From NCBI RefSeq assembly GCF_014199615.1, contig NZ_JACHOB010000001.1, forward strand, positions 124,001-188,000: 64,000 bases of DNA. Direction: 5' to 3'. A program made the position numbers and the translations under genes. Position 1 is the first letter of the stretch, and the number at the start of each line of letters is the position of its first letter. This DNA comes from Parvularcula dongshanensis. Its GTDB lineage: Bacteria; Pseudomonadota; Alphaproteobacteria; Caulobacterales; Parvularculaceae. Below are positions 1-64,000 of the stretch, one piece after another. The notes beneath the pieces were generated by a model that was not told the origin of the DNA, ran no database searches, and saw only the letters and a list, made by a program, of their open reading frames with translations.

Positions 1-2
1 AC

Positions 3-374
3 CGCTACACGGTCAGCGGTCCGGCCATCGTTCTCCCGGCGAAGCTCGCGGTCACCATGGCCATGGCCGTGCATGAGCTTGCGACCAACGCACTCAAGTA
101 CGGCGCGTTGTCGGTCGACGAAGGCGTCATCGACGTCCGGTGGCGAGAAGGGGTCGGCCCCGCCGGCCCTCGCCTTTCCTTTCTTTGGACGGAACGCGGT
201 GGGCCGCAGGTCGTACCGCCGGACCAACGCGGCTTCGGCAGCCGCCTGATCGAGACGGCGCTTGCAAACGAGCTACGCGGCTCGGCTCACTTGGACTTCA
301 GGCCTAGCGGTCTGGTCTGCACCATCGACGCACCCGCGCCGCAAGTGCGCCGACCGCCTCGGCCGATACGGTGA
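3..374 (+). CDS. HWE-family sensor histidine kinase, C-terminal part (5' end outside window)
   Basis: The reading frame is open from the left edge and stops at 372-374, so only the ATP-binding end of the protein is present. It carries the N-box motif HELATNALKYGAL and the later WTERGGP segment that supplies the W-x-E signature of HWE/HisKA_2 kinases, followed by GFGSRLIE. The two LOV kinases in this window have the same features, so it is a relative of theirs, but its sensor region is not visible. An ATG at 57 lies inside the conserved domain and is not a credible start. It converges on the GH74 gene with a 13-base gap. Family assignment is firm; the signal sensed is unknown. Confidence 0.85.
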   Translation, partial: RYTVSGPAIVLPAKLAVTMAMAVHELATNALKYGALSVDEGVIDVRWREGVGPAGPRLSFLWTERGGPQVVPPDQRGFGSRLIETALANELRGSAHLDFRPSGLVCTIDAPAPQVRRPPRPIR

Positions 375-387
375 AGAGACGCCGAGT

Positions 388-2640
388 TTAGGTTGGCTCA
401 CCGTAGAGCACGCCCCGCCCATCCGTTGCGAGGTAGACGCGGCCGAAGACGCGGGGGTCGGCAGCGATGGTACGGTAGCGGCGAGCGTACTCATGGCGGT
501 CGTCGTTGATACGCAACCAGCTTCCGGCTTCGTCGTCCGATCGGAAGATGCCGCGAAGATCGCCTCGCCTTCCTATGCAGAAGAGCGATGGGTAGGCCGC
601 GCCTTCTGCCGTGGCACCAAAGGAAAGACGTTCGACGGAAAGCTCGCCCCCGACTCGGTCCCAGCGCTTTCCAGCGTCCCGAGAACGGTAGAGGCCCTGT
701 CTCGTCACCATCCAGAGGTCTCCCTCGCGCCCCGGCACGGCATGAAGCGGGAAAGGCTCCTCGCGCCAAACCGGGCGTTCGTCCGCGAGGTTCGGCAGAC
801 CCCGGCTCGTCTCTTGTCTGAAGGTCGCACCATGATCCTGACTGACGAACCAGTCGCCGGTGTCGAAGTCGAGGGCGTAGAATGCTTGCCCGTTCACACG
901 GTCTGCAACCGGCCGGGCCTTTGTCGGCAGGCCCCGGACTTCCGCCCAGCTCCTCCCGCGGTCACGCGTAAGGCGCGGCGTCGGCGTCAGCGCCATGATG
1001 TTCTCGCCGTCCGCCGAGACGATCACGGCTGCGTCGCGGTAGAGGTCCATCCGCGAATGGTCCGCTGGAACAGGCACCGCGTCGGGTTCCGGTCGGCCAA
1101 GCGGGTGCCAGGACCGCCCGTAATCCTCGGAAAAGGCGAGGGTCGAACCATCATGTCCTTCCGAACCGACCCCTTCATGCGGCGTACCGGAGCGAACGAC
1201 CACGTTCGGAGCGCCGCCCGCGAACTCGATCTGGTTCGTGTTCGCGAAGACAGGCGTCGTGAACTGAAGGCTCGGCGAGACCGTCAGGTCCTCGTGCGAG
1301 AAGCCCGAGATGTCGCCGAAGCCGGTCAGCAGGGGGAACGGGCCCTCCGGCAGGCTCGTCAGGGTGATGACTGCCGTTTGCTCGATGCCTTCCACCCACG
1401 GATACCACTGCGTCCCCTCCCCTCGATCCACCATCGTGACGTCGTCCGTCGCGTAGATCGTCGCGCCCGTCGCGTAGGCGACGTGTCCCGGATCGAACGG
1501 ATCGATCGCAAGCGCGGCGATCCACCAGCCGAACTCCGGCTCGGGGTTACCCCAGTAGAGGAAGGGAACAGACGACACGTCGCGCGCAGCGCTCTCTCTC
1601 AGAGAGGTCCAGCTTCGCCCGTCATCCGTCGACCGCCACACCGTGTCGCCCGGCTGCCAACGGTTCATGCTCGCGACCATGACCGTCCCGGTGTTCTGCC
1701 GGTCGACACCCAAGCCCATGAAACCGCCCATGGGGCGGGGCGGCGTCACGTCCTGCGCCTCCTCGCCCTCGTAACGCCAAACCGCGCCGTCGCTGACGCC
1801 GTTGGGGCCGATGCCGAGGCTGTAGGTGACGAAGAGGACGCCGCGCGGATCGACCGCCCCCTGCGCCGCCGAGAACCGTTCATCCGGCCCGTCCATCGCC
1901 GTCCAGTTCTCGCCGGCGTCATCCGAACGGTAGAGGCGCGGCCCGCCAGGATCGGCCACGCCGACGTAGAGCCGCGTCGTCGCCCCGCCGACCCGCGCAC
2001 TGCCGGCGTCGAAGGCGACGAAGCTCAGCCCGCCGTGGGTGTCCTTCTCGGGCACGCCGAGCCCCTTGTGAGGAAAGCTCTTCACGCCCGACCAGGTCGC
2101 GCCCCCGTCCACGCTGCGCCGCAACCCATCGTGGCGCGAGGCGAAGTAGAGGATGTCCGGGGCATGCGGATCGACCGCCAAACGCTCGCCAAGCCCACGA
2201 CCATCCTCGTTTCCGCCCATCTTGAACGGTACCGTCGTGGTGCGCCACGTCTCGCCCCGGTCGTCCGAGCGCAGCATCGCAGCCTCGCCCCGCGATCCCA
2301 TGCCGACCGCAGCGTGTACGACGTCTGGGTTGTTTGGATCGGGCGCGATACTCTCGACGCCGAAGTAGCTCGAGATCGGCGTGTCGTCCTGCAACGGCCA
2401 CCATGTCTGTGCCGATGCGTCCCACCGGTAAGCCCCACCCATGTCGGAACGGGCATAGGCCAGCCCACGCTCCGCGGTACTGAAGACAATGCCTGGGATG
2501 AAGCCGCCCCCGCCGACCTTAACGCTGCGCCACGCATAAGGGGCGCCGGTTTCGGCGGCACTGTCCCCCGAGAGGCGAGTAGCGAGGGCAGCCGCCACGG
2601 CGGCCAAGCCGAACTGGCGGCGGTTTAGCTCTAAGCTCAT
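388..2640 (-). CDS. GH74 xyloglucan-active endo-glucanase, Tat-exported
   Basis: Protein of 750 residues built from BNR/Asp-box beta-propeller repeats (SDDRGETW, SVDGGATW, SDDAGENW, STDDGRSW, SRDAGKRW). The N-terminus has a twin-arginine signal (NRRQFGL then an alanine-rich stretch), so it is probably exported folded. GH74 hallmarks are ARSDMGGAYRWD near residue 65 and GFGDISGFSHEDL near residue 443; these motifs hold the two catalytic aspartates of the family. GH74 enzymes cut the beta-1,4-glucan backbone of xyloglucan. It is the last gene of the GH35-GH31-GH95-GH74 operon, 7 bases after GH95. No carbohydrate-binding module is evident. Whether it is endo- or exo-acting cannot be told from the sequence. 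Confidence 0.88.
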   Translation of the reverse strand: MSLELNRRQFGLAAVAAALATRLSGDSAAETGAPYAWRSVKVGGGGFIPGIVFSTAERGLAYARSDMGGAYRWDASAQTWWPLQDDTPISSYFGVESIAPDPNNPDVVHAAVGMGSRGEAAMLRSDDRGETWRTTTVPFKMGGNEDGRGLGERLAVDPHAPDILYFASRHDGLRRSVDGGATWSGVKSFPHKGLGVPEKDTHGGLSFVAFDAGSARVGGATTRLYVGVADPGGPRLYRSDDAGENWTAMDGPDERFSAAQGAVDPRGVLFVTYSLGIGPNGVSDGAVWRYEGEEAQDVTPPRPMGGFMGLGVDRQNTGTVMVASMNRWQPGDTVWRSTDDGRSWTSLRESAARDVSSVPFLYWGNPEPEFGWWIAALAIDPFDPGHVAYATGATIYATDDVTMVDRGEGTQWYPWVEGIEQTAVITLTSLPEGPFPLLTGFGDISGFSHEDLTVSPSLQFTTPVFANTNQIEFAGGAPNVVVRSGTPHEGVGSEGHDGSTLAFSEDYGRSWHPLGRPEPDAVPVPADHSRMDLYRDAAVIVSADGENIMALTPTPRLTRDRGRSWAEVRGLPTKARPVADRVNGQAFYALDFDTGDWFVSQDHGATFRQETSRGLPNLADERPVWREEPFPLHAVPGREGDLWMVTRQGLYRSRDAGKRWDRVGGELSVERLSFGATAEGAAYPSLFCIGRRGDLRGIFRSDDEAGSWLRINDDRHEYARRYRTIAADPRVFGRVYLATDGRGVLYGEPT

Positions 2641-2647
2641 CAGGTCG

Positions 2648-5023
2648 TCACTCGTCGGTTTTCGTGGACACGGGAAGAAGCTCGTAGGTGTGACCGCTCT
2701 CCACAGTCAGTACCCGATCAATCGGTCCGTTTTGCAACACACGCTTCGTGACGTCCTTTCCTTTCGACAGGATTCTCATTCTTCCTTCGAACGGCAGGTC
2801 GTCCAACAGAACCTCTCCAGTCCGGCCGGCGTGAAGCGTCGTCTTCGTCAGTCGTCCGCTTTTCCAGAAGAGGTCGATCGTCAGCGCCCCGCGAGCGCGC
2901 AGCCCCTTCGCCTCGCCGTCCGGCCAGGCACTCGGCAGTGCGGGAAGAAGCGCCAAGCGTCCGTGCTGGCTCTGCACCAACATCTCGGCGAGGCCGGACG
3001 ACGCGCCGAAGTTTCCGTCGATCTGGAACGGGGGGTGGGTATCGAGAAGGTTGGGCAGCGTGCTGCCGGTCAGCTGCTCGCCGAACAGCGCATAGGCTCG
3101 GTCACCGTTGCGAAGCCGCGCCCAGAGGTTGATCTTCCAGGCCTTGGACCAGCCCGTCCCGCCGTCACCGCGAGCGTCGAGCGAGGTGCGGGCGGCGGCC
3201 GCGAGGGCGGGCTGCGCGCTCACGTCGATCTGGCGGCCAGGATGCAACGCGAAGAGGTGGCTGACGTGACGATGGTCGTCGGCCGGATCGTCGATGTCTT
3301 CCTTCCACTCCTGAAGTTGCCCCCAGCTGCCGATGCGCAAGCCGGGGTCGAGCCGGGCCAAGGCGTCTTCCAGGCGGCCGGCCATCGCTGCGTCGCCGAC
3401 CTTTCGCGATGCTTCCAGCGTACTGACGAACAAATCGTTGACGATCTGCTGCGACATCGCGGCGCCGGCAGTGAACGAGCCGTGCTCGGGCGAGTACGAA
3501 GGCGAGACCACGAGGCGCTTGTCGCTCGGGTCTTCGCGAAGGCTCGCGAGCCAAAACTCGGCCGCGCCCCGCATCACGGGATAGGCGCGCTCGCGAAGGA
3601 ACTCTTCGTCGAGCGTGTAGCGATAGTGCTCGAAGAGGTGCTGGCAAAGCCAGGCGTTCGCCTCCGGCTGCCAGAACGCCGTCGGCCAAGTGATGAGGCC
3701 GGTGTAGCCCCACGGATTGGTGTTCAGGAACACCGCCCAGCCCGGAGCGTCCATCACCTGCCGCGCCGACGCTTCGCCTGCCTCGGCCAGCGCTTCGGTG
3801 AAAGCGAAGAGTGGCTCGTTGAGCCCGCCGAGACCGAGAGGATCCGCGAGCCAGTAGTTCATCTGAAGGTTGATGTTGACGTGATAGTCCGCGTTCCAGG
3901 GCGGCGTCGCCGAGTTGTTCCAAACACCCTGGAGGTTGGCCGGCAGCGAGCCCGGCCTTGACGAGGCGATCAACAGGTAGCGGCCGTATTGGAGGTATAG
4001 CACCTCGAGGTAGGCACGTTCCGCGGCGCTCGCCTCGGCGTACCCGGCCAACAGGTCGTCAGTGCTTCTCTTCGGCGTGCCCTGGCCAATGTCGAGGCTG
4101 AACGCGTCGAACAGCCCATCGTAATCGAGCCGGTGGCGCAGGTGCACCGCCTCATAGCCGCGCCCCGCCGCGGCCTGCGCCCTGCCCGTCACGCGCGGGA
4201 TTGGATCTTCGCCGCGATAGTCCGGATGATCGAGCGCGTAATCCGTCCCTGCCGCGAGGTAGACGGTGAACGCGCTCGCCCCCTCGACCATGAGGGCTGC
4301 GCCGTCGGATCGAACCTCGCCGCCTTCGGGGACGACCATGAGGCTCGTGGCCCATCGCAGTCCGTTTTCTTCGAGGGCGCCGTGCGCGTTCAGCCCGCCG
4401 CCTTCTGTCTCGACCTCGAAGGTCCGGTTGTCGGGTACGGACAGCGAAACGCGGGCAGCGAACCCTTCTCGCGCGCTCGTCTCGTAGCGGACGACGAGCA
4501 CGTCGTCGGGGTAACTCGCGAGGTAAGTCCGCCTGACGTTCGCGCCGTCCTGGCTGTAGGCGACACGGGCCTCACCCCTGTCGAGGTCCAAGGTCCGGAC
4601 GTAACCAGTGGTGTCCGCCCCGCCGGCCTCTATCACCAGATCGCCGAAGCTTTGATAGTGGCCATAACCGGCTGCGCCGTGGCCGAGCCTCTCGGCGACG
4701 GCTTCCGGCGTCATCGATCCGTCCTCGGCGATCGCCGCCGCGACGGCGTCGACCTTCGCTCTGATCGCCTCTCCGGGCAGGCCGTAATCGTACCCCTCCT
4801 TCGAGCCCGGGCCCCCAGTCCACAGCGTCTTCTCGTTGAACTGAATGCGGTCCTCGCCGACGCCGCCCATTATCATGGCGCCCATGGCGCCATTGCCGAT
4901 GGGCAGGCCCTGGCTCTCCCAGTCCGCCGCCGGCTCGTCATAGACGAGCCGAAGCGGCACCTCTTTCGCCGTAGCGAACCCAAGGCAGAGGACGAGCGAT
5001 GCGGCGCGAAGGAAGCGCCTCAC
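2648..5023 (-). CDS. GH95 alpha-L-fucosidase
   Basis: 791 residues with a Sec signal peptide (MRRFLRAASLVLCLGFATA). The N-terminal domain carries the GH95 signature PIGNGAMGAMIMGG...NEKTLWTGG, and the catalytic (alpha/alpha)6 region carries GVWNNSATPPWNADYH followed by NINLQMNYW near residue 378, which contains the asparagines that activate water in this inverting family. It ends with a beta-sandwich domain. Expected reaction: release of alpha-1,2-linked L-fucose from xyloglucan side chains; some GH95 members act on L-galactose. The start is a GTG that overlaps the GH31 stop in a GTGA quartet, so translation is probably coupled. Family assignment is strong; sugar specificity is inferred from context. 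Confidence 0.88.
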   Translation of the reverse strand: MRRFLRAASLVLCLGFATAKEVPLRLVYDEPAADWESQGLPIGNGAMGAMIMGGVGEDRIQFNEKTLWTGGPGSKEGYDYGLPGEAIRAKVDAVAAAIAEDGSMTPEAVAERLGHGAAGYGHYQSFGDLVIEAGGADTTGYVRTLDLDRGEARVAYSQDGANVRRTYLASYPDDVLVVRYETSAREGFAARVSLSVPDNRTFEVETEGGGLNAHGALEENGLRWATSLMVVPEGGEVRSDGAALMVEGASAFTVYLAAGTDYALDHPDYRGEDPIPRVTGRAQAAAGRGYEAVHLRHRLDYDGLFDAFSLDIGQGTPKRSTDDLLAGYAEASAAERAYLEVLYLQYGRYLLIASSRPGSLPANLQGVWNNSATPPWNADYHVNINLQMNYWLADPLGLGGLNEPLFAFTEALAEAGEASARQVMDAPGWAVFLNTNPWGYTGLITWPTAFWQPEANAWLCQHLFEHYRYTLDEEFLRERAYPVMRGAAEFWLASLREDPSDKRLVVSPSYSPEHGSFTAGAAMSQQIVNDLFVSTLEASRKVGDAAMAGRLEDALARLDPGLRIGSWGQLQEWKEDIDDPADDHRHVSHLFALHPGRQIDVSAQPALAAAARTSLDARGDGGTGWSKAWKINLWARLRNGDRAYALFGEQLTGSTLPNLLDTHPPFQIDGNFGASSGLAEMLVQSQHGRLALLPALPSAWPDGEAKGLRARGALTIDLFWKSGRLTKTTLHAGRTGEVLLDDLPFEGRMRILSKGKDVTKRVLQNGPIDRVLTVESGHTYELLPVSTKTDE

Positions 5024-7950
5024 CGGCCGTTCCTAGGCACCTCGATCGCTTCGCCGGCATAGGTGACGGTCGCGTCCGGCTGCGCATCGAAGTCGAAGCC
5101 CACGCCCTCGCTGACGAAGCGAACGTGGATCGTCCGCTCGTCAGCCAAGCCGTCGAAACCGCCTTCGGTCGCGGCTAGGCTGAGAACCCCCGCATCCTCG
5201 TCCCACGACATCGGAATGCGGGCAAACGACCCGTCCTCGTAGTCGAAGGTCGTCCCATCGTCCTCGTAGACAGAGAATTCGCCGTCCGCCCCTGTGTAGA
5301 CGTAGACGGTCAGCTCGCCGCCCGTGTCCTCGCCCGTGTGCTGAACGTCCGGCCCCATCGGCAAGACTGTCCCGGCCGGAACGAAGAGCGGCATGCGCTC
5401 GAGCGGCGCCTCGGCAGTGACGGTCTGACCGCCCTCGTGGTTCTGCCCGGAGTAGAAGTCGTACCACGAGGCGCCCTCGGGCAGGTAGACTTCGCGCTGC
5501 CGCGCCTCGTACTGGGTGATCGGGGCGACGAGGAAGGAGGGACCGAAGAGGTACTCGTCGTCGACGTCCCACGCCCGGCGGTCCCCTTCATAGTCCATGA
5601 CGAGGCCACGCATGATGGTGGCGTCTTGCTGGTTGGTATCCGCGGCCAAGGTGTAGATGTAGGGCATGAGCCGGTAGCGGAGCCGGTCGTACCAGACCAT
5701 CGACTCGTAAGGCGCCGTCCCCTCGTCTGCGAGGTTGTAGATCTCCCGGAAGGGATACTCGCCGTGGCTGCGGAAGAGCGGCACGAAGGCGCCGAACTGG
5801 AACCATCGGGTGTTCAGCTCGCGCCACTCGTCGAGGTGCTCGGGGTCCTCGTTCGTGTATCGGCTTTCGACCGCGAAGCCGCCGATGTCGAAGGTCCAGT
5901 TCGGCACCCCGGCCATCGAGAAGTTGACGCCTGCCGCGACCTGATCCTTGAGGTCGTCCCAGCGCGCGACGACGTCCCCCGACCACGCCGCCGCGCCGTA
6001 GCGCTGCAGCCCCGGGAAGCCCGAGCGGGTCAGGATGAAGACGCGCTCGTTCGGGTCGGTGCCCGACCGCTCGCCTTCGTAGACGGCCTTCGCGTTCATT
6101 AGGGCGAAGGAGTTGAAGTACTGCGCCCCCGGTCCCATCGCCGTCGGCCCCATGCGCAAGGACCGCTCCCTGTGCGACAGGTTCGAATGCAGGTCGGGCT
6201 CGGTCGCGTCCATCCACCACGCGTCGAAGCCCTTCGAATCGATCCCCTCTTGCATCTGAGACCAGTAGAGGTCGCGCGCCTCCTGGCTGTAGGGGTCGTA
6301 GAACGTGTTCCTGTACCCCTCGCCGACCCAGTCGCGCGTATCCATCTCGAGCTGGCGGGAGTAGAGCGCGCCGATATCGTCCAACGCCTTCGCGTTCTCC
6401 GTCGTCGGATAGAACTTGGGCCAGACCGAGATCATGACGTGTGCGTCCATGTCGTGGACCGTGTCCACCATCCCCTCGGGGTCGGGGAAGCGTTCGGGAT
6501 CGAACTCGTGACTGCCCCACGCGTCCTCGGGCCAGTAGAACCAATCGAGCACGATGTTGTCGATCGGGATCTGCCGGTCGCGGTAGCCCTGAAGCGCCTC
6601 CAGGAGCTCGCCTTGCGTCGTGTATCGCTGACGGCTCTGCCAGAAGCCGTAGGCCCATTTCGGCAGCATCACCGCCTCGCCCGTAAGCTGGCGATACCCG
6701 GCGATCACGTCGTCGATCTTCTCGCCGTTCGCCGCGACGACGTAGTAGTCGATCACCTCGGCGACGTCCGAGGCGAAGGAAAGGCCCGCGTCCAAATCAT
6801 CGAGCACGGGGTCCAAGTGCTCTAGCCGGAAGTAGCCGTCGTTCGGCTGCCAGTCGATCTCGACCTCGCGCGCCTCGCCCGGCTGCATGTCGAGCTCGAA
6901 GGTGAAGTAGTAGGGGTTCCAGTTCTGGCGCCACCGGTCGACGACCTCTTCGCCGTCGACCTTGATCGTCAGGTAGGACGATCCGTAGGCGCGGAACTTG
7001 TGCGTCCCGCCCGTCTCGGCCTCAAGGCTTCCCTTCCAAACGACGCGTTCCGGACTCTCAGTGCCGAAGGGCTCGGGAAACACGTCCCGCACGCTCTCGC
7101 CGCTCGCGAACTGATCGGGGGGCAGGAACTGATAATCCGGATCCCGCTCTCGCGTCTCGGCCCGCACCGCTCCGTCCTCGCCGTAGTAACGGCCCGTCAG
7201 CCCCCCTTCCGATCCGTCCTCACCGCGAACGGTCAGCGTCTCGTCCAGTGGTTGGAACGGCCGCGGGTCGCCGAAGCGGGTGATCGAGTTGTTGTCCCAC
7301 AAGATGCCGTAGTCCGCCGTCGAGGCGACGAAGGGCATGGCGATCGAGATGTTGTGCTGCGCGAGCTCGACCGTCTCGCCCATCATGTTCATCTGGCCGT
7401 TCTGGTGTTGGCCGAGCCCGTAGAGGCCCTCGTCCTCGCTCGCGTCGAAAGCCTGCTGCACCCGGTAGAAGTCCTCGCCCTGCACCATCACGGGTTCGAA
7501 GACGCGGGCCTCGCGCTCTGCGATCAGCGGCTCGCCCTCCTTGTCGTAGACCTGGACGCGTCCTGTCTTGAGGTCGATGTCCGCCGAGATGCCCTCGGTC
7601 GTCAGCCGCATGGCGCCGCGGCGACGACGGACCTTCACGTCGGGGCGCGCCGCTTGCTCGACCACCATCAGACTCTCGTCGCGTGAGAAGTCGCCGTCCG
7701 GAGTGGCCGTCACCCGCAGGATGCCGGGTGCCACCGCCTCGACCCGGACCACGGCCGCGTCCTCTTGGCGCGGCGTGACGATGACGCCGTAGTCGATCTT
7801 CTGGCTGCCGGGCTCGCGGGCCTTCTGCTTCTCGGCCCCTTGCGATCCGTAGACGTCGTTCTGTGATTGCCCCTGCGCGTAGGCTGGCGCCGCCGTCAGC
7901 GTTGCGAGTGCCAGCACCGAAGCCGAGATCATGCGCTTCGCGTTCGTCAT
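5020..7950 (-). CDS. GH31 alpha-xylosidase with PA14 insert
   Basis: 976 residues with a signal peptide ending near AYAQG. After an N-terminal beta-sandwich comes a PA14-like insert at about residues 248-378 (GGLTGRYYGEDG to FRLEHLD). The catalytic barrel follows, with nucleophile motif WWMDATEPD near residue 578 and acid/base region AAWSGDVVARWDDL near 655. The PA14 insert in the same position is a known feature of the Cellvibrio xyloglucan alpha-xylosidase Xyl31A, and this supports alpha-xylosidase over alpha-glucosidase activity. It would remove the non-reducing-end xylose of xyloglucan oligosaccharides. ATG start overlaps the GH35 stop (ATGA). Possibly periplasmic or surface-located. Confidence 0.87.
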   Translation of the reverse strand: MTNAKRMISASVLALATLTAAPAYAQGQSQNDVYGSQGAEKQKAREPGSQKIDYGVIVTPRQEDAAVVRVEAVAPGILRVTATPDGDFSRDESLMVVEQAARPDVKVRRRRGAMRLTTEGISADIDLKTGRVQVYDKEGEPLIAEREARVFEPVMVQGEDFYRVQQAFDASEDEGLYGLGQHQNGQMNMMGETVELAQHNISIAMPFVASTADYGILWDNNSITRFGDPRPFQPLDETLTVRGEDGSEGGLTGRYYGEDGAVRAETRERDPDYQFLPPDQFASGESVRDVFPEPFGTESPERVVWKGSLEAETGGTHKFRAYGSSYLTIKVDGEEVVDRWRQNWNPYYFTFELDMQPGEAREVEIDWQPNDGYFRLEHLDPVLDDLDAGLSFASDVAEVIDYYVVAANGEKIDDVIAGYRQLTGEAVMLPKWAYGFWQSRQRYTTQGELLEALQGYRDRQIPIDNIVLDWFYWPEDAWGSHEFDPERFPDPEGMVDTVHDMDAHVMISVWPKFYPTTENAKALDDIGALYSRQLEMDTRDWVGEGYRNTFYDPYSQEARDLYWSQMQEGIDSKGFDAWWMDATEPDLHSNLSHRERSLRMGPTAMGPGAQYFNSFALMNAKAVYEGERSGTDPNERVFILTRSGFPGLQRYGAAAWSGDVVARWDDLKDQVAAGVNFSMAGVPNWTFDIGGFAVESRYTNEDPEHLDEWRELNTRWFQFGAFVPLFRSHGEYPFREIYNLADEGTAPYESMVWYDRLRYRLMPYIYTLAADTNQQDATIMRGLVMDYEGDRRAWDVDDEYLFGPSFLVAPITQYEARQREVYLPEGASWYDFYSGQNHEGGQTVTAEAPLERMPLFVPAGTVLPMGPDVQHTGEDTGGELTVYVYTGADGEFSVYEDDGTTFDYEDGSFARIPMSWDEDAGVLSLAATEGGFDGLADERTIHVRFVSEGVGFDFDAQPDATVTYAGEAIEVPRNGR

Positions 7951-9620
7951 TCCGTTTCCTCCGTGCCCGCTACCGCGCGGCCTTCTTGTTCGATGCGGTC
8001 GTCGTCAGGGACCAGCGTCACCCGCAGGACCGCCCCCCTGTCCGTGAAGTTGAGACCGTAGTCCGTCTGGTCGCCGTTCCACATTCGGCGGAACCGCCAA
8101 TTGCCCTCTTCCCACTCGACCTCCTCGGCAGAGACGAGCGTGAAGCCGCCGCCCCCCGTCCGGCCGAAGGTCACCCGAGCCCCGATGCCAGTGACGAGGA
8201 ACTGGTTCTCGCCGAGGCGCGCGATCAGCACCCCCGCATTCTCGTCCGGCTCTCGGTGCAGGTCGTCCCCGAGGAAGGTCCAGTCGGGCTGACCGAACTG
8301 CCATAGGTCGTAGTCGACCCTTGCCGTCCAGTCCCCCAGGTCCAAAGTCTGAGGCGCGTCGTCGTCCGGTCTCGCGGCGCCAAAGACCTCGCTCTCGTAG
8401 GCGAGGCGTGCCCACTCGCGTTCGAAGGGACGCACCAGGTCGTAGACCTGCGCGAAGGGCTCGATGATCTCCGGCGTCGTAGCCTTCGCGCCGAGCGGGA
8501 AGTTGCCGTAGCCGGTGTAGTCCATTCCGAAGGGCGCGAAGCCGATCGCCCCCTTTCCAAGCGCTGCGAAGAAGAAGCGCGCGAAGTCCACCCGGTTGCC
8601 GGTCTCGGACACGAAGAGCGGATTGTCGGGTTTCGCGTAGTGATCGAGCGCGGCGCGGTAGGCTTCGCTCTCGGCAGTGTAGATGTCCGGCGAAAGAAGC
8701 GAGAGGTCGGGCGCCGCGGCCTGCCATATGTCGAGCATGTTGTCCGTCGGCCCGCCCGACGCGTAGCTGGCCGGGTCGGTGTCCTTCAGCGGATCGCGAA
8801 GGGCCGCGTTGGTGTACATCGGCAGGTCCAAGACGGCCTTTCCGGCCTCCGCGATCCGTCCGACGTAAGAGCCGATCGACCAGGCGTGGAACGCTTCGTC
8901 GGCATCCTCGCCGAAGACGTCTCTCCAAGAGCCGCCCTCTTGGCCCTCGGACGCCAGGAGCGGAGCGGGGACTTCGGCCTCGAATGCCTCTTGGGCGGCC
9001 TGCCCGTAGTCGCGGACGGAACCGTATGTGCCCGTCTCGTTCTCGACCTGCACCATGATCACGGTGTGATCGGCGTCGTCGTCCCGCAGATAGGTCATGA
9101 GACGGACGAAGGCGCGACGATCCGCTTCCAAGGTTTCCTCCCCGAAGGGCGACAACGCGTAGGATTCGGTACCGTCCTCCTTCACGAGGCGCGGAAAGCG
9201 CTCTCGGTCCAGCTTGACCCAGGCGGGGGTGTAGGCAGGCCCGGTGTTCTTCCAGGTGCCGAACCAAAGAAGCACCAACCGTACGCCGCGCTCTCTCGCC
9301 TGCGGGATCAGCGCGTCGAGGTAGGAGAAGTCGAAACGCCCCTCCACAGGCTCGATCTGCTCCCAGGCGACGGGAATCATCAGCGTGTTCGCGCCGAGCG
9401 CTTCGACTGCCGGCCAGACTTCGGGAAGGACGGACGGGTAGTTCGACGAGTTGTGAGCCTGTGCTGCCAACATGAGGAAGGGCTGACCGTCCACGAGCAG
9501 CGCGTGCCGGCCATTCTCGGTAACGATGCGGGGCCGATCTTCCTGCGCTTCGGCGCCCACGCTGGCCAAGCCAGACAAGCAAGCGAGGCCAATGAAGAGC
9601 CTCAAGCTCGAACGAATCAA
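7947..9620 (-). CDS. GH35 beta-galactosidase (Bgl35A-like)
   Basis: A TIM-barrel GH35 enzyme of the type with a DUF5597-like C-terminal region. The acid/base motif VQVENETG lies near residue 192 and the nucleophile region FVSETGN near 338. The nearest described relative in layout is the xyloglucan-specific beta-galactosidase Bgl35A of Cellvibrio. I place the start at TTG 9620: it follows a good ribosome site (GGGAGG, 7 bases upstream) and gives a clean signal peptide (IRSSLRLFIGLACLSGLASVGAEAQ). Longer versions from ATG 9671 or TTG 9698 put an odd hydrophilic tail ahead of the signal. It is the first gene of the operon, so regulation is expected in the 260 bases upstream. Confidence 0.86.
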   Translation of the reverse strand: MIRSSLRLFIGLACLSGLASVGAEAQEDRPRIVTENGRHALLVDGQPFLMLAAQAHNSSNYPSVLPEVWPAVEALGANTLMIPVAWEQIEPVEGRFDFSYLDALIPQARERGVRLVLLWFGTWKNTGPAYTPAWVKLDRERFPRLVKEDGTESYALSPFGEETLEADRRAFVRLMTYLRDDDADHTVIMVQVENETGTYGSVRDYGQAAQEAFEAEVPAPLLASEGQEGGSWRDVFGEDADEAFHAWSIGSYVGRIAEAGKAVLDLPMYTNAALRDPLKDTDPASYASGGPTDNMLDIWQAAAPDLSLLSPDIYTAESEAYRAALDHYAKPDNPLFVSETGNRVDFARFFFAALGKGAIGFAPFGMDYTGYGNFPLGAKATTPEIIEPFAQVYDLVRPFEREWARLAYESEVFGAARPDDDAPQTLDLGDWTARVDYDLWQFGQPDWTFLGDDLHREPDENAGVLIARLGENQFLVTGIGARVTFGRTGGGGFTLVSAEEVEWEEGNWRFRRMWNGDQTDYGLNFTDRGAVLRVTLVPDDDRIEQEGRAVAGTEETE

Positions 9621-9710
9621 AGGTGTTGCCTCCCAGAGCGGCCCTCGAAGCGCCGCCTCGTTTTGGTCCATGTTCGACGCTCGGGGGGCGTCTGCCAACC
9701 CTCGAACGCC

Positions 9711-9733
9711 GAATGCGCCATCGAATGCGCATT
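9711..9733. promoter_or_regulatory. Candidate operator upstream of the GH operon
   Basis: GAATGCGC occurs twice, at 9711-9718 and 9723-9730, 12 bases apart. The second copy is part of the 10-base palindrome AATGCGCATT (9724-9733). It lies about 90-110 bases before the GH35 start and about 150 before the asparagine-synthetase-like gene, in the only sizeable spacer of the region (9621-9880). No regulator gene adjoins it, so this is a repeat with a plausible role only. Confidence 0.3.
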
Positions 9734-9880
9734 TTGCTCGCTCAGCGGGTATCGTCTCAACGCGCTCACCCGTTCTTCATGAAACTGCGCGACGCTGCAG
9801 CGATGGGTCCATCTGCTCTCCCTCCAGCTTCGACGCGACCTGCCGCGACCGTTCCGAACCGGCCGGGAGCGGTCTGAGTC

Positions 9881-11725
9881 ATGGGAGGGATCGCGGGTAT
9901 CTTCGACCTACGGGGGGAGCGCGAGCTGGATCCCGGTCTTCTGAAGCGGATGACGGACGCCCTCGCGCACCGCGGACCTGCGGGTCAGGGGCGGCACCTC
10001 GCCCCGGGACTGGCACTCGGTCACCGAAGGCTCGCCGTGACCGCGCCCGGCCCCGGGGGAGAGCAGCCCTTCACTTCGGGCGGCGGTCGAACCACGATCG
10101 CTTTCGACGGACAGATCTACAACCACGCCGAGCTTCGCGCCGAGCTCGCCCGGGCGGGACGGACTCTACGGACGCGGTGTGACACCGAGGTTCTGGCCGA
10201 ACTCGTGGACCTTCGCGGGCCGGACGCGCTTCCGGCCCTGATCGGCATGTTCGCCTTCGCGGCCTACAATCCCCGCGAAGACAGCCTTCTCCTCGTTCGC
10301 GACCGGTTCGGCGAAAAGCCGCTCTACTACGCCGAGACGCGGGACGGCTTACTCCTCTTCGCCTCCGAGCTCGGCGCGCTCCTCGCCACTGGGCTGATCG
10401 CGGCGCTGATCGACGGCGAGGCCGTCGCCGACTACCTGGCGTACGGATACGTACCCGACCCCGGAACGATCTACAGCACCGTGAGGAGGCTGCCTGCCGG
10501 ACACGCGCTCACGGCACGCCGCGGCCAACCGCTGGCGGCGCCCCGCCGCTGGTTCAAGCTCGACCAGCGCGAAGCCGCGATCGACCCGGACCACGCCGCG
10601 CATACGCTTCTCGAACGCCTCGATCGGGCAGTCGCACGGCAGCGCGTTGCCGACGTGCCGGTCGGGGTCCTCCTGTCAGGCGATGCGACCGGTGCAGCGA
10701 TTGCGTCCTCGATGGCGCTGAACGGCGCCCGCGCGACGGTCTGTGCCTTGGGCACCGGCGCGACGGGCGGCGAACGCGAAGCGGCGGCGCAGGCGGCGGC
10801 GCTCTACGGAGCGGACTATCATACCGACAACAGCGAGCTCGATGTGGAGTCGGTCCTCCCGGAGGTCGCTCGGCTATTCGGCGAACCCTTCGCGGACAGC
10901 TCGGCCGTGCCCGCATACCTCGCTTGCCGCCTCGCGCGCCGCCACGTCGCCGTCGTCTTGTCGGGCAGCGGGGCCGATGTGATGTTCGCAGGCTACGACC
11001 GTTACGGCCAGGCCCAGGCGGAGGGGCGGTTGCGCGGCGGCATGCCGAGCGCCCTGGCCCGGCCTTTCTTCGGCGGTCTGGGTTCCATTCTGGGGCCGTT
11101 GACGCCTGGCGCCGTCCTCCGGGGTGCGGCCGAGCCGGCCGCCGCGGCCTACGCCCGAAGCGTGTTCCTCGTTCCGCCCCGCCGCGCGCGCGCCCTGCTC
11201 GCCCCCGGGCTTCGCGAGGTCGACCCCTCGCGGCACATCGCACGGGTCTTCGAAGAGGCCGGCACCGACGAGCCTCTGCTCCGAGCGCAGGCTGCCGACA
11301 TCGCTACATGGTTGCCGGGGCGCACGCTCATGAAGGCGGACCGCCTGTCGGCGGCGCATGGCCTCGAACGCCGCTCCCCCTTCCTCGATCCGGAACTCGC
11401 CACCTTCGCCGCGAGCCTGCCCCGTACGCTCCGATGGCAGGAGAGCGGAAAGGTCCTTCTCCGGACGGCACTCGCCGATCGGATGACAGAAGCCCAGCTC
11501 GATGCGCCGCGTCCACGCGCCGTCACGTCCGCCCTGGCGCGGTTCGGGGCCGGGGGCGGACACCTCGCCGACGCGCTCCTCGCGAGGACGTCGTGGCGCG
11601 ACAGTGGCTTCTTCGATGAGGCTGCAGTCGCGCGCTGCGCCAAGGCACACAAGCGCGGTCGCGCCGACTACGGCCAGGCCCTATGGTCCATGGTGATGTT
11701 CGACGCCTTCTTAGAGGCCGCCTGA
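9881..11725 (+). CDS. Asparagine synthetase B-like protein with both active-site signatures degenerate
   Basis: 614 residues with the two-domain layout of glutamine-hydrolysing asparagine synthetases. The normal start MCGIAGIF, whose Cys2 is the glutaminase nucleophile, reads MGGIAGIF here. The PP-loop that binds ATP, normally SGGxDSS, reads VLLSGDATGAAIAS, and the downstream LSGDGGDELFAGY reads LSGSGADVMFAGY. Other family landmarks remain: RDRFGEKPLYY, GEPFADSSAVPAYL, LMKADRLSAAHGLERRSPFLD. The frame is intact throughout. It may therefore be a folded protein without asparagine-forming activity, or a transferase with changed chemistry. Ribosome site GGGAG lies at 9864-9868. It stands alone between divergent GH genes and a convergent fliO-like gene, overlapping the latter by 15 bases. 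Confidence 0.85.
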   Translation: MGGIAGIFDLRGERELDPGLLKRMTDALAHRGPAGQGRHLAPGLALGHRRLAVTAPGPGGEQPFTSGGGRTTIAFDGQIYNHAELRAELARAGRTLRTRCDTEVLAELVDLRGPDALPALIGMFAFAAYNPREDSLLLVRDRFGEKPLYYAETRDGLLLFASELGALLATGLIAALIDGEAVADYLAYGYVPDPGTIYSTVRRLPAGHALTARRGQPLAAPRRWFKLDQREAAIDPDHAAHTLLERLDRAVARQRVADVPVGVLLSGDATGAAIASSMALNGARATVCALGTGATGGEREAAAQAAALYGADYHTDNSELDVESVLPEVARLFGEPFADSSAVPAYLACRLARRHVAVVLSGSGADVMFAGYDRYGQAQAEGRLRGGMPSALARPFFGGLGSILGPLTPGAVLRGAAEPAAAAYARSVFLVPPRRARALLAPGLREVDPSRHIARVFEEAGTDEPLLRAQAADIATWLPGRTLMKADRLSAAHGLERRSPFLDPELATFAASLPRTLRWQESGKVLLRTALADRMTEAQLDAPRPRAVTSALARFGAGGGHLADALLARTSWRDSGFFDEAAVARCAKAHKRGRADYGQALWSMVMFDAFLEAA

Positions 11726-12094
11726 TCCGGAGGAGCTCGCCGTCTCCTCCCGCTCCGCCTTCTGTGCGCGGCGCATGGCGAGCTTGAACTGATCGGCAAG
11801 CCATGGCGTCGCCGGAGCCGCGACTTCGAGTTCCGGCGCCTCTTCCATCCGCGCGAGGAGGCTGACGCCGCCGGCGCTCACGCCGAGCATGAAGACCTCA
11901 CCGCGATAGGTAACGAGCGTCACCCGTTCGCGCTGTCCGACGGCGACGGAGCGGAGCACGCGTATCGGCGTCCCCCCGGCGGCGGGGCTGCCCGGCACCT
12001 TCGCCACCAGGCGAAGGAACAGGAATGCGAGCCCTGCGATCAGCGCGACGGCGCCGAGGACGGAGGCGAGCGCTATCAAGTCTCCAGCGCCCAT
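11711..12094 (-). CDS. fliO: FliO-like flagellar export protein
   Basis: 127 residues starting MGAGDLIALASV. One transmembrane helix (about residues 5-27) is followed by a FliO-type domain: an RVLRSVAVGQRERVTLVTY strand pattern, then GEVFMLGVSAGGVSLLARM. FliO is a small membrane factor that helps assemble the FliP pore of the flagellar export gate. The longer frame reaching 12151 adds 19 residues without a ribosome site and was not used. No other flagellar gene is in the window, so the assignment rests on the domain pattern alone. The C-terminal tail is charged, then Ser/Gly-rich. Confidence 0.6.
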   Translation of the reverse strand: MGAGDLIALASVLGAVALIAGLAFLFLRLVAKVPGSPAAGGTPIRVLRSVAVGQRERVTLVTYRGEVFMLGVSAGGVSLLARMEEAPELEVAAPATPWLADQFKLAMRRAQKAEREETASSSGSGGL

Positions 12095-12231
12095 CACCGC
12101 CGCTCCGTTCGCATCATCAAGCTCCGCAACCCCGCGACCGGAGGCTGGCAAGCCTGTGACCGGTCGTCAACGTGACGCCGCGCCGACGCGGTCTAACTAC
12201 TCGCGAGAACGAATAGGCGCAGGAGCTGTCA

Positions 12232-12375
12232 ATGAAGAGAGAAGTCAACCCGACCGACGCCCGAGAGGGAGAGAACCGCCGCTGGCAGTGGCGCACCTTC
12301 ATCATCTCGACCATCCTCACGGCGATCGTGTTGTTCCTCGTCTACTTCTTCGTCATCGCGAACCAACCCGGGTGA
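12232..12375 (+). CDS. Small single-pass membrane protein (47 residues)
   Basis: A 47-codon frame starting ATG 12232, six bases after AGGAG (12221-12225). The first 22 residues are polar and charged (MKREVNPTDAREGENRRWQW), followed by one strongly hydrophobic helix (TFIISTILTAIVLFLVYFFVI) and a short ANQPG tail. Good ribosome site, a tryptophan/arginine-rich interface and one clean helix argue that it is real. Function unknown. It lies between the fliO-like gene (divergent) and the first LOV kinase (same strand, 58 bases downstream), and may share a transcript with the latter. Confidence 0.6.
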   Translation: MKREVNPTDAREGENRRWQWRTFIISTILTAIVLFLVYFFVIANQPG

Positions 12376-12433
12376 GTTGAAGGGCGGGACGGTCGCTCGA
12401 TTTCGTGCTAACGGCATGTAGACCCGTGCGGAA

Positions 12434-13516
12434 TTGCCCTTGACCGACGATTACGATCAGGCCGAACGCCCCGGATCCGCGCGCTACGTACCACGCGGGA
12501 GTGCGGACGGTTTTGCCGGTGCGTCCGGCATCATGTTCGAGCAGGCGATGGTCCAGACGCGCATGGCTGTCTGCCTATCGGACCCGCGGCGGGCAGACAT
12601 GCCGATCGTCTTCGCCAACCGGGCGTTCTGTGATCTGACTGGCTATGCGCTCGAAGAGGTTCTCGGCCGGAACTGCCGATTCCTTCAGGGCGCCGATACG
12701 AACCCGGATCGTGTCGCCGAGATCAAGGACGCGCTCGCGCGCCGCGACGTCATCGTCACGGAGTTGGTGAACTACCGTAAGGACGGAACGCCCTTCTGGA
12801 ACGCGCTCCACCTCGGTCCGATCTACGATGACGACGGGGAGCTGATGTACTTCTTCGGATCCCAGTGGGACGTGACCGACGTTCACGCCGCGAGGGCGGA
12901 CGAGCTGCACGCCAAGATGATGGCGCGCGAGCTTTCCCACCGGATGAAGAACATGTTCTCGGTCATCAACGCGATCGTTCACATGACCGGACGCAGCGCG
13001 AGCAGCGCAACCGAGGCATCGGAAAAGATCTCGGGCCGCCTCATGGCACTCGGCCGCGCCCATGAAGCGACGCTCGACAGCGCGTCCGGCGCCGAGCTCG
13101 TGAACCTTGGTCCCATGCTCGCAACCGTGCTGACGCCGTATGCGGACGCCGAACGGATCGCCTTCGCGGGGCCCGAGGTCCGGCTGACGTCGAACGCGGT
13201 CTCGATGCTGGCCCTGACGCTGCACGAACTGTCGATCAACGCCACCAAGTACGGTGCGCTACGTGAGGACGCAGGCGAGACGGGCCGGGTCCTCCTGTCC
13301 TGGCGGATCGAACCGGACCCAGCCGAACAGGGAGGGGAGCTGCTGATTCTCTCCTGGCGAGAGCGGGGAGGCCCGTTGGTAACTGAAGCGCCGACGCGGA
13401 CAGGGCTCGGTGGCAACATCGTCACGAGCCTGCTTCACGCTGCGGACGGGCAGATCGAGTACGAATGGAAGCGCGCCGGGCTCGAAGCCACGATCAGACT
13501 CCCGCTCGCGTCCTGA
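12434..13516 (+). CDS. LOV-domain HWE histidine kinase (LovK-like), copy 1
   Basis: About 360 residues. N-terminal LOV photosensor: GRNCRFLQG near residues 77-85 holds the cysteine that forms the flavin adduct, and NYRKDGTPFWNAL and FFGSQWDVTD are the flavin-contact strands. Then an HWE/HisKA_2 kinase: phospho-acceptor box ELSHRMKNMFSV near residue 166, ATP-binding HELSINATKYGAL near 262, and SWRERGGP supplying W-x-E. No transmembrane segment, so cytosolic. A stop codon lies just upstream and no ATG precedes the LOV core, so the start is a TTG, either 12434 or 12440. The receiver gene follows 20 bases later. Caulobacter LovK/LovR has the same architecture and controls attachment and stress responses. 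Confidence 0.9.
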   Translation: MPLTDDYDQAERPGSARYVPRGSADGFAGASGIMFEQAMVQTRMAVCLSDPRRADMPIVFANRAFCDLTGYALEEVLGRNCRFLQGADTNPDRVAEIKDALARRDVIVTELVNYRKDGTPFWNALHLGPIYDDDGELMYFFGSQWDVTDVHAARADELHAKMMARELSHRMKNMFSVINAIVHMTGRSASSATEASEKISGRLMALGRAHEATLDSASGAELVNLGPMLATVLTPYADAERIAFAGPEVRLTSNAVSMLALTLHELSINATKYGALREDAGETGRVLLSWRIEPDPAEQGGELLILSWRERGGPLVTEAPTRTGLGGNIVTSLLHAADGQIEYEWKRAGLEATIRLPLAS

Positions 13517-13536
13517 TATGGAAAGGGAAGGCGCAG

Positions 13537-13968
13537 ATGATGATCGCGGCTTCAAGACTTTTGGCGCCGGGCCACGTCGCTTCGGAGCGGACGGCCGATC
13601 ATAAGGATCTGTTGTCCGGGCTTCGCATCCTCGTCGTCGAGGACGAGGTGCTCATAGCGGTGGAGCTGAAGGCGGCCTTCGTCGAAGCGGGCGCGGAGGT
13701 CTGCTACGCGCGCACGCTCGCTCGCGGCCTCGCGGCGCTGGACGGGCAAGCTTTCGATGCCGCAATCCTCGACGTCACGCTCAGCGCGACGTCGACCTGC
13801 CTGCCGATCGCGAGGGCGCTAACCCAGTTGGGCGTGCCCATCCTCGTGCATAGCGGCGACCTCGACCGGAAGGGCGAACTCGTCAGCGAGATCGGTGCGG
13901 CCGTCCTCGCCAAGCCTGCCACCGCGGCACAGGTCCTGCGCCGTCTCTTGACCGTGCTTGACGCTTAA
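13537..13968 (+). CDS. Single-domain response regulator (LovR-like), copy 1
   Basis: 143 residues, almost all receiver domain with no output domain. Acidic pocket VVEDE, phospho-acceptor in AILDVTL near residue 79, the Ser switch in VHSGD and the conserved lysine in LAKPA are all present. The motif [12 protein letters not shown] is shared with the second receiver at 47767. In the Caulobacter LovK/LovR pair the receiver drains phosphate from the pathway; the same is inferred here. Start ATG 13537 follows GGGAAGG; an ATG follows directly at 13540. The end overlaps accA by 4 bases in the convergent direction. Confidence 0.88.
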
Positions 13969-14939
13969 GCGAGACCGCTGCGGCCGATCGCGAGGAACTT
14001 CTCGCGCCGTTCGGTCATGACGGCCTCGGGCGAGAGCGCAGCGAGCGAATCGAGTTGCTCGCATATCGCGTCGCCAAGGTGCTGGATCGTTGCGACCGGG
14101 TCGCGGTGTGCGCCGCCGACGGGCTCCTCGATCACGCTGTCGATCACGCCGAGCTCGAGGAGATCCTGCGCGGAGATCCGCATGGCCTCGGCCGCATCGG
14201 GTGCCTTGTTCTCTCCCTTGCCCTGGGCGTCCTTCCACAGGATCGAGGCACAACCCTCGGGGCTGATGACCGAGTAGACAGCATGCTCTAGCATGAGGAC
14301 GCGGTTCGCCGCGGCGAGCGCCACGGCCCCGCCCGAGCCGCCCTCGCCGACGATGACGGAGACGATCGGCACGCGCGCCTCCAGGAAACGAGCCGTCGAC
14401 CGGGCGATGGCCTCGGCTTGACCGCGCTCCTCGGCACCGAGGCCGGGATAGGCGCCGGGCGTATCGACCAGGGTAACGATCGGCAGGCCGAAGCGCTCGG
14501 CCATGTCCACGAGCCGGATCGCCTTACGGTAGCCCTCGGGGCGCGCCATGCCGAAGTTGTGGTGCAGGCGGGTCTGCGTATCGTTGCCCTTCTCGTGCCC
14601 GATCAGCATGACCGGCCTTCCGCGAAGACGGGCGGGCCCACCCAGGATCGCCGCGTCCTCGCCGAACGTCCGGTCGCCGGCGAGCGGCGTGAACTCGCTC
14701 GCGAGGCTCGCCGCGTAGTCCGAGAAGTGCGGGCGCGCCTGATGCCGCGCTACCTGCGTCTTCTTCCAGCGGTCGAGGCTCTGATAGGTCGAGACGAGGA
14801 GCTTGTCGGCCTTCTCCTCGAGCTTCGCGATCTCATCGGAGACGTCGACCTGGCCATCGCCGCCTTCGATCGCGCGCAGCTCGTCGATACGGCCCTGAAG
14901 CTCGGCGATCGGCTTCTCGAAGTCGAGGTAAGTGCTCAT
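13965..14939 (-). CDS. accA: Acetyl-CoA carboxylase carboxyltransferase alpha subunit
   Basis: 324 residues, the usual AccA length. It starts [22 protein letters not shown] with the coiled N-terminal segment of the family, then the carboxyltransferase core with [52 protein letters not shown] and [10 protein letters not shown]. With AccD it transfers the carboxyl group from biotin to acetyl-CoA in the first committed step of fatty acid synthesis. The frame is open further upstream to 15179, but that part overlaps the CDF gene and has no family similarity. Confidence 0.96.
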
Positions 14940-14980
14940 CGGCTCGGGATAGCCGAGGCCGCGACCCGGGGCAAATGGAC

Positions 14981-15928
14981 TCAGGCGGTCTGCGCCTCGG
15001 CGTCCATGCAGAACGGCACCACCTCTCCGCGCCCGGCATCCATCTGGATCGTGGAGTGCGTGATGCCGTAGCGCTCGGACAGCACCTTCTTGAGCGTCAT
15101 CAAGGTCGCGTTCGCGCAGGCGGGGTCGCGGACCGTCACATGCATGGACAGCTCCCGCTCTGCGGGCGTCAGCATCCAAAGCCGGAAGTCATGGATGTCG
15201 GTGGCGTCCGGTGCCGCGTCGAGCAGGACGGCTCGCATCTCGGTCGTGTCCACGGTCTCGGGCGCGCCCTGCAGGAGGACGTGCGCCGTCTCGCGCGTCA
15301 GCTGCCAGGCGGACCGGGCGATGAGAGCGGAGACGAGCAAGGTGACGAGCGGGTCCGCGTAGAGCCAGCCCGTGGTCGCGATGACGACTGCCGAGACGAT
15401 GGCCGCGACCGACCCCAAGATGTCGCCGATCACATGCAGGATCGCCCCGCGCATGTTGACGTCGTGACGGTCGCCGCCGTGCAGGACGAAGAAGGCGATG
15501 ATGTTCGCGAGAAGGCCGAGCACCGCGACGACGAGCATCAAGGTGCTGCCGATCTCGGGCGGCTCGGCGAGGCGCTTCACCGATTCCCACAGCAGGAAGC
15601 CAATGAGGACGAAGAGGCCGAGGCCGTTGACGAAGGCTGCAAGGACCTGCGCCCGCTTGAGGCCGAAGGGGAAGCTCGGCGTCACCGGTTTCTGCGCCAG
15701 CCACTTGGCGCCGAGCGCGAGGGCGAGCGCGATGGCGTCCGTCGCCATGTGCCCTGCGTCCGCGATCAGGGCGAGCGAGCCCGACAACAGGCCGCCGACG
15801 ACCTCCACGACCATGAAGCCGGCGATGACGAGGAGCGCGACGCGGAGGCGGGAGGCGTCGGTCAGGCCGTGGTCGTGGCCATCCGCGTGGTCATGCCCGT
15901 CATGGCTATGCGCATGTCCGCCGCTCAA
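14981..15928 (-). CDS. Cation diffusion facilitator (zinc/cobalt exporter, CzcD type)
   Basis: About 315 residues with six transmembrane helices, a histidine-rich N-terminus ([18 protein letters not shown]) and the two metal-site motifs HMATD in helix 2 and HVIGD in helix 5. A cytoplasmic C-terminal domain ends the protein. CDF proteins exchange protons for Zn, Co or Cd and expel the metal from the cytosol. No ATG precedes the first helix. The best start is TTG 15928, which overlaps the stop of the preceding lipoprotein gene (TTGA), suggesting coupled translation. A longer frame reaching 16042 would run into the lipoprotein gene. It appears to be the last gene of the gsp-containing transcript. 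Confidence 0.88.
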
Positions 15929-16413
15929 GGCTTGCAACCCGCGATGCCGGCCGTGGGGACGACCCGCGACCAACCATCCGCCCCCGCCACCGTGACGGCC
16001 GCACTGCTGACATAGGCGCCGGCGGGAAAGGCCTCCCCCCAACGGCTCTCCACGCTCACCTGGACAGGGCCCGCTGTAGAGAGGACGCCGTCGAAGCGTT
16101 GGATGGCGGGAATGCCGAGGCGGGTCTCGCCGCCCCTGCCGACGAGGTTCAGCGCGACGCGCTCGCCTTCAATCACCATGCTCGCGCTTCCATCGTCGAT
16201 CGAGCGGAAGATCGGCACGGCGCTCGCGCCTGCGCGGGTCCACAGGATCAGGCCGCAGCGGCCCGGCGGGATGTCGACGTCCTCGAGCGGCCCGGGGTCG
16301 GGCGCTTCGGACTGTGCGAGAAGCGGGCCCTGCCGGGCCGAGCGCCCAGGGGTGGTCTGCGTGCCCGTCGCGCAGGCAGCCAAGATCAGGAGAAGGGGAA
16401 GGATACGGCGCAT
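15925..16413 (-). CDS. Lipoprotein attached to the gsp operon, function unknown
   Basis: 162 residues. N-terminal lipoprotein signal MRRILPLLLILAAC with cysteine at position 14. After a Pro/Gly-rich linker the protein looks beta-rich (GRCGLILWTRAG, ASMVIEGERVALNLVGRGG, VQVSVESRW) and ends in GIAGCKP, giving two further cysteines that could pair. It starts 5 bases after the gspN stop. Position and lipid anchor make a secretin pilotin-like role possible, but I recognise no pilotin family. The linker PLEDVDIP resembles PLEDVNIK and PLEDLNIK of the lipoproteins at 35357 and 35909; this may be coincidence. Confidence 0.8.
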   Translation of the reverse strand: MRRILPLLLILAACATGTQTTPGRSARQGPLLAQSEAPDPGPLEDVDIPPGRCGLILWTRAGASAVPIFRSIDDGSASMVIEGERVALNLVGRGGETRLGIPAIQRFDGVLSTAGPVQVSVESRWGEAFPAGAYVSSAAVTVAGADGWSRVVPTAGIAGCKP

Positions 16414-16418
16414 GGACG

Positions 16419-17138
16419 TCAGAAGCTGCCTCTCGTGACGAGGGTATAGCCGCCCTGCCCTCTCGTGAAGCCGTAAGCGGTTAGGGCGTGCCCGACGGCG
16501 GGGTCGGTGGGACGTAGGGTCAGTTCGGTGACGTAGCGGCCGGGCGAAAGTCGCAGATAGGCCGAACCCTCGCCGTCGGCCCCGCTGCCCGATAGAGGCA
16601 AGGTGAGAACGCCGTCCCGGCACTGCCCCGTCCCATCAAGGTCGAAGCCCGTCCCGCCATAGGCACGCGCAGCCGCGCGCAGAAGGTCGGTGCTGACGGT
16701 CAACTCGCCGGACCGGCAACCGCCGTCCGAAAGGACGAGCTCCTCGCTGCGCAGGGCCGCCGTGCCGGTCAAGGGCTGGCCGAAGGCGTCTCGGAACGCG
16801 AGCGCCGAGAGCTCGACCGACGCGTCGAGCTTCGTCACCACGGTGGTGTCGCCTTCCCGGCTGAGGCGGGCTCCGCCCGTCCCCAGGGGTCCCCCCGCAG
16901 TGACATCGCCGCGGACCGCGCCGCTCAAGAGCGGAAGAGCGTGAAGCCGGATACCGAGCGTTCCGAGGGTCAGCCCCTGGACACGCGCGTTTTCGATCCG
17001 CCCGTTCCAGACCGTCCCGTCGGGGTCGCCTTCGACCGGCGCGTTCGCAACGGCGAGGGCCAAGGAGAGCGGAAGAAGGGCGATCCCGACGATCAGGGCC
17101 GCCAGAACCGCACAGAGGAGGATCAGAAGCCACCTCAA
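16419..17138 (-). CDS. gspN: Type II secretion system protein N
   Basis: 239 residues. One N-terminal membrane anchor (LLILLCAVLAALIVGIALLPLSLAL) precedes a periplasmic beta-rich domain. The early pattern GTVWNGRIENARVQGLTLGTL (WxG plus repeated short strands) is the GspN/AsmA-like signature. The ATG overlaps the gspM stop (ATGA). GspN is an accessory subunit of some type II systems; its exact role is not settled. Position at the end of gspC-M supports the name. Confidence 0.85.
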   Translation of the reverse strand: MRWLLILLCAVLAALIVGIALLPLSLALAVANAPVEGDPDGTVWNGRIENARVQGLTLGTLGIRLHALPLLSGAVRGDVTAGGPLGTGGARLSREGDTTVVTKLDASVELSALAFRDAFGQPLTGTAALRSEELVLSDGGCRSGELTVSTDLLRAAARAYGGTGFDLDGTGQCRDGVLTLPLSGSGADGEGSAYLRLSPGRYVTELTLRPTDPAVGHALTAYGFTRGQGGYTLVTRGSF

Positions 17139-17617
17139 GAGGACCGCTCCAAGGTAAGCCTGGCGGTTACGAGCCCTTCGTCACCCGTGGCGCGAATCGA
17201 ACCCTCGCGTACGACGACGCCGTGCTGCTCCGACAGGGTCGTCAGCCAGGTAAGAAGGCTCGTCGCGCCCGTGTCCTGGACCGACAGGTCGACTGCGTCT
17301 TCGCCCGCTTCGAAGTCGTAGCGTGCGATGACGATGCCCGCCTGCCCCGACGTCTGCTCCAGGACGGCACGCAGAGGTTCGCCGCTGACCGGGCCGCGCG
17401 TCCCGCTTCGGCTCGCCTGCTCGACGAGCGCGCGGGTCTCTGCGGCGGCCGCAAACTCCGCTCTCCCGCTCGACTTGAGCCGCTGGATCGGCCCGAAGAT
17501 CAGCATGAAGAAGAGGAGGAGGCCGATCAGAACGGCGGCGATCTGAACCAGCCGCTGTTCTCGCGCGCTGAGCGAGGCGTAGCGGCTCTTGATCGGTTCG
17601 AGCGGTATGCTTCTCAC
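17135..17617 (-). CDS. gspM: Type II secretion system protein M
   Basis: 160 residues: a short cytoplasmic start ending in LSAREQRLVQ, one membrane helix (IAAVLIGLLLFFMLIFGPI), then a coiled segment and a ferredoxin-like periplasmic domain. GspM pairs with GspL in the inner-membrane platform that anchors the ATPase GspE. ATG overlaps the gspL stop. Length and topology are typical. Confidence 0.88.
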   Translation of the reverse strand: MRSIPLEPIKSRYASLSAREQRLVQIAAVLIGLLLFFMLIFGPIQRLKSSGRAEFAAAAETRALVEQASRSGTRGPVSGEPLRAVLEQTSGQAGIVIARYDFEAGEDAVDLSVQDTGATSLLTWLTTLSEQHGVVVREGSIRATGDEGLVTARLTLERSS

Positions 17618-18777
17618 GACGAGGCCTCCAAAGTCAGGCGGTCGACGTAGGCGCCATCCTCGCGCCGGGGGCTCGATCCTTCCTGCGCTCGGACGCCGCG
17701 GGCCCGCAACGCCTCGGTCAGGCGCTCCAGCTCACCGAAGTCGCTGTAGCGCAGATCCGCGACCAGTGCGCCACCTTGGGCGTAGGTGAGGCCCTGCAAC
17801 TCGACGCTTCCGGCCTCCTCGAGGGCCGCGGTCAAGGCTGCCGTCAAGGGTAGGAAAGTCGAGCCGCCCGGCGCCTGAGCGCGAGCGCGCGCCTGGCGCT
17901 CGAGGTCGAGAATCCTGGTCCCCGGATAAGCCTCTACGAAGCGCACTTCGGCTTGCTGGCGCAGATCGCTCGCCGCGCCAGCGTATCGTAGGCCGTAGAA
18001 AAGGTCGCCGACGAGCCACAGCGCGAGGCAGGCCGCGATGAGGGAGCCGGCCAGCTTCCAGGTGGAGACGCCGACCCGCTCCTTGCGCTTCTGATAGCGG
18101 CCGCGACGGAAGGACGGCGGGGTCTCCTGACCGAGTGCCGTCAGGTAGAAGGCGCCGAGCGCGCGCTCGTCGGCCAGAACCAGGCTCTCGGAGCCGATCT
18201 GCTCACCGGAAGGACCGATGCGCACGGAGAGAAGCGAGGCCTCGCCCGCGAGGCGCCGGACGAGCGGGCCTGCGAAGGCCTCCTGCCCGGTGAAGCCGCC
18301 GCCAGGCAGGCAGGCGGCGATCCGGCCGCGCTCGCGCAGGACGACGCCGTCATAGCTGTCCGCATGAAGCGCGGCGTGATCGACGACCACGAGGTCGGGG
18401 TCGAGGGGCGCGAGCGCCGCCATCCAAGTCTCGAGCCAATCCCTGGGGGCGGCGGAGACGAGGCGCTTTCCTTGCGGGTCCGGTTCGCTCCAGGCGAGGT
18501 CGAACCCCGCGGCAGGCTCGGCGAGTACGTCCTCGAAGGCGAGCCGGGCAGCCGCTTCGAGCTGGCGCTCTCCGCGCACCGGAAGGGCCAGCCGCCGCGT
18601 CGCGACCCGTTCGCCCGGCAGGACGACGCATAGGACGTCGTACGCCGGCAACGGATCGGGCAGCGCGGCGAGGTCTTGTGCCAAGCCCGCGCCGCCGAGC
18701 TCGCCGTCGCTGCCGACCGCCCAACGCAGCGGCGCTTCGGGCGTCCGGCCCATCAGAAGAACGAGACGCCTGGTCAC
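17614..18777 (-). CDS. gspL: Type II secretion system protein L
   Basis: 387 residues from GTG 18777, which overlaps the gspK stop in a GTGA quartet. A cytoplasmic actin-like domain (about residues 1-245) is followed by one membrane helix (LAGSLIAACLALWLVGDLFYGL) and a periplasmic ferredoxin-like domain. GspL couples the cytosolic ATPase GspE to the membrane platform. The open frame continues to 19167, but that part overlaps gspK and has no family similarity, so the shorter start was chosen. Confidence 0.88.
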   Translation of the reverse strand: MTRRLVLLMGRTPEAPLRWAVGSDGELGGAGLAQDLAALPDPLPAYDVLCVVLPGERVATRRLALPVRGERQLEAAARLAFEDVLAEPAAGFDLAWSEPDPQGKRLVSAAPRDWLETWMAALAPLDPDLVVVDHAALHADSYDGVVLRERGRIAACLPGGGFTGQEAFAGPLVRRLAGEASLLSVRIGPSGEQIGSESLVLADERALGAFYLTALGQETPPSFRRGRYQKRKERVGVSTWKLAGSLIAACLALWLVGDLFYGLRYAGAASDLRQQAEVRFVEAYPGTRILDLERQARARAQAPGGSTFLPLTAALTAALEEAGSVELQGLTYAQGGALVADLRYSDFGELERLTEALRARGVRAQEGSSPRREDGAYVDRLTLEASS

Positions 18778-19751
18778 GACGCGCCGAACCGCCTCGCCAG
18801 GACCTCGGGCGTGCCGCCCGAGGGCAGGTAGAACAGTGTTACCATAGTCAGCTCCTGCCCCGCCTCTTGGACGGTCGCCGTCAGTGAGACCAGAGACGAT
18901 GTCGTGGCAAGATTGGCGCTGCCCGGTGACGGCGGCAGCGTCGACAGGGCAGGCTGAGCCATGAAGGCCCCCGCACTGTCGTAGCCGGAGGCCGGACGCC
19001 GTTCGATCAGGCGCTCGACTTCCCGCATCGGAAGCGCGTTGCCGAGAAGGGCGCGAAGGATCGGCGCGTCCTCGGGCCGAAGCGTGTTGACGTTCACCGA
19101 GGCCGGCTCGACGGTCGGCAGGGCGCAGAGGTAGGGACGCAGCGCGCGGTAGGTATCCGCGTCCCATCCCGCCACCGCCCGAAGCTCTGAGGGGTCGGCG
19201 AGCAGGCGCCCCGCCGTCCGGTAGGGCACGGGGCGGCGGGTATAATCGTAGTCCTCGGCCCCGCCCGGCCCGGGCGCGTCGTCCGCGTCGATGAAGTCCC
19301 CCGCCGCCTCGGCCAGGACGGTCGCCCCGGGACCGTAGCCGCCCAAGGCCTCGACGAGGTCGGCGAAGCCCTGAAGTCCGAGGCCAGGGCTAGCATAGCC
19401 GCCCTCCCCCGCCTGGACGACGCTGTTCACGTTGAAGCACGCCACCGGCTCGAAGCGGGCGCGAACGACGCCGCTCGGCAAAGGCAATGTGAGGGGTGCC
19501 GCCAGCCACGGGTCCGTCTCCTTGTGGACGCTCGTGCTGGCGACCTCGCTCAGGAGAAGCGCCGCCCCCTGCTCGGCGCCGAGGAGCGCCCAGACGGCCC
19601 GGTCGCGGGCCTGCGCGGCGCCGGTGCGCGCGACCGAGCGCGCCATCAGCTCGGTGGTCGCTACCGCCACCACCGCGACGCTCGCCAGCAGAAGGAGGAC
19701 GACGAGAAGCGCCGCGCCGCGTTGACGTTCGACTTTCGCGCCTGCCCTCAT
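18774..19751 (-). CDS. gspK: Type II secretion minor pseudopilin K
   Basis: 325 residues from ATG 19751 (ATGA overlap with gspJ). Prepilin-like leader RQRGAALLVVLLLLASVAVV; as is usual for GspK, the glutamate at +5 found in other pseudopilins is absent. The large globular insert, helix-hairpin-like repeats (NVNTLRPEDAPILRALLG, MREVERLIERRPASGYDS) and acidic calcium-site region (DFIDADDAPGPGGAEDYDY) are family features. GspK caps the pseudopilus tip with GspI and GspJ. Confidence 0.92.
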   Translation of the reverse strand: MRAGAKVERQRGAALLVVLLLLASVAVVAVATTELMARSVARTGAAQARDRAVWALLGAEQGAALLLSEVASTSVHKETDPWLAAPLTLPLPSGVVRARFEPVACFNVNSVVQAGEGGYASPGLGLQGFADLVEALGGYGPGATVLAEAAGDFIDADDAPGPGGAEDYDYTRRPVPYRTAGRLLADPSELRAVAGWDADTYRALRPYLCALPTVEPASVNVNTLRPEDAPILRALLGNALPMREVERLIERRPASGYDSAGAFMAQPALSTLPPSPGSANLATTSSLVSLTATVQEAGQELTMVTLFYLPSGGTPEVLARRFGAS

Positions 19752-20377
19752 GGGACCCTCGCCAGGAAATCCTGCCGCAATCGTCCGAAACCGGGCAGCG
19801 TCATCTCGATTCGAAGCGCGTCGGGGCCGGGGGCGCCGTCGTCCTGGCCGGCGAAGCCGTCCCGCCACTGCCCTTCGCTCAGAAACGCAACCTCGGCATC
19901 CTCCACATCCTCGAGCAGCACCTGATCGAGCGTCGGCGTGTCGGCGGCGGCATCGAGGAAGGGCCGGGTTCGCCGGATGAGCGCATCGTCCTTGAGAAGG
20001 TAGGTGACGCGCTGAAGCTCCGCGCGGGGCCGGGCCGAGTCCGGGTTCTGCCAGCCTCCGCGGGTAAGGACGAACAGGACCTCCGCGTCCGGTGCCGTCT
20101 CGGGAAGCGTCAACTCGGCCCCACCGGCGAAGGCCGGCACCTCGGCCTCTCTGCCCGAGGGCCCCTCGCGCACCGGACGCGGCGCGAGCTGAAGGAGGTC
20201 GGCACGAAGGAGCGCGCGCGCCCGTTCGAGCCGCATCACCTCGTCCGTACGCAGCTCGAGCTGGCTCTGGCCGTTCACCGCGAGGGTAAGCACGCCGACG
20301 CTCGCCGCGCTGACGAAGCCGAAGACGCCGAGCGCCACGAGGAGCTCTACCAGGGTGAGGCCGCGTTGCCGTCTCAT
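19748..20377 (-). CDS. gspJ: Type II secretion minor pseudopilin J
   Basis: 209 residues. Short basic leader and cleavage site RRQRG then LTLVELLVALGVFGFV, the class III prepilin signature. The body is beta-rich (TYLLKDDALIRRTRPF). Forms the tip complex with GspI and GspK. ATG overlaps the gspI stop. Confidence 0.92.
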   Translation of the reverse strand: MRRQRGLTLVELLVALGVFGFVSAASVGVLTLAVNGQSQLELRTDEVMRLERARALLRADLLQLAPRPVREGPSGREAEVPAFAGGAELTLPETAPDAEVLFVLTRGGWQNPDSARPRAELQRVTYLLKDDALIRRTRPFLDAAADTPTLDQVLLEDVEDAEVAFLSEGQWRDGFAGQDDGAPGPDALRIEMTLPGFGRLRQDFLARVP

Positions 20378-20748
20378 TGATCGACCGCTTTCAGCGTGGA
20401 GAGCGTCGCGAGTACCTGCCCCCCCCGGTCACGCGTGACCTCCACGGTCAGAAGCTGCGTTTCGGGTATCGGCGAGGCGACCCGCGCGGCCTGCCAGGCG
20501 AAGGTCCGACCGGCGATCTCCTGCGTGCCTTGCGGCTCTTCCTGTTCGCTTTCCCCCGTGACGACCTCGACCATGGCGTTCTCCGCCACGATCCGCGCGA
20601 GCGCGTTGTCGGCGAGCGCCGCAGCGCCGCGAGACTGATTGCCCATGAGAACGAGGATCGCGCCGATCGCGGTCGCGAGCACTGCGAGCGCGACGAGCAC
20701 TTCGATGAGGGTCAGTCCGCGTTGATGCCGCTTGAGTTCACTCCGCAC
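20374..20748 (-). CDS. gspI: Type II secretion minor pseudopilin I
   Basis: 124 residues if started at GTG 20748, giving a ten-residue leader before the cleavage motif RG-LTLIEVLVALAVLAT. An ATG at 20775 would lengthen the leader by nine residues; both overlap the end of gspH. The C-terminal half shows the conserved AEN and GRTFAW patterns of GspI. Tip component that starts pseudopilus assembly. Confidence 0.9.
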   Translation of the reverse strand: MRSELKRHQRGLTLIEVLVALAVLATAIGAILVLMGNQSRGAAALADNALARIVAENAMVEVVTGESEQEEPQGTQEIAGRTFAWQAARVASPIPETQLLTVEVTRDRGGQVLATLSTLKAVDQ

Positions 20749-21271
20749 GGGCCACCTCCGTCTCGCCGAACGCATCGACCGTGACGGTCCAGGCGGCGCC
20801 GAAACCATCGAAGCGCGCTTCGAAGGGCGTGACCTCGCCCGTGGGCGAGAACAGCACGGGCGGGGGCGGCGGAGGCGGCGCCTTCTCCTGCCCCGGCGGC
20901 GTGTAGACGATCAGCGTGCGTTCCGACGGCGGGTCGGGAGGCAGGATCTCGCCACCCGGCGTCAGCGACAGGCGGACGTCCGGCGGAAGCGGCTCGGAGC
21001 GGCTCGGCTGCCACTCGTTGCTTCTACGGGTCAGGATCGTGACCCCCTCGCCGCCCGTCATCCCGATCGGTCGCGCGCCCGCGATTGCAAGGTCCGCATA
21101 GGCAGGCACGGCGCGCGCGAAGCTCCGGGCGGCGCGCTCGGCCGAACTCTGACGGGGCGGCACGGAGAGAACGACCACGGCGCCGACGATCCCCATGATC
21201 ACGATGACCACGAGGATCTCGACCAGGGTCAAGCCACGCTGATGCTCACTCCCAGTTGGTGACGTCCGCAT
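20738..21271 (-). CDS. gspH: Type II secretion minor pseudopilin H with a polyproline insert
   Basis: 177 residues from ATG 21271, which overlaps the end of gspG by 26 bases. Prepilin signature HQRG-LTLVEILVVIVIMG. The globular domain contains an unusual run, KAPPPPPPPVLF (seven prolines), at about two thirds of the length, encoded by a GGC/GGG-rich stretch near 20860-20880. GspH links the tip complex to the GspG shaft. An earlier in-frame start at 21307 would bury more of gspG. Confidence 0.9.
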   Translation of the reverse strand: MRTSPTGSEHQRGLTLVEILVVIVIMGIVGAVVVLSVPPRQSSAERAARSFARAVPAYADLAIAGARPIGMTGGEGVTILTRRSNEWQPSRSEPLPPDVRLSLTPGGEILPPDPPSERTLIVYTPPGQEKAPPPPPPPVLFSPTGEVTPFEARFDGFGAAWTVTVDAFGETEVARAE

Positions 21272-21710
21272 CGGGGCCTTCCCCGCCTGGCTGACCGTCT
21301 CGGCCAAGGGAGTAGAGGTCGAAAGTGCCGAACTCGCCGGGCGACTGGTACTCGTAAGGGCGCTGCCACGGGTCGACCGGCACGGAGTTCGCGGCGAGGT
21401 AGCCGCCCTCCCGGTAGCGGTTCGCCGTGCGCAGGTCGCGGGGCGGCGTGATCAGCGCCTCGAGTCCCTGCTGCGTCGTCGGGTAGGTCGAGTGGTCGAG
21501 GTAGTAGCTCTGGAGCGCGGCCGTGAAGTTGTCGATCTGGGTCTCGGCGGCCTGGGTTCGCGCGCGGTCGACGTTGGGCAGGACGTTCACCGCGACGATG
21601 GCGCCGAGCACGCCCAGGATCACGATCACGACCAGGATCTCGACCAGCGTCAGGCCCCGCTGGCGGCGGCGCGCCGCACGAAGCCTTTGTGTCGAGGCGT
21701 GTTCCGTCAT
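21246..21710 (-). CDS. gspG: Type II secretion major pseudopilin G
   Basis: 154 residues. Basic leader then RQRG-LTLVEILVVIVILGVLGAIVAVNV. Family hallmarks follow: a long helix, DHSTYPTTQQGLEALITPP, YLAANSVPVDPWQRPYEY and the calcium-site tail SLGRDGQPGGEGPDADVTNW. The major shaft subunit that polymerises to push substrates through the secretin. Leu rather than Phe follows the cleavage site, as in GspH, I and J here. Confidence 0.96.
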   Translation of the reverse strand: MTEHASTQRLRAARRRQRGLTLVEILVVIVILGVLGAIVAVNVLPNVDRARTQAAETQIDNFTAALQSYYLDHSTYPTTQQGLEALITPPRDLRTANRYREGGYLAANSVPVDPWQRPYEYQSPGEFGTFDLYSLGRDGQPGGEGPDADVTNWE

Positions 21711-22918
21711 TGAGTCACCATGGTGTTGATCTGAAGGATCGGCAGCATGATAGCGAGGACGATGACGAGCACCACCGCCCCGAGTGTGACGATAACGGCA
21801 GGCTCGAGGAGGCGCAGGGCGACGGTGCTCGTCGACTCGAAGCGCGCCTCCATCTGATCGGCCGTCTTTTCGAGCATGAGGGGTAGCTGACCGGACCGCT
21901 CCCCGGCCGACACCATGCTCGACATCATCGGCGCGAAGACCTCGGCGCGGCGCAAGGCCGGCGCGAGGCCCGCCCCCTCCCGCACGCCGGTCAACGTCAC
22001 CTCGAGCCGGTCTCGGACGAAAGCGTTGGTCACCGTACGCCGCGCACCCTGAAGACCGTCGAGAAGCGGCGTTCCGGCCGCGACCAGCGTCGAGAGCGTC
22101 CGCGCGAAGCGCGCCGCGTCGAGGTCGCGGATCAGCGGACCCATCAGCGGCAGCCGCAGGAAGGTCCGGTCGATGGCGAGGCGGGGACCGGCCCTTCGCC
22201 TCGCAAGAAAGAAGGCCGTCAGCGCACCCATGACGACGATCAGGAGGAGGAGCCCCCAATCGCCGAGGAAGTCGGAGATCCCGATGACGATCCGCGTCAG
22301 GAGTGGCAGTTCCGCCCCCATGCTGGCGAAGGTCGCGACCATCTTCGGCACGACGAAGCGCATCAGTGCCCAGACGATGACGATCGCGACGAGGGCGATG
22401 ACAGCGGGGTAGATCAGCGCGGTGATCGCCTTCGACTGAAGCGCGCGGTTCCGCTCCTGCATGTCCGCGAGGCGGCCGAGAACGGGCCCTAGCGTGCCCG
22501 AGGTCTCGCCCGACGCGACGATGCCTCTGTAGAGGGAAGAGAAGGCGCGCGGATGCTCGCCGAGCGCGTCCGACAGCTTCCAGCCCTCGACGATCCTCGT
22601 GCGAAGCTGCGTCAGCACGCGCGCGATCGGCGTCCCCTGTGCCTGGGCGGCGACGGCGGCGAGCGCCTCCTCGACCGGAAGGGTGGCCTCGATCAGAACG
22701 GATAGCTGCCGCGTCGCGGCGATCACGTCCCTCGGCTTCGGCGTCTTCGGGGCCCGGGTCAACGTCAGGCCCGACCCCTCGCCCGCCTCCGTCAGCGACA
22801 GGAGGGTCAGGCCGGTCGACGCGACCTCGCGCCGCGCGCGCCTTGCGGTCTCGGCCTCGACCGTGCCGCGCCGCTTCCGCCCGCCCGCATCGACCGCTTC
22901 GTAGCGGAAGGCCGTCAC
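21707..22918 (-). CDS. gspF: Type II secretion inner-membrane platform protein F
   Basis: 403 residues, three transmembrane segments and two copies of the T2SSF domain, each with the FxxxLxxLVxAGxPL pattern (FARTLSTLVAAGTPLLDGL in the second). Starts with the GspF pattern FRYEAVDAGGRKRRGTVEAETARRARR (abridged). GTG start overlaps the gspE stop, ATGA overlap with gspG. Polytopic core of the platform that couples GspE to pseudopilus growth. Confidence 0.95.
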   Translation of the reverse strand: MTAFRYEAVDAGGRKRRGTVEAETARRARREVASTGLTLLSLTEAGEGSGLTLTRAPKTPKPRDVIAATRQLSVLIEATLPVEEALAAVAAQAQGTPIARVLTQLRTRIVEGWKLSDALGEHPRAFSSLYRGIVASGETSGTLGPVLGRLADMQERNRALQSKAITALIYPAVIALVAIVIVWALMRFVVPKMVATFASMGAELPLLTRIVIGISDFLGDWGLLLLIVVMGALTAFFLARRRAGPRLAIDRTFLRLPLMGPLIRDLDAARFARTLSTLVAAGTPLLDGLQGARRTVTNAFVRDRLEVTLTGVREGAGLAPALRRAEVFAPMMSSMVSAGERSGQLPLMLEKTADQMEARFESTSTVALRLLEPAVIVTLGAVVLVIVLAIMLPILQINTMVTQ

Positions 22919-24429
22919 GTCGCGTCCACCTCCTGGACCACGCGAATGACCTCTTCGGGCGAGGTGGTCCCTTCCCTGGCATGGGCCCAGCCGGCCTGCG
23001 CCAAGGTCTGCGCATGCTGAAACGCGTGGCGTTCCATCGCGGCCTCGGTCGCGTCGTCGTGCACGAGCTGCCTGAAGCCTTCGTCGGCGACGACCAGCTC
23101 GTAGAGCCCGATCCGGCCCTCATAGCCCGTACCGTTGCAGCGGGCGCAGCCTTGCGGGTCGTAGACGGTTACGGGCCCCTCCGCCCCCATCATCACGAGT
23201 TCCGCCGTGCTCGCTTCGCGCGGCGCCTTGCAGGCCTCGCACAGCTTGCGAACCAGGCGCTGCGCCATGATGCCGGCAACGGTGGACGAGAGGAGGTAGC
23301 TCTCGACTCCCACGTCGCGCAGCCGGGTGATCGCGCCGACGGCGGAGTTGGTGTGGACGGTCGACAACGCAAGGTGCCCCGTCAGCGAGAACTCCATCGC
23401 GATCTTCGCGGTCTCGACGTCGCGGACCTCCCCCACGAGGACGATGTCCGGGTCCTGACGAAGGATCGCGCGGAGCCCTGCGGCGAAGGTCAGGCCGACC
23501 TTCGGGTTCACTTGGGTCTGGGCGATGCCGTCGAGCACGTACTCGACCGGGTCCTCCACCGTCATGATGGTGTCGTTGCCGTCCTTGAGCTCGGTCAGCG
23601 CCGAGTAGAGCGTCGTCGTCTTGCCCGAGCCCGTGGGGCCGGTGATCAGGATGACGCCCTTCTTGCGCTTGAGGAGGGTCCGAAAGCGGCGGAGCGTCTC
23701 GGCCGGCATGCCCAAAAGGTCGAGGTCGAGCTTGGCCTGCTCCTGGTCGAGGATCCGCATCACGACCCGCTCGCCGAAGCGCGACGGCAGCGTGGACACG
23801 CGCACGTCGATCAGGCGCCCGCCCATGGAGAGCGAGATGCGCCCGTCCTGCGGCACGCGCTTCTCGGCGATGTCGAGGCGGGACATGACCTTGATGCGGG
23901 AAGTCAGCACCGGCGTCATCCGCGCGGGCAGTTCCAACACCTCGCGCATCACGCCGTCTATCCTCATGCGGATCTTGAGCGCGGTCTCGTAGGGCTCGAC
24001 GTGAATATCCGAGGCGCGCGTCTTGATGGCCTCCGCGATGAGCGCGTTGATGAGCCGGATGACCGGGGCGTCGTCCTCGGTATCGAGAAGGTCCGCAGTC
24101 GCCGGCAGCCCTTCCGCCAGGGCGGAAAGGTCTTCGGTCCCCTCGTCCTCGAAGGTGGCCGACGAGAGCCCTTCGGCGGAGTAGACCTCGGACAGACGGC
24201 GCTCGAAGACGCCCGACGGCAGCACCTCCACATCCGCGCCGCCCGCGGCCCTGTAGGCTTCGATCACGGCCCAGGGGTCGGCGACAGGCACGCCGGCGGC
24301 GTCGCCCTTGACCCCGATCACGGGCGCCCCGCCCTGCCCGTCGAGAAGAACGACGCCCGCATCCTTGGCGAAGCCGTAGGCGAAGCGACGCGGAGACGTC
24401 GCCTCCTCGGTGCGCTCGGTCCTACTCAA
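22915..24429 (-). CDS. gspE: Type II secretion ATPase E
   Basis: About 504 residues. Walker A GPTGSGKTTTLYSAL near residue 266, Asp-box ILRQDPDIVLVGEVRD, His-box TGHLALSTVHTNSA, and the zinc-binding tetracysteine element LCEACK...GCARCNGTGY near residues 393-435. The best start is TTG 24429, overlapping the gspD stop by 8 bases; an ATG further upstream (24540) lies deep inside gspD. GspE is the hexameric cytoplasmic motor. Confidence 0.95.
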   Translation of the reverse strand: MSRTERTEEATSPRRFAYGFAKDAGVVLLDGQGGAPVIGVKGDAAGVPVADPWAVIEAYRAAGGADVEVLPSGVFERRLSEVYSAEGLSSATFEDEGTEDLSALAEGLPATADLLDTEDDAPVIRLINALIAEAIKTRASDIHVEPYETALKIRMRIDGVMREVLELPARMTPVLTSRIKVMSRLDIAEKRVPQDGRISLSMGGRLIDVRVSTLPSRFGERVVMRILDQEQAKLDLDLLGMPAETLRRFRTLLKRKKGVILITGPTGSGKTTTLYSALTELKDGNDTIMTVEDPVEYVLDGIAQTQVNPKVGLTFAAGLRAILRQDPDIVLVGEVRDVETAKIAMEFSLTGHLALSTVHTNSAVGAITRLRDVGVESYLLSSTVAGIMAQRLVRKLCEACKAPREASTAELVMMGAEGPVTVYDPQGCARCNGTGYEGRIGLYELVVADEGFRQLVHDDATEAAMERHAFQHAQTLAQAGWAHAREGTTSPEEVIRVVQEVDAT

Positions 24430-26533
24430 GTTCGGGCGCAGGCTCGCCCTCGACGGGGAAGCCTCCTTCTGCGCCGCCGCGCGGCGGCGCCGGAACGACG
24501 TAGCCGCCGGTGCCGAGGATGTCGCTCTCGAGCATCTCAATTCGCGACGTGCTGTCCCGGCGACGTCGGTCGGCGCGGTTCTGCTCCTGCGCGGCGTAAT
24601 CGTACTTGCGCGCCGTCACGGCGTCCGCCGTCAAGGGGTCACGGATGATCGTCGGGCGGATGAAGATCATCAGCGTCCGGTCCGTCTGCTCGCGCGTCTG
24701 TCCCTTGAACAGGTTGCCGAGCAGCGGGATGTCGCCGAGGATCGGCACCTTGCTCTCGTTGTTGGAGCGGTTGTTGCCGATCAGACCGCCGATGACCAAG
24801 GTCGAACCGGACTCCGCCGCCGCCGTCGTCGTCACTACGGACTTGTTCGTGATGATGTCCTGGTTCGGCCCTGCGAAGGCGCTGATCGAGGAGAGCTCGA
24901 GGTTGATCTCGAGCTGGACCGTGTTGCCCTCGTTGATCTGCGGCGTGACCTCGAGGATCGAGCCGATGTCCTGCCGCTCGATCGAGGAGAAGACGCCGCC
25001 GTTGAAGTCGTCGCCGGACGCGCGCCCCGTGGTGATCGGGATCTCCTGGCCGACCTGAAGGCGGGCCGGCATGTTGTCCATGACGATGACGGACGGCGTG
25101 TTTAGGATGTTCGAGCGCGAGTCCGACTGGATCGCGTTCAGAAGCACGCCGTAGACCGATCCGTCATCGGTTCTGTCGGCGAAGCCGCCGATGAAGCCCG
25201 AGAAGTTCAGGAGCTGGCCGACAGCCGCCTCGACCAGCGACCCCGCCACGGACTGGAGCGCGGGGTTCTGACTGCCCGTATCCTCGATGACGGTGCCGTT
25301 CTCTGTCGTGACGGTCCGCCCGCCGCTGATCGAATCGCTGCCGGGCCCGAGGAAGTACGCCGCCCCCGCCGCCGAGACGAGGCTCGGCCCCGACCCTGGG
25401 AAGGCCGCCGCGGTGACCGGGAAGCCCTCACCGCCCGACAGGTACTGAACGCCGAGTTCGCGGGCGGTCGTGTTCGAGATCTCGACCACGATGGCCTCGA
25501 TGAGGACCTGCGGGCGGCGGATGTCGAGCTGCGCGACGATCGAGCGGACGAGCCGCTGCGTGTCCGGGGGCGCGTTGACGACGACGGCGTTGGTCGCCTC
25601 GTCGAAGGCGAGCGAGGTCTGCGGCCCGAAGCCGACGCCCGGAGCCCCGCCGCCCTCCCCGCCGGTCAGCTGATCGCCCAGCACGCCGCGCAGAAGCTCG
25701 ACCACCTTCTCCGCATCCGCATGGCGCAGGTAGATCGCGTCGAGGCCCACACGGCTGGCACCAGCGGTGTCGAGCTCCTGAATGATGGGCACGTACTTGC
25801 GCACTTCCTGCGGGTTGCCGCGCAGGATGATCTGGTTCGTCGCGTCGTTCGGCACGACGCTGACCGAGCCGGGCCGACGTCCGTTGGCGGCCTGCTCGTT
25901 GATGATCTGGGTCAGCGTCGCGGCCACTTCGGAGGCCGGCGCGTTCTGCAGGCTGACCGGGCGGACGACCGAGTTGTCGACGTCCATCTCTTCGATCAGG
26001 CGCACGACCCGCTCGACGTTGGCCGCCGTGTCCGCGACGATCAGCGTGTTGGTCTCCGTGATCGGGGTCGCGAGGCCGGTATCGGCGACCAGCGCCCGCA
26101 CGGCGTTCGCCGCTTCGCGCACGTCGACGTTTCGCAGCGGGACGAGACGCGTGACCGTGTCCGCGCCGACCGCCTGCCCGCCTGTGCCGCCTTCGCGCAG
26201 AGCCTGCTGGCTGCGCACGATCTTGTATTCGCGGTCACCGATCGGCACCGCGGTGAAGCCGTTGAGCTGCAAGGTCGCGAGGAACACCTCCCAGACCTCG
26301 TCCGGCGTCAGGTCCGCGTCCGCAGGCGAGATGATGTTCACTGTGCCGGCGAGCGTGGGATCGATGATGAAGGTCCGGCCGGTGCGGATCGAGATGTCGT
26401 TGGCGACCGCGCGAAGGTCGGCGTCCTCATAGTTCAGCGCCGCGCCCTGCTGCGCTGCGGCCGGAGCCGCGGCGAGGAGCGCAGTGCCGAGAAGAAGGGT
26501 GGCGGCGATGCCGCGAAGTCGGGTCGTCGTCAT
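24422..26533 (-). CDS. gspD: Type II secretion outer-membrane secretin D
   Basis: 703 residues. Signal peptide (LLLGTALLAAAPAAAQQ), N0 domain, three N1-N3 repeats (VTRLVPLRNVDVREAANAV, RPVSLQNAPASEVAATL, RVGLDAIYLRHADAEKVVELL), then the secretin core with VPILGDIPLLGNLFKG near the end. Forms the outer-membrane channel. A Gly/Pro-rich tail rather than a recognisable S-domain ends the protein. ATG overlaps the gspC stop. Confidence 0.96.
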   Translation of the reverse strand: MTTTRLRGIAATLLLGTALLAAAPAAAQQGAALNYEDADLRAVANDISIRTGRTFIIDPTLAGTVNIISPADADLTPDEVWEVFLATLQLNGFTAVPIGDREYKIVRSQQALREGGTGGQAVGADTVTRLVPLRNVDVREAANAVRALVADTGLATPITETNTLIVADTAANVERVVRLIEEMDVDNSVVRPVSLQNAPASEVAATLTQIINEQAANGRRPGSVSVVPNDATNQIILRGNPQEVRKYVPIIQELDTAGASRVGLDAIYLRHADAEKVVELLRGVLGDQLTGGEGGGAPGVGFGPQTSLAFDEATNAVVVNAPPDTQRLVRSIVAQLDIRRPQVLIEAIVVEISNTTARELGVQYLSGGEGFPVTAAAFPGSGPSLVSAAGAAYFLGPGSDSISGGRTVTTENGTVIEDTGSQNPALQSVAGSLVEAAVGQLLNFSGFIGGFADRTDDGSVYGVLLNAIQSDSRSNILNTPSVIVMDNMPARLQVGQEIPITTGRASGDDFNGGVFSSIERQDIGSILEVTPQINEGNTVQLEINLELSSISAFAGPNQDIITNKSVVTTTAAAESGSTLVIGGLIGNNRSNNESKVPILGDIPLLGNLFKGQTREQTDRTLMIFIRPTIIRDPLTADAVTARKYDYAAQEQNRADRRRRDSTSRIEMLESDILGTGGYVVPAPPRGGAEGGFPVEGEPAPELE

Positions 26534-27408
26534 GGAGCGAAGGCTCGGCTTAGGTCTACGGGCACGTCGAGCGGCAGGCCCTGCCGCTCGACCGTGACGA
26601 TGAAGGGGCGGCTCGGTGGCAAATCTGCCATGAGTTCGAGAAGTTGGGCGGGGTTAGACGGGGCTGGGATGCCGTCGACGCTCGTCACGATGTCCCCCTC
26701 GGCGAAGCCCGATTCGGTGAAGAGTCCCGGCTTGGGTCCTGGATGAACGCTGAAGCCGGAAGACCCGTCTATGGGCCGGAATTGGAAGGCCTGGGTCAGC
26801 GCGGCGAGGGCCTCGCTCGGACTGCGCGGCCCCTCGGCGGCCTGGGGACGAGGCGTCGAGGCCGCGTTCGAAGCGGCAGAGCCGCCCTCGCGGCCCTCGA
26901 TCGTCAGCGTCTCGTTCACGCCGCTGCGGTTCAAGATGACCTGGTTCGGGGGACGCACGTCCTTCAAAGTCACGCCGCGCATGATCTCGTCGCCGAGGGC
27001 GAAAGCGCGCTGACGCCCGTCCGGCATCTCGATGATGACGGTGGCGATGCCCCCGCCCCCGCTCGTGCCCTTGAGCTCGAGGTCGAGCGTCGTCTCGGCA
27101 GCGCCCGCATAAGCGTCCGTCGTCGTGGCCGGTGCCGCCGCCTTGCCGCCGAAGGGGTCCGTCCGGGACAAGATGCCGAGGTCGGCATCGAACCGCGCCC
27201 GGGTCGCGACCTCGGTCGCGGACGCCGGGGGCTCGATCGGCGCGATTAGGGCGTGGACCACCCGGACCAAGAGGATGCCCACGAGGGCGACGTAGGCGAA
27301 CTCGACCAGGCGCGCGGCCACAGGCTTGCCGCGTCCGCTCCGGCCGGGCCGCGGGGCCCGAGGCCCCGGGCGCAGGGTCTGCCCCGTCTGCGTCGCTGTC
27401 TGCGCCAA
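26530..27408 (-). CDS. gspC: Type II secretion system protein C
   Basis: 292 residues, first gene of the gsp operon. A Pro/Arg-rich cytoplasmic start, one membrane helix (LVEFAYVALVGILLVRVV), the HR domain (TLDLELKGTSGGGGIATVII, FALGDEIMRGVTLKDVRPNQVIL-type strands) and a C-terminal PDZ domain (GLFTESGFAEGDIVTSVDGIPA). GspC connects the inner platform to the secretin and contributes to substrate choice. A CtrA-type box lies 110-124 bases upstream. Confidence 0.93.
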   Translation of the reverse strand: MAQTATQTGQTLRPGPRAPRPGRSGRGKPVAARLVEFAYVALVGILLVRVVHALIAPIEPPASATEVATRARFDADLGILSRTDPFGGKAAAPATTTDAYAGAAETTLDLELKGTSGGGGIATVIIEMPDGRQRAFALGDEIMRGVTLKDVRPPNQVILNRSGVNETLTIEGREGGSAASNAASTPRPQAAEGPRSPSEALAALTQAFQFRPIDGSSGFSVHPGPKPGLFTESGFAEGDIVTSVDGIPAPSNPAQLLELMADLPPSRPFIVTVERQGLPLDVPVDLSRAFAP

Positions 27409-27517
27409 CCGGCACTCCTACGCTCGTAAGAAGGCCCCTGCAGAGCCCTTGCCACGCCGCCCTAGCAAAGGCGGCCCCTTTCGGGAGCCCTACCATTAAC
27501 CGTTTCGCAAGCGCAGG

Positions 27518-27532
27518 TTAAAGGGTGCTTAA
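27518..27532. promoter_or_regulatory. CtrA-type box TTAA-N7-TTAA upstream of gspC
   Basis: Exact match to the alphaproteobacterial CtrA consensus (TTAAAGGGTGCTTAA on the plus strand), 110-124 bases before the gspC start. A third TTAA at 27496-27499 forms, with 27516-27521, a TTAACC/GGTTAA inverted pair. TTAA is rare in this GC-rich window, so a chance full match in a promoter-length spacer is unlikely but not excluded. Confidence 0.55.
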
Positions 27533-27541
27533 GAACCGATA

Positions 27542-27568
27542 GGGCGCCGAGCGGTCCGCCCGGCGCCC
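27542..27568 (-). terminator. Hairpin after the TonB receptor gene
   Basis: An 8-base perfect stem GGGCGCCG / CGGCGCCC with an 11-base loop, 26-52 bases after the receptor stop codon. On the minus strand it is followed by a mixed sequence with only a short T-rich stretch, so it is a weak intrinsic terminator at best, or an mRNA 3'-end stabiliser. Confidence 0.45.
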
Positions 27569-27593
27569 CGTAAGGTTGTGCCTCGGTTTCGCC

Positions 27594-30257
27594 TTAGAAC
27601 TGGTAGCGAAGACCAGCATAGTAGAGACGGCCGACGTCATAGGTCTGGAAGGCGGGGCTTCCAACCAGACGGTCGCTCTCTTCGAAGTAGGCGTCGTAGT
27701 CCCGCTCGGTGACGTTCTGGACCTTGAGCGTGAGGTCGAAATTGCCGCCCGCGAACTCGAAGGGCTGGTTGATGACCGCGTCGAGCGTCAGGCCGGGTTT
27801 CTGCATGACCGCCGGATCGAAGCCCTGGCTCGTCAGCTGGCCGCGGAACAAAGTCCGCTCCGAGGCGTAGTTGGCTAGGATCGTCGCCGAGGCGCCGTTG
27901 TCGGTGCGCACGCCCAGCTGGAAGTTGAAGAGGTGTTCGGACTGGCCTGTCAGCGGGCTTTCGTCGAGGATGTTGTTCGCTGCGTCACGCGTGTTGGGCG
28001 TGATGCCTTGGCCGGATGTCCGCGCGACCGTCACCTCGCCGTCGTTCGACACCTGCGCATCCGTATAGGTGTAGTTCGTCTTGAAGACGATCTCCTTGCC
28101 CTCGCCGAAGGGCGACCCGCCCGTCAGCTCGTAGAGGTCGAAGGTCTTCTCGAACTCGAGCTCGACGCCCCATAGCTCGGCCGAAGGCGCGTTGACGAAG
28201 GTCGTGCGGAACACGTTGCCCTGCGTCGTGATCGTCTCCTCGATCGGGTTCTGAATGTCCTTGTAGAAGAGGCCGACCGTGACGAACTGGCCGGTGCCGA
28301 AGTAGTACTCAGCTCGAAGGTCGAAGTTGTCGATCTCGGAGTTGACGAGGTAGGGGTTGCCGAAGAAAGCGACGTCCGTATCCGGATCGATGAAGATCGA
28401 GGGACCGAGCTCGCGGAACTGCGGCCGGGTGATCGTCTTCGAGTAGGCGCCGCGCAGCTGGAAGTCGTCGAGCGGGTTCCAGGTCACCGTCACCGCCGGC
28501 AGGAAGTAGTCCTCTTCGATCGCGGGGAAGGTCTGAAGCGAGTTCTCCTCGTCGGTGACGAAGGTCGAGACGTCTTGGCTGCCATCCTCGAAGCGCACGC
28601 CGCCCGAGGCGCGGACGTATGGTCCGAACTCGGCCTCGGCCGAAACGTAGGCGCTTGCGACCTCGAGCGAGCCGTCGAAGTTGTCGGGGAAGCCGCGCGA
28701 GGAGTTCAGGAGCAGGAACGGACCCGACAGGCCCATGACCGGGTCGGAGAAGATGAGGTCCGGACGGCTCAGCTGGACCTCGTCGGGGAAGTCGCCGCGA
28801 AACTCGAAGTCGCGGCGCTGCGTCGAGCGGCTCGAGTCGGTGTAGCCGCCGCCCGCCTTGAGGACGAGCGGAACCGCGCCGAGCTCAACCGGAAGCGACA
28901 GGTCGAGCGCGGCGGCGAAGTTCTCGTCCTGGAGGAAGGAGTTGTTAATGTAGCTCTGGCCGTCGCCCTCGCTGAAGCGGTAGATGCCGCCTCTATCGTA
29001 GAAGTTGGTCTGACGGTTGTAGGGCGCGTCCCTCAGCGCTTCGCCATAGGCGACCCGCCACGCGACGCCGAGGCCCTGACCGAAGTCCACCTCGTGATCG
29101 CCGACGAGCTGCGCCTGCCACAGCTCGCGCTCGATCCAGTCCGTGCTCTCCTGCCGGAAGTCGGGCGTATCGCGGCTCGATCCTTCTTCGATCTCCGCCT
29201 GCTTGAGCGAGCTGCGCACGTAGATGCCGGTCAGCGTCACCTCGTCGCCGTTCGCGAACTCGAGCCCCGTCGAGGAAAGGCCGGACAGGGTGATATTCTG
29301 ACGCGTCGAGAAGAAACTCGAGGTCGGCTGCGCGTCGAGGTTCGGACGGTTGCGCACGCCGTCGCGGTTCTCCCACTCGTTGTCGTAGCCGAGGTAGAGG
29401 ACCGTGCCGACGTCGACCGGACCCAGACCGTCGAAGCGCTTGCCGGCCGCAAGGCTCGCGCCGCCGTCGAAGGGCACGTCGTCGCGCGTGATGAGAAGCG
29501 TCTTGTACTGCTCGAAGGCGGTATCGACCGCGTTCTGCTGGTCCGGGCCTAGCGGATCGCCGGTAAAGGTCAGTGCCGCCGCGTCGGGGAGGTCGCGCAG
29601 GCCGTCGTCGAAGCCGAAGACGTCCGAATCGCTGCCCTCGTAGAAGTAGCCTTGCTTGAGCGTCGTCTCGGTGTTCGCTCGTCCCTTGATGCCGATCTCG
29701 AGGAAGTCCTCGTCCGGCCTGGACTTGGTCTCGAGCTGTACGAGGCCGCCGCCGAACTCGCCCGAGAGTTCGGGCGAGAAGGTCTTCACGACCGTCGAGC
29801 TCTGGATGACCGAGGTCGGGAAGAGGTCGAGGGGCGCCGCGCGGCGAAGAGGCTCGGTCGAGGGCAGCGGCAGGCCGTTCAGCGTCGCGGAGGAGTAGCG
29901 CTCGTTCAGCCCCCGGACGATGATGAAGCGTCCGTCGTTGACGGAGAGGCCGGTGACGCGGCTGAGCGCGGCGGCGATGTCGCTGTCGCCCGCCCGGACG
30001 AAGTCCTCCGCGTCGAGGACCGAGGTGATCTCGGAGGTGGCGCGCTTCTCGTCCGGAATGAACTGGCCGCGCACAACGATCTCGTCGATGGGGCCTGCGT
30101 CCTGCGGTTCGGCCGGCTCGTCGCCTGCCTGCTCCTCGCCCTCGGTGGCGTCGTCCACGCCCGCGTCTTGCGCGTAGGCCGGCGCGAGGGCCGGGCTCGC
30201 CGCGCTCATCGCCAAGGCCAGCATCACCGAAGGCAGAAGCCTGTCAAAGTCGATCAT
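27594..30257 (-). CDS. TonB-dependent outer-membrane receptor
   Basis: 887 residues. Signal peptide (LALAMSAASPALAPAYAQD), an acidic linker, a TonB-box-like segment (IDEIVVRGQ), the plug domain (IAAALSRVTGLSVNDGRFIIVRGLNERYSSATLNG in parts) and a 22-strand barrel ending in the aromatic C-terminus GLRYQF. It lies 74 bases downstream of the ElpS-like lipoprotein gene on the same strand and directly before gspC. The same neighbourhood, lipoprotein, receptor and gsp genes, is known in Caulobacter. The ligand is unknown; phosphate-containing compounds are an inference from the ElpS link. Confidence 0.92.
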   Translation of the reverse strand: MIDFDRLLPSVMLALAMSAASPALAPAYAQDAGVDDATEGEEQAGDEPAEPQDAGPIDEIVVRGQFIPDEKRATSEITSVLDAEDFVRAGDSDIAAALSRVTGLSVNDGRFIIVRGLNERYSSATLNGLPLPSTEPLRRAAPLDLFPTSVIQSSTVVKTFSPELSGEFGGGLVQLETKSRPDEDFLEIGIKGRANTETTLKQGYFYEGSDSDVFGFDDGLRDLPDAAALTFTGDPLGPDQQNAVDTAFEQYKTLLITRDDVPFDGGASLAAGKRFDGLGPVDVGTVLYLGYDNEWENRDGVRNRPNLDAQPTSSFFSTRQNITLSGLSSTGLEFANGDEVTLTGIYVRSSLKQAEIEEGSSRDTPDFRQESTDWIERELWQAQLVGDHEVDFGQGLGVAWRVAYGEALRDAPYNRQTNFYDRGGIYRFSEGDGQSYINNSFLQDENFAAALDLSLPVELGAVPLVLKAGGGYTDSSRSTQRRDFEFRGDFPDEVQLSRPDLIFSDPVMGLSGPFLLLNSSRGFPDNFDGSLEVASAYVSAEAEFGPYVRASGGVRFEDGSQDVSTFVTDEENSLQTFPAIEEDYFLPAVTVTWNPLDDFQLRGAYSKTITRPQFRELGPSIFIDPDTDVAFFGNPYLVNSEIDNFDLRAEYYFGTGQFVTVGLFYKDIQNPIEETITTQGNVFRTTFVNAPSAELWGVELEFEKTFDLYELTGGSPFGEGKEIVFKTNYTYTDAQVSNDGEVTVARTSGQGITPNTRDAANNILDESPLTGQSEHLFNFQLGVRTDNGASATILANYASERTLFRGQLTSQGFDPAVMQKPGLTLDAVINQPFEFAGGNFDLTLKVQNVTERDYDAYFEESDRLVGSPAFQTYDVGRLYYAGLRYQF

Positions 30258-30299
30258 GATCTACTCCGCTCGCCCTTCTCAGGCAGATCGTTCTTGTGA

Positions 30300-30323
30300 G
30301 CGGGGCGCAGAAGCGCGCCCCGC
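30300..30323 (-). terminator. Hairpin between lipoprotein and receptor genes
   Basis: Perfect 9-base stem GCGGGGCGC / GCGCCCCGC with a 6-base loop, 9-32 bases after the stop of the lipoprotein gene and ahead of the receptor start. No T-run follows on the minus strand. It could attenuate read-through or protect the upstream message and so set the lipoprotein to receptor ratio. Confidence 0.45.
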
Positions 30324-30331
30324 CGTTCGGC

Positions 30332-33283
30332 TCATTGGTCGGCGACGTTCGCAAGATCCGTCGAGAGGTTAACCGTCCAGCCGGTGGCCCAGTTGCTGGC
30401 ATCGGTCTCGGTCGCAGGATCGAAGGCGCCGATGAAGAGCGCGTCCTCGACCGCCTCGTTCGCGCCGGTAAGGTCCGAGACCGCGACCGGCGTCATGATC
30501 GACGTGATCGTACTCGTCGGGATGAAACCGTCGAGGCCATCGTCGCCATCGGTCGTTCCGGTCGTGATGTTGGTCGCGGTCGGCAGACCCGCGGCTTGAG
30601 CTTCCACCGCCGCACCCGTGTTTTCGTCGGTATAGAGCGCGAAGAACTCAGGGTTGGCGGTCGAAGCGTCCTCTCCGGTTTCCTGACGGACGAAGCTGAT
30701 TCCGTCGACGAAACCAGTGACGATGCCGTTCGCGAGGATACCATCTGTACCCGCGCGCAGCAGCATGCCGTTCCCGGCGTTCGGCGAAGCCGCCCCGCCC
30801 GCGGAGGAGCCGAACATCGTGAAGTTCGCGATGGTGGGGAAGGAGCGCACGCCTTCGGCATCTCCAACGTTGGTGTCGTTGCCACGGTTGTCCGCTTCGA
30901 TGCCGTTGTTCGCGAGATCGTCGGCTTGAACGACGAGCGCGTATTGCACCGAGCCCCTGAAGCCGTCCGTCCAGTCGATCGAGTCGTCGCCCGCCGCGGT
31001 GATGACGAGGTGGTCGACGTTGACCGTGCCGCCGAAGAACTCAACCCCGTCGTCGAAACCTTGATCAACCTGGACGTAGGAGACGGTGGTACCGGACCCG
31101 ACGCCCTGGAAGGCGATGCCGTTGAGCTCGTCTTCCTCGTTGAAAGGAAAGCCCGCATAGCGAACGACGACGTACTCGAGTGCACCCGAGCTGTCCTCGT
31201 CGTCGTTGCCGCCGAAGAGGCCAGAGCCCCCCTCGCCCGTCTTGACGCACTCGGCCGTGCCAGGCGTGTTCTCGCCCTCGTCGCAGTCATTGATCCGAGC
31301 GCGACCGTTGAGCACCAAACCGCCGAACTGCTGACGTCCGGGCGCGCCGGTGCCGAGCGCATCCTGCTGGCTAGTGAAGATGATCGGCGCACCGCGCGTA
31401 CCACGGGCGACGAGTTGCGAGCCGCGATTCACGATGATCGCCGTCTCGCCGGATGTGCCAAACACGGTGACGCCTGGGTCGACGGTGAGGGTCGCCGACG
31501 CCGCGCTCGTCGCGAGCGGCCCCTCGGGATCCGGTCCGCCGTCCGTGCCGACGAAGGTCGGCCCGTTCAGCCGGTAGAGGCTGCCCGCGGTGAGTGTCAG
31601 ATCGAACAGGACCTCGTTCGGCATGTCGCAAACCTGCTGCTCGGTTCGGCCGGCCGGAACCGGCGTCGACGAGAGCGTGGTTCCCGCCGGACAGCCAGCG
31701 GCCGCCGCGCCGGGAATCGTTCCGCTCAGCGTCCATCCCGTGGTCCAGTTGCTCGAGTTGCTTTCAGTGTCCGGATCGAACGCACCGATGTAGTCGGTGT
31801 CGTCGAGCCCGACCGTCCGGCTCGCCGCCGAGATCGTCGCGACTGTGGTCGCAGGCACGGCCAGCTCGGCCGCTCCGGGGATCACGCCGTCCACCGTCTC
31901 AGCGTTCGCGGACTGGTTGTTGTTGCCGGAAGCATTGAAGAGCGACGCGGCGTCACCGTCGAAGGGGTCGGCTGTGTTGGCCGCCGTGAAGATCGAATAG
32001 AGCGCGGGGTCTTGGGACGCGGTCTCCGTCCGGATGACGTTTCCGCTGTCGTCCTCGATGTCGTTGTCCTTGTCGTAGTCGACGCCCTGGGTGAAGCCGA
32101 TGACGATGCCGTTGGCGAAGAGGCCGTCCGTACCGGCACGAAGCTTCATGCCGTCATCGGCCTCGGGTGCCGCAACGTCGCCTTGCGCCGAGCCGAACAA
32201 GGTGAAGTTCGAGATGACGGGGAAGGAACGCACGCCCTCCGCCTCGCCGACGTTGACGTCGTTGCCGCGGTTGTCGCCTTCCATGCCGCGGTTGGCACGG
32301 ACATCATCCTGAACGACGAGGGCATACTGCATCTCGCCGCGCCATCCATCAGTCCAGTCGATCGAGTCGTCGCCTGCCCCGGTGATGACGAGGTGGTCGA
32401 CGTTCACGCGGCCACCGAAGAACTCGACGCCGTCGTCGAAGCCGTTGTGGACCTGAACGTAGGAGACTTCGGTACCGGAGCCGACCCCTTGGAAGGCGAT
32501 ACCGTTGAGCTCGTCCTCGTCGTTGAAGGCAAAGCCCGCATACTGAACACGAAGGTAGGTGAGCGATCCAGAATCGTCCGTAGCGTTCCCGCCGCCGAAG
32601 CTGCCCGAGCCGCCCTCACCCGTCTTGGTGCAGTCGGCCGAACCGGGAGCGGCGCTTGCGAGGTCGCAGTCGTTGATGGGGGCGAGACCGGAGATGACCA
32701 GGCCGCCCCATTCCGCCTTCTGCGAGGCGCTGCCGCCGACCAAGCCGTCGTCGACGCTGCCGTCCGCCGCGTCGGATAGCGACGTCATGACGACGGGCTG
32801 CGCGGCGGTCCCCTCGACCTCGATGCGCGAGCCAGGCGTGATGAAGAGCGCGTCCGAACCCGAACGGCCCATCAGGATCGCGCCCGCACCGACGGTCAGA
32901 GTGGCGCTCGCGCCGCTCGGGTTCTCGATGACGTTCTCGCCGATGAAGACGCCGCCCTCGAGGATGTAGCCGACGCGCTGGCCCGAGGCGGTGCCCGGAA
33001 GAGTGAGGTCCTGCGTCACCGTACCCTGCGCGATCACGCAGGCTTCGACCTCGGTCGAACCGGAGGTCACGGTCGACGCGGTCGTACCCGTCGGGCAGGA
33101 AAAGCCTTCAGGAACGAAGGAGACGTCGGGACCGGTCTCACCGCCGCCATTGCCACCACCATCGCCGATGGTCACGGGGCCGGCGGAGCCCGACGAGGCG
33201 ACCTCTCCGCTGCCAGAACAGGCGGCCAGGAGGCCGAGGGCGCTGGTGGCGAGGAGAAGAGAACGAAGAGGAGTGCTGATCAT
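30332..33283 (-). CDS. ElpS-like surface lipoprotein with two tandem beta-helix-type modules
   Basis: 983 residues from ATG 33283. Lipoprotein signal ending LGLLAAC, then a Gly-rich linker. The rest is two copies of one module of about 455 residues (about 62-516 and 529-983). Each has a start C-P-x-G-T-T, INDCD plus a second cysteine before KTGEGGSG, EDELNGIAFQGVGSGT, GFDDGVEFFGG, VNVDHLVIT, GDDSIDWTDG, and an end YIGAFDP or FIGAFDP...NW.TGW. The repeated short strands suggest a right-handed beta-helix. Caulobacter ElpS, a phosphate-starvation lipoprotein released through a type II system, sits in the same neighbourhood; I infer equivalence from position and type. A longer frame to 33394 lacks a signal peptide at its start. 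Confidence 0.8.
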   Translation of the reverse strand: MISTPLRSLLLATSALGLLAACSGSGEVASSGSAGPVTIGDGGGNGGGETGPDVSFVPEGFSCPTGTTASTVTSGSTEVEACVIAQGTVTQDLTLPGTASGQRVGYILEGGVFIGENVIENPSGASATLTVGAGAILMGRSGSDALFITPGSRIEVEGTAAQPVVMTSLSDAADGSVDDGLVGGSASQKAEWGGLVISGLAPINDCDLASAAPGSADCTKTGEGGSGSFGGGNATDDSGSLTYLRVQYAGFAFNDEDELNGIAFQGVGSGTEVSYVQVHNGFDDGVEFFGGRVNVDHLVITGAGDDSIDWTDGWRGEMQYALVVQDDVRANRGMEGDNRGNDVNVGEAEGVRSFPVISNFTLFGSAQGDVAAPEADDGMKLRAGTDGLFANGIVIGFTQGVDYDKDNDIEDDSGNVIRTETASQDPALYSIFTAANTADPFDGDAASLFNASGNNNQSANAETVDGVIPGAAELAVPATTVATISAASRTVGLDDTDYIGAFDPDTESNSSNWTTGWTLSGTIPGAAAAGCPAGTTLSSTPVPAGRTEQQVCDMPNEVLFDLTLTAGSLYRLNGPTFVGTDGGPDPEGPLATSAASATLTVDPGVTVFGTSGETAIIVNRGSQLVARGTRGAPIIFTSQQDALGTGAPGRQQFGGLVLNGRARINDCDEGENTPGTAECVKTGEGGSGLFGGNDDEDSSGALEYVVVRYAGFPFNEEDELNGIAFQGVGSGTTVSYVQVDQGFDDGVEFFGGTVNVDHLVITAAGDDSIDWTDGFRGSVQYALVVQADDLANNGIEADNRGNDTNVGDAEGVRSFPTIANFTMFGSSAGGAASPNAGNGMLLRAGTDGILANGIVTGFVDGISFVRQETGEDASTANPEFFALYTDENTGAAVEAQAAGLPTATNITTGTTDGDDGLDGFIPTSTITSIMTPVAVSDLTGANEAVEDALFIGAFDPATETDASNWATGWTVNLSTDLANVADQ
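30335..31700 (-). repeat. Module B of the internal duplication in the ElpS-like gene
   Basis: C-terminal copy of the duplicated module. It matches module A (31735-33105) in order and in long conserved blocks such as ELNGIAFQGVGSGT, FDDGVEFFGG and DSIDWTDG. Boundaries are estimated from the protein alignment by eye. Confidence 0.75.
31735..33105 (-). repeat. Module A of the internal duplication in the ElpS-like gene
   Basis: N-terminal copy, partner of 30335-31700. Differences are mostly in loops; module A has an extra acidic stretch (DKDNDIEDDSGN) that module B lacks. Confidence 0.75.
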
Positions 33284-33362
33284 GGAAGCCCCGTCCTGTG
33301 ATAGGCCTGCGCGGGGCGGACGCCCCGGATTGCGGCGGCTGCTAAGCAGGATCGGCAACGCT

Positions 33363-33394
33363 TTCGTGACGCACGGATTACGGGTTGATGACAC
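33363..33394 (-). promoter_or_regulatory. Candidate Pho box upstream of the ElpS-like gene
   Basis: On the minus strand GTGTCAT and CCGTAAT are separated by 4 bases (33377-33394), matching the PhoB half-site CTGTCAT at 6 and 5 of 7 positions with the correct 11-base period. A third, weaker unit with GTCA follows at the same period (33363-33373). It ends 80-111 bases before the ATG. A degenerate match; the role is inferred. Confidence 0.35.
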
Positions 33395-33521
33395 AGAGAG
33401 GACGCACTGATGGGTTTGCGCACTCCGTACGCGTCGTGGTTCTCGGCGCCGCGCCGCAAGGCCGCGTCGGCGTTGACGTTGAGCGTCTCATGATGCCTGA
33501 CGGCTACAGCTTCGCCTCGCG

Positions 33522-34331
33522 ATGTTGATCGCCGCCCTCCTCGGCCTCGCCGGGCTTCTAGGCGGCAGCTTCGCGAACGTGGTCGCGCATCGCGGGCCCG
33601 TCCTCTGGGGCTTTGCGAATCGCCCGGAGCGCGCGACCGGACGGTACGACCTCGCCTGGCCCGGCTCACACTGTCCTTCTTGCGGGCACGGGCTGGGCCC
33701 TGCCGAGCTCGTCCCGGTCTTGAGCTACCTCGCGCTTCGCGGCCGCTGTTCTGCCTGCGGCGCGCGGATCGCGCCGCGCTACTTGCTGCTCGAAGCGCTC
33801 GGTGGCTTGGCCGGCCTATCGGCCGGCCTTCTCTTCCCCGTCCCCTTCGCGTTCTTCGTCCTCGCTCTGCTTCTCCTTCTGATGACGGCGGCGGCAGTCG
33901 ATTCGGAGACCGGCTACCTGCCCGACGCGTTGACGGGCCCAGCGCTGTGGCTCGGCCTCCTCGTCAGCGCGACCGGCGTCGGTCTGGATCCTGGCGCGGC
34001 GATCTTCGGCGCGGCCCTCGGCTACGTCGCGCTTCGCGGCGTCGAGGAAGCCTACCGTGCCCTCCGGGGACGCGAAGGCCTGGGGCGCGGCGACGCGAAG
34101 CTGCTGGCGGCGGGCGGCGCCTGGCTAGGCCCCGGCAGCCTGCCGTTCATCGTGCTCCTCGCGGCGTTCTCCGCCCTCGTCGTCATCGGGGCGCAGGCGG
34201 CGCGAGGGCGGTCCGTCGAGGGCGGCACCGAGGTGCGGTTCGGTCCCTACCTTGCAGGCGCGATCGCGGCCCTCCTTCTGGCAAGGCCTCTGGTACCGCC
34301 TTCCGTTGCGGCGCTCTTGGGGGCACCCTAG
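33522..34331 (+). CDS. gspO: Prepilin peptidase / N-methyltransferase (A24 family)
   Basis: 269 residues, polytopic. Two zinc CxxC pairs (CPSC near residue 50 and CSAC near 76) mark the methyltransferase domain. The catalytic aspartates are in AAAVDSETGYLPD (near 126) and GRGDAKLL (near 190). It cleaves and N-methylates the leaders of GspG-K. It is on the opposite strand from, but in the same neighbourhood as, the gsp operon that lacks this gene, which fits a dedicated GspO; it could also serve type IV pili. Confidence 0.92.
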   Translation: MLIAALLGLAGLLGGSFANVVAHRGPVLWGFANRPERATGRYDLAWPGSHCPSCGHGLGPAELVPVLSYLALRGRCSACGARIAPRYLLLEALGGLAGLSAGLLFPVPFAFFVLALLLLLMTAAAVDSETGYLPDALTGPALWLGLLVSATGVGLDPGAAIFGAALGYVALRGVEEAYRALRGREGLGRGDAKLLAAGGAWLGPGSLPFIVLLAAFSALVVIGAQAARGRSVEGGTEVRFGPYLAGAIAALLLARPLVPPSVAALLGAP

Positions 34332-34353
34332 CCGCAGCCCAGCAGGAGGTCCG

Positions 34354-35301
34354 ATGCCGAAGCTCTCTCCGCGCGACGCCCGCGCCCGGTTCCGCGAGGT
34401 CGTGGACGGCCTCGCTTTGCCCGTGGTCGCCGCGCCCATGTTCATCGTCTCTGGCCCGCCACTGGTGAAGGCCGAGCGCGAGGCGGGCATCCTGGGTTCC
34501 TTCCCCGCGCTCAACGCGCGGCCGGCGGAGGCGTTGGAAGAGTGGCTGGCCGAGATCGAGGGGGTCGCCGGCACACCCTTCGCGGTGAACCAGATCGTCC
34601 ACCGCTCCAACGCGCGGCTGGAGCACGATCTCACCGTCATGGTCCGCCACCAGGTGCCCTTCTGCATCACCTCCCTCGGCGCCAGGCCGGAGGTCTTCGA
34701 TGCTGTCCAGTCCTATGGCGGGATGTGCTTCCACGACGTCACGACCGACGCCTACGCCCACAAGGCCGTCGAGAAGGGGGCGGACGGCCTCATCCTCGTC
34801 GCGGCCGGCGCCGGCGGGCACGCCGGCAAGCTCTCCCCCTTCGCCTTCCTCGCCGAGGTGCGGCAATGGTTCGAGGGACCGATCCTCTTGTCGGGTGCGA
34901 TCGCGACGGGCGGGGGCGTTCTCGCCGCGCGCGCGATGGGGGCGGACGCGGCCTATATGGGCTCGGCCCTGATCGCGACCGAAGAAGCCAACGCCTCGCT
35001 CGACTACAAGCAGGGCGTGGTCGAGGGCCGCGCCGAGGACATCGTCTACACGAGCCACTTCACCGGGGTTCACGGCAACTACTACGCGCCGTCCATCCGT
35101 GCGGCCGGCCTCGACCCGGAGGCGCTGCCCGAGGCGGACCCCAGCAAGATGAACTTCGAGGCGACCGAGAGCGGCGCCAAGGCTTGGCGCGACATCTGGG
35201 GCATGGGCCAGGGCATTGGCGCGGTCGAGAGGGTCGAGAGCGTCTCTAGCGTCGTTGCACGGCTCAAAGCCGAGTACGAAGCGGCGCAGGCAGGGCTGTA
35301 G
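34354..35301 (+). CDS. Nitronate monooxygenase / 2-nitropropane dioxygenase-like FMN protein
   Basis: 315 residues from ATG 34354, preceded by a very strong ribosome site AGGAGGT (34344-34350). A TIM-barrel with the family markers LPVVAAPMFIVSG, FAVNQIVHRSN, GADGLILVAAGAGGHAG and GAIATGGGVLAARAMGADAAYMGS. Such enzymes oxidise propionate-3-nitronate or act as related flavoprotein reductases. Follows the prepilin peptidase gene by 22 bases. Substrate not determinable from the sequence. Confidence 0.85.
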   Translation: MPKLSPRDARARFREVVDGLALPVVAAPMFIVSGPPLVKAEREAGILGSFPALNARPAEALEEWLAEIEGVAGTPFAVNQIVHRSNARLEHDLTVMVRHQVPFCITSLGARPEVFDAVQSYGGMCFHDVTTDAYAHKAVEKGADGLILVAAGAGGHAGKLSPFAFLAEVRQWFEGPILLSGAIATGGGVLAARAMGADAAYMGSALIATEEANASLDYKQGVVEGRAEDIVYTSHFTGVHGNYYAPSIRAAGLDPEALPEADPSKMNFEATESGAKAWRDIWGMGQGIGAVERVESVSSVVARLKAEYEAAQAGL

Positions 35302-35329
35302 GAAGATGCGACGGGTTGTGAAGCGCATC

Positions 35330-35341
35330 CGTTCTAGAACG
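35330..35341. promoter_or_regulatory. 12-base palindrome ahead of the lipoprotein pair
   Basis: CGTTCTAGAACG, a perfect palindrome, sits 15 bases before the ATG at 35357, where a bound protein would block transcription or initiation. It contains GTTC and GAAC halves but with a 2-base spacer, unlike the known alphaproteobacterial LexA site (GTTC-N7-GTTC). Could be a fortuitous XbaI-like hexamer extended by chance. Confidence 0.3.
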
Positions 35342-35356
35342 CGCTAACTTGCTCGG

Positions 35357-35854
35357 ATGCGCCGTTTTGCCCTTCTCCTCCTCGCGCTTGCCGCCTGCGC
35401 CACGAGCCGCGACGCCGCGGACACGACCGGCGACGGGCTTGGCGACGCGGTCACGAGTCCGCTCGAGGACGTGAACATCAAGCGCGAGGAGATTCCGGTC
35501 GTCCTCCGCGCGCTCCGCGGGCCCTATCCCCTACGCGACCCAGGCAGCTGCGAGGCGATCGCTGCGCATGTCCGCGACCTGACCGCCGCGCTCGGCCCCG
35601 ACGCCGACGACCCGGCGGCGGGCGAAGATCCGACCTTCGGCGAGAAGGCGGGCGACAGCGCGCTCGACGTGATCGCCGACACCGCTTCGGACATCATCCC
35701 GTTCCGCGGGGTCGTCCGCTACGCGACCGGCGCTACGCGGCACGACCGCATGGTGCGCGAGGCCTATCAGAACGGCATCGCCCGGCGGGCCTACCTCAAG
35801 GGGCTCGGCGAGGTGCGGGGCTGCCCCCCGCCCGCAGCGCCCGACCGCCGCTGA
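35357..35854 (+). CDS. Lipoprotein of a tandem paralogous pair, first copy
   Basis: 165 residues. Lipoprotein signal MRRFALLLLALAAC. After a short Asp-rich linker comes a conserved block: PLEDVNIKREEIP, LRGPYPLRDPGSCEAI and LTAALGPDADDP. A hydrophobic stretch with IIPFRGVVRYATGATRHDR and a Y-x-K-G-x-G end follow. The next gene has the same blocks in the same order, so the two arose by duplication. Function unknown; likely outer-membrane or periplasmic. Confidence 0.82.
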   Translation: MRRFALLLLALAACATSRDAADTTGDGLGDAVTSPLEDVNIKREEIPVVLRALRGPYPLRDPGSCEAIAAHVRDLTAALGPDADDPAAGEDPTFGEKAGDSALDVIADTASDIIPFRGVVRYATGATRHDRMVREAYQNGIARRAYLKGLGEVRGCPPPAAPDRR

Positions 35855-35908
35855 GCTGCGGCGATGCGCGGTTTGTCCCGCCTTGCCGGCCCCGCTAAAG
35901 TACCGGTC

Positions 35909-36493
35909 ATGATCCGCCCCCTCCTCGTCCTCCTCGCGCTCGGCGCGCTCTGCGCCTGCTCGACCGCCGTGAAGGCGACGACGAAGACGACGGCCTTCGC
36001 CGTGAAGAAGACCGCACAGGGCGCGGCGGTGGCGGCGTCGGTCCCGCTCGAAGACCTCAACATCAAACGCGAGCGAATCCCGAAGGCGCTGCGCCGGCTC
36101 GACGGCCCCTACCCGTTCGAAGCGCCGCACAGCTGCTTCATGATCTTCTTCGAGGTCCGCGAGCTCAACGCGGCGCTCGGCCCGGACGCGGACGATCCGC
36201 TCCCGAAGGACGAGCGAAGCCTCGGTCAGAAGGCGGACGATGCCGTCGGGGCGGGCGCGACCTACGCCGTGCGCAAGGGCGCGGCGAGCCAGATCCCCTT
36301 CCGCGACCTCGTCCGCGCCGCCTCCGGCGTGAACGCTCATGAGCGGGAGCTGCGTCGTGCCTACCTGAAGGGCGTCGCGCGGCGCGCCTATCTGAGGGGG
36401 CAGGCCGACGCGCGCGGCTGCGACCAGGCGGCGGTGGACCGGGAACTCTACGAGGAGCGCCAGCGCAAGAAGAAGCGCGGCCGGATCTTCTAA
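35909..36493 (+). CDS. Lipoprotein of a tandem paralogous pair, second copy
   Basis: 194 residues. Lipoprotein signal with CACS (MIRPLLVLLALGALCAC). Shares with the preceding gene PLEDLNIKRERIP, LDGPYPFEAPHSC, LNAALGPDADDP, QIPFRDLVRAASGVNAHER and RRAYLKG. It differs by a Lys/Thr-rich linker after the lipid anchor and a basic tail (QRKKKRGRIF). 54 bases separate it from the first copy. The stop overlaps sufS convergently by 4 bases. Function unknown. Confidence 0.82.
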   Translation: MIRPLLVLLALGALCACSTAVKATTKTTAFAVKKTAQGAAVAASVPLEDLNIKRERIPKALRRLDGPYPFEAPHSCFMIFFEVRELNAALGPDADDPLPKDERSLGQKADDAVGAGATYAVRKGAASQIPFRDLVRAASGVNAHERELRRAYLKGVARRAYLRGQADARGCDQAAVDRELYEERQRKKKRGRIF

Positions 36494-37710
36494 CCGAGAA
36501 GATCCTTCGCCTTGCGGCAGGCGTCGGCCAAAGCCTCGACCTCTTCGTGCGTGTTGTAGGCCGCGAAGCTCGCGCGCGCCGTCGCGCTGACGCCCAGGCG
36601 CTCCATCAGCGGCTGGCAGCAATGGTGCCCCGCCCGCACCGCGACCCCCTGGCGGTCGAGGATCGTGGCCACGTCGTGCGGGTGCGCCCCGTCGATGTTG
36701 AAGGCGACGACTGGACCCTTGCCCTCCTGCCGTCCGTAGACGGTGACGAAGTTCAGCGCGGACAGCGCTTCTATGGCGTGCCCGGTCAGCGCGTCTTCGT
36801 GCGCGCGCAACCCCTCGACGTCTTGGGCGGCGATGAAGTCGAGCGCAGTGCCGAGGCCGATGGCCTCAAGGATGGGCGGCGTGCCCGCCTCGAACCTGTG
36901 CGGCGCGACGTTGTAGGTGACGTTCTCCTTCGTCACCTGGTCGATCATCTCGCCGCCACCCTTGAAGGGGGGCAGACTGTCGAGCAGCGCCTTGCGGCCG
37001 TAGAGGAGGCCGATCCCTGAGGGACCGTAGAGCTTGTGCCCCGTCGCGACGTAGAGGTCGACACCGAGCGCTTGGACGTCGACCGGTCCGTGCACGGTCG
37101 CCTGGCAGCCATCCGCGAGGATCAGCGCGTCGTGCTCATGCGCGATCCGCGCCATCTCTCCGAGCGGCGTGTAGGCGCCGAGGACGTTGGACTGGTGCGT
37201 GACCGCGACGAGGCGGGTCCTGTCCGTGAAGAGCGCGCGGTAGGCATCCAAGTCGACGTTGCCGTCCTCGTCCACATCGAGCCACTTCAGGACCGCGCCC
37301 TTGCGCTCGCGCAGGAAGTGCCAGGGGACGATGTTGGAGTGGTGCTCCATCACGGTAAGGATGATCTCGTCCCCCTCCCCGATCGCGTGCTGGCCGAGGG
37401 CGTTCCCTGCGAGGTTGAACCCGTCCGTGCCGCCCGCGGTGAAGATCACCTCGTCGGGGCTCGCGGCGTTCAGGTACGCCCGAGCCGACTCCCGCGCCTG
37501 CTCATAGGCAGTCGTCGCCTCGTTCGACAGGGCGTGGAGGCCCCGGTGCACGTTGGCGTAGGAGTGCGTCATCAGCTCGGTGAGCTTGTCCACGACAACG
37601 CGCGGCTTCTGCACGGAGGCGGCGTTGTCGAGGTAGCGCAACGGTTTTCCGTAGACCTCGCGGGAGAGGATTGGGAACTCGGCGCGGAAGGCTTGGGGGT
37701 CGAAGGTCAT
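36490..37710 (-). CDS. sufS: Cysteine desulfurase, SufS type
   Basis: 406 residues, the usual SufS length. PLP lysine in ATGHKLYGPSG near residue 222, catalytic cysteine in RAGHHCCQPLM near 364, and N-terminal YLDNAASVQKP. Supplies persulfide sulfur for Fe-S assembly. It is the last gene of the suf operon; the ATG overlaps the stop of the PNPOx-like gene. A second, IscS-type desulfurase lies near the start of the same operon. No sufE, sufU or sufT follows. Confidence 0.94.
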   Translation of the reverse strand: MTFDPQAFRAEFPILSREVYGKPLRYLDNAASVQKPRVVVDKLTELMTHSYANVHRGLHALSNEATTAYEQARESARAYLNAASPDEVIFTAGGTDGFNLAGNALGQHAIGEGDEIILTVMEHHSNIVPWHFLRERKGAVLKWLDVDEDGNVDLDAYRALFTDRTRLVAVTHQSNVLGAYTPLGEMARIAHEHDALILADGCQATVHGPVDVQALGVDLYVATGHKLYGPSGIGLLYGRKALLDSLPPFKGGGEMIDQVTKENVTYNVAPHRFEAGTPPILEAIGLGTALDFIAAQDVEGLRAHEDALTGHAIEALSALNFVTVYGRQEGKGPVVAFNIDGAHPHDVATILDRQGVAVRAGHHCCQPLMERLGVSATARASFAAYNTHEEVEALADACRKAKDLLG

Positions 37711-38252
37711 GCGTCCACCAGCCCCGTCGGCAGCCCGTCGATGCTGACCGCGTTGTTCTCCGCCTGATAGGCGGCGAGGCCCGCCTCACCCTTGCGTTCT
37801 GACCAGCGGAGAAGCGTGTCGCGCTCTTCGTCCAGGCTCATCTGCGGCACGGCATAGCCGCAGCTCGTCTGCACGCTGTCGATCGCGAGTACCACGAGGC
37901 CGCGGGCGCCGGGCAGGTCCGGGAAAAGGTGCGCGTTCGCCTCGTAGAACGCGGACCCTTTCTGCTCGTAGCGACCGTGGCCGTAGAGGCGGAGGATCAG
38001 GGGCGCGTCGCCGAAGCTGTTGAACATCACCGTCAAGCGGCCGTCCGCGCGAAGGTGCGCCGCGGTCTCCGCCCCGCTGCCCGAGAGGTCGAGGTAGGCA
38101 GCCTCGTTCGGCGAGAGGACGCGGAAGCTGTCCATGCCCTTCGGGGAGAGGTTGATGCGGCCGGTAGGCGCCGCGCTCGCGACGAAGAACATGGGCTGCG
38201 CCTCGATGAAGCGCGTCAGCTGATCCGTCAGGGCGTCGTAGAAGCGGGCCAT
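37707..38252 (-). CDS. Pyridoxamine 5'-phosphate oxidase-family flavoprotein
   Basis: 181 residues with the split-barrel FMN-binding pattern of the PNPOx family: FVASAAPTGRINLSPKGMDSF, then LDLSGSGAETAAHLRADGRLTVMF and LRLYGHGRYE. These proteins bind FMN or F420 and are not true PdxH enzymes. It lies between sufS and an AT-rich membrane gene in the suf transcript, with a 1-base overlap upstream (TGATG) and ATGA downstream. A link to PLP or redox supply for desulfurases is possible but unproven. Confidence 0.82.
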   Translation of the reverse strand: MARFYDALTDQLTRFIEAQPMFFVASAAPTGRINLSPKGMDSFRVLSPNEAAYLDLSGSGAETAAHLRADGRLTVMFNSFGDAPLILRLYGHGRYEQKGSAFYEANAHLFPDLPGARGLVVLAIDSVQTSCGYAVPQMSLDEERDTLLRWSERKGEAGLAAYQAENNAVSIDGLPTGLVDA

Positions 38253-38707
38253 CAAACAGGAACCTCTCCTTGTTCGAACTTTGTCCGGTTCCATCGCAGG
38301 CGGCCGTAAACGTACCCCGCCGCTGCCCCCGCCGGAGCCGTTAGCGGCAATAGTACAAACCCAAAGAATATGCCAACTGCTATCCCCGTGATCATTCCCG
38401 AAATAGCGTACCATCGAACTGATTTAGGACTTCTAGCAATCAACTCGACGATTATAATGCCAAGTAGACCAGACGCCGCGATATATTCCCCAAATACAGC
38501 TATGGAATGCAGATCTTCCACATCAGTAAATATGAGAACAACATCTAAATATTCGTCAGATGATATAGAGAGGGTTGATCCGCTATATATTGACCATACC
38601 AGATCATGCAAAATGAAATACGGCCCCATTAAGAAACAGAACGTCACTAAGGCAACCAGAACGGCTGCCGCATAGGCTAGGGGGATGCGTAGTATTTGCA
38701 AGAACAT
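38252..38707 (-). CDS. Uncharacterised four-helix membrane protein, AT-rich gene inside the suf operon
   Basis: 151 residues from ATG 38707. Hydrophobic segments: IPLAYAAAVLVALVTFCFLM, VAVFGEYIAASGLLGIII-like and two in SGMITGIAVGIFFGFVLLPL through AAAGYVYG. My hand count over 38341-38640 gives about 41% GC (122 of 300), against clearly GC-rich neighbours, and codon choice differs accordingly (ATA, AGA, TTA-type codons). It follows sufD by 23 bases and shares one base with the next start, so it is built into the operon. No recognised family. Likely gained by transfer. Confidence 0.7.
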   Translation of the reverse strand: MFLQILRIPLAYAAAVLVALVTFCFLMGPYFILHDLVWSIYSGSTLSISSDEYLDVVLIFTDVEDLHSIAVFGEYIAASGLLGIIIVELIARSPKSVRWYAISGMITGIAVGIFFGFVLLPLTAPAGAAAGYVYGRLRWNRTKFEQGEVPV

Positions 38708-38730
38708 CGCCTGTTGCACCTTCGCGAGCC

Positions 38731-39906
38731 TTAGTTCGACGCTTCTCGGAATAGCCGTTCGAGCTGGGCCCGCATCCCCTCGTCGCCGACCCGCGCCAGG
38801 ACCTCGCCGGCGAAGGCGTCGATGAGCAGGCCTCTCGCCGCCTCTTCCGACAGGCCGCGCTGGCGAAGGTAGAACATCGCCTCGGGGTCGAGCGCGCCGG
38901 CGGTATTGCCGTGGGCGCATTCGACATCGTCGGCGTAGATCTCGAGTTCGGGCTTGGCGTTCACGCTCGCGCCCTGGGAGAGGAGGAGCGCGTGGTGGGA
39001 CATCTGCGCGTCGGTCTTCTGCGCGCCCCTGTCGACGTGGAACTTGCCTTGGAAGACGCCGCGCGCGCGATCCAGCGCCACACCCTTGACAAGCTGCCGC
39101 GTCTCAGCGCCCGTGCCGGCGTAGTCCACATGGGTGGTGGTGTCGCAGTGGCGCTGGCCCGACAGCTTGTAGAGCGCGTCCAGGCGCACGCGGCTGTCCG
39201 TGTGCTGCACGAGGCGGTTCTCGTGCCGAACGAGGGCGCCGCCGAGAGTGAGCGCGGACTGGTTGAGCTCGGCATCTTCGCAGACGTCGAGAAGGCTCGT
39301 GTGGACGAGCACCGCCTCGCTGGCGGGCGGCTGGACGACGAGGCGGGTAAGGCTCGCGCCCTCGCCCAGCACGATCTCCGTCAGGCTGTTCGGGAAGGGG
39401 GCGCCGGTGATCTCATGCGTCTCGTAGAGCGTCGCGCGGCCATGCGGGGCGACACGCAGGGAGACGCGGTCGGCGTGGGTGCCGCTGCCGTCCGAAAGCC
39501 TGCGGATCAGGATCGGGGTACCAAAGGTCCCGTCGACCTCGATCGTCAGCACGCGCGCGGTCGTTGCTAGCGAGGCGAGGTCGGCGTCCGGCAGCACGGT
39601 CGGGCGGGGCGCGTCGAGGCTGACCCGCACGCCGTCCGGCAACTCGGGCAGGTCCCACTCGCCGTTGCGGCAGAAAAGGACGAGCGCGCCTTCCGGCTCC
39701 AGCGGCGAGGCGGGGTCAGAGCCTGCGTAAGCGACGCTCGCCGCGCGCTCCTCGCGCAGAGCGGCGCGCAGGTCCGACCACTTCCACGCCTCGGTCCGCC
39801 GCCCCGGCAACCCGCGCGAGCGCAGCGCCTCGGCGATCTCGCCCTCGGGCAGTCCCGAGAAGAGGCGGTCTTCGAAGGCGGTGTAGGTGATGGGGGCGCC
39901 GACCAC
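38731..39906 (-). CDS. sufD: Fe-S assembly scaffold component SufD
   Basis: 391 residues. An N-terminal helical part with GLPGRRTEAWKWSDLR, then the right-handed beta-helix core and C-terminal helical domain with VECAHGNTAGALDPEAMFYLRQRG and DAFAGEVL. Forms the SufB-C-D scaffold. GTG start shares one base with the sufC stop. Confidence 0.94.
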   Translation of the reverse strand: MVGAPITYTAFEDRLFSGLPEGEIAEALRSRGLPGRRTEAWKWSDLRAALREERAASVAYAGSDPASPLEPEGALVLFCRNGEWDLPELPDGVRVSLDAPRPTVLPDADLASLATTARVLTIEVDGTFGTPILIRRLSDGSGTHADRVSLRVAPHGRATLYETHEITGAPFPNSLTEIVLGEGASLTRLVVQPPASEAVLVHTSLLDVCEDAELNQSALTLGGALVRHENRLVQHTDSRVRLDALYKLSGQRHCDTTTHVDYAGTGAETRQLVKGVALDRARGVFQGKFHVDRGAQKTDAQMSHHALLLSQGASVNAKPELEIYADDVECAHGNTAGALDPEAMFYLRQRGLSEEAARGLLIDAFAGEVLARVGDEGMRAQLERLFREASN

Positions 39907-40655
39907 TACGCCGCCTCCGCCGTGAACTGCTCGTAGCCGCCCTCTTCGAGCTCCGCCGCGAGTTCCGGCCCGCCGGAGTGGACGATTCTGCCGCCCGCGA
40001 GGACGTGGATGCGGTCGGGGCGGACGTGCTCTAGGAGGCGCTGGTAGTGGGTTATGACGAGGAAGCCGCGATCGGGGCTTCTAAGCTCGTTCACGACGCG
40101 GCCGACCATGCGCAGGGCGTCGATGTCGAGGCCGGAGTCCGTCTCGTCCATGATCGCGAAGCGCGGCTGGAAGAGGGCGAGCTGCAGCATCTCCATCCGC
40201 TTCTTCTCGCCGCCGGAGAAGCCGTCGTTGAAGGGGCGCTTGAGCTTGTCGGGCGTGAGGCCGACCGTCTGGGCGTGGGTGCGGAAGACCTTGAGGAAGT
40301 CTGCCGAGCTGACTTCGTCCTCTCCCCTCGCCGCCCTTTGCGCGTTGAGCGCGGTGCGGAGGAAGTTCATCGTCGCGACGCCCGGGATCGCGACCGGGGA
40401 CTGGAAGGACAAGAAGACGCCCTTAGCCGCGCGCTCGTCGGGCTCGAGCCCGATCAGGCTCTCGCCGTCGAGCGTCACGTCGCCGGAGACGGGCTCGTAA
40501 CCCGGGCGCCCCGCCACCGTGTAGGACAGCGTGGACTTGCCGGAGCCGTTCGGCCCCATGATGGCGTGCACCTCCCCCGCCGGGACGGAGAGGCTCAGGC
40601 TATCGAGGATGGGGTTCCCCTCGATCTCGACGGTCAGGTTCTCGATGTTCAGCAT
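39906..40655 (-). CDS. sufC: Fe-S assembly ATPase SufC
   Basis: 249 residues from ATG 40655, which has GAGGAA five bases upstream; an extended start with TTG at 40673 is less likely. ABC ATPase: Walker A GPNGSGKST, signature FSGGEKKRMEM, Walker B FAIMDETDSGLDIDAL, and the SufC-typical VITHYQRLL. Drives conformational change of SufB/SufD during cluster assembly. Confidence 0.96.
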   Translation of the reverse strand: MLNIENLTVEIEGNPILDSLSLSVPAGEVHAIMGPNGSGKSTLSYTVAGRPGYEPVSGDVTLDGESLIGLEPDERAAKGVFLSFQSPVAIPGVATMNFLRTALNAQRAARGEDEVSSADFLKVFRTHAQTVGLTPDKLKRPFNDGFSGGEKKRMEMLQLALFQPRFAIMDETDSGLDIDALRMVGRVVNELRSPDRGFLVITHYQRLLEHVRPDRIHVLAGGRIVHSGGPELAAELEEGGYEQFTAEAA

Positions 40656-40663
40656 AGCGTTCC

Positions 40664-41055
40664 TCACGGACAAAGCTCCGTGGTCCAGTCTTCGGTTTCG
40701 CCGCGATAGCAGCGGTGGGATTTCTCTAGGCCCGTGACGGTCAGGCCGTCAGGGCCGCTGTCGGCCTCGATCTCGAAGCGCTCGGCGGCGAGGCTGTCGT
40801 CCTCGTAGCCGCTGGCGAGGATGGTGATGCGCATCTCGCCGTCGTTCTGCTCGCGCGCCTCGACCTCGATGTCGGGCGCCATGGGCGCTGCGGCCGCGAC
40901 CAGGGTGTCGACGTCGGCATAGGTCGTGCCGATCGCAAGGGGCTCCTCAGACGGCGCCTCGGCGGGCACGGTGCGGGGGGTCTCGAGCGTGACGTCCTCA
41001 TCGGGTTGCCCACAGGCGGCAAGGAGGAGTGCGGCGCAAAGCAGTATGCGTTTCA

Positions 41056-41056
<1 letters not shown>
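40664..41056 (-). CDS. Small lipoprotein between sufB and sufC
   Basis: 130 residues from ATG 41056 (or GTG 41059), sharing one base with the sufB stop. Lipoprotein signal KRILLCAALLLAAC, a Glu/Pro-rich linker, then a small acidic domain (TYADVDTLVAAAAPM, EAREQNDGEMRITILASGYEDD) ending with two cysteines (HRCYRG, TELCP). No family recognised. A secreted lipoprotein encoded among cytosolic Fe-S assembly genes is unusual. Confidence 0.75.
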
Positions 41057-42575
<1,519 letters not shown>

Positions 42576-42579
<4 letters not shown>

Positions 42580-43712
42580 GCTGCCCTCCGGGCGATCCGT
42601 TCGTACTCTTTGTTCCAGGCGGCGAGGAAACGCGCGGGCGCGTCGTCCGCGGTGTCCCAACCCATGCTGATCCTCAGGGCGCTGCCCGCCTCCGCCTCGC
42701 TCGCGCCCATAGCGCGCAAGACCGGCGAGGGGCGGACCTTGCCGGACGAGCAGGCCGAGCCTGCGGAGGCCGCGACCCTCGAAAGGTCCATCGCCATCAC
42801 CTGCGTCTCGGACCGGAAGCCCGGCGCGGAGAGGCAGAGCGTGTTGGCGAGCCGAGGCGCGCCGCGTCCCCAGACAGTCGCCTCGGGGGGTAGGCCCGCC
42901 TCGATCTCGTCGCGCAGAGCTTCGAGCCGGGCGTAGTCGTCGAGGCTCGCAACGTCGCAAAGCGCGCCGAGCCCGGCGATAGCCGCGACGTTGTGGGTCC
43001 CGGCGCGGCGGTACTCCTCCTGCCCGCCGCCTCTCAGAAGCGGTTCGAAGGCGAGGCCCGGCGTTACGACCAGCGCGCCGACGCCGACGGGGCCGCCCGC
43101 CTTGTGCGCGGAGACCGTCAGGAGGTCGGCGCCGAGCGTCGAGAAGTCGACCGGCAGCTTGAAGAGCGCCTGCACCGCGTCGCAGAGGACGTAGCCGCCC
43201 GCGCGCCGCGCGAGCCTGGCCGCTTCAGCCACGGGCTGGATCACGCCGGTCTCGTTGTTCGCAAGCATCACGCAGAGGAGGAAGGGGCCGTCCGTCTCCG
43301 CATCGTAGGACGAGAGGCGCTCGCCCAACCAGGAGAGGTCGAGCGCGCCTTGCGGCGTCACAGGCACGATCTCGACGGGGACGCCCGCATGTTCGGCCGC
43401 GACCGAGACGGCCTCGTGCTCGATGGCGGAGACGAAGAGACGGCGCACCTTCGGCCCGCCCCCGACCATGCCGAGGACGCCCGTGTTGTCGGCCTCGGTG
43501 CCGCCAGCGGTGAAGACGACGCTCTCGCGCGGCGCGGAGAGGATCTCCGCGAGCTTCGCGCGCGCGTCCTCGACGAGGCGCTTCGCGGCGCGGCCCTCGG
43601 CGTGGACGGAGGAGGCGTTGCGGGGCGCGTCCATCGCGGCCAGCATCGCCTCGCGCACTTGCGGGCGCAGCGGGCTCGTCGCGTTGTGATCGAGGTAGAG
43701 CCGGTCAGCCAT
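42576..43712 (-). CDS. Cysteine desulfurase, IscS/NifS type
   Basis: 378 residues. [12 protein letters not shown] at the start, PLP lysine in SAHKAGGP near residue 200, and the flexible cysteine loop [11 protein letters not shown] near 320, which marks the IscS/NifS (group I) type rather than SufS. Group I enzymes in this position are usual in alphaproteobacterial iscR-suf operons. Overlaps the Rrf2 regulator end by 8 bases. Confidence 0.93.
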
Positions 43713-44142
43713 GCGCGATGCTCCGCGCTTCGGGAACGCCTGCGGCGACGTCCGCTAGCGTCCGGCTCGACAAGAAGCCCTCAATGTGGCCGTCGAGGTC
43801 GCGCCACAGCCCGTGGGTCAGGCAGCGCTCAGACGTGCCGGTGCACCCGACCGTGCCGTTCGGCGCGCAGGCGGTCGTGCGGACCTCCTCGTCCACCGCC
43901 GCGACGACGTCGGCAAGAGTGACGTCGGACGGCTCGCGCGCGAGGACGTAGCCGCCGGCCGCGCCCCTGCGGCTCTCGACGAGCCCTGCGCGGCGCAGGG
44001 ACCCGAACACCTGCTCGAGGAAGCTCAAGGACAGGACCTGCCGCCGCGCCACCTCGGACAGGGGCACGGGCGCACCCCCGCCGAAGGCGGCGATGTCGGC
44101 CATCGCGGTCACCGCGAGGCGTGCCTTGGCAGTTAGTTTCAA
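43705..44142 (-). CDS. Rrf2-family (IscR-like) Fe-S regulator of the suf operon
   Basis: 145 residues. Winged helix with MKLTAKARLAVTAMADIA and LSLSFLEQVFGSLRRAGLV, then a wing RRGAAGGYVLAREP. Three cysteines at 92, 100 and 107 (TTACAPNGTVGCTGTSERC) match the spacing that holds the [2Fe-2S] cluster in IscR-type proteins. First gene of the suf transcript; probable autoregulator through the palindromes at 44220-44256. Confidence 0.92.
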   Translation of the reverse strand: MKLTAKARLAVTAMADIAAFGGGAPVPLSEVARRQVLSLSFLEQVFGSLRRAGLVESRRGAAGGYVLAREPSDVTLADVVAAVDEEVRTTACAPNGTVGCTGTSERCLTHGLWRDLDGHIEGFLSSRTLADVAAGVPEARSIAHG

Positions 44143-44219
44143 ATCCGTTCCGGCTCCGAATGTGGTTCCTGGCCAGCCGCCCGGAACCTGCTATAGCCCG
44201 CGTTCGGCTGGACTTCGGA

Positions 44220-44235
44220 GGTAGGAATTCCGACC
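44220..44235. promoter_or_regulatory. Candidate operator (16-base imperfect palindrome) between rrf2 and hydrolase genes
   Basis: GGTAGGAATTCCGACC reads GGTCGGAATTCCTACC on the other strand, so only one base pair breaks the symmetry. It sits 78-93 bases before the rrf2 start and 53-68 before the divergent hydrolase start, where a shared operator would be expected. Candidate site for the Rrf2 protein; not a known consensus I can match exactly. Confidence 0.45.
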
Positions 44236-44246
44236 TCTCCGGTCAA

Positions 44247-44256
44247 CTTTGCAAAG
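44247..44256. promoter_or_regulatory. Second palindrome in the same divergent spacer
   Basis: CTTTGCAAAG, a perfect 10-base palindrome, 32-41 bases before the hydrolase start and 11 bases from the first palindrome. The AT-rich centre contrasts with the GC-rich surroundings and may be part of a promoter or an operator. Confidence 0.35.
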
Positions 44257-44287
44257 CCGCGCGTAACGACGCGGAACGGACGGACCT

Positions 44288-44953
44288 ATGCCCGAGATCA
44301 TCTTCCCCGGCCCTGATGGGCGCATCGAGGGGCGCTATCAGAAGGCGCGCGCGGACAACGCGCCGATCGCCATGATCCTTCATCCGCACCCGCAGTTCGG
44401 GGGCACGATGAACGACAAGATCACCTACGAGATGTACCACATGTTCGCGCGCCGGGGCTTCTCGGTCATGCGGTTCAACTTCCGCGGCGTCGGCAAGTCC
44501 GAAGGCGAGTACGATCAGGGCCAGGGCGAACTGTCGGACGCGGCGACCGCGCTCGACTACCTCCAGCAGATGAACCCCGCCGCGCCCTTCGCTTGGGTCG
44601 CGGGCTTCTCCTTCGGCGCTTACGTCGGGATGCAGCTCTTGATGCGGCGGCCGGAGATCGTCGGCTTCATCTCGATCTCGGCGGCGGCGAACCTCTTCGA
44701 CTTCAGCTTCCTTGCCCCCTGCCCGTCTTCGGGCGTCGTGATCCACGGCAGCGAGGACAAGATCTGCCCGCCGAGCCTGACCCGCGACGTGATGGCGAAG
44801 ACGCGGACCCAGAAGGGTCGCCGGATCGAGTTCGACGTCATCGACGGCGCCGACCACTTCTTCTCGAAGCACGAGGAGCAGCTTCTGGACAAGGCGGCAG
44901 GCTACCTCGACCGGCGGCTGCAGGAGCCGCCCGAAGGCCACCTCTTCGATTGA
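44288..44953 (+). CDS. Alpha/beta hydrolase of the COG2945 type
   Basis: 221 residues. HPHPQFGGTMND oxyanion region, FNFRGVGKSEGEYDQG, nucleophile elbow GFSFGAYVG near residue 112, acid region GSEDKICPP and the histidine in DGADHFFSKH. Cytosolic, no signal. Substrate unknown. Divergent from the suf operon and sharing its spacer, which may imply shared control. Converges on cytochrome b561 with a 3-base gap. Confidence 0.85.
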   Translation: MPEIIFPGPDGRIEGRYQKARADNAPIAMILHPHPQFGGTMNDKITYEMYHMFARRGFSVMRFNFRGVGKSEGEYDQGQGELSDAATALDYLQQMNPAAPFAWVAGFSFGAYVGMQLLMRRPEIVGFISISAAANLFDFSFLAPCPSSGVVIHGSEDKICPPSLTRDVMAKTRTQKGRRIEFDVIDGADHFFSKHEEQLLDKAAGYLDRRLQEPPEGHLFD

Positions 44954-44956
44954 GGC

Positions 44957-45598
44957 TCAGTGCGTGGGCGCCGCCTCGCGGCGCCCCGGCAGCATTCGGG
45001 CGAGCACGCCATCCCGGTCGACGTAGCGGTGCTTTAGCGCGCCTGCGATGTGCAGCGGGATGAGGCCGATGAAGCCGAAGGCGAGAAGCTCGTGCGCCTC
45101 TTCCCACAGCTCGTGGCTGCCGACCGCTGGCAGGTGCGGGACTGGGAAGAGGAAGAAGAAGTTCACCGAGCCCTCGTGCCCCGACACCATCAGCCAGCCC
45201 GCGAGCGGCACCGCGATCATCAACACGTAGAAGATCGCCTGCGTCGCCCGTGCGAAGAGCCGGTCCCAGGCCTTCGTCCCCTCGGGCAGCGGCGGCGGCT
45301 TGTGCGTCAGCCGCCAGACGAGCCTGAAGAGAGACAGGGCGAGGATGGTCAGCCCGTTAGACTGGTGGATGGTGAAGACGGCGCTCGCATAGCTCGCATC
45401 TTCCGGCAACTTTCCCATGACGATGCCGCCGACGAGCTGAAGGATGATCAAGGCTGCGAGTATCCAATGCAGCGCCTTGGCGACCGAAGTGTAGGCCCCC
45501 GGGGCGATACGGCTCCGCGCGAGGTCGGGGGAAGGAGCGTAGGAGGTCACACGCCGAGGATGCGGCGAAACGGGTGCCTCTGCAATCGGACGACGCAT
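44957..45598 (-). CDS. Cytochrome b561
   Basis: 213 residues with four membrane helices and the expected haem histidines: AKALHW, FTIHQSNG, WEEAHELL and LIPLHIAGALKH. Diheme b561 proteins move electrons across or within the inner membrane. A GTG at codon 18 (VTSYAPS) is an alternative start that would remove a polar, proline-rich lead. Confidence 0.88.
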   Translation of the reverse strand: MRRPIAEAPVSPHPRRVTSYAPSPDLARSRIAPGAYTSVAKALHWILAALIILQLVGGIVMGKLPEDASYASAVFTIHQSNGLTILALSLFRLVWRLTHKPPPLPEGTKAWDRLFARATQAIFYVLMIAVPLAGWLMVSGHEGSVNFFFLFPVPHLPAVGSHELWEEAHELLAFGFIGLIPLHIAGALKHRYVDRDGVLARMLPGRREAAPTH

Positions 45599-45693
45599 CG
45601 GCCGATCGCGTCACGGAAGTTTTCCCCTAACCGGAACCGAATCAGGGAAGGCTGGGTTCGCGAGGGGAAGGCCGGCGCCGCTAGCCTTCTGAA

Positions 45694-45700
45694 AAGGAGG
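45694..45700 (+). promoter_or_regulatory. Perfect Shine-Dalgarno for the leader ORF
   Basis: AAGGAGG, the full anti-16S match, five bases before ATG 45706. Few genes in this window have so good a site, which argues that the short frame behind it is translated. Confidence 0.65.
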
Positions 45701-45705
45701 GCTGA

Positions 45706-45816
45706 ATGCGTCCTGGCATCGTAAGGCTGCCCCGCCGCCACGCCCTCTGCCGCGCGACCGACCCCGCCCTTCCAGGCGGGGTTTTTTTACGCCCCAACCA
45801 CGGAGCCGCGTCATGA
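45706..45816 (+). CDS. Leader ORF of 36 codons upstream of and overlapping phoH
   Basis: A 36-residue Arg-rich frame (MRPGIVRLPRRHALCRATDP...) with a perfect ribosome site. It ends in TGA 45814-45816, overlapping the phoH ATG at 45813 as ATGA. An intrinsic terminator (45762-45788) lies wholly within it. The layout, leader peptide plus internal terminator plus coupled downstream gene, is that of an attenuator. The peptide is not loaded with one amino acid; arginine (6 of 36) is the commonest. It could instead be a chance frame over a small RNA. Confidence 0.45.
   Translation: MRPGIVRLPRRHALCRATDPALPGGVFLRPNHGAAS
45762..45788 (+). terminator. Strong intrinsic terminator in the phoH leader
   Basis: CCCCGCC (45762-45768), 6-base loop, GGCGGGG (45775-45781), then seven T residues. 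It is the clearest Rho-independent terminator in the window. A second CCCCGCC at 45730-45736 could pair with the right arm instead, offering an alternative fold. It ends 24 bases before the phoH ATG, so it governs read-through into phoH or ends a small RNA. Confidence 0.85.
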
Positions 45817-46589
45817 CCCGTCGATCCAGCAAGCGTTCAATCAAGCGTGCCGGCAAGGCCCAGTCCGAGGACCGCCGCGCCTGGGGACAGACCGACAACG
45901 TCCGTCCGCTCTTCGAGGACGGCTGGAGCCCGCTCGGGCCCGCCCCCGACGGCCCGCGCGACCAGTCCTACGTCAAGAACGTGCGCCCCCGTGGTGACAA
46001 TCAGGCCGAGATGATGGCGCTGATCGACGAGCGTTCGGTCGTCTTCGCGACCGGCCCTGCGGGTACGGGCAAGACCTACCTCGCCGTCGCCAAGGCCGTG
46101 GAAGCGCTCGAAGCGGGCGAAGTCGGGCGGATCGTCCTCTCCCGCCCCGCCGTCGAGGCCGGCGAGAGCTTGGGCTTCCTGCCGGGCGACATGGAGGAGA
46201 AGCTCTCGCCCTACCTCCGCCCGCTCTACGACGCGCTGACGGATAGGCTCTCGGCGAAGAAGGTCCGCGCCCTGATGGCGGAAGGCGTGATCGAGGTCGC
46301 CCCCATCGCCTTCATGCGGGGACGCACGCTGAACAACGCCTTCGTCGTCATCGACGAGGCGCAGAACTGCACCTACGCGCAGCTGAAGATGCTGCTGACC
46401 CGCCTCGGTTGGCACTCGACCATGGTCGTCACGGGCGATCCGGCCCAGTCCGACCTCCTGCCCGGGGTGTCAGGCTTGGCGGATATCGTAGAGAAGTTGG
46501 AGGGCGTTGAGGACATCGGTTGCGTGCGCTTCGTCCGCGAGGACGTCGTACGCCACCCCCTCGTTGCCCGAATGGTCGAGGCGATCTGA
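45813..46589 (+). CDS. phoH: PhoH-family ATPase
   Basis: 258 residues. A basic N-terminus, then the PhoH NTPase domain: Walker [12 protein letters not shown] at residues 81-91, [18 protein letters not shown], and Walker B VIDEAQN near 180 with TGDPAQSDL. PhoH proteins are RNA-associated ATPases, often linked to phosphate stress or ribosome maturation. This one is shorter than the PhoL-type form found beside ybeY and lacks that context. It has its own modest ribosome site GGAG at 45802-45805. Confidence 0.9.
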
Positions 46590-46590
46590 C

Positions 46591-46648
46591 GCGCTAGCTC
46601 AACAGGGCGTGACCGCGGCTATCGCAGCCGCGGTCACGCCGCTAGCGC
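46591..46648 (+). terminator. Large hairpin between phoH and the second LOV kinase
   Basis: Inner stem of 15 perfect pairs, GGCGTGACCGCGGCT with AGCCGCGGTCACGCC around ATCGC, plus outer arms GCGCTAGC (46591-46598) and GCTAGCGC (46641-46648) with a 7-base bulge on the left. It starts 2 bases after the phoH stop and ends 29 before the next ATG. No T-run follows, so it may be a barrier hairpin, an RNA stabiliser or a Rho-assisted terminator. Confidence 0.55.
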
Positions 46649-46677
46649 GTGCGGGCTTCGAACAATGAGAAACGCAG

Positions 46678-47763
46678 ATGAATGACGAGGGCGAGCAGGG
46701 CGAGGACCAGGACCAGGCCCATAGGCTTCCCGACGACGCGCCCGCACGGTTCAGAGCGAACAACCCCGAAGACCAGTTCTCCGGTGCCTCTGGCGTTCTC
46801 TTCGAACAGGCCATGGCACAGACCCGCATGGCGATCTGCCTTACCGATCCCAATCAGGAGGACGATCCGATCGTCTTCTCGAACCGGGCGTTCCGTGAAC
46901 TTACCGGCTACCTCGAAGAGGAGATCGTCGGACGCAATTGTCGCTTCCTGCAGGGACCGGACACGAATCGCGAGACCGTCGAGCGCATCTCGCAGGCGCT
47001 ACGGGACGAGGACGTGATCGTCGTCGAGCTTCTGAACTATCGCAAGGACGGCACGCCGTTCTGGAACGCGCTTCACATCGGGCCGATCTACAATCAGCAC
47101 AACGAACTGCTCTACTTCTTCGGCTCCCAATGGGACGTAACGGACGTCCACACCGCCCGGGCCGACGAGCGGCACGCGAAGACCCTCGCCCGGGAGTTGT
47201 CGCACCGGATGAAGAACATGTTCTCCGTCATCGGGGGCATCGTCACGGTGACGGGCCGGACGCGCGGCGTTCAGCGCGAAGCGGCCGAGATCAACGACCG
47301 TATCCAAGCGCTCGGCCGGGCCTATGAGACGACCCTCGACGACGCATCGGTCGGGACGATCGAGGTCGGCCAAGCGATCAGAGCCGTTCTTTCGCCCTAC
47401 GATCCCGAGGAAGACCGCATCAACTACCTCGGCAACGGCGTTCGCGTCGATCCGAACGTGGTCTCGACGCTCGGCCTGACCCTCCATGAACTGGCGACGA
47501 ACGCGTCGAAGTACGGCGCCCTGAGCCGGGACGACGGAACCGTCGACCTCGATTGGTATATCGAGGATACCGGCCAGAACGAAGGCAGGCTGGTCGTCGT
47601 CTGGACGGAAGCCGGCGGGCCCACCGTTCACGAACCCGTCAACCCGAGCGGAACCGGCAACGGTATCATCGACACGCTGCTCATGGCTGCCGATGGTCGC
47701 TTGGATCGCGATTGGCGTCCCGAGGGGCTCAAGGCGACGATTTGCGTCCCCATGGGAAGGTAG
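46678..47763 (+). CDS. LOV-domain HWE histidine kinase (LovK-like), copy 2
   Basis: 361 residues. LOV core with GRNCRFLQG (adduct cysteine near residue 88), NYRKDGTPFWNAL and FFGSQWDVTD; HWE kinase with ELSHRMKNMFSV near 175, LHELATNASKYGAL near 269 and VWTEAGGP near 309. Even the lead into the LOV domain is shared with copy 1 (FSGASGVLFEQAMAQTRMAIC against FAGASGIMFEQAMVQTRMAVC, abridged). Cytosolic. Followed 4 bases later by a receiver gene, as in copy 1. Confidence 0.92.
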   Translation: MNDEGEQGEDQDQAHRLPDDAPARFRANNPEDQFSGASGVLFEQAMAQTRMAICLTDPNQEDDPIVFSNRAFRELTGYLEEEIVGRNCRFLQGPDTNRETVERISQALRDEDVIVVELLNYRKDGTPFWNALHIGPIYNQHNELLYFFGSQWDVTDVHTARADERHAKTLARELSHRMKNMFSVIGGIVTVTGRTRGVQREAAEINDRIQALGRAYETTLDDASVGTIEVGQAIRAVLSPYDPEEDRINYLGNGVRVDPNVVSTLGLTLHELATNASKYGALSRDDGTVDLDWYIEDTGQNEGRLVVVWTEAGGPTVHEPVNPSGTGNGIIDTLLMAADGRLDRDWRPEGLKATICVPMGR

Positions 47764-47766
47764 CAC

Positions 47767-48177
47767 ATGACAGAAGCACCGCCCGCCGCGCGGTCGAGCG
47801 CGCAGTCGCATCCGGCCGCCCGCATCCTGATCCTCGACGACGAGCCGATGATCTTGATCGACCTCTCCTTCGCACTCGAGGATGAGGGCGCGAGCGCCGT
47901 AACGGCAGGCTCGGCCCCTGCGGCGCTCGACGTGATCGACGAGACGCCGCCCGACGCGGCCATCCTGGACGTGAACCTAGGGGGCGGGCGCACTTGCGAG
48001 CCGGTCGCCGCACGCCTTCGCGAACTCGGAATACCCTTCCTCATTCACTCCGGCGACCTCGACCGGCAAGGCGAGCTCGTCGCGCAGTTCGGCGTCAGGG
48101 TGATACCGAAACCCACGCCCGGCAGTCAGATCGCCAAAGCGGCCCTCCGCCTCGTCCGCCAGGCGGCCGAGGCCTGA
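47767..48177 (+). CDS. Single-domain response regulator (LovR-like), copy 2
   Basis: 136 residues: LILDDEP acidic pocket, AILDVNL phospho-acceptor near 67, IHSGD switch and IPKP lysine. Shares HSGDLDR-x-GELV with the receiver at 13537. No output domain. Partner of the kinase 4 bases upstream. Converges on gpmA with a 13-base gap. Confidence 0.9.
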   Translation: MTEAPPAARSSAQSHPAARILILDDEPMILIDLSFALEDEGASAVTAGSAPAALDVIDETPPDAAILDVNLGGGRTCEPVAARLRELGIPFLIHSGDLDRQGELVAQFGVRVIPKPTPGSQIAKAALRLVRQAAEA

Positions 48178-48190
48178 GTCGGCATCCCTC

Positions 48191-48904
48191 TTACCCGACC
48201 GTCGGCAGCGGCTGCGCGCGGCTGTCGTCGAGGTACCGGGCGCCCGTGACGCGTATCTGATCGTCGAGTTCGATCAGAAGCGGGTTGCCCGTCGGGATCT
48301 CGACGCCGGGAATGTCCTCGTCGGCCACGCCGAAGAGCAGCTTGACCAGGGCGCGTAGCGAGTTGCCATGCGCTGCGATGATGAGGTTCTGCCCTTGTTC
48401 GAGGTGCGGCCGGATCTCGGCCGTCCAGTAGGGCTCGACGCGTTCCAGCGTAAGCTTGAGGCTCTCGGTCTTCGGCGTCGTAACACCGGCGTAGCGGCGG
48501 TCGGACAGGCTCGGGAAGCGCTCGGGATCGTCGAGTTCGGGCGGGGGCACGTCGAAGCTGCGCCGCCAGATGTGAACCTGCTCCTCGCCGTGCTTGGCTG
48601 CCGTCTCTGCCTTGTCGAGGCCGGTGAGCCCGCCGTAGTGCCGCTCGTTGAGGCGCCAGTCCTTGGTCACCGGCAGCCAACTCTCGCCCATCTCTTCGAG
48701 GGCCAGGTTGAGCGTGCGGATCGCCCGCGTCTGCACCGAGGTGAAGCAGGCATCGAACTCGGCGCCGCTCTCCTTCAGGAGTTCGCCCGCCCGTCTGGCC
48801 TCCGCCTCGCCCTTCTCGGTCAGATCGACGTCCATCCAGCCGGTGAAACGGTTCTCGAGGTTCCACTGGCTCTGGCCGTGGCGAAGGAAGGCAAGGGTGG
48901 GCAT
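48191..48904 (-). CDS. gpmA: 2,3-bisphosphoglycerate-dependent phosphoglycerate mutase
   Basis: 237 residues. RHGQSQWN at residues 8-15 with the phospho-histidine, [10 protein letters not shown], and the second histidine in [10 protein letters not shown]. Interconverts 3- and 2-phosphoglycerate in glycolysis. Slightly shorter than the enterobacterial form (about 250). Confidence 0.95.
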
Positions 48905-48954
48905 GAACGAACTCCAGTCGGTTGGAAGCGCTGTAGCGGCGGCGCGCGGCGCTG

Positions 48955-49866
48955 TCAGCGCTTGCGCTCACCGCTGCGCAGGTCGGGTACGCTGAGGCGG
49001 CCCGGACAGATATCGAAGCGGACGGCGTCCTCGTCCTCGACGACCTCGCCATCGGCGCTGTAGATCAACGCAGCGCCGCGGGCCGTCACGCAGGCGCTGC
49101 GGCAGACGTGGCGGATGATTCCATCGGATTCGTCGAAGCCGCCGGTAACCGCCTCTATCACACGCTTCATGAAGCCGAGCGGGCCGAGCGAGTCCGAGAC
49201 GTAAACGACGAGCTCGCCCGCATCGAGGCGGTCACGGACCGGCACGCCGCGCTGTCCGCCCGTGATGGCGTTGTTGGTCACGAAGACGACGTTGGTCTCG
49301 GCCTCAAGGGGCTGGCCGTCGATCTCGAGGTGATAGGCAACGGGCTCGGCCGTCAGTAGGCGGCGCGCGCCCTCGACCGCGGCGCCGAGGACGGCGCCGA
49401 GCCCCCCGCCCTTGCGCATCTCTTCGCGCTCTTCCGCGATCTCCGCGAAGGTGCCGAAGACGGCGGAGTGCAGCAATGGGTGATCGTTGGCGCGGGCGTA
49501 GTCGATGCGCCTCGCAGGCGCGGCCATCCCCTCCTCGAGCGCTTTCATGGGATCGAGCGGCAGGCCGAGGTCGCGCGTGAAGAGGTTGGCGGTGCCGAAG
49601 GGCAGCGGCACGAAGCGCGGCGGGTCGTCTCGCTCTGCCAGAGCGCCGGCGACGGCACCGATCGTTCCGTCGCCGCCGACCGTTATCACCGCGTCCGCAT
49701 TCGAAGCCTGCAAGGCGTCGAGAAGCGCAGGCACCTTGCCGGTGACGAAGCGCGGCATGGCGCCCGAGCTTCTGAGCGCCGAAGTCACGTCCTTTTCGAT
49801 GCGGGCGACCCCGTCGCTCAGGACGCGGCCCGACTGCTCGTTGACGAGGACGAGCGCTTCACTCAT
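48955..49866 (-). CDS. Diacylglycerol/lipid kinase family protein
   Basis: 303 residues from ATG 49866 (ATGA overlap with the phosphoesterase gene). DAGK catalytic motif [15 protein letters not shown] near residue 62, [16 protein letters not shown], then a beta-sandwich domain ending in [11 protein letters not shown]. Phosphorylates a lipid such as diacylglycerol or sphingosine-like substrates; the substrate is not fixed by sequence. Co-transcribed with the phosphoesterase. Confidence 0.87.
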
Positions 49867-50672
49867 GCCGCCTCCACCCATCCGCCGGGGCCCCTGAGGA
49901 AGCGCGTCGAGCGCTCGACCGCGAAACCGTCCGCGGCCCACCGATGCGTCTCGATCCGCATGTCGTCGCCGCCGAGATCGAGAACGTTGTAGCTGGCGGG
50001 CTCGCCGCGCAAACGGGTCGAGACGGCGGTGCCCGCCTGGCTCATGACGAAGCGCCAGTTTCGATCCTTGATCGTGGTGACGCGGGCGAGATGGACATGC
50101 CCCGTCATGACGACGTCCACATGCGCGTCGGCGAGCGTATCGATGACGCGATCCGCCCCGCTCACGACTGCCTTGCCCGCCTTAGCCGCCGTTTCGATCG
50201 CCTGAACGGGATGGTGGAAACCGACCATCTTCACGTCCTTCTTGTGTCGGCGGAACGCCGAGAGGACGCGGTCGGTCTGCCGCCGCGTCAGGGCGCCGGT
50301 CGACCAGTCGAGGCCGGGCCTGAAGCGCCGCGCCGAGTTCGCGCCGGCGAAGACGAAGCCCTCGCCGACCACCACCGGCTCCGCTTCGAACCCCGTACAG
50401 CGCTCGTAGCGGCGCCAGGGGTGAGCGAAGCGGCGGTAGAGGTTACGTACCGGGGCGTCGTGATTGCCGGGGATCGCCGTCACCTTCATCGGCAGCTCGC
50501 GCAGCCAGGCGGCCGCCGCGACGAACTCGCGCTTACGGCCCTGCTGGGTCAGGTCGCCCGTGACGATGACGTGGTCGATCCTGTCCCCGACGAGGAGGCT
50601 TGCCAGCGCGTCGAGCTGAGCCTGGTCGGTGCGGCCGAAGTGAAGGTCCGAGAGGTGCGCGATCCGTGTCAT
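49863..50672 (-). CDS. Metallophosphoesterase (calcineurin type)
   Basis: 269 residues. Metal-site motifs in order: SDLHFG (residues 6-11), VTGDLTQQG, GNHDAP and GHVHLAR. Close in pattern to cAMP/UDP-diacylglucosamine phosphodiesterase-like proteins. No signal peptide. 25 bases separate it from the upstream exo/endonuclease-like gene. Substrate unknown. Confidence 0.87.
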   Translation of the reverse strand: MTRIAHLSDLHFGRTDQAQLDALASLLVGDRIDHVIVTGDLTQQGRKREFVAAAAWLRELPMKVTAIPGNHDAPVRNLYRRFAHPWRRYERCTGFEAEPVVVGEGFVFAGANSARRFRPGLDWSTGALTRRQTDRVLSAFRRHKKDVKMVGFHHPVQAIETAAKAGKAVVSGADRVIDTLADAHVDVVMTGHVHLARVTTIKDRNWRFVMSQAGTAVSTRLRGEPASYNVLDLGGDDMRIETHRWAADGFAVERSTRFLRGPGGWVEAA

Positions 50673-50697
50673 GCAGCGTAAACACGCGACGCGGGTC

Positions 50698-51876
50698 TCA
50701 GTCTTCCGGCAGCCGCAGGTCGGCCCAAACGAGGCGGTGATCGGAGCTGACCACCGGGTAGCCCGGCCCGACCAAGGCGTAGCCTTCCTCACCCTCGGCC
50801 GGCCAGAAGACGCCGGCGTCCTGCACGTCGAGGGTCGCGGACGGCAGCACGTAGTCGGCACGCAGGTTTCCGACTTCCCCGTCGGAGAAGTCCGCCGTGT
50901 CGAGAGCGGGATCGCTCGACTGCCCGTCGTTCGCGCCTCCCTGCCGCGCTGCTGCGGCCGCGCCGCCCGCCGAGCGCGGCGCCGGATCCTGAAGCAAGGG
51001 ACTTGCGAGGAGCGCCCGGATGCCTCCGTTCTCGCCGTAAGGGTCGGGCGCACTCGGATCGGCGTTCAGGTCGCCCGCGACGACGAACATCGCGCCGGGC
51101 GCGAGCCCACCGGGCCGCCCCTCGTCGTCGCGCAGCCAGCCGCCCCGCGCCGGGTCGATCAGGTCGAGGAGCATGCGCACCTCGTCGTGGTTACGGGCGC
51201 CGTTGCGATCCTCCGGCCCGTCGAAGCCAGGCGGCGTCGGGTGGGCCAGGACGAGGGTGAGCGGTCCCGCGCTGGTCTTTATCGGTATGAGGGCATGGGT
51301 CTTCGAGGACAGGCGGAAGACCTCGCGATCGCCTTCGTCGTACCAGCTTGTCGGCAAGACGTTGCCGGGCATGTCGGCCCACACCGTCTCGCGATAGGTA
51401 CGGACGGCGTTCTCCTCGATCGGCAGGCGCGAGAGGACGGCCATCCCGTACTGGCCTTCATGGACGCCGTAACCGAAGGCGTCTCCGCCATAGTCGCGGT
51501 CGCCGGGCTCGTGATCCGAACGACCGTCATGATCGAAATCGCGTCCCGAAGGCACGCCTGTGTTCGACCGCAAGGAAAGCCTGTGAGGGTAGCCGAGGCG
51601 CTCGGCGAGAAGGCGGACGGCCTCACCGCCCTCGTCCCAATCGACTTCGTTCAGGACCAGAATGTCGGGCGATACGGTCGCCACGACTGCGCTCACCGCG
51701 CGAAGCTGCGGATCGTCCTCCCCCTCCAAGTCCTCGACCAGCTCGCCCGGTCCGTCACGGTAGAGGGACACGTTGTAGGTCGCCACCCGCAGCACGCCGT
51801 CTGGCCGCTCGGGCGCAGAGACGGCCGCTTCGGGGGGCGTCTCGCTCTCGGCGCAGGCAAGAAGCGCCAGAAGCAT
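50698..51876 (-). CDS. Endonuclease/exonuclease/phosphatase-family lipoprotein
   Basis: 392 residues from ATG 51876. The catalytic EEP fold shows RVATYNVSLY, ILVLNEVDWDEGGEA, VVAGDLNADPS and VVSSDHRLVWADL. The N-terminus MLLALLAC looks like the end of a lipoprotein signal cut short; reading upstream gives a better one (ILRFRWLMLLALLAC), but only non-standard start codons are available there. Probably anchored outside the cytoplasm. It may cleave nucleic acids or phospholipids. Confidence 0.82.
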   Translation of the reverse strand: MLLALLACAESETPPEAAVSAPERPDGVLRVATYNVSLYRDGPGELVEDLEGEDDPQLRAVSAVVATVSPDILVLNEVDWDEGGEAVRLLAERLGYPHRLSLRSNTGVPSGRDFDHDGRSDHEPGDRDYGGDAFGYGVHEGQYGMAVLSRLPIEENAVRTYRETVWADMPGNVLPTSWYDEGDREVFRLSSKTHALIPIKTSAGPLTLVLAHPTPPGFDGPEDRNGARNHDEVRMLLDLIDPARGGWLRDDEGRPGGLAPGAMFVVAGDLNADPSAPDPYGENGGIRALLASPLLQDPAPRSAGGAAAAARQGGANDGQSSDPALDTADFSDGEVGNLRADYVLPSATLDVQDAGVFWPAEGEEGYALVGPGYPVVSSDHRLVWADLRLPED

Positions 51877-51896
51877 CAGCCAGCGAAAGCGCAGGA

Positions 51897-52187
51897 TCAG
51901 TGCCCCGGCCCTTCCGTCCCGCTGTGCACGAAGAAGGTCTTCGCAAAGCCCAACACGCCGAGCCAGGTCAAGAAGGCCAGGAAGAGCGAGACTAGGAAGT
52001 TCGTGCCGAGCAGCAGCAGGATCACGAACATCACGATGCCGGTCGCGATCGGCAGGCCGCTGGCGAAGCCGAAGCGCATCATGTTGTGATAGGTCTTGCC
52101 GTGATCGACCTCGGTCCGGTTGCCCTCGGCCTCTGGGTTGGGCTCGTCCAGCACGCTCATCTCGTCCGCCTCATCAGTCATGCACAT
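51897..52187 (-). CDS. Small two-helix membrane protein, possible cytochrome oxidase subunit IV-like
   Basis: 96 residues. Polar N-terminus with DHGKTYHNMMRFGF, then two hydrophobic stretches (LPIATGIVMFVILLLLGTNFLV and LFLAFLTWLGVLGFAKTFFV). The H-x-x-TY motif before a single hairpin resembles bacterial aa3-type oxidase subunit IV, but no oxidase gene is nearby, so the assignment is tentative. Start may be ATG 52187, 52181 or 52160. Confidence 0.55.
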   Translation of the reverse strand: MCMTDEADEMSVLDEPNPEAEGNRTEVDHGKTYHNMMRFGFASGLPIATGIVMFVILLLLGTNFLVSLFLAFLTWLGVLGFAKTFFVHSGTEGPGH

Positions 52188-52314
52188 GCTTCTAGCGTCC
52201 CTCGCGCCGGTAGCAACGCCTGAGGCGTCGCCATCCGATCGGCCAGGCGGACGCCCTGCCCTTCTTTCTTTACCAGCGCTGCGCTAGCAGACCCTCCCAA
52301 CCTTCGGAGCGCGG

Positions 52315-53082
52315 ATGGCACGCGGACGAGAGACCCAGGAGCGCTACACGGCGGGCGGTGAGGAGATCCGCGAGGAGTCCTCGTGGCGCTACCCGCTGAC
52401 GATCTTCCTGATCACGCTGCTGCTCTGCGCCGTCTTCCTTTACCTCTATGTTGGCCCCGGCGTGGACGAGCTCCAGGGGGCGACGCCGAAGCCGACGCTC
52501 TCCGACGACCGCTCGCGCATCGCGGTGGGCGACGTGGTCCTGAACGTGCCGGCGAACCACACGGTATACCCCCGCGACCGGCGCCCCGGCGAACGGGAAG
52601 TCCTGCCGCTCTACGCTGCCTGGCCGCGCATGGAGGGCTACACGCCGGCGCGGCGCGCCGACTTCACCGAGGACCGTCCGAACTCTCGCCGGATCGACAT
52701 CGTGCTCGAAGAAAAGCGCGTTCCCTTCAACGAGGACGAGCGCTTCGACGTCCTTTACCTGCCGCATGCGACCGACCCGGCCGGCACGCCGCAGGAACAC
52801 GGCCTGACCCTCTACACCTTCTCCGGTGGCGGTCCCGCGTCGGGCTACGAGGACCGGGTGATGTTCACCGGCGAGGCGGCGGACGGCTCGAGAGCGGTCC
52901 TTTTCTGCTACGAAGGCGAGGCGGACGACCCGGTGCCGCCCGAATGCTACCGAACCTACGACCTCACTAGCGAAGTCACGGTCCGCTACCGCTTCAAGAC
53001 GCCCCACCTCGCCGACTGGCGGCGCATCGATGCGCGCGTGCACGACTTCGTCGAAGGGCTTCGCGTCGAGGCGGGAAGCTGA
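52315..53082 (+). CDS. Uncharacterised membrane-anchored envelope protein
   Basis: 255 residues: charged N-terminus, one membrane helix (LTIFLITLLLCAVFLYLYVG), then an extracytoplasmic beta-rich domain (IAVGDVVLNVPANHTVYPR, LTLYTFSGGG, RVMFTGEAADGSRAVLFCYEG, YRTYDLTSEVTVRYRF). Two cysteines in the second half (FCYEG and ECYRT) could pair. Ribosome site GGAG at 52306-52309. No family recognised. Confidence 0.75.
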   Translation: MARGRETQERYTAGGEEIREESSWRYPLTIFLITLLLCAVFLYLYVGPGVDELQGATPKPTLSDDRSRIAVGDVVLNVPANHTVYPRDRRPGEREVLPLYAAWPRMEGYTPARRADFTEDRPNSRRIDIVLEEKRVPFNEDERFDVLYLPHATDPAGTPQEHGLTLYTFSGGGPASGYEDRVMFTGEAADGSRAVLFCYEGEADDPVPPECYRTYDLTSEVTVRYRFKTPHLADWRRIDARVHDFVEGLRVEAGS

Positions 53083-53089
53083 TTCGCGC

Positions 53090-53104
53090 TTAACGCCCGA
53101 TTAA
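53090..53104. promoter_or_regulatory. CtrA-type box TTAA-N7-TTAA upstream of the gene at 53130
   Basis: TTAACGCCCGATTAA is an exact TTAA-N7-TTAA match lying in the 47-base gap before ATG 53130, ending 25 bases from the start codon. That is where CtrA sites overlap the -35 region of short-leader genes. Confidence 0.55.
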
Positions 53105-53129
53105 CGCTGTTCGGCGCACGGTCCGTGCC

Positions 53130-53486
53130 ATGACCGACGCCGAGAGCCTCTTCGCCCTCGCCTTCACAGGCAGCGACGCGCACCGCGTGCTCTGGCTGCC
53201 GCTGCTCGCCTCGCTCTTCGCCACGACGCGCGTGAAGCCTTGGATGCTGGCCCTTGCCGTCTTCGCGATCGACCGGGCTTGGCCGCTCCTCGCCATGATC
53301 GGCGCCTACGAGCCCGGGGTGATCTTCTCGGCCTTGCGCGGGGGCGTGACCAGCCTGCCGAGCGACATCATCTGGCTCGCTCTGCGTTTCCTCGCCATGT
53401 TCGCCCTGGTCGAGATCGGTTGGCGCCTCCGGCTCATGCTCCACGGCCAACGGCCCGTGACCACCGCGGCCAGCGCGGCGGACTGA
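53130..53486 (+). CDS. Uncharacterised small membrane protein
   Basis: 118 residues with three or four hydrophobic segments (VLWLPLLASLFATTR, WMLALAVFAIDRAWPLLAMIGAY, IIWLALRFLAMFALVEIGWRL). Not a recognised family. The CtrA-type box just upstream suggests cell-cycle-linked expression. Confidence 0.68.
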   Translation: MTDAESLFALAFTGSDAHRVLWLPLLASLFATTRVKPWMLALAVFAIDRAWPLLAMIGAYEPGVIFSALRGGVTSLPSDIIWLALRFLAMFALVEIGWRLRLMLHGQRPVTTAASAAD

Positions 53487-53548
53487 GCCTTGCATCCCGT
53501 TTTGGGCGGGCGGGCCTATACTCTGCCTCAAGTATCCAGGACGGACCC

Positions 53549-54415
53549 ATGAGACTGACGCCTCTACTCGCCCTCCTCGCCTTCGGCGCGCCGGCCTTCG
53601 CACAGGACCTCTCCGAGGCCGTGGACCAGACGCCCGAGGGCGGAATGGAAGAAGCCGCCGCGCGCTACAGGGCCGAACCCCCCGCCGAAGTCGCGCCTGC
53701 GACCGTCACGGCGGCTGGCCTCGAAGGCGCCAGCGAGGTCGACCTCGCCATGGCGATCGCCAACGTCGAGACGGGGCTCGAGGCGTGCCGCGACTTGCGC
53801 TTCGACATGCAGGGCCTCATCGGCGCCGCGCCCGGCGCCTACGCCATCAATCCGGGCTGGCTGCGCGCCTACCAGTCTTGCCTCCTGCGCCGGGGCGAGG
53901 AGTCGAAGCTCGTCCGCGCCGCCATCTCGCGCCGGCGGACCGAGGTGATCGGAGAAGTTGGCGACGCGGGCGGCGACACCGAACAAGCGGCTCTGCGCGC
54001 CGCCGACCAGCTCTCCCGGCTGTCGGCGCGCCAGTCTGAACTCGCCCTCGCCGTGCAGCGCGAAGCGCGGCTGCAAAAGGACTTCGTGCGCTACTACAAT
54101 ACGGGCGAGAAGCCCGCATCGCTCGGGGGTCAGCGCTCCGCTCCCGCCGCGAGCACGCCGCCCGCCGGTGCCGCCCCCTCGGACGAGCCGATCGAAGCCG
54201 CGCCCATGCCCGAGCAGACCCTGCCGCCCGCGGAGCAGCCGGGCAGCGTAGACGGCGCCCTGATCGTCCCGGATCAGATGACGGAGCCGATGCCCGCCCA
54301 AGATGCCCCGCCGACGCCGGAGCCCGGCACGCCGCCCTTCGATCCCACGCCTGACGAGCCGGAAGCGCCGCTGACAGAGGCGTCGGGAGCGCCTATGCGG
54401 CTTCGCGGCGAGTAG
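53549..54415 (+). CDS. Secreted or periplasmic protein with Pro/Ala/Glu-rich tail, unknown function
   Basis: 288 residues from ATG 53549. Signal peptide MRLTPLLALLAFGAPAFAQ. A helical middle (LAMAIANVETGLEACRDLRF, a RAADQLSRLSARQSELALAVQ coil) with two cysteines (EACRD, QSCLL), then a low-complexity C-terminal third rich in P, A and E. A TATACT hexamer at 53517-53522 is a possible -10 element. No family recognised. Confidence 0.72.
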   Translation: MRLTPLLALLAFGAPAFAQDLSEAVDQTPEGGMEEAAARYRAEPPAEVAPATVTAAGLEGASEVDLAMAIANVETGLEACRDLRFDMQGLIGAAPGAYAINPGWLRAYQSCLLRRGEESKLVRAAISRRRTEVIGEVGDAGGDTEQAALRAADQLSRLSARQSELALAVQREARLQKDFVRYYNTGEKPASLGGQRSAPAASTPPAGAAPSDEPIEAAPMPEQTLPPAEQPGSVDGALIVPDQMTEPMPAQDAPPTPEPGTPPFDPTPDEPEAPLTEASGAPMRLRGE

Positions 54416-54808
54416 TCAGGCCAAGAGCAACGCTTCGGTCAGCTCGACGGGCGCAACGGGTGCGTCCAGCGGCGTGACCCGGACGGCGATCCGGTTCGCG
54501 TGCCCCTCGAAGCGTTCGGAGATCAGCCGCACGACCTGGCGGTCGTCGAGGTAGAAGACGCCCCACAAGGCGTCGAGCACCGCCTTGGCGATGTTGTCGA
54601 CGTCGTGCGCGCCCGCCTTCTCGGCCAACACGCTCGTCCAGATGCGCACTTCGACCGGACCGCGTGCGGGCCGCACCTTCGTGCCGGACCGGACGGCGGC
54701 GGCCATGATCTTCTTGAGCGCGCGGGTCTGGGTCGTCGCAGCGTCGAAGACGACGAGGCTCGCGCCCCGTTCGGTGAAGACCTTAAGCTTGCCCGCGCCG
54801 CTGCCCAT
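54416..54808 (-). CDS. RusA-like Holliday junction resolvase family protein
   Basis: 130 residues. The RusA pattern of acidic residues is visible: [16 protein letters not shown] followed by [10 protein letters not shown], the order D-x-D-N-x-x-K-x-x-x-D-x-L then D-D that binds metal at the junction. RusA proteins resolve four-way junctions and are usually carried by prophages, but no phage gene is nearby. It abuts the preceding gene with no gap, tail to tail. Confidence 0.72.
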
Positions 54809-54907
54809 CGGTCAGAACTCGGCCGCTGGGCGAAGCGGTCAAGGGCCGTGACGGGCGCGCTTCTTCCGCCTAGCTACGCCGGAAAGGATTCCATAAGGAC
54901 GACGCCC

Positions 54908-56302
<1,395 letters not shown>

Positions 56303-56305
56303 GGC

Positions 56306-56605
56306 TCAGGGGGCGGGGGTTAAGGCGCCCTCGCCCACCACGGTCGTCCACTCGCGCACCCACCAGCGGGTGACGAGGCCGTTCGCGACGTACGGGTCGG
56401 CCTCCGCAAAGGCACGGGCCGCAGCGTCGGTCTCGCCCTTGAAGATCAGCGCCGCCCCATCCGGCGGGTCGGCGAATGCCCCCGCGAGGACGAGGTCACC
56501 TGCTTCCTGCGCCTTACGCGCCAAGGTCAGGTGCTCGGCGCGGTAACCGCCGCGCCGCTCCAGGTAGTCCGCGGACGTCTCGTAGAAGAGAATGAAGTGC
56601 TTCAT
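56306..56605 (-). CDS. YciI-like family protein
   Basis: 99 residues with a ferredoxin-like fold pattern: HFILFYETSADYLERRGGYRAEHL, GDLVLAGAFADPPDGAALIF and AFAEADPYVANGLVTRWWVREW. The conserved His/Asp pair of YciI (R-x-x-H and DP) is present. Function in the family is poorly defined. Lies 10 bases after nuoF, likely on the same transcript. Confidence 0.85.
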   Translation of the reverse strand: MKHFILFYETSADYLERRGGYRAEHLTLARKAQEAGDLVLAGAFADPPDGAALIFKGETDAAARAFAEADPYVANGLVTRWWVREWTTVVGEGALTPAP

Positions 56606-56615
56606 CCTCTGGCCA

Positions 56616-57920
56616 TCACTCCGCTGCCATGTGCGGCACGGCGTGGACAGCCGGCCCCGTGCGGTAGTTCTCGATCTTCTCTTCGATCTCGTGACGGAAG
56701 TGCGCGATCAGGCCCTGGACCGGCCAGGCGGCCGCGTCGCCGAGGGCGCAGATGGTGTGCCCTTCGATCTGGCCCGCGACGTCGAGGAGCTTGTCGATCT
56801 CCGACATCTCGGCGTTGCCGTCGGCCATGCGGGTCAGGACGCGCCACATCCAGCCCGTGCCCTCGCGGCAGGGCGTGCACTGACCGCAGCTCTCGTGCTT
56901 GTAGAAGTAGGCGATGCGGGCGATCGCCTTCACCATGTCCGTGGACTGATCCATGACGATGACCGCGGCGGTGCCGAGGCCCGACAGGTGCTCTCGCAGG
57001 GCGTCGAAGTCCATCAGCACGTCGTCGCAGACGGACTTCGGAATGCAGCGCACGGAGGAGCCGCCGGGAATCACGGCTTTCAGGTTCTCCCACCCGCCGC
57101 GCACGCCGCCGCAATGGGTGTCGATCAGCGTCTTGAGCGGGATCGACATCGCCTCTTCGACGTTGCACGGCCTGTTCACGTGGCCGGAGACGCAGAAGAG
57201 CTTGGTGCCGAAGTTGTTCTCGCGCCCGAAGGACTTGAACCAGCCCGCGCCGCGCCGAAGGATGGTGCCGACGACTGCGATCGACTCGACGTTGTTCACC
57301 GTGGTCGGGCAGCCATAGAGGCCCGCCCCGGCCGGGAAGGGCGGCTTGAGGCGCGGCTGGCCCTTCTTGCCCTCGAGGCTCTCGAGAAGCGCGGTCTCCT
57401 CGCCGCAGATGTAGGCGCCCGCCCCGTGGGCGAGGTAGAGGTCGAAGTCCCAGCCGTGGATGTTGCCGGGGCCGATCAGCTTCTTCGCGTAGGCCTCGTC
57501 GATGGCCTTCTGCAGCTGCTCGCGCTCGAAGATGTACTCGCCCCGGATGTAGATGTAGCAGGTATGCGCGCGCATCGCGTAGGACGCGATCAGGCAGCCT
57601 TCGATCAGGAGGTGCGGGTCGTGCCGCATGATCTCCCGGTCCTTGCAGGTGCCCGGCTCGGACTCGTCGGCGTTGACGACGAGGTAGTGCGGCCGATCCT
57701 TCACCTCCTTGGGCATGAAGGACCACTTCATGCCGGTGGAGAAGCCCGCGCCGCCGCGCCCGCGAAGCCCTGAGTCCTTGACCTGCTGGATGATCCACTC
57801 GGGACCCATGTCCAGCATGTCCTTGGTCGCGTTCCAGGCCCCGCGCTTCTTCGCGCCGTCCAGGAACGGGTCCTGAAGGCCGTAGAGGTTGGTGAAGATG
57901 CGGTCTTTGTCCTGAAGCAT
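56616..57920 (-). CDS. nuoF: NADH-quinone oxidoreductase subunit F
   Basis: 434 residues from ATG 57920. NADH/FMN site [31 protein letters not shown], and the 4Fe-4S ligands [12 protein letters not shown] near residue 344 with a fourth cysteine in [10 protein letters not shown]. It is the peripheral-arm electron entry subunit of complex I. No other nuo gene lies within the window on either side (cysS upstream, a YciI gene downstream), so it is separated from nuoE and nuoG at least over this span. Confidence 0.96.
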
Positions 57921-58078
57921 GGCCAGCCGTGAAGTCTCGCGTTTCCCGTCAGCTACCGGCAGGGGCCGGGTGGGGCAAGGCGACATGTTTTCTTTGCGCT
58001 ACCGGCCTTCGGCCGACTTGAGCGCGGGAACACGGCGGCGCGACGCTTAGCGGTGCCGGTGGGCCTACAGAGAGGTGT

Positions 58079-59452
58079 TTAGCCTCTACGCCAGGTCGCG
58101 CCGTTCGGGCCGTCCTCGATGACGATGCCCTCGGAGGACAGCTCGTCCCGGATGGCGTCGGCGCGGGCGAAGTCGCGGGCCTTTCTCGCCTCGGCCCGCT
58201 CGACGAGCAGCGCGTCGATGCGCGCGTCGTCGTCGGAGGCGTCTCCCTTGAACCACGCCTCGGGTTCGGCGCCGAAGAGGCCGAGCAGCCGCCCGCCCGC
58301 AAGAAGGCTCGCGGCTGCGCCGGTCTCGCCCCGCCCCGCCGCCTCGCGCAGCGCATGGAGCGCAGCGAAGGCCGCCGGCGTGTTGAGATCGTCCTTAAGA
58401 GCATCCAGCACGCTCGCGGGCACTTCTCCGTCCCCTTCGGCCTCGCCGATCACGCGGTAGAAGCGGTCGAGCTGCGCCTTCGCGCTCGCAAGAAGCTCGT
58501 CCGACCATTCGAGCGGCTGGCGGTACTGCGCCGAAAGGAGCCCGTAGCGCACGACCTCCCCTGGCCAGCGGCTCAGGATCTCGCTCGGGCGGATGACGTT
58601 GCCGAGGGACTTCGACATCTTGCCGTCCCCGAGGCGGAGCATGCCGTTGTGAAGCCAGACCCGCGCGAGCGGTACGCCGCCGAGGTCGGCGGCGCAGCAG
58701 CTCTGCGCGACCTCGTTCTCGTGGTGCGGAAAGCGCAGGTCCTGCCCGCCCATGTGAAGGTCGATCGGCGCGCCGAGCACGGCCTCGATCATGGCCGAGC
58801 ACTCGAGGTGCCAGCCCGGCCGCCCCCGCGCGCCGTCGCCCAGTCCCCACGCCCCGGGCGCATCCCAACCGGGCTCGTCCGCCGCGCTCGGCTTCCACAG
58901 AACGAAGTCGGACGGGTCGCGCTTGTAGGGCGCGACCTCGACCCGGGCGCCCGCCTGGATGGCATCCTGGTCGAGCTTGGAGAGCCTGCCGTAGCCAGGG
59001 AAGGAGGCGACCGAGAAGAGGACGTGCCCCTCCGCCGCGTAGGCGTGGCCGCCCGCCAGCAAGGTCGTGACCAGCGCCTGCATCTCGCCGATGTGCCGCG
59101 TCGCCCGAGGCTCGTGGTCGGGCGGGGCGCAGCCGATCGCCGCCATGTCGCGGTGATAGGCTTCGGTCGCTCTGTCCGTGACCGCGCCGATCGCCTCGCC
59201 TCCCTCGCGGGCGGCGGCCATGATCTTGTCGTCGATGTCGGTGAGGTTGCGCGCGTAGACGACGGCATCCTCGCCGTAGACCGCCCGCAGAAGCCGCACG
59301 GCGAGGTCCGCCGCCAGCCCGGCGCGCAGGTTTCCTATGTGGGGTTCGGCGTAGACGGTCGGCCCACAGCAGTAGACCGTGACGCGGCCCGGATCGGCGG
59401 GCGCGAAGTCGACCTTCTCGCCCCGGTAGCTGTCGTGAAAGCGGATCGTCAT
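58079..59452 (-). CDS. cysS: Cysteinyl-tRNA synthetase
   Basis: 457 residues from ATG 59452. Class I synthetase: zinc cysteine region YCCGPTVY, HIGN-type PHIGNLR, WHLECSAM, HHENEVAQS and KMSKSLGN near residue 280. Charges tRNA-Cys. An upstream in-frame extension of nine residues is possible but lacks support. Confidence 0.96.
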   Translation of the reverse strand: MTIRFHDSYRGEKVDFAPADPGRVTVYCCGPTVYAEPHIGNLRAGLAADLAVRLLRAVYGEDAVVYARNLTDIDDKIMAAAREGGEAIGAVTDRATEAYHRDMAAIGCAPPDHEPRATRHIGEMQALVTTLLAGGHAYAAEGHVLFSVASFPGYGRLSKLDQDAIQAGARVEVAPYKRDPSDFVLWKPSAADEPGWDAPGAWGLGDGARGRPGWHLECSAMIEAVLGAPIDLHMGGQDLRFPHHENEVAQSCCAADLGGVPLARVWLHNGMLRLGDGKMSKSLGNVIRPSEILSRWPGEVVRYGLLSAQYRQPLEWSDELLASAKAQLDRFYRVIGEAEGDGEVPASVLDALKDDLNTPAAFAALHALREAAGRGETGAAASLLAGGRLLGLFGAEPEAWFKGDASDDDARIDALLVERAEARKARDFARADAIRDELSSEGIVIEDGPNGATWRRG

Positions 59453-59625
59453 GGCAGAGTCCTGTGCCCGTCCGGTCACAACCGCGCAAGCCGCGGCCCG
59501 GGCGCTCGCTTGAGATTCGGCGGGCGGACCTTAAATGGGGAAGCGTACGGCGCGGCTGGGCGCGCCTTTCCCGACAGGTCCGGCCGGTGGGTGCTCGCCG
59601 GTTCGGCACGACAGGATAGTTCGGC

Positions 59626-60255
59626 ATGAGCGTAATCGCCTTCGACAGCCCCCCCGCCGCCGGGACGGACGAGCCGTCCCCGGTCTCCTCGCGGCCGAGC
59701 CGTGCCGAAGCCGAGGCGGCGGTGGGGACGCTGATCCGCTGGGCAGGGGACGACCCAACGCGCGAGGGTCTGATCGACACGCCGCGCCGCGTCGCCAAGG
59801 CCTATCGCGAGTGGTTCGGCGGCTACGACCTCGACCCCGAAGCGATCCTGGCGCGCACCTTCGAGGAGGTCGAAGGCTATGACGACCTCGTCGTCCTGCG
59901 CGACATCCGGCTCGAATCGACCTGCGAACACCACATGGCGCCGATCATCGGCCGCGCGCACATCGCCTACCTGCCGGACCGCCGCGTCGTGGGCATCTCC
60001 AAGCTCGCGCGCCTCGTCGACGCCTACGCGAAGCGGATGCAGGTCCAGGAGAAGATGACGGCGCAGATCGCCGATACGCTTCAGACGGTCCTCAAGCCCA
60101 AGGGCGTAGCCGTCATGGTCGAAGCCGAGCACCAATGCATGTCGACGCGCGGCGTTCACAAGCACGGTGTCGACACGCTCACGACACGCTTCACCGGCGT
60201 GTTCAAGGACGACCCGGCGCTTGAGCAGCGCTTCTACCGCCTCATCGGCCGGTGA
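59626..60255 (+). CDS. folE: GTP cyclohydrolase I
   Basis: 209 residues. Zinc and active-site motifs [35 protein letters not shown] and [15 protein letters not shown]. First step of folate (dihydroneopterin triphosphate) synthesis. Overlaps hisI by 4 bases, a pairing common in alphaproteobacteria. Confidence 0.96.
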
Positions 60256-60635
60256 GCGGCGCGGGCTCGGTTGACGAGACGGAGGAGTTCCGACCCCGCT
60301 TCGGTCCGGACGGCCTGCTTCCCGTCGTCGCTCAGGCGGACGACGGCACCGTCCTGATGCTGGCTTGGGCGAACGAAGAGGCGCTCAGCCTCACCCTCTC
60401 TACAGGCGAGGCGCACTACTGGTCGCGATCGCGACAGGAGATCTGGCGCAAGGGCGCGACGTCTGGAAACACGCAGGCAGTCGAAGCCGTGCTCTGTGAC
60501 TGCGATCAGGACGCTCTGCTCTATCGCGTCCGGCAGAATGGGCCAGCCTGTCACACCGGTCGGCGATCCTGTTTTTACCGGATGCTTACCACGTCGGAGG
60601 GCGGTGTTAGCCTCGTCTTCACGGACCCGTCATAG
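60252..60635 (+). CDS. hisI: Phosphoribosyl-AMP cyclohydrolase
   Basis: 127 residues starting with GTG 60252 inside the folE stop (GTGA). Motifs [35 protein letters not shown] and the metal-binding [22 protein letters not shown] (both abridged families). Third step of histidine synthesis. No HisE domain is fused. Confidence 0.95.
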
Positions 60636-60661
60636 CTTGATTCCTGCGAAGGGAGTCCGCC

Positions 60662-61147
60662 ATGACAACAGCCGTTTTGCCGGCCGGTGCGGTCGCGGCC
60701 GAAGCGCGTCCTGACCACTACGAAGCGCGGTTCTGGCGCTCGCCCTTCGCGCTGACCGCTGCCGCCGTCGTCTCGGCGCAAGGCCTCCTGATGGTGCTCG
60801 CCGCCATTCACGACCGGCCGTTCCCTTTCGAGTTCGCGTTCAGCCTCACCGTGCTCGCGCTCACCTTCCTGATGGCGGGCGTCTGGCCGAACTGGAACTA
60901 CCTGCGCGTCACTCCCGAAGGAGTCGATCAGCAGGCCGGGTTGCGCAGCTTCGTGGCGTCCTGGTCGCAGGTCCAGAACATCCGCGTTTTCGAAGGCTGG
61001 GTCGAGCTGCGCGTCGTCACGGGCGTACGGACCGGCGAGCGGCGGGTCCGTACGGTCCGGCTCTTCAACCGCTACGCCCTGTCATCCGAAGAGTTCGGCG
61101 ACCTCGTCGAGCGCCATTGGCAGCGGGCCCGCGCCGGACGAGGCTGA
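60662..61147 (+). CDS. Uncharacterised membrane protein with a PH-like cytoplasmic domain
   Basis: 161 residues. Two membrane helices (FALTAAAVVSAQGLLMVLAAI and FAFSLTVLALTFLMAGVW), then a compact beta domain beginning YLRVTPEGVDQQAGLRSF and ending with a helix (EEFGDLVERHWQRAR), the layout of bPH/YcxB-like membrane proteins. Unknown role. Begins 26 bases after hisI. Confidence 0.72.
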   Translation: MTTAVLPAGAVAAEARPDHYEARFWRSPFALTAAAVVSAQGLLMVLAAIHDRPFPFEFAFSLTVLALTFLMAGVWPNWNYLRVTPEGVDQQAGLRSFVASWSQVQNIRVFEGWVELRVVTGVRTGERRVRTVRLFNRYALSSEEFGDLVERHWQRARAGRG

Positions 61148-61289
61148 CGCCGAAGGGCGCTCGCCGGCAGACCATTGCCAGCGCGGCCTGGTACGAGGGA
61201 AGACATCTTGAAGGCCGGAAGGGGCGAAGCGGTTGCGCCGCGGGCAACCGCCCCTATGTTCCGCCGCCTCGCCTTCGCCCTGGACTCCG

Positions 61290-62081
61290 ATGCCGCACCT
61301 TTCCCCCCTCCTCACCGTGATGACGAACGCCGCCCGCGACGCGGCGAAGGTGCTGCGGCGCGACTTCTTCGAAGTCGAGGCGCTGCAGGTTCGCCGGAAG
61401 GGCGCCGCAGACTTCGTGACCAAGGCCGACCTCGCCGCCGAGGAGGCGATCGTGCGCTCGCTCCAGAAGGCCAGGCCGAAATACGGCCTCGTCCTCGAGG
61501 AGCAGGGCGAGATCGAGGGCTCGGACAACTCGAACCGGTTCATCGTGGATCCGCTCGACGGAACGACGAACTTCCTCCACGGCATCCCGCAGTTCTGCGT
61601 TTCGATCGCGCTCGAACGCGACCGTGAACCCTTCGCAGGGGTCGTCTTCGCGCCGATCACGGACGAGATGTTCTACGCGGAGCGCGGCTTCGGTGCTTTC
61701 GTCAACGACCGGCGCCTGCGGGTCTCCGGACGGGAAGACCTGAGCGAAGCGCTGTTCGGCACGGGCTTCCCTTGGAAGGGCAAGAGCGGGCGGGGGCAAT
61801 CCCTGAAGGAGACCGACCGCGTCCTCGCCGAGACCGCCGGCGTCCGCCGCTTCGGCTCGGCCGCCTACGACCTCTGTATGGTCGGCGCGGGGCGCCTCGA
61901 CGGCTACTGGGAGCGGGGAATTCAGCCCTGGGACGTGGCGGCGGGCATCGTCATCGCGCGCGAAGCGGGGGGCGAAGTGACGACGATCGCCGAGGGCAAG
62001 GCCCGGCCCCACCTCGAAGGGAACGTGCTCGCCACCAATCACCTCCTGCACGATGCGGCCCGGCGCCTGATCGAAGGGTAG
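61290..62081 (+). CDS. suhB: Inositol-1-monophosphatase
   Basis: 263 residues from ATG 61290. Metal-site motifs VTKADLAAEE, LEEQGE, DPLDGTTNFLHGIPQF and WDVAAGIVIAREAGG. Hydrolyses myo-inositol phosphates; SuhB-type members also affect rRNA antitermination. An upstream in-frame extension lies in a spacer without a ribosome site. Confidence 0.94.
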   Translation: MPHLSPLLTVMTNAARDAAKVLRRDFFEVEALQVRRKGAADFVTKADLAAEEAIVRSLQKARPKYGLVLEEQGEIEGSDNSNRFIVDPLDGTTNFLHGIPQFCVSIALERDREPFAGVVFAPITDEMFYAERGFGAFVNDRRLRVSGREDLSEALFGTGFPWKGKSGRGQSLKETDRVLAETAGVRRFGSAAYDLCMVGAGRLDGYWERGIQPWDVAAGIVIAREAGGEVTTIAEGKARPHLEGNVLATNHLLHDAARRLIEG

Positions 62082-62087
62082 CGGGAC

Positions 62088-63998
62088 CTAGTCGACCCTT
62101 AGGACCTCGATGAGGCGTGCCCTGATCGTTTGGATCGTCGCGGCGTCCTCGATCTTCCGCCCCTCCTTGTTCTGAAGGTAGAAGGTGTCGACGGCCCGCT
62201 CGCCATAGGTCGCAACGAAGGCGAACCGGACCGAAACGCCCGTGCCGGTGAGAGCGGCCGCCAGAAGGTGCAGCAAGCCCGGCCTGTCGCGCCCTTCCGC
62301 CTCGACGACGAGGCTGTCCGGTGAAGCGTCCTCGAAGATGCGGACGGCGGCGGGTACGTCGAAGACCGACCGCCGGTCCGAGATTCCCGGTCCCGGGATC
62401 ACCGGCGGCTTGGCCTCCCCGCGCGCCGCCTGCAAGACCTGAGCCTGAAGGCGCTTCGCCTCGCCCGGTTCGAGCTCGAGGGATTCGGGCGGCGTTCCGG
62501 GCCGCTTGAGCTCCAGCACCGTGACGGCCTTGTCCGGCTGCCCCGCCGCCCCCGCGATAGGGAAGGCCGCTGCGCCCCAGACGGTCGCCCCGGCCTGCGC
62601 GACGCTGCCCGACACGTCCGCGAAGAGGCCAGGCCGGTCGTCCGCATAGATCAGAACTTGAACGAGGCCGTCGTCGGGCCCCGCGACGCAGACGGCGGCG
62701 TGCACACCGTCCGCATCCGCCCTGGCCGTCAACTCGATCAGCCGGGCCGCCGCGAGGGGAGAGGCCTGCGACCAGAAGCTCGGGCGAAGGCGCGCGAAGA
62801 AGGCCTCGCGCTGCGCGGGCGTCGCCTCGCTCACCCGCGCGGTCTCCTCGCGAAGGGACGCCTCTCGCGCATCGATGAAGGCGGCGAGCCCGCGCTCTCC
62901 GTCCTCGATGAACGCAGCGACCTCGGCGATCAAGAGACGGGCATCGCGTTGGTTCCACGCTTCCCACGAGCCATGTCCGGCCGTCCGGTGACGACAAGCG
63001 GTGACGATGGAGAGGTGATCGAGGCGCGACTTGTCTCCGATCGTTGCCGCCACGTCCTCGATCGCGCTTCGTTCCGCGACGTTCCGGCACGCCGCGACGC
63101 GGGCGAGCAGGTCTCGGTTGCGGACCGCGAAGACGACCTCCTCGGCTTCGGCCTCGCCCACTAGGCGCAACGCCTGGATCCGGACCCTCCTCTCGAGACG
63201 GGCCGGCGACGGAGAGGCGAGCCCGGCCTCGGTCTCTTGAAGAAGAAGGGATAGAAGAAGCGGAACAGGGTCGCGCGCCTTCGCGAGGGGGGTCGTGAGC
63301 GGGAAGTCCGCCTCGTTCTCGCCCGCCCGCAAGAGCGCGAACACCCCGCAGGAGCGGAGCACGTGCTCGTCCAAAGTGTAACGACGGAAAAGTCCGTACT
63401 CCGCCTTCCCGACGATGCGACCATAGGCCGGAAGGTAACGCGACAGGAGTCCGCACTCGGTCATCCGCCGCAGAATGCGTTCGAGATCGCCGGTCTCTCG
63501 CAGGATCGCCCGGAACAAGTCCGCGATCTCTGGGTCCGTGCGAACCGCCCGGTCCACCCGCCGCGACAGCCGGATCGCCGTCTTGAAACTCTCGGGGTGG
63601 AGATGGTGCCCGGAGCGTCCGGCGGCGAGAAAGAGCGCGAAGAGGTCCCGAACGCTCGCCCGTCCTTCGTCGGCAAAGGACAGCCGCTCGCCCTTGAGAA
63701 CGATGTTCTGCTCGGTGCCGAAACCCTGCGTCTTCGTTTTGGAGCCTAAGGGGAAGAGACGCGGCGCCCGCTTCAGCGCCCGCATCTCGAGCATGGCGCA
63801 GGCCGTGCCGGTCAACCGTCCGACCTCGGTGGCGGTCAGGAAGTAGTGCTTCATCAGCCGTTCGACGGCCGGGGCGTTGCGTCGCTCCTGATAGCCGAGC
63901 CGCGCGGCCAGAGCCGGCTGAAGTGAGAAGGAAAGCTTCTCGTCCGCCCGGCCGTGGAGGTCATGGAGGTGAACCCGGACAGACCACAAGAAATCCTG
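62088..63998 (-). CDS. glnD: [Protein-PII] uridylyltransferase, C-terminal part (5' end outside window)
   Basis: The frame is open to the right edge (reading QDFLWSVRVHLHDL at its start), so the nucleotidyltransferase domain is beyond the window. The visible 636 residues contain the linker LLTGRADEKLSF-type segment GRADEKLSFSLQPALAARLGY, an HD domain (YTLDEHVLRS), and two ACT domains near the end (YADDRPGLFADVSGSVA and EAEGRDRPGLLHLLAAAL) that sense glutamine. GlnD adds and removes UMP on PII to report nitrogen status. Confidence 0.94.
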   Translation of the reverse strand, partial: QDFLWSVRVHLHDLHGRADEKLSFSLQPALAARLGYQERRNAPAVERLMKHYFLTATEVGRLTGTACAMLEMRALKRAPRLFPLGSKTKTQGFGTEQNIVLKGERLSFADEGRASVRDLFALFLAAGRSGHHLHPESFKTAIRLSRRVDRAVRTDPEIADLFRAILRETGDLERILRRMTECGLLSRYLPAYGRIVGKAEYGLFRRYTLDEHVLRSCGVFALLRAGENEADFPLTTPLAKARDPVPLLLSLLLQETEAGLASPSPARLERRVRIQALRLVGEAEAEEVVFAVRNRDLLARVAACRNVAERSAIEDVAATIGDKSRLDHLSIVTACRHRTAGHGSWEAWNQRDARLLIAEVAAFIEDGERGLAAFIDAREASLREETARVSEATPAQREAFFARLRPSFWSQASPLAAARLIELTARADADGVHAAVCVAGPDDGLVQVLIYADDRPGLFADVSGSVAQAGATVWGAAAFPIAGAAGQPDKAVTVLELKRPGTPPESLELEPGEAKRLQAQVLQAARGEAKPPVIPGPGISDRRSVFDVPAAVRIFEDASPDSLVVEAEGRDRPGLLHLLAAALTGTGVSVRFAFVATYGERAVDTFYLQNKEGRKIEDAATIQTIRARLIEVLRVD

Positions 63999-64000
63999 CA

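Follow-up and report, generated by a model that had tools for sequence, protein, structure and literature searches.

A reading frame spanning a conserved terminator upstream of phoH, a candidate transcription attenuator in Parvularcula and other Alphaproteobacteria

Why should a short open reading frame run through an intrinsic terminator and stop on the first bases of phoH? We addressed this question in a 64 000-nt stretch of a Parvularcula genome (G000, contig C1, positions 124001–188000; hereafter the window) and in the regions upstream of phoH in related bacteria. The first-pass annotation of the locus had proposed that translation of this leader controls termination before phoH. Compared with the alternatives, this is still the best reading, because the leader is conserved as a reading frame that reaches across the terminator as far as phoH.

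Layout of the leader and its terminator

The features of the locus, in window coordinates, are the following.

45639–45643, plus strand: GAATC, a site of the GANTC type near the presumed leader promoter (read from the sequence).
45694–45700, plus strand: AAGGAGG, the Shine-Dalgarno (SD) sequence of the leader frame (read from the sequence).
45706–45816, plus strand: leader frame of 36 codons, with ATG at 45706 and TGA at 45814–45816 overlapping the phoH start (ATGA).
45760–45783, plus strand: intrinsic terminator hairpin within the leader frame (folding, a simple scan and covariation of the counterpart hairpin in relatives).
45782–45788, plus strand: T-run of the terminator (T7), the predicted 3′ end of a short transcript.
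45813–46589, plus strand: phoH, 258 aa, PF02562, a short E. coli-type PhoH (PhoH match, E = 1.7e-84).

Both the perfect AAGGAGG and the 36-codon frame with its ATGA overlap are thus present as initially described. The frame ends at +4 relative to the phoH ATG at 45813, and the ATG at 45706 is the sole start codon of its open frame 5′ of the T-run. The top NCBIfam match of the phoH product, NF007827, scores 217 bits, under its cut-off of 380. The 36-aa leader peptide matched no family in Pfam (E up to 0.001) or NCBIfam (E up to 1). Past the other end of phoH, between it and a PAS/HWE kinase gene, lies a perfect inverted repeat, GGCGTGACCGCGGCT-ATCGC-AGCCGCGGTCACGCC (46606–46640), which is self-complementary at 30 of 35 positions and has no T-run.

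The terminator hairpin, GACCCCGCC-CTTCCA-GGCGGGGTT, folds with a dG of −17.6 kcal/mol, and its T-run is 7 long; a simple scan of 44500–47500 recovers it with 9 pairs. The claim that it is the strongest terminator of the window stands by its T-run and falls by its energy: no other of the 68 window candidates (dG −8 or lower) reaches 7 T in 8, but 18 of them have a lower folding energy, with 5 or 6 T in 8 in each of the 15 that were listed. Of 74 mechanically called gene starts in the window, just 2 are preceded within 130 nt by a hairpin (dG −12 or lower) and a T-run; the T-run of the second is poor, that of phoH being better. The thresholds used here and below (dG −12, −130 to −8, SD tetramers, stop at −15 to +9) were picked with part of the data known.

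The first-pass annotation had also noticed that the left arm CCCCGCC is duplicated 32 bases upstream, and had suggested that two left arms compete for one right arm. The duplicate is indeed present (45730–45736), but the competition has to be rejected. Base pairs of the local hairpin have probabilities of 0.86–1.00, those of the alternative 0.00, and forcing the alternative costs 17 kcal/mol. Moreover, the copy is not unusual by chance, since 173 of 2000 dinucleotide-shuffled versions of 45701–45760 contain one, and another genome of the same genus (G002) shares the leader layout yet lacks it.

As a separate observation, in the predicted fold of 45690–45800 the leader SD is partly paired (45696–45702 with the C-rich 45742–45748). 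Such pairing could tune leader initiation; the z of the fold is only −1.62, with 18 of 200 shuffled sequences reaching an equal or better fold.

Upstream of the leader, a promoter scan of 44500–47500 returned no sigma-70-like site. The GANTC site, which we take to be linked to CcrM methylation, is similarly placed in aligned Caulobacteraceae leaders (as GATTCG) and in four Parvularcula relatives (G001, G003, G005 and G009; GCGAATCAG), and several leaders from other orders also contain GATTCG. The leaders of Caulobacteraceae share a conserved, promoter-like block (TTTAA-N7-TAAACC..TAGCAT..GATTCG), roughly −235 to −300 from phoH, with resemblance to a CtrA box and a GANTC methylation site.

Occurrence and conservation in relatives

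The comparison was based on 130 regions upstream of phoH (80 from named loci and 50 from other genomes, the upstream DNA of the latter being taken from 50 of 61 genomes), reduced to 119 after removal of sequences identical over the last 150 nt. For other orders we started from 153 genomes, 140 of them with a match, and used 25 short-PhoH loci (L133–L157, E of 6.2e-88 or better); L158–L160, which probably encode longer forms of PhoH, were excluded. The assignments of loci to Caulobacteraceae or Parvularculaceae are our own, by name or likeness.

Of 68 named loci outside Parvularculaceae, most of them from Brevundimonas, Caulobacter, Phenylobacterium, Asticcacaulis and Oceanicaulis, 66 have a terminator upstream of phoH, as do 16 of 17 further genomes from other families of the order and 15 of 25 genomes of other orders; these counts come from a folding-based search, which in a few cases (L047, L062 and L156) settled on a poor hairpin. 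For comparison, control genes in the loci of the named relatives have a terminator upstream in 30 of 358 cases, and one with its T-run at −45 to −15 in 3 of 358. These controls are mechanical ORFs of at least 120 aa with an SD, many of them mutually orthologous, and the T-run was itself part of the hairpin search criterion. In Parvularculaceae the terminator is rare: it was seen in 3 of 23 genomes of the family (the window genome, G002 and G006) and in 1 of 11 named loci (L062, doubtful). The hairpin of G006 is bulged, and a gap-free stem search misses such hairpins. Since most Parvularculaceae genomes seen have no terminator, phoH can do without it. The phoH start of four terminator-less Parvularcula loci (L052, L053, L054 and L055) carries a conserved CCGCACCGTAAAGGAGATGCGTC block, possibly another control.

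Where present, the terminator goes with phoH, because the upstream neighbour is on the other strand and no gene on the same strand needs a terminator. In the window this neighbour is a cytochrome b561 gene; among named upstream regions the gene upstream is likewise on the opposite strand in 65 of 75, coding for a different protein. The nearest long ORF was called on the plus strand in 25 of 74 upstream regions, most of these apparently being antisense shadows. We therefore reject the terminator as the end of an upstream gene. A phoH promoter downstream of the terminator, with which the first-pass reading would be at odds, is geometrically unlikely, because the gap between the T-run and the phoH ATG is 24 nt (45789–45812) and is occupied by the phoH SD. 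The distance from the terminator to phoH is similar in two neighbourhoods. In the window −31 is the first position of the T-run, and in 55 of 64 Caulobacteraceae leaders this position falls between −20 and −41. In six Brevundimonas-group leaders (L061, L063, L070, L077, L084 and L108) the T-run is at −63, with about 39 nt extra before phoH. In several of these the extra stretch is a second terminator-like copy whose T-run has decayed (..GDAFPASPFFMP..GDAFSASSSSMP..); because the insert is 39 nt, the leader frame stays open.

The first-pass annotation had proposed looking for covariation of the leader in relatives, and the stem does covary. We aligned 41 leaders by sequence only; they comprise the window and the 43 distinct named hairpins less three (L087 and L093, for which a different, longer hairpin had been picked, and L102). 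In this alignment 83.5% of stem cells pair, a percentage favoured by the pre-selection of leaders for having the hairpin. Changes on both sides of the stem are more telling for the same reason: there are 64, against 26.0 ± 4.5 after shuffling (none of 500 shuffles reaches 64), and the number falls to 15–26 when the partner is slid. Judging from this pattern, the hairpin is kept as a structure.

The reading frame is conserved in a different manner. We compared 375 of the 1953 pairs that 63 Caulobacteraceae leaders form (those 60–95% identical; the pairs are not independent). The frame that ends at phoH has 0 stops in 12823 codon comparisons, the other two having 106 in 12505 and 49 in 13195. 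Its pN/pS is 0.73 versus 1.06 and 0.86, and 500 of 822 gaps between paired leaders are multiples of three. A stop within −150 to −3 occurs in this frame in 4 of 64 sequences (29 and 14 in the others), and an SD with a start codon at −135 to −190 in 37 of 64 (10 and 3). Few stops combined with a pN/pS of 0.73 imply that the constraint on the peptide is weak while that on the open frame is clear. Mid-leader sequence is poorly conserved although the frame is kept. Many Caulobacteraceae leader peptides share endings (..PFFMPWRRP, ..RPFFMPEWRL) in which Phe codons come from the T-run. Within the genus of the window, G002 has a frame that, like that of the window, has 36 codons, starts at −107 and ends in ATGA despite much divergence of the leader, and G006 has a 45-codon frame that begins with GTG and ends at −5.

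An SD-started frame running through the hairpin and stopping at phoH is present in 39 of 63 Caulobacteraceae (mean of shuffled sequences, 4.7), in all three Parvularcula with the terminator (0.2) and in 12 of 33 members of other families and orders (1.8; the 12 include relatives, e.g. L080, L088 and L107), so that 24 of 63 and 21 of 33 fail the test. None of 200 shuffles of the segment 5′ of the hairpin equalled the observed values, although shuffles ignore relatedness and the natural biases of intergenic DNA. Counted over 35 clusters of similar leaders, the through-frames number 18.7 versus 2.1 (sd about 1.4); L062 was left out of both counts. As far as such comparisons can tell, the leader is clearly kept as an open frame extending across the terminator to phoH.

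A candidate mechanism and its alternatives

What the sequences establish, then, is a terminator, its covariation, a leader frame with a start signal and a stop at phoH, and the recurrence of this arrangement in several families and orders. We consider it probable that the phoH leader is a transcription attenuator working through coupling between the ribosome and RNA polymerase, and we infer that it is transcribed and translated in Parvularcula. Transcription would start upstream of 45694. By default the terminator (45760–45788) would halt most polymerases, because it lies only 54–82 nt past the leader start codon, so early that a ribosome would not usually be near. A ribosome following closely would cover the left arm of the hairpin, the hairpin would not form and the polymerase would read into phoH. 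Close following could result from a slowed RNA polymerase (e.g. at low NTP) or from efficient leader initiation, and a ribosome ending at ATGA could pass to the overlapping phoH start. The leader frame would thus be kept for placing the ribosome and not for its peptide.

The signal that throws the switch is the least certain step; NTP level or polymerase speed is our tentative suggestion. In Caulobacteraceae the stretch before the hairpin is rich in C+T (76% at −30 to −21 and 83% at −20 to −11) and might slow the polymerase at low UTP or CTP; in the window this tract is weak (62% C+T over 50 nt). In a wider and rather speculative form, the phoH leader would be an old alphaproteobacterial sensor that compares the speed of RNA polymerase (NTP supply) with that of the ribosome and increases an RNA-processing ATPase only if transcription falls behind, as under starvation for carbon or glutamine, the sensing element being the reading frame itself instead of a ligand or a codon run.

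Leader frames next to terminators also occur in attenuators that sense amino acids (of the trp/ilv or mgtP kind), where stalling at particular codons lets an alternative hairpin replace the terminator. Both ingredients, frame and terminator, exist here, an ilvIH leader attenuator has been shown in Caulobacter (PMC4117421), and leaders with proline codons are known (PMC3641672). However, the phoH leader frame crosses the terminator rather than stopping before it, and the window leader has neither a codon run nor a competing fold. In Caulobacteraceae leaders none of Pro, Arg and Gln exceeds both other frames by more than 0.2 points, and PP does not stand out (31 of 64 in the leader frame, 27 and 42 in the others). 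Val and Asp are about twofold more common in the leader frame (Val, 7.9% versus 3.6 and 3.8; Asp, 4.9% versus 1.9 and 2.5). Because of these figures we rated amino-acid sensing slightly up, and coupling slightly down. Sensing of a specific codon is disfavoured, with the Val and Asp excess leaving some room in which it may operate, and we regard this explanation as improbable.

Equally improbable, in our judgement, is that the leader serves to make a small RNA of about 150 nt with its 3′ end at the T-run, phoH readthrough being incidental. Conservation of the terminator would fit, as would the promoter-like block and the C+T-rich stretch of Caulobacteraceae. The poor conservation of mid-leader sequence in a kept reading frame speaks against it, as do the similar terminator–phoH distance in the two neighbourhoods and the outcome of an Rfam search, in which no covariance model matched within the window at gathering thresholds. 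Such an RNA would in any case equal the terminated product of the phoH leader. Plain translational coupling, in which only the stop/start overlap matters and the hairpin is a coding accident or an mRNA stabiliser, is very improbable: the ATGA overlap recurs in the window, in G002 and in many Caulobacteraceae leaders, but alone it is weak evidence, because ATGA yields a free stop whenever the second codon begins with A, and the hairpin covaries and, with its T-run (a part of the search criterion), occurs near phoH far above control genes.

Attenuation through ribosome–polymerase coupling can also be set against published expression data. CC_2644, a Caulobacter PhoH-family gene and CtrA target, is up 44.56-fold after carbon starvation (PMC3073932). 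CCNA_02727 is reported to be up 10-fold in an ntrC mutant and to return to wild type with glutamine; the Caulobacter phoH-family gene is described as forming an operon with a small hypothetical gene, and its induction by carbon limitation and heavy metals is also cited. CC_2644 and CCNA_02727 are probably one gene, orthologous to phoH of the window, and CCNA_03973 probably precedes it and corresponds to the leader frame. Caulobacter ribosome profiling yielded 94 new CDSs, some apparently leader peptides (PMC4117421). PhoH is down under copper in Caulobacter swarmer cells, the PhoH concerned being unspecified in the source (PMC8224329). The expression of the Caulobacter gene fits attenuation without proving it, and the inductions could be explained by the promoter (CtrA, NtrC) alone.

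Comparison with known systems

By the features of trp- and his-type attenuators the window leader is a poor match, as it lacks a codon run, its frame crosses the terminator and the alternative fold is not competitive. The Salmonella mgtCBR leader (mgtM, mgtP) is similar in that short frames tune transcription into an operon (PMC3641672), but it uses mutually exclusive stem-loops and specific codons, neither of which was found in the window. Closer in taxonomy is the S. meliloti DUF1127 leader, also an alphaproteobacterial frame before a regulated gene, whose uORF senses translation and acts as an attenuator of the following gene (PMC12218461). In that leader the sole candidate for an intrinsic terminator could be mutated without effect, and a possible rut site within the frame was proposed (PMC12218461), whereas the phoH leader has a strong, conserved intrinsic terminator.

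The nearest counterpart is E. coli pyrBI, where a leader frame (pyrL) likewise crosses an intrinsic terminator before the structural gene. Ribosomes repress intrinsic terminators, and that of pyrBI lies inside a 135-bp leader gene (PMC4824070); preventing it needs tight coupling across pyrL (PMC5021804). Suppression of termination by a ribosome near the polymerase, as reported for pyrBI (PMC4824070, PMC5021804), is what we propose for the phoH leader. The two share a leader frame that spans the terminator (in the window and part of the relatives), a terminator close before the gene and a frame that ends beyond it. In attenuators of this type readthrough goes up as UTP falls and depends on translating the leader. 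The pyrimidine-rich pause tract that lies between leader start and terminator in such systems has a strong counterpart in Caulobacteraceae and a weak one in the window. Unlike in pyrBI, the gene is phoH and not one of pyrimidine synthesis, and the leader stop overlaps the start of the structural gene. The phoH leader would therefore work like pyrBI without being a pyrBI attenuator, because the gene it would control is phoH. Among the titles and abstracts listed by literature searches, none described an attenuator or a leader frame of phoH, and PMC2965389, on premature terminators, contained no match to the terms tried. In the literature searched, the device itself is known from another operon, with no description of it for phoH. 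Attenuation by coupling, best known from E. coli pyrBI, would then also act on a stress gene, across several families and orders of Alphaproteobacteria.
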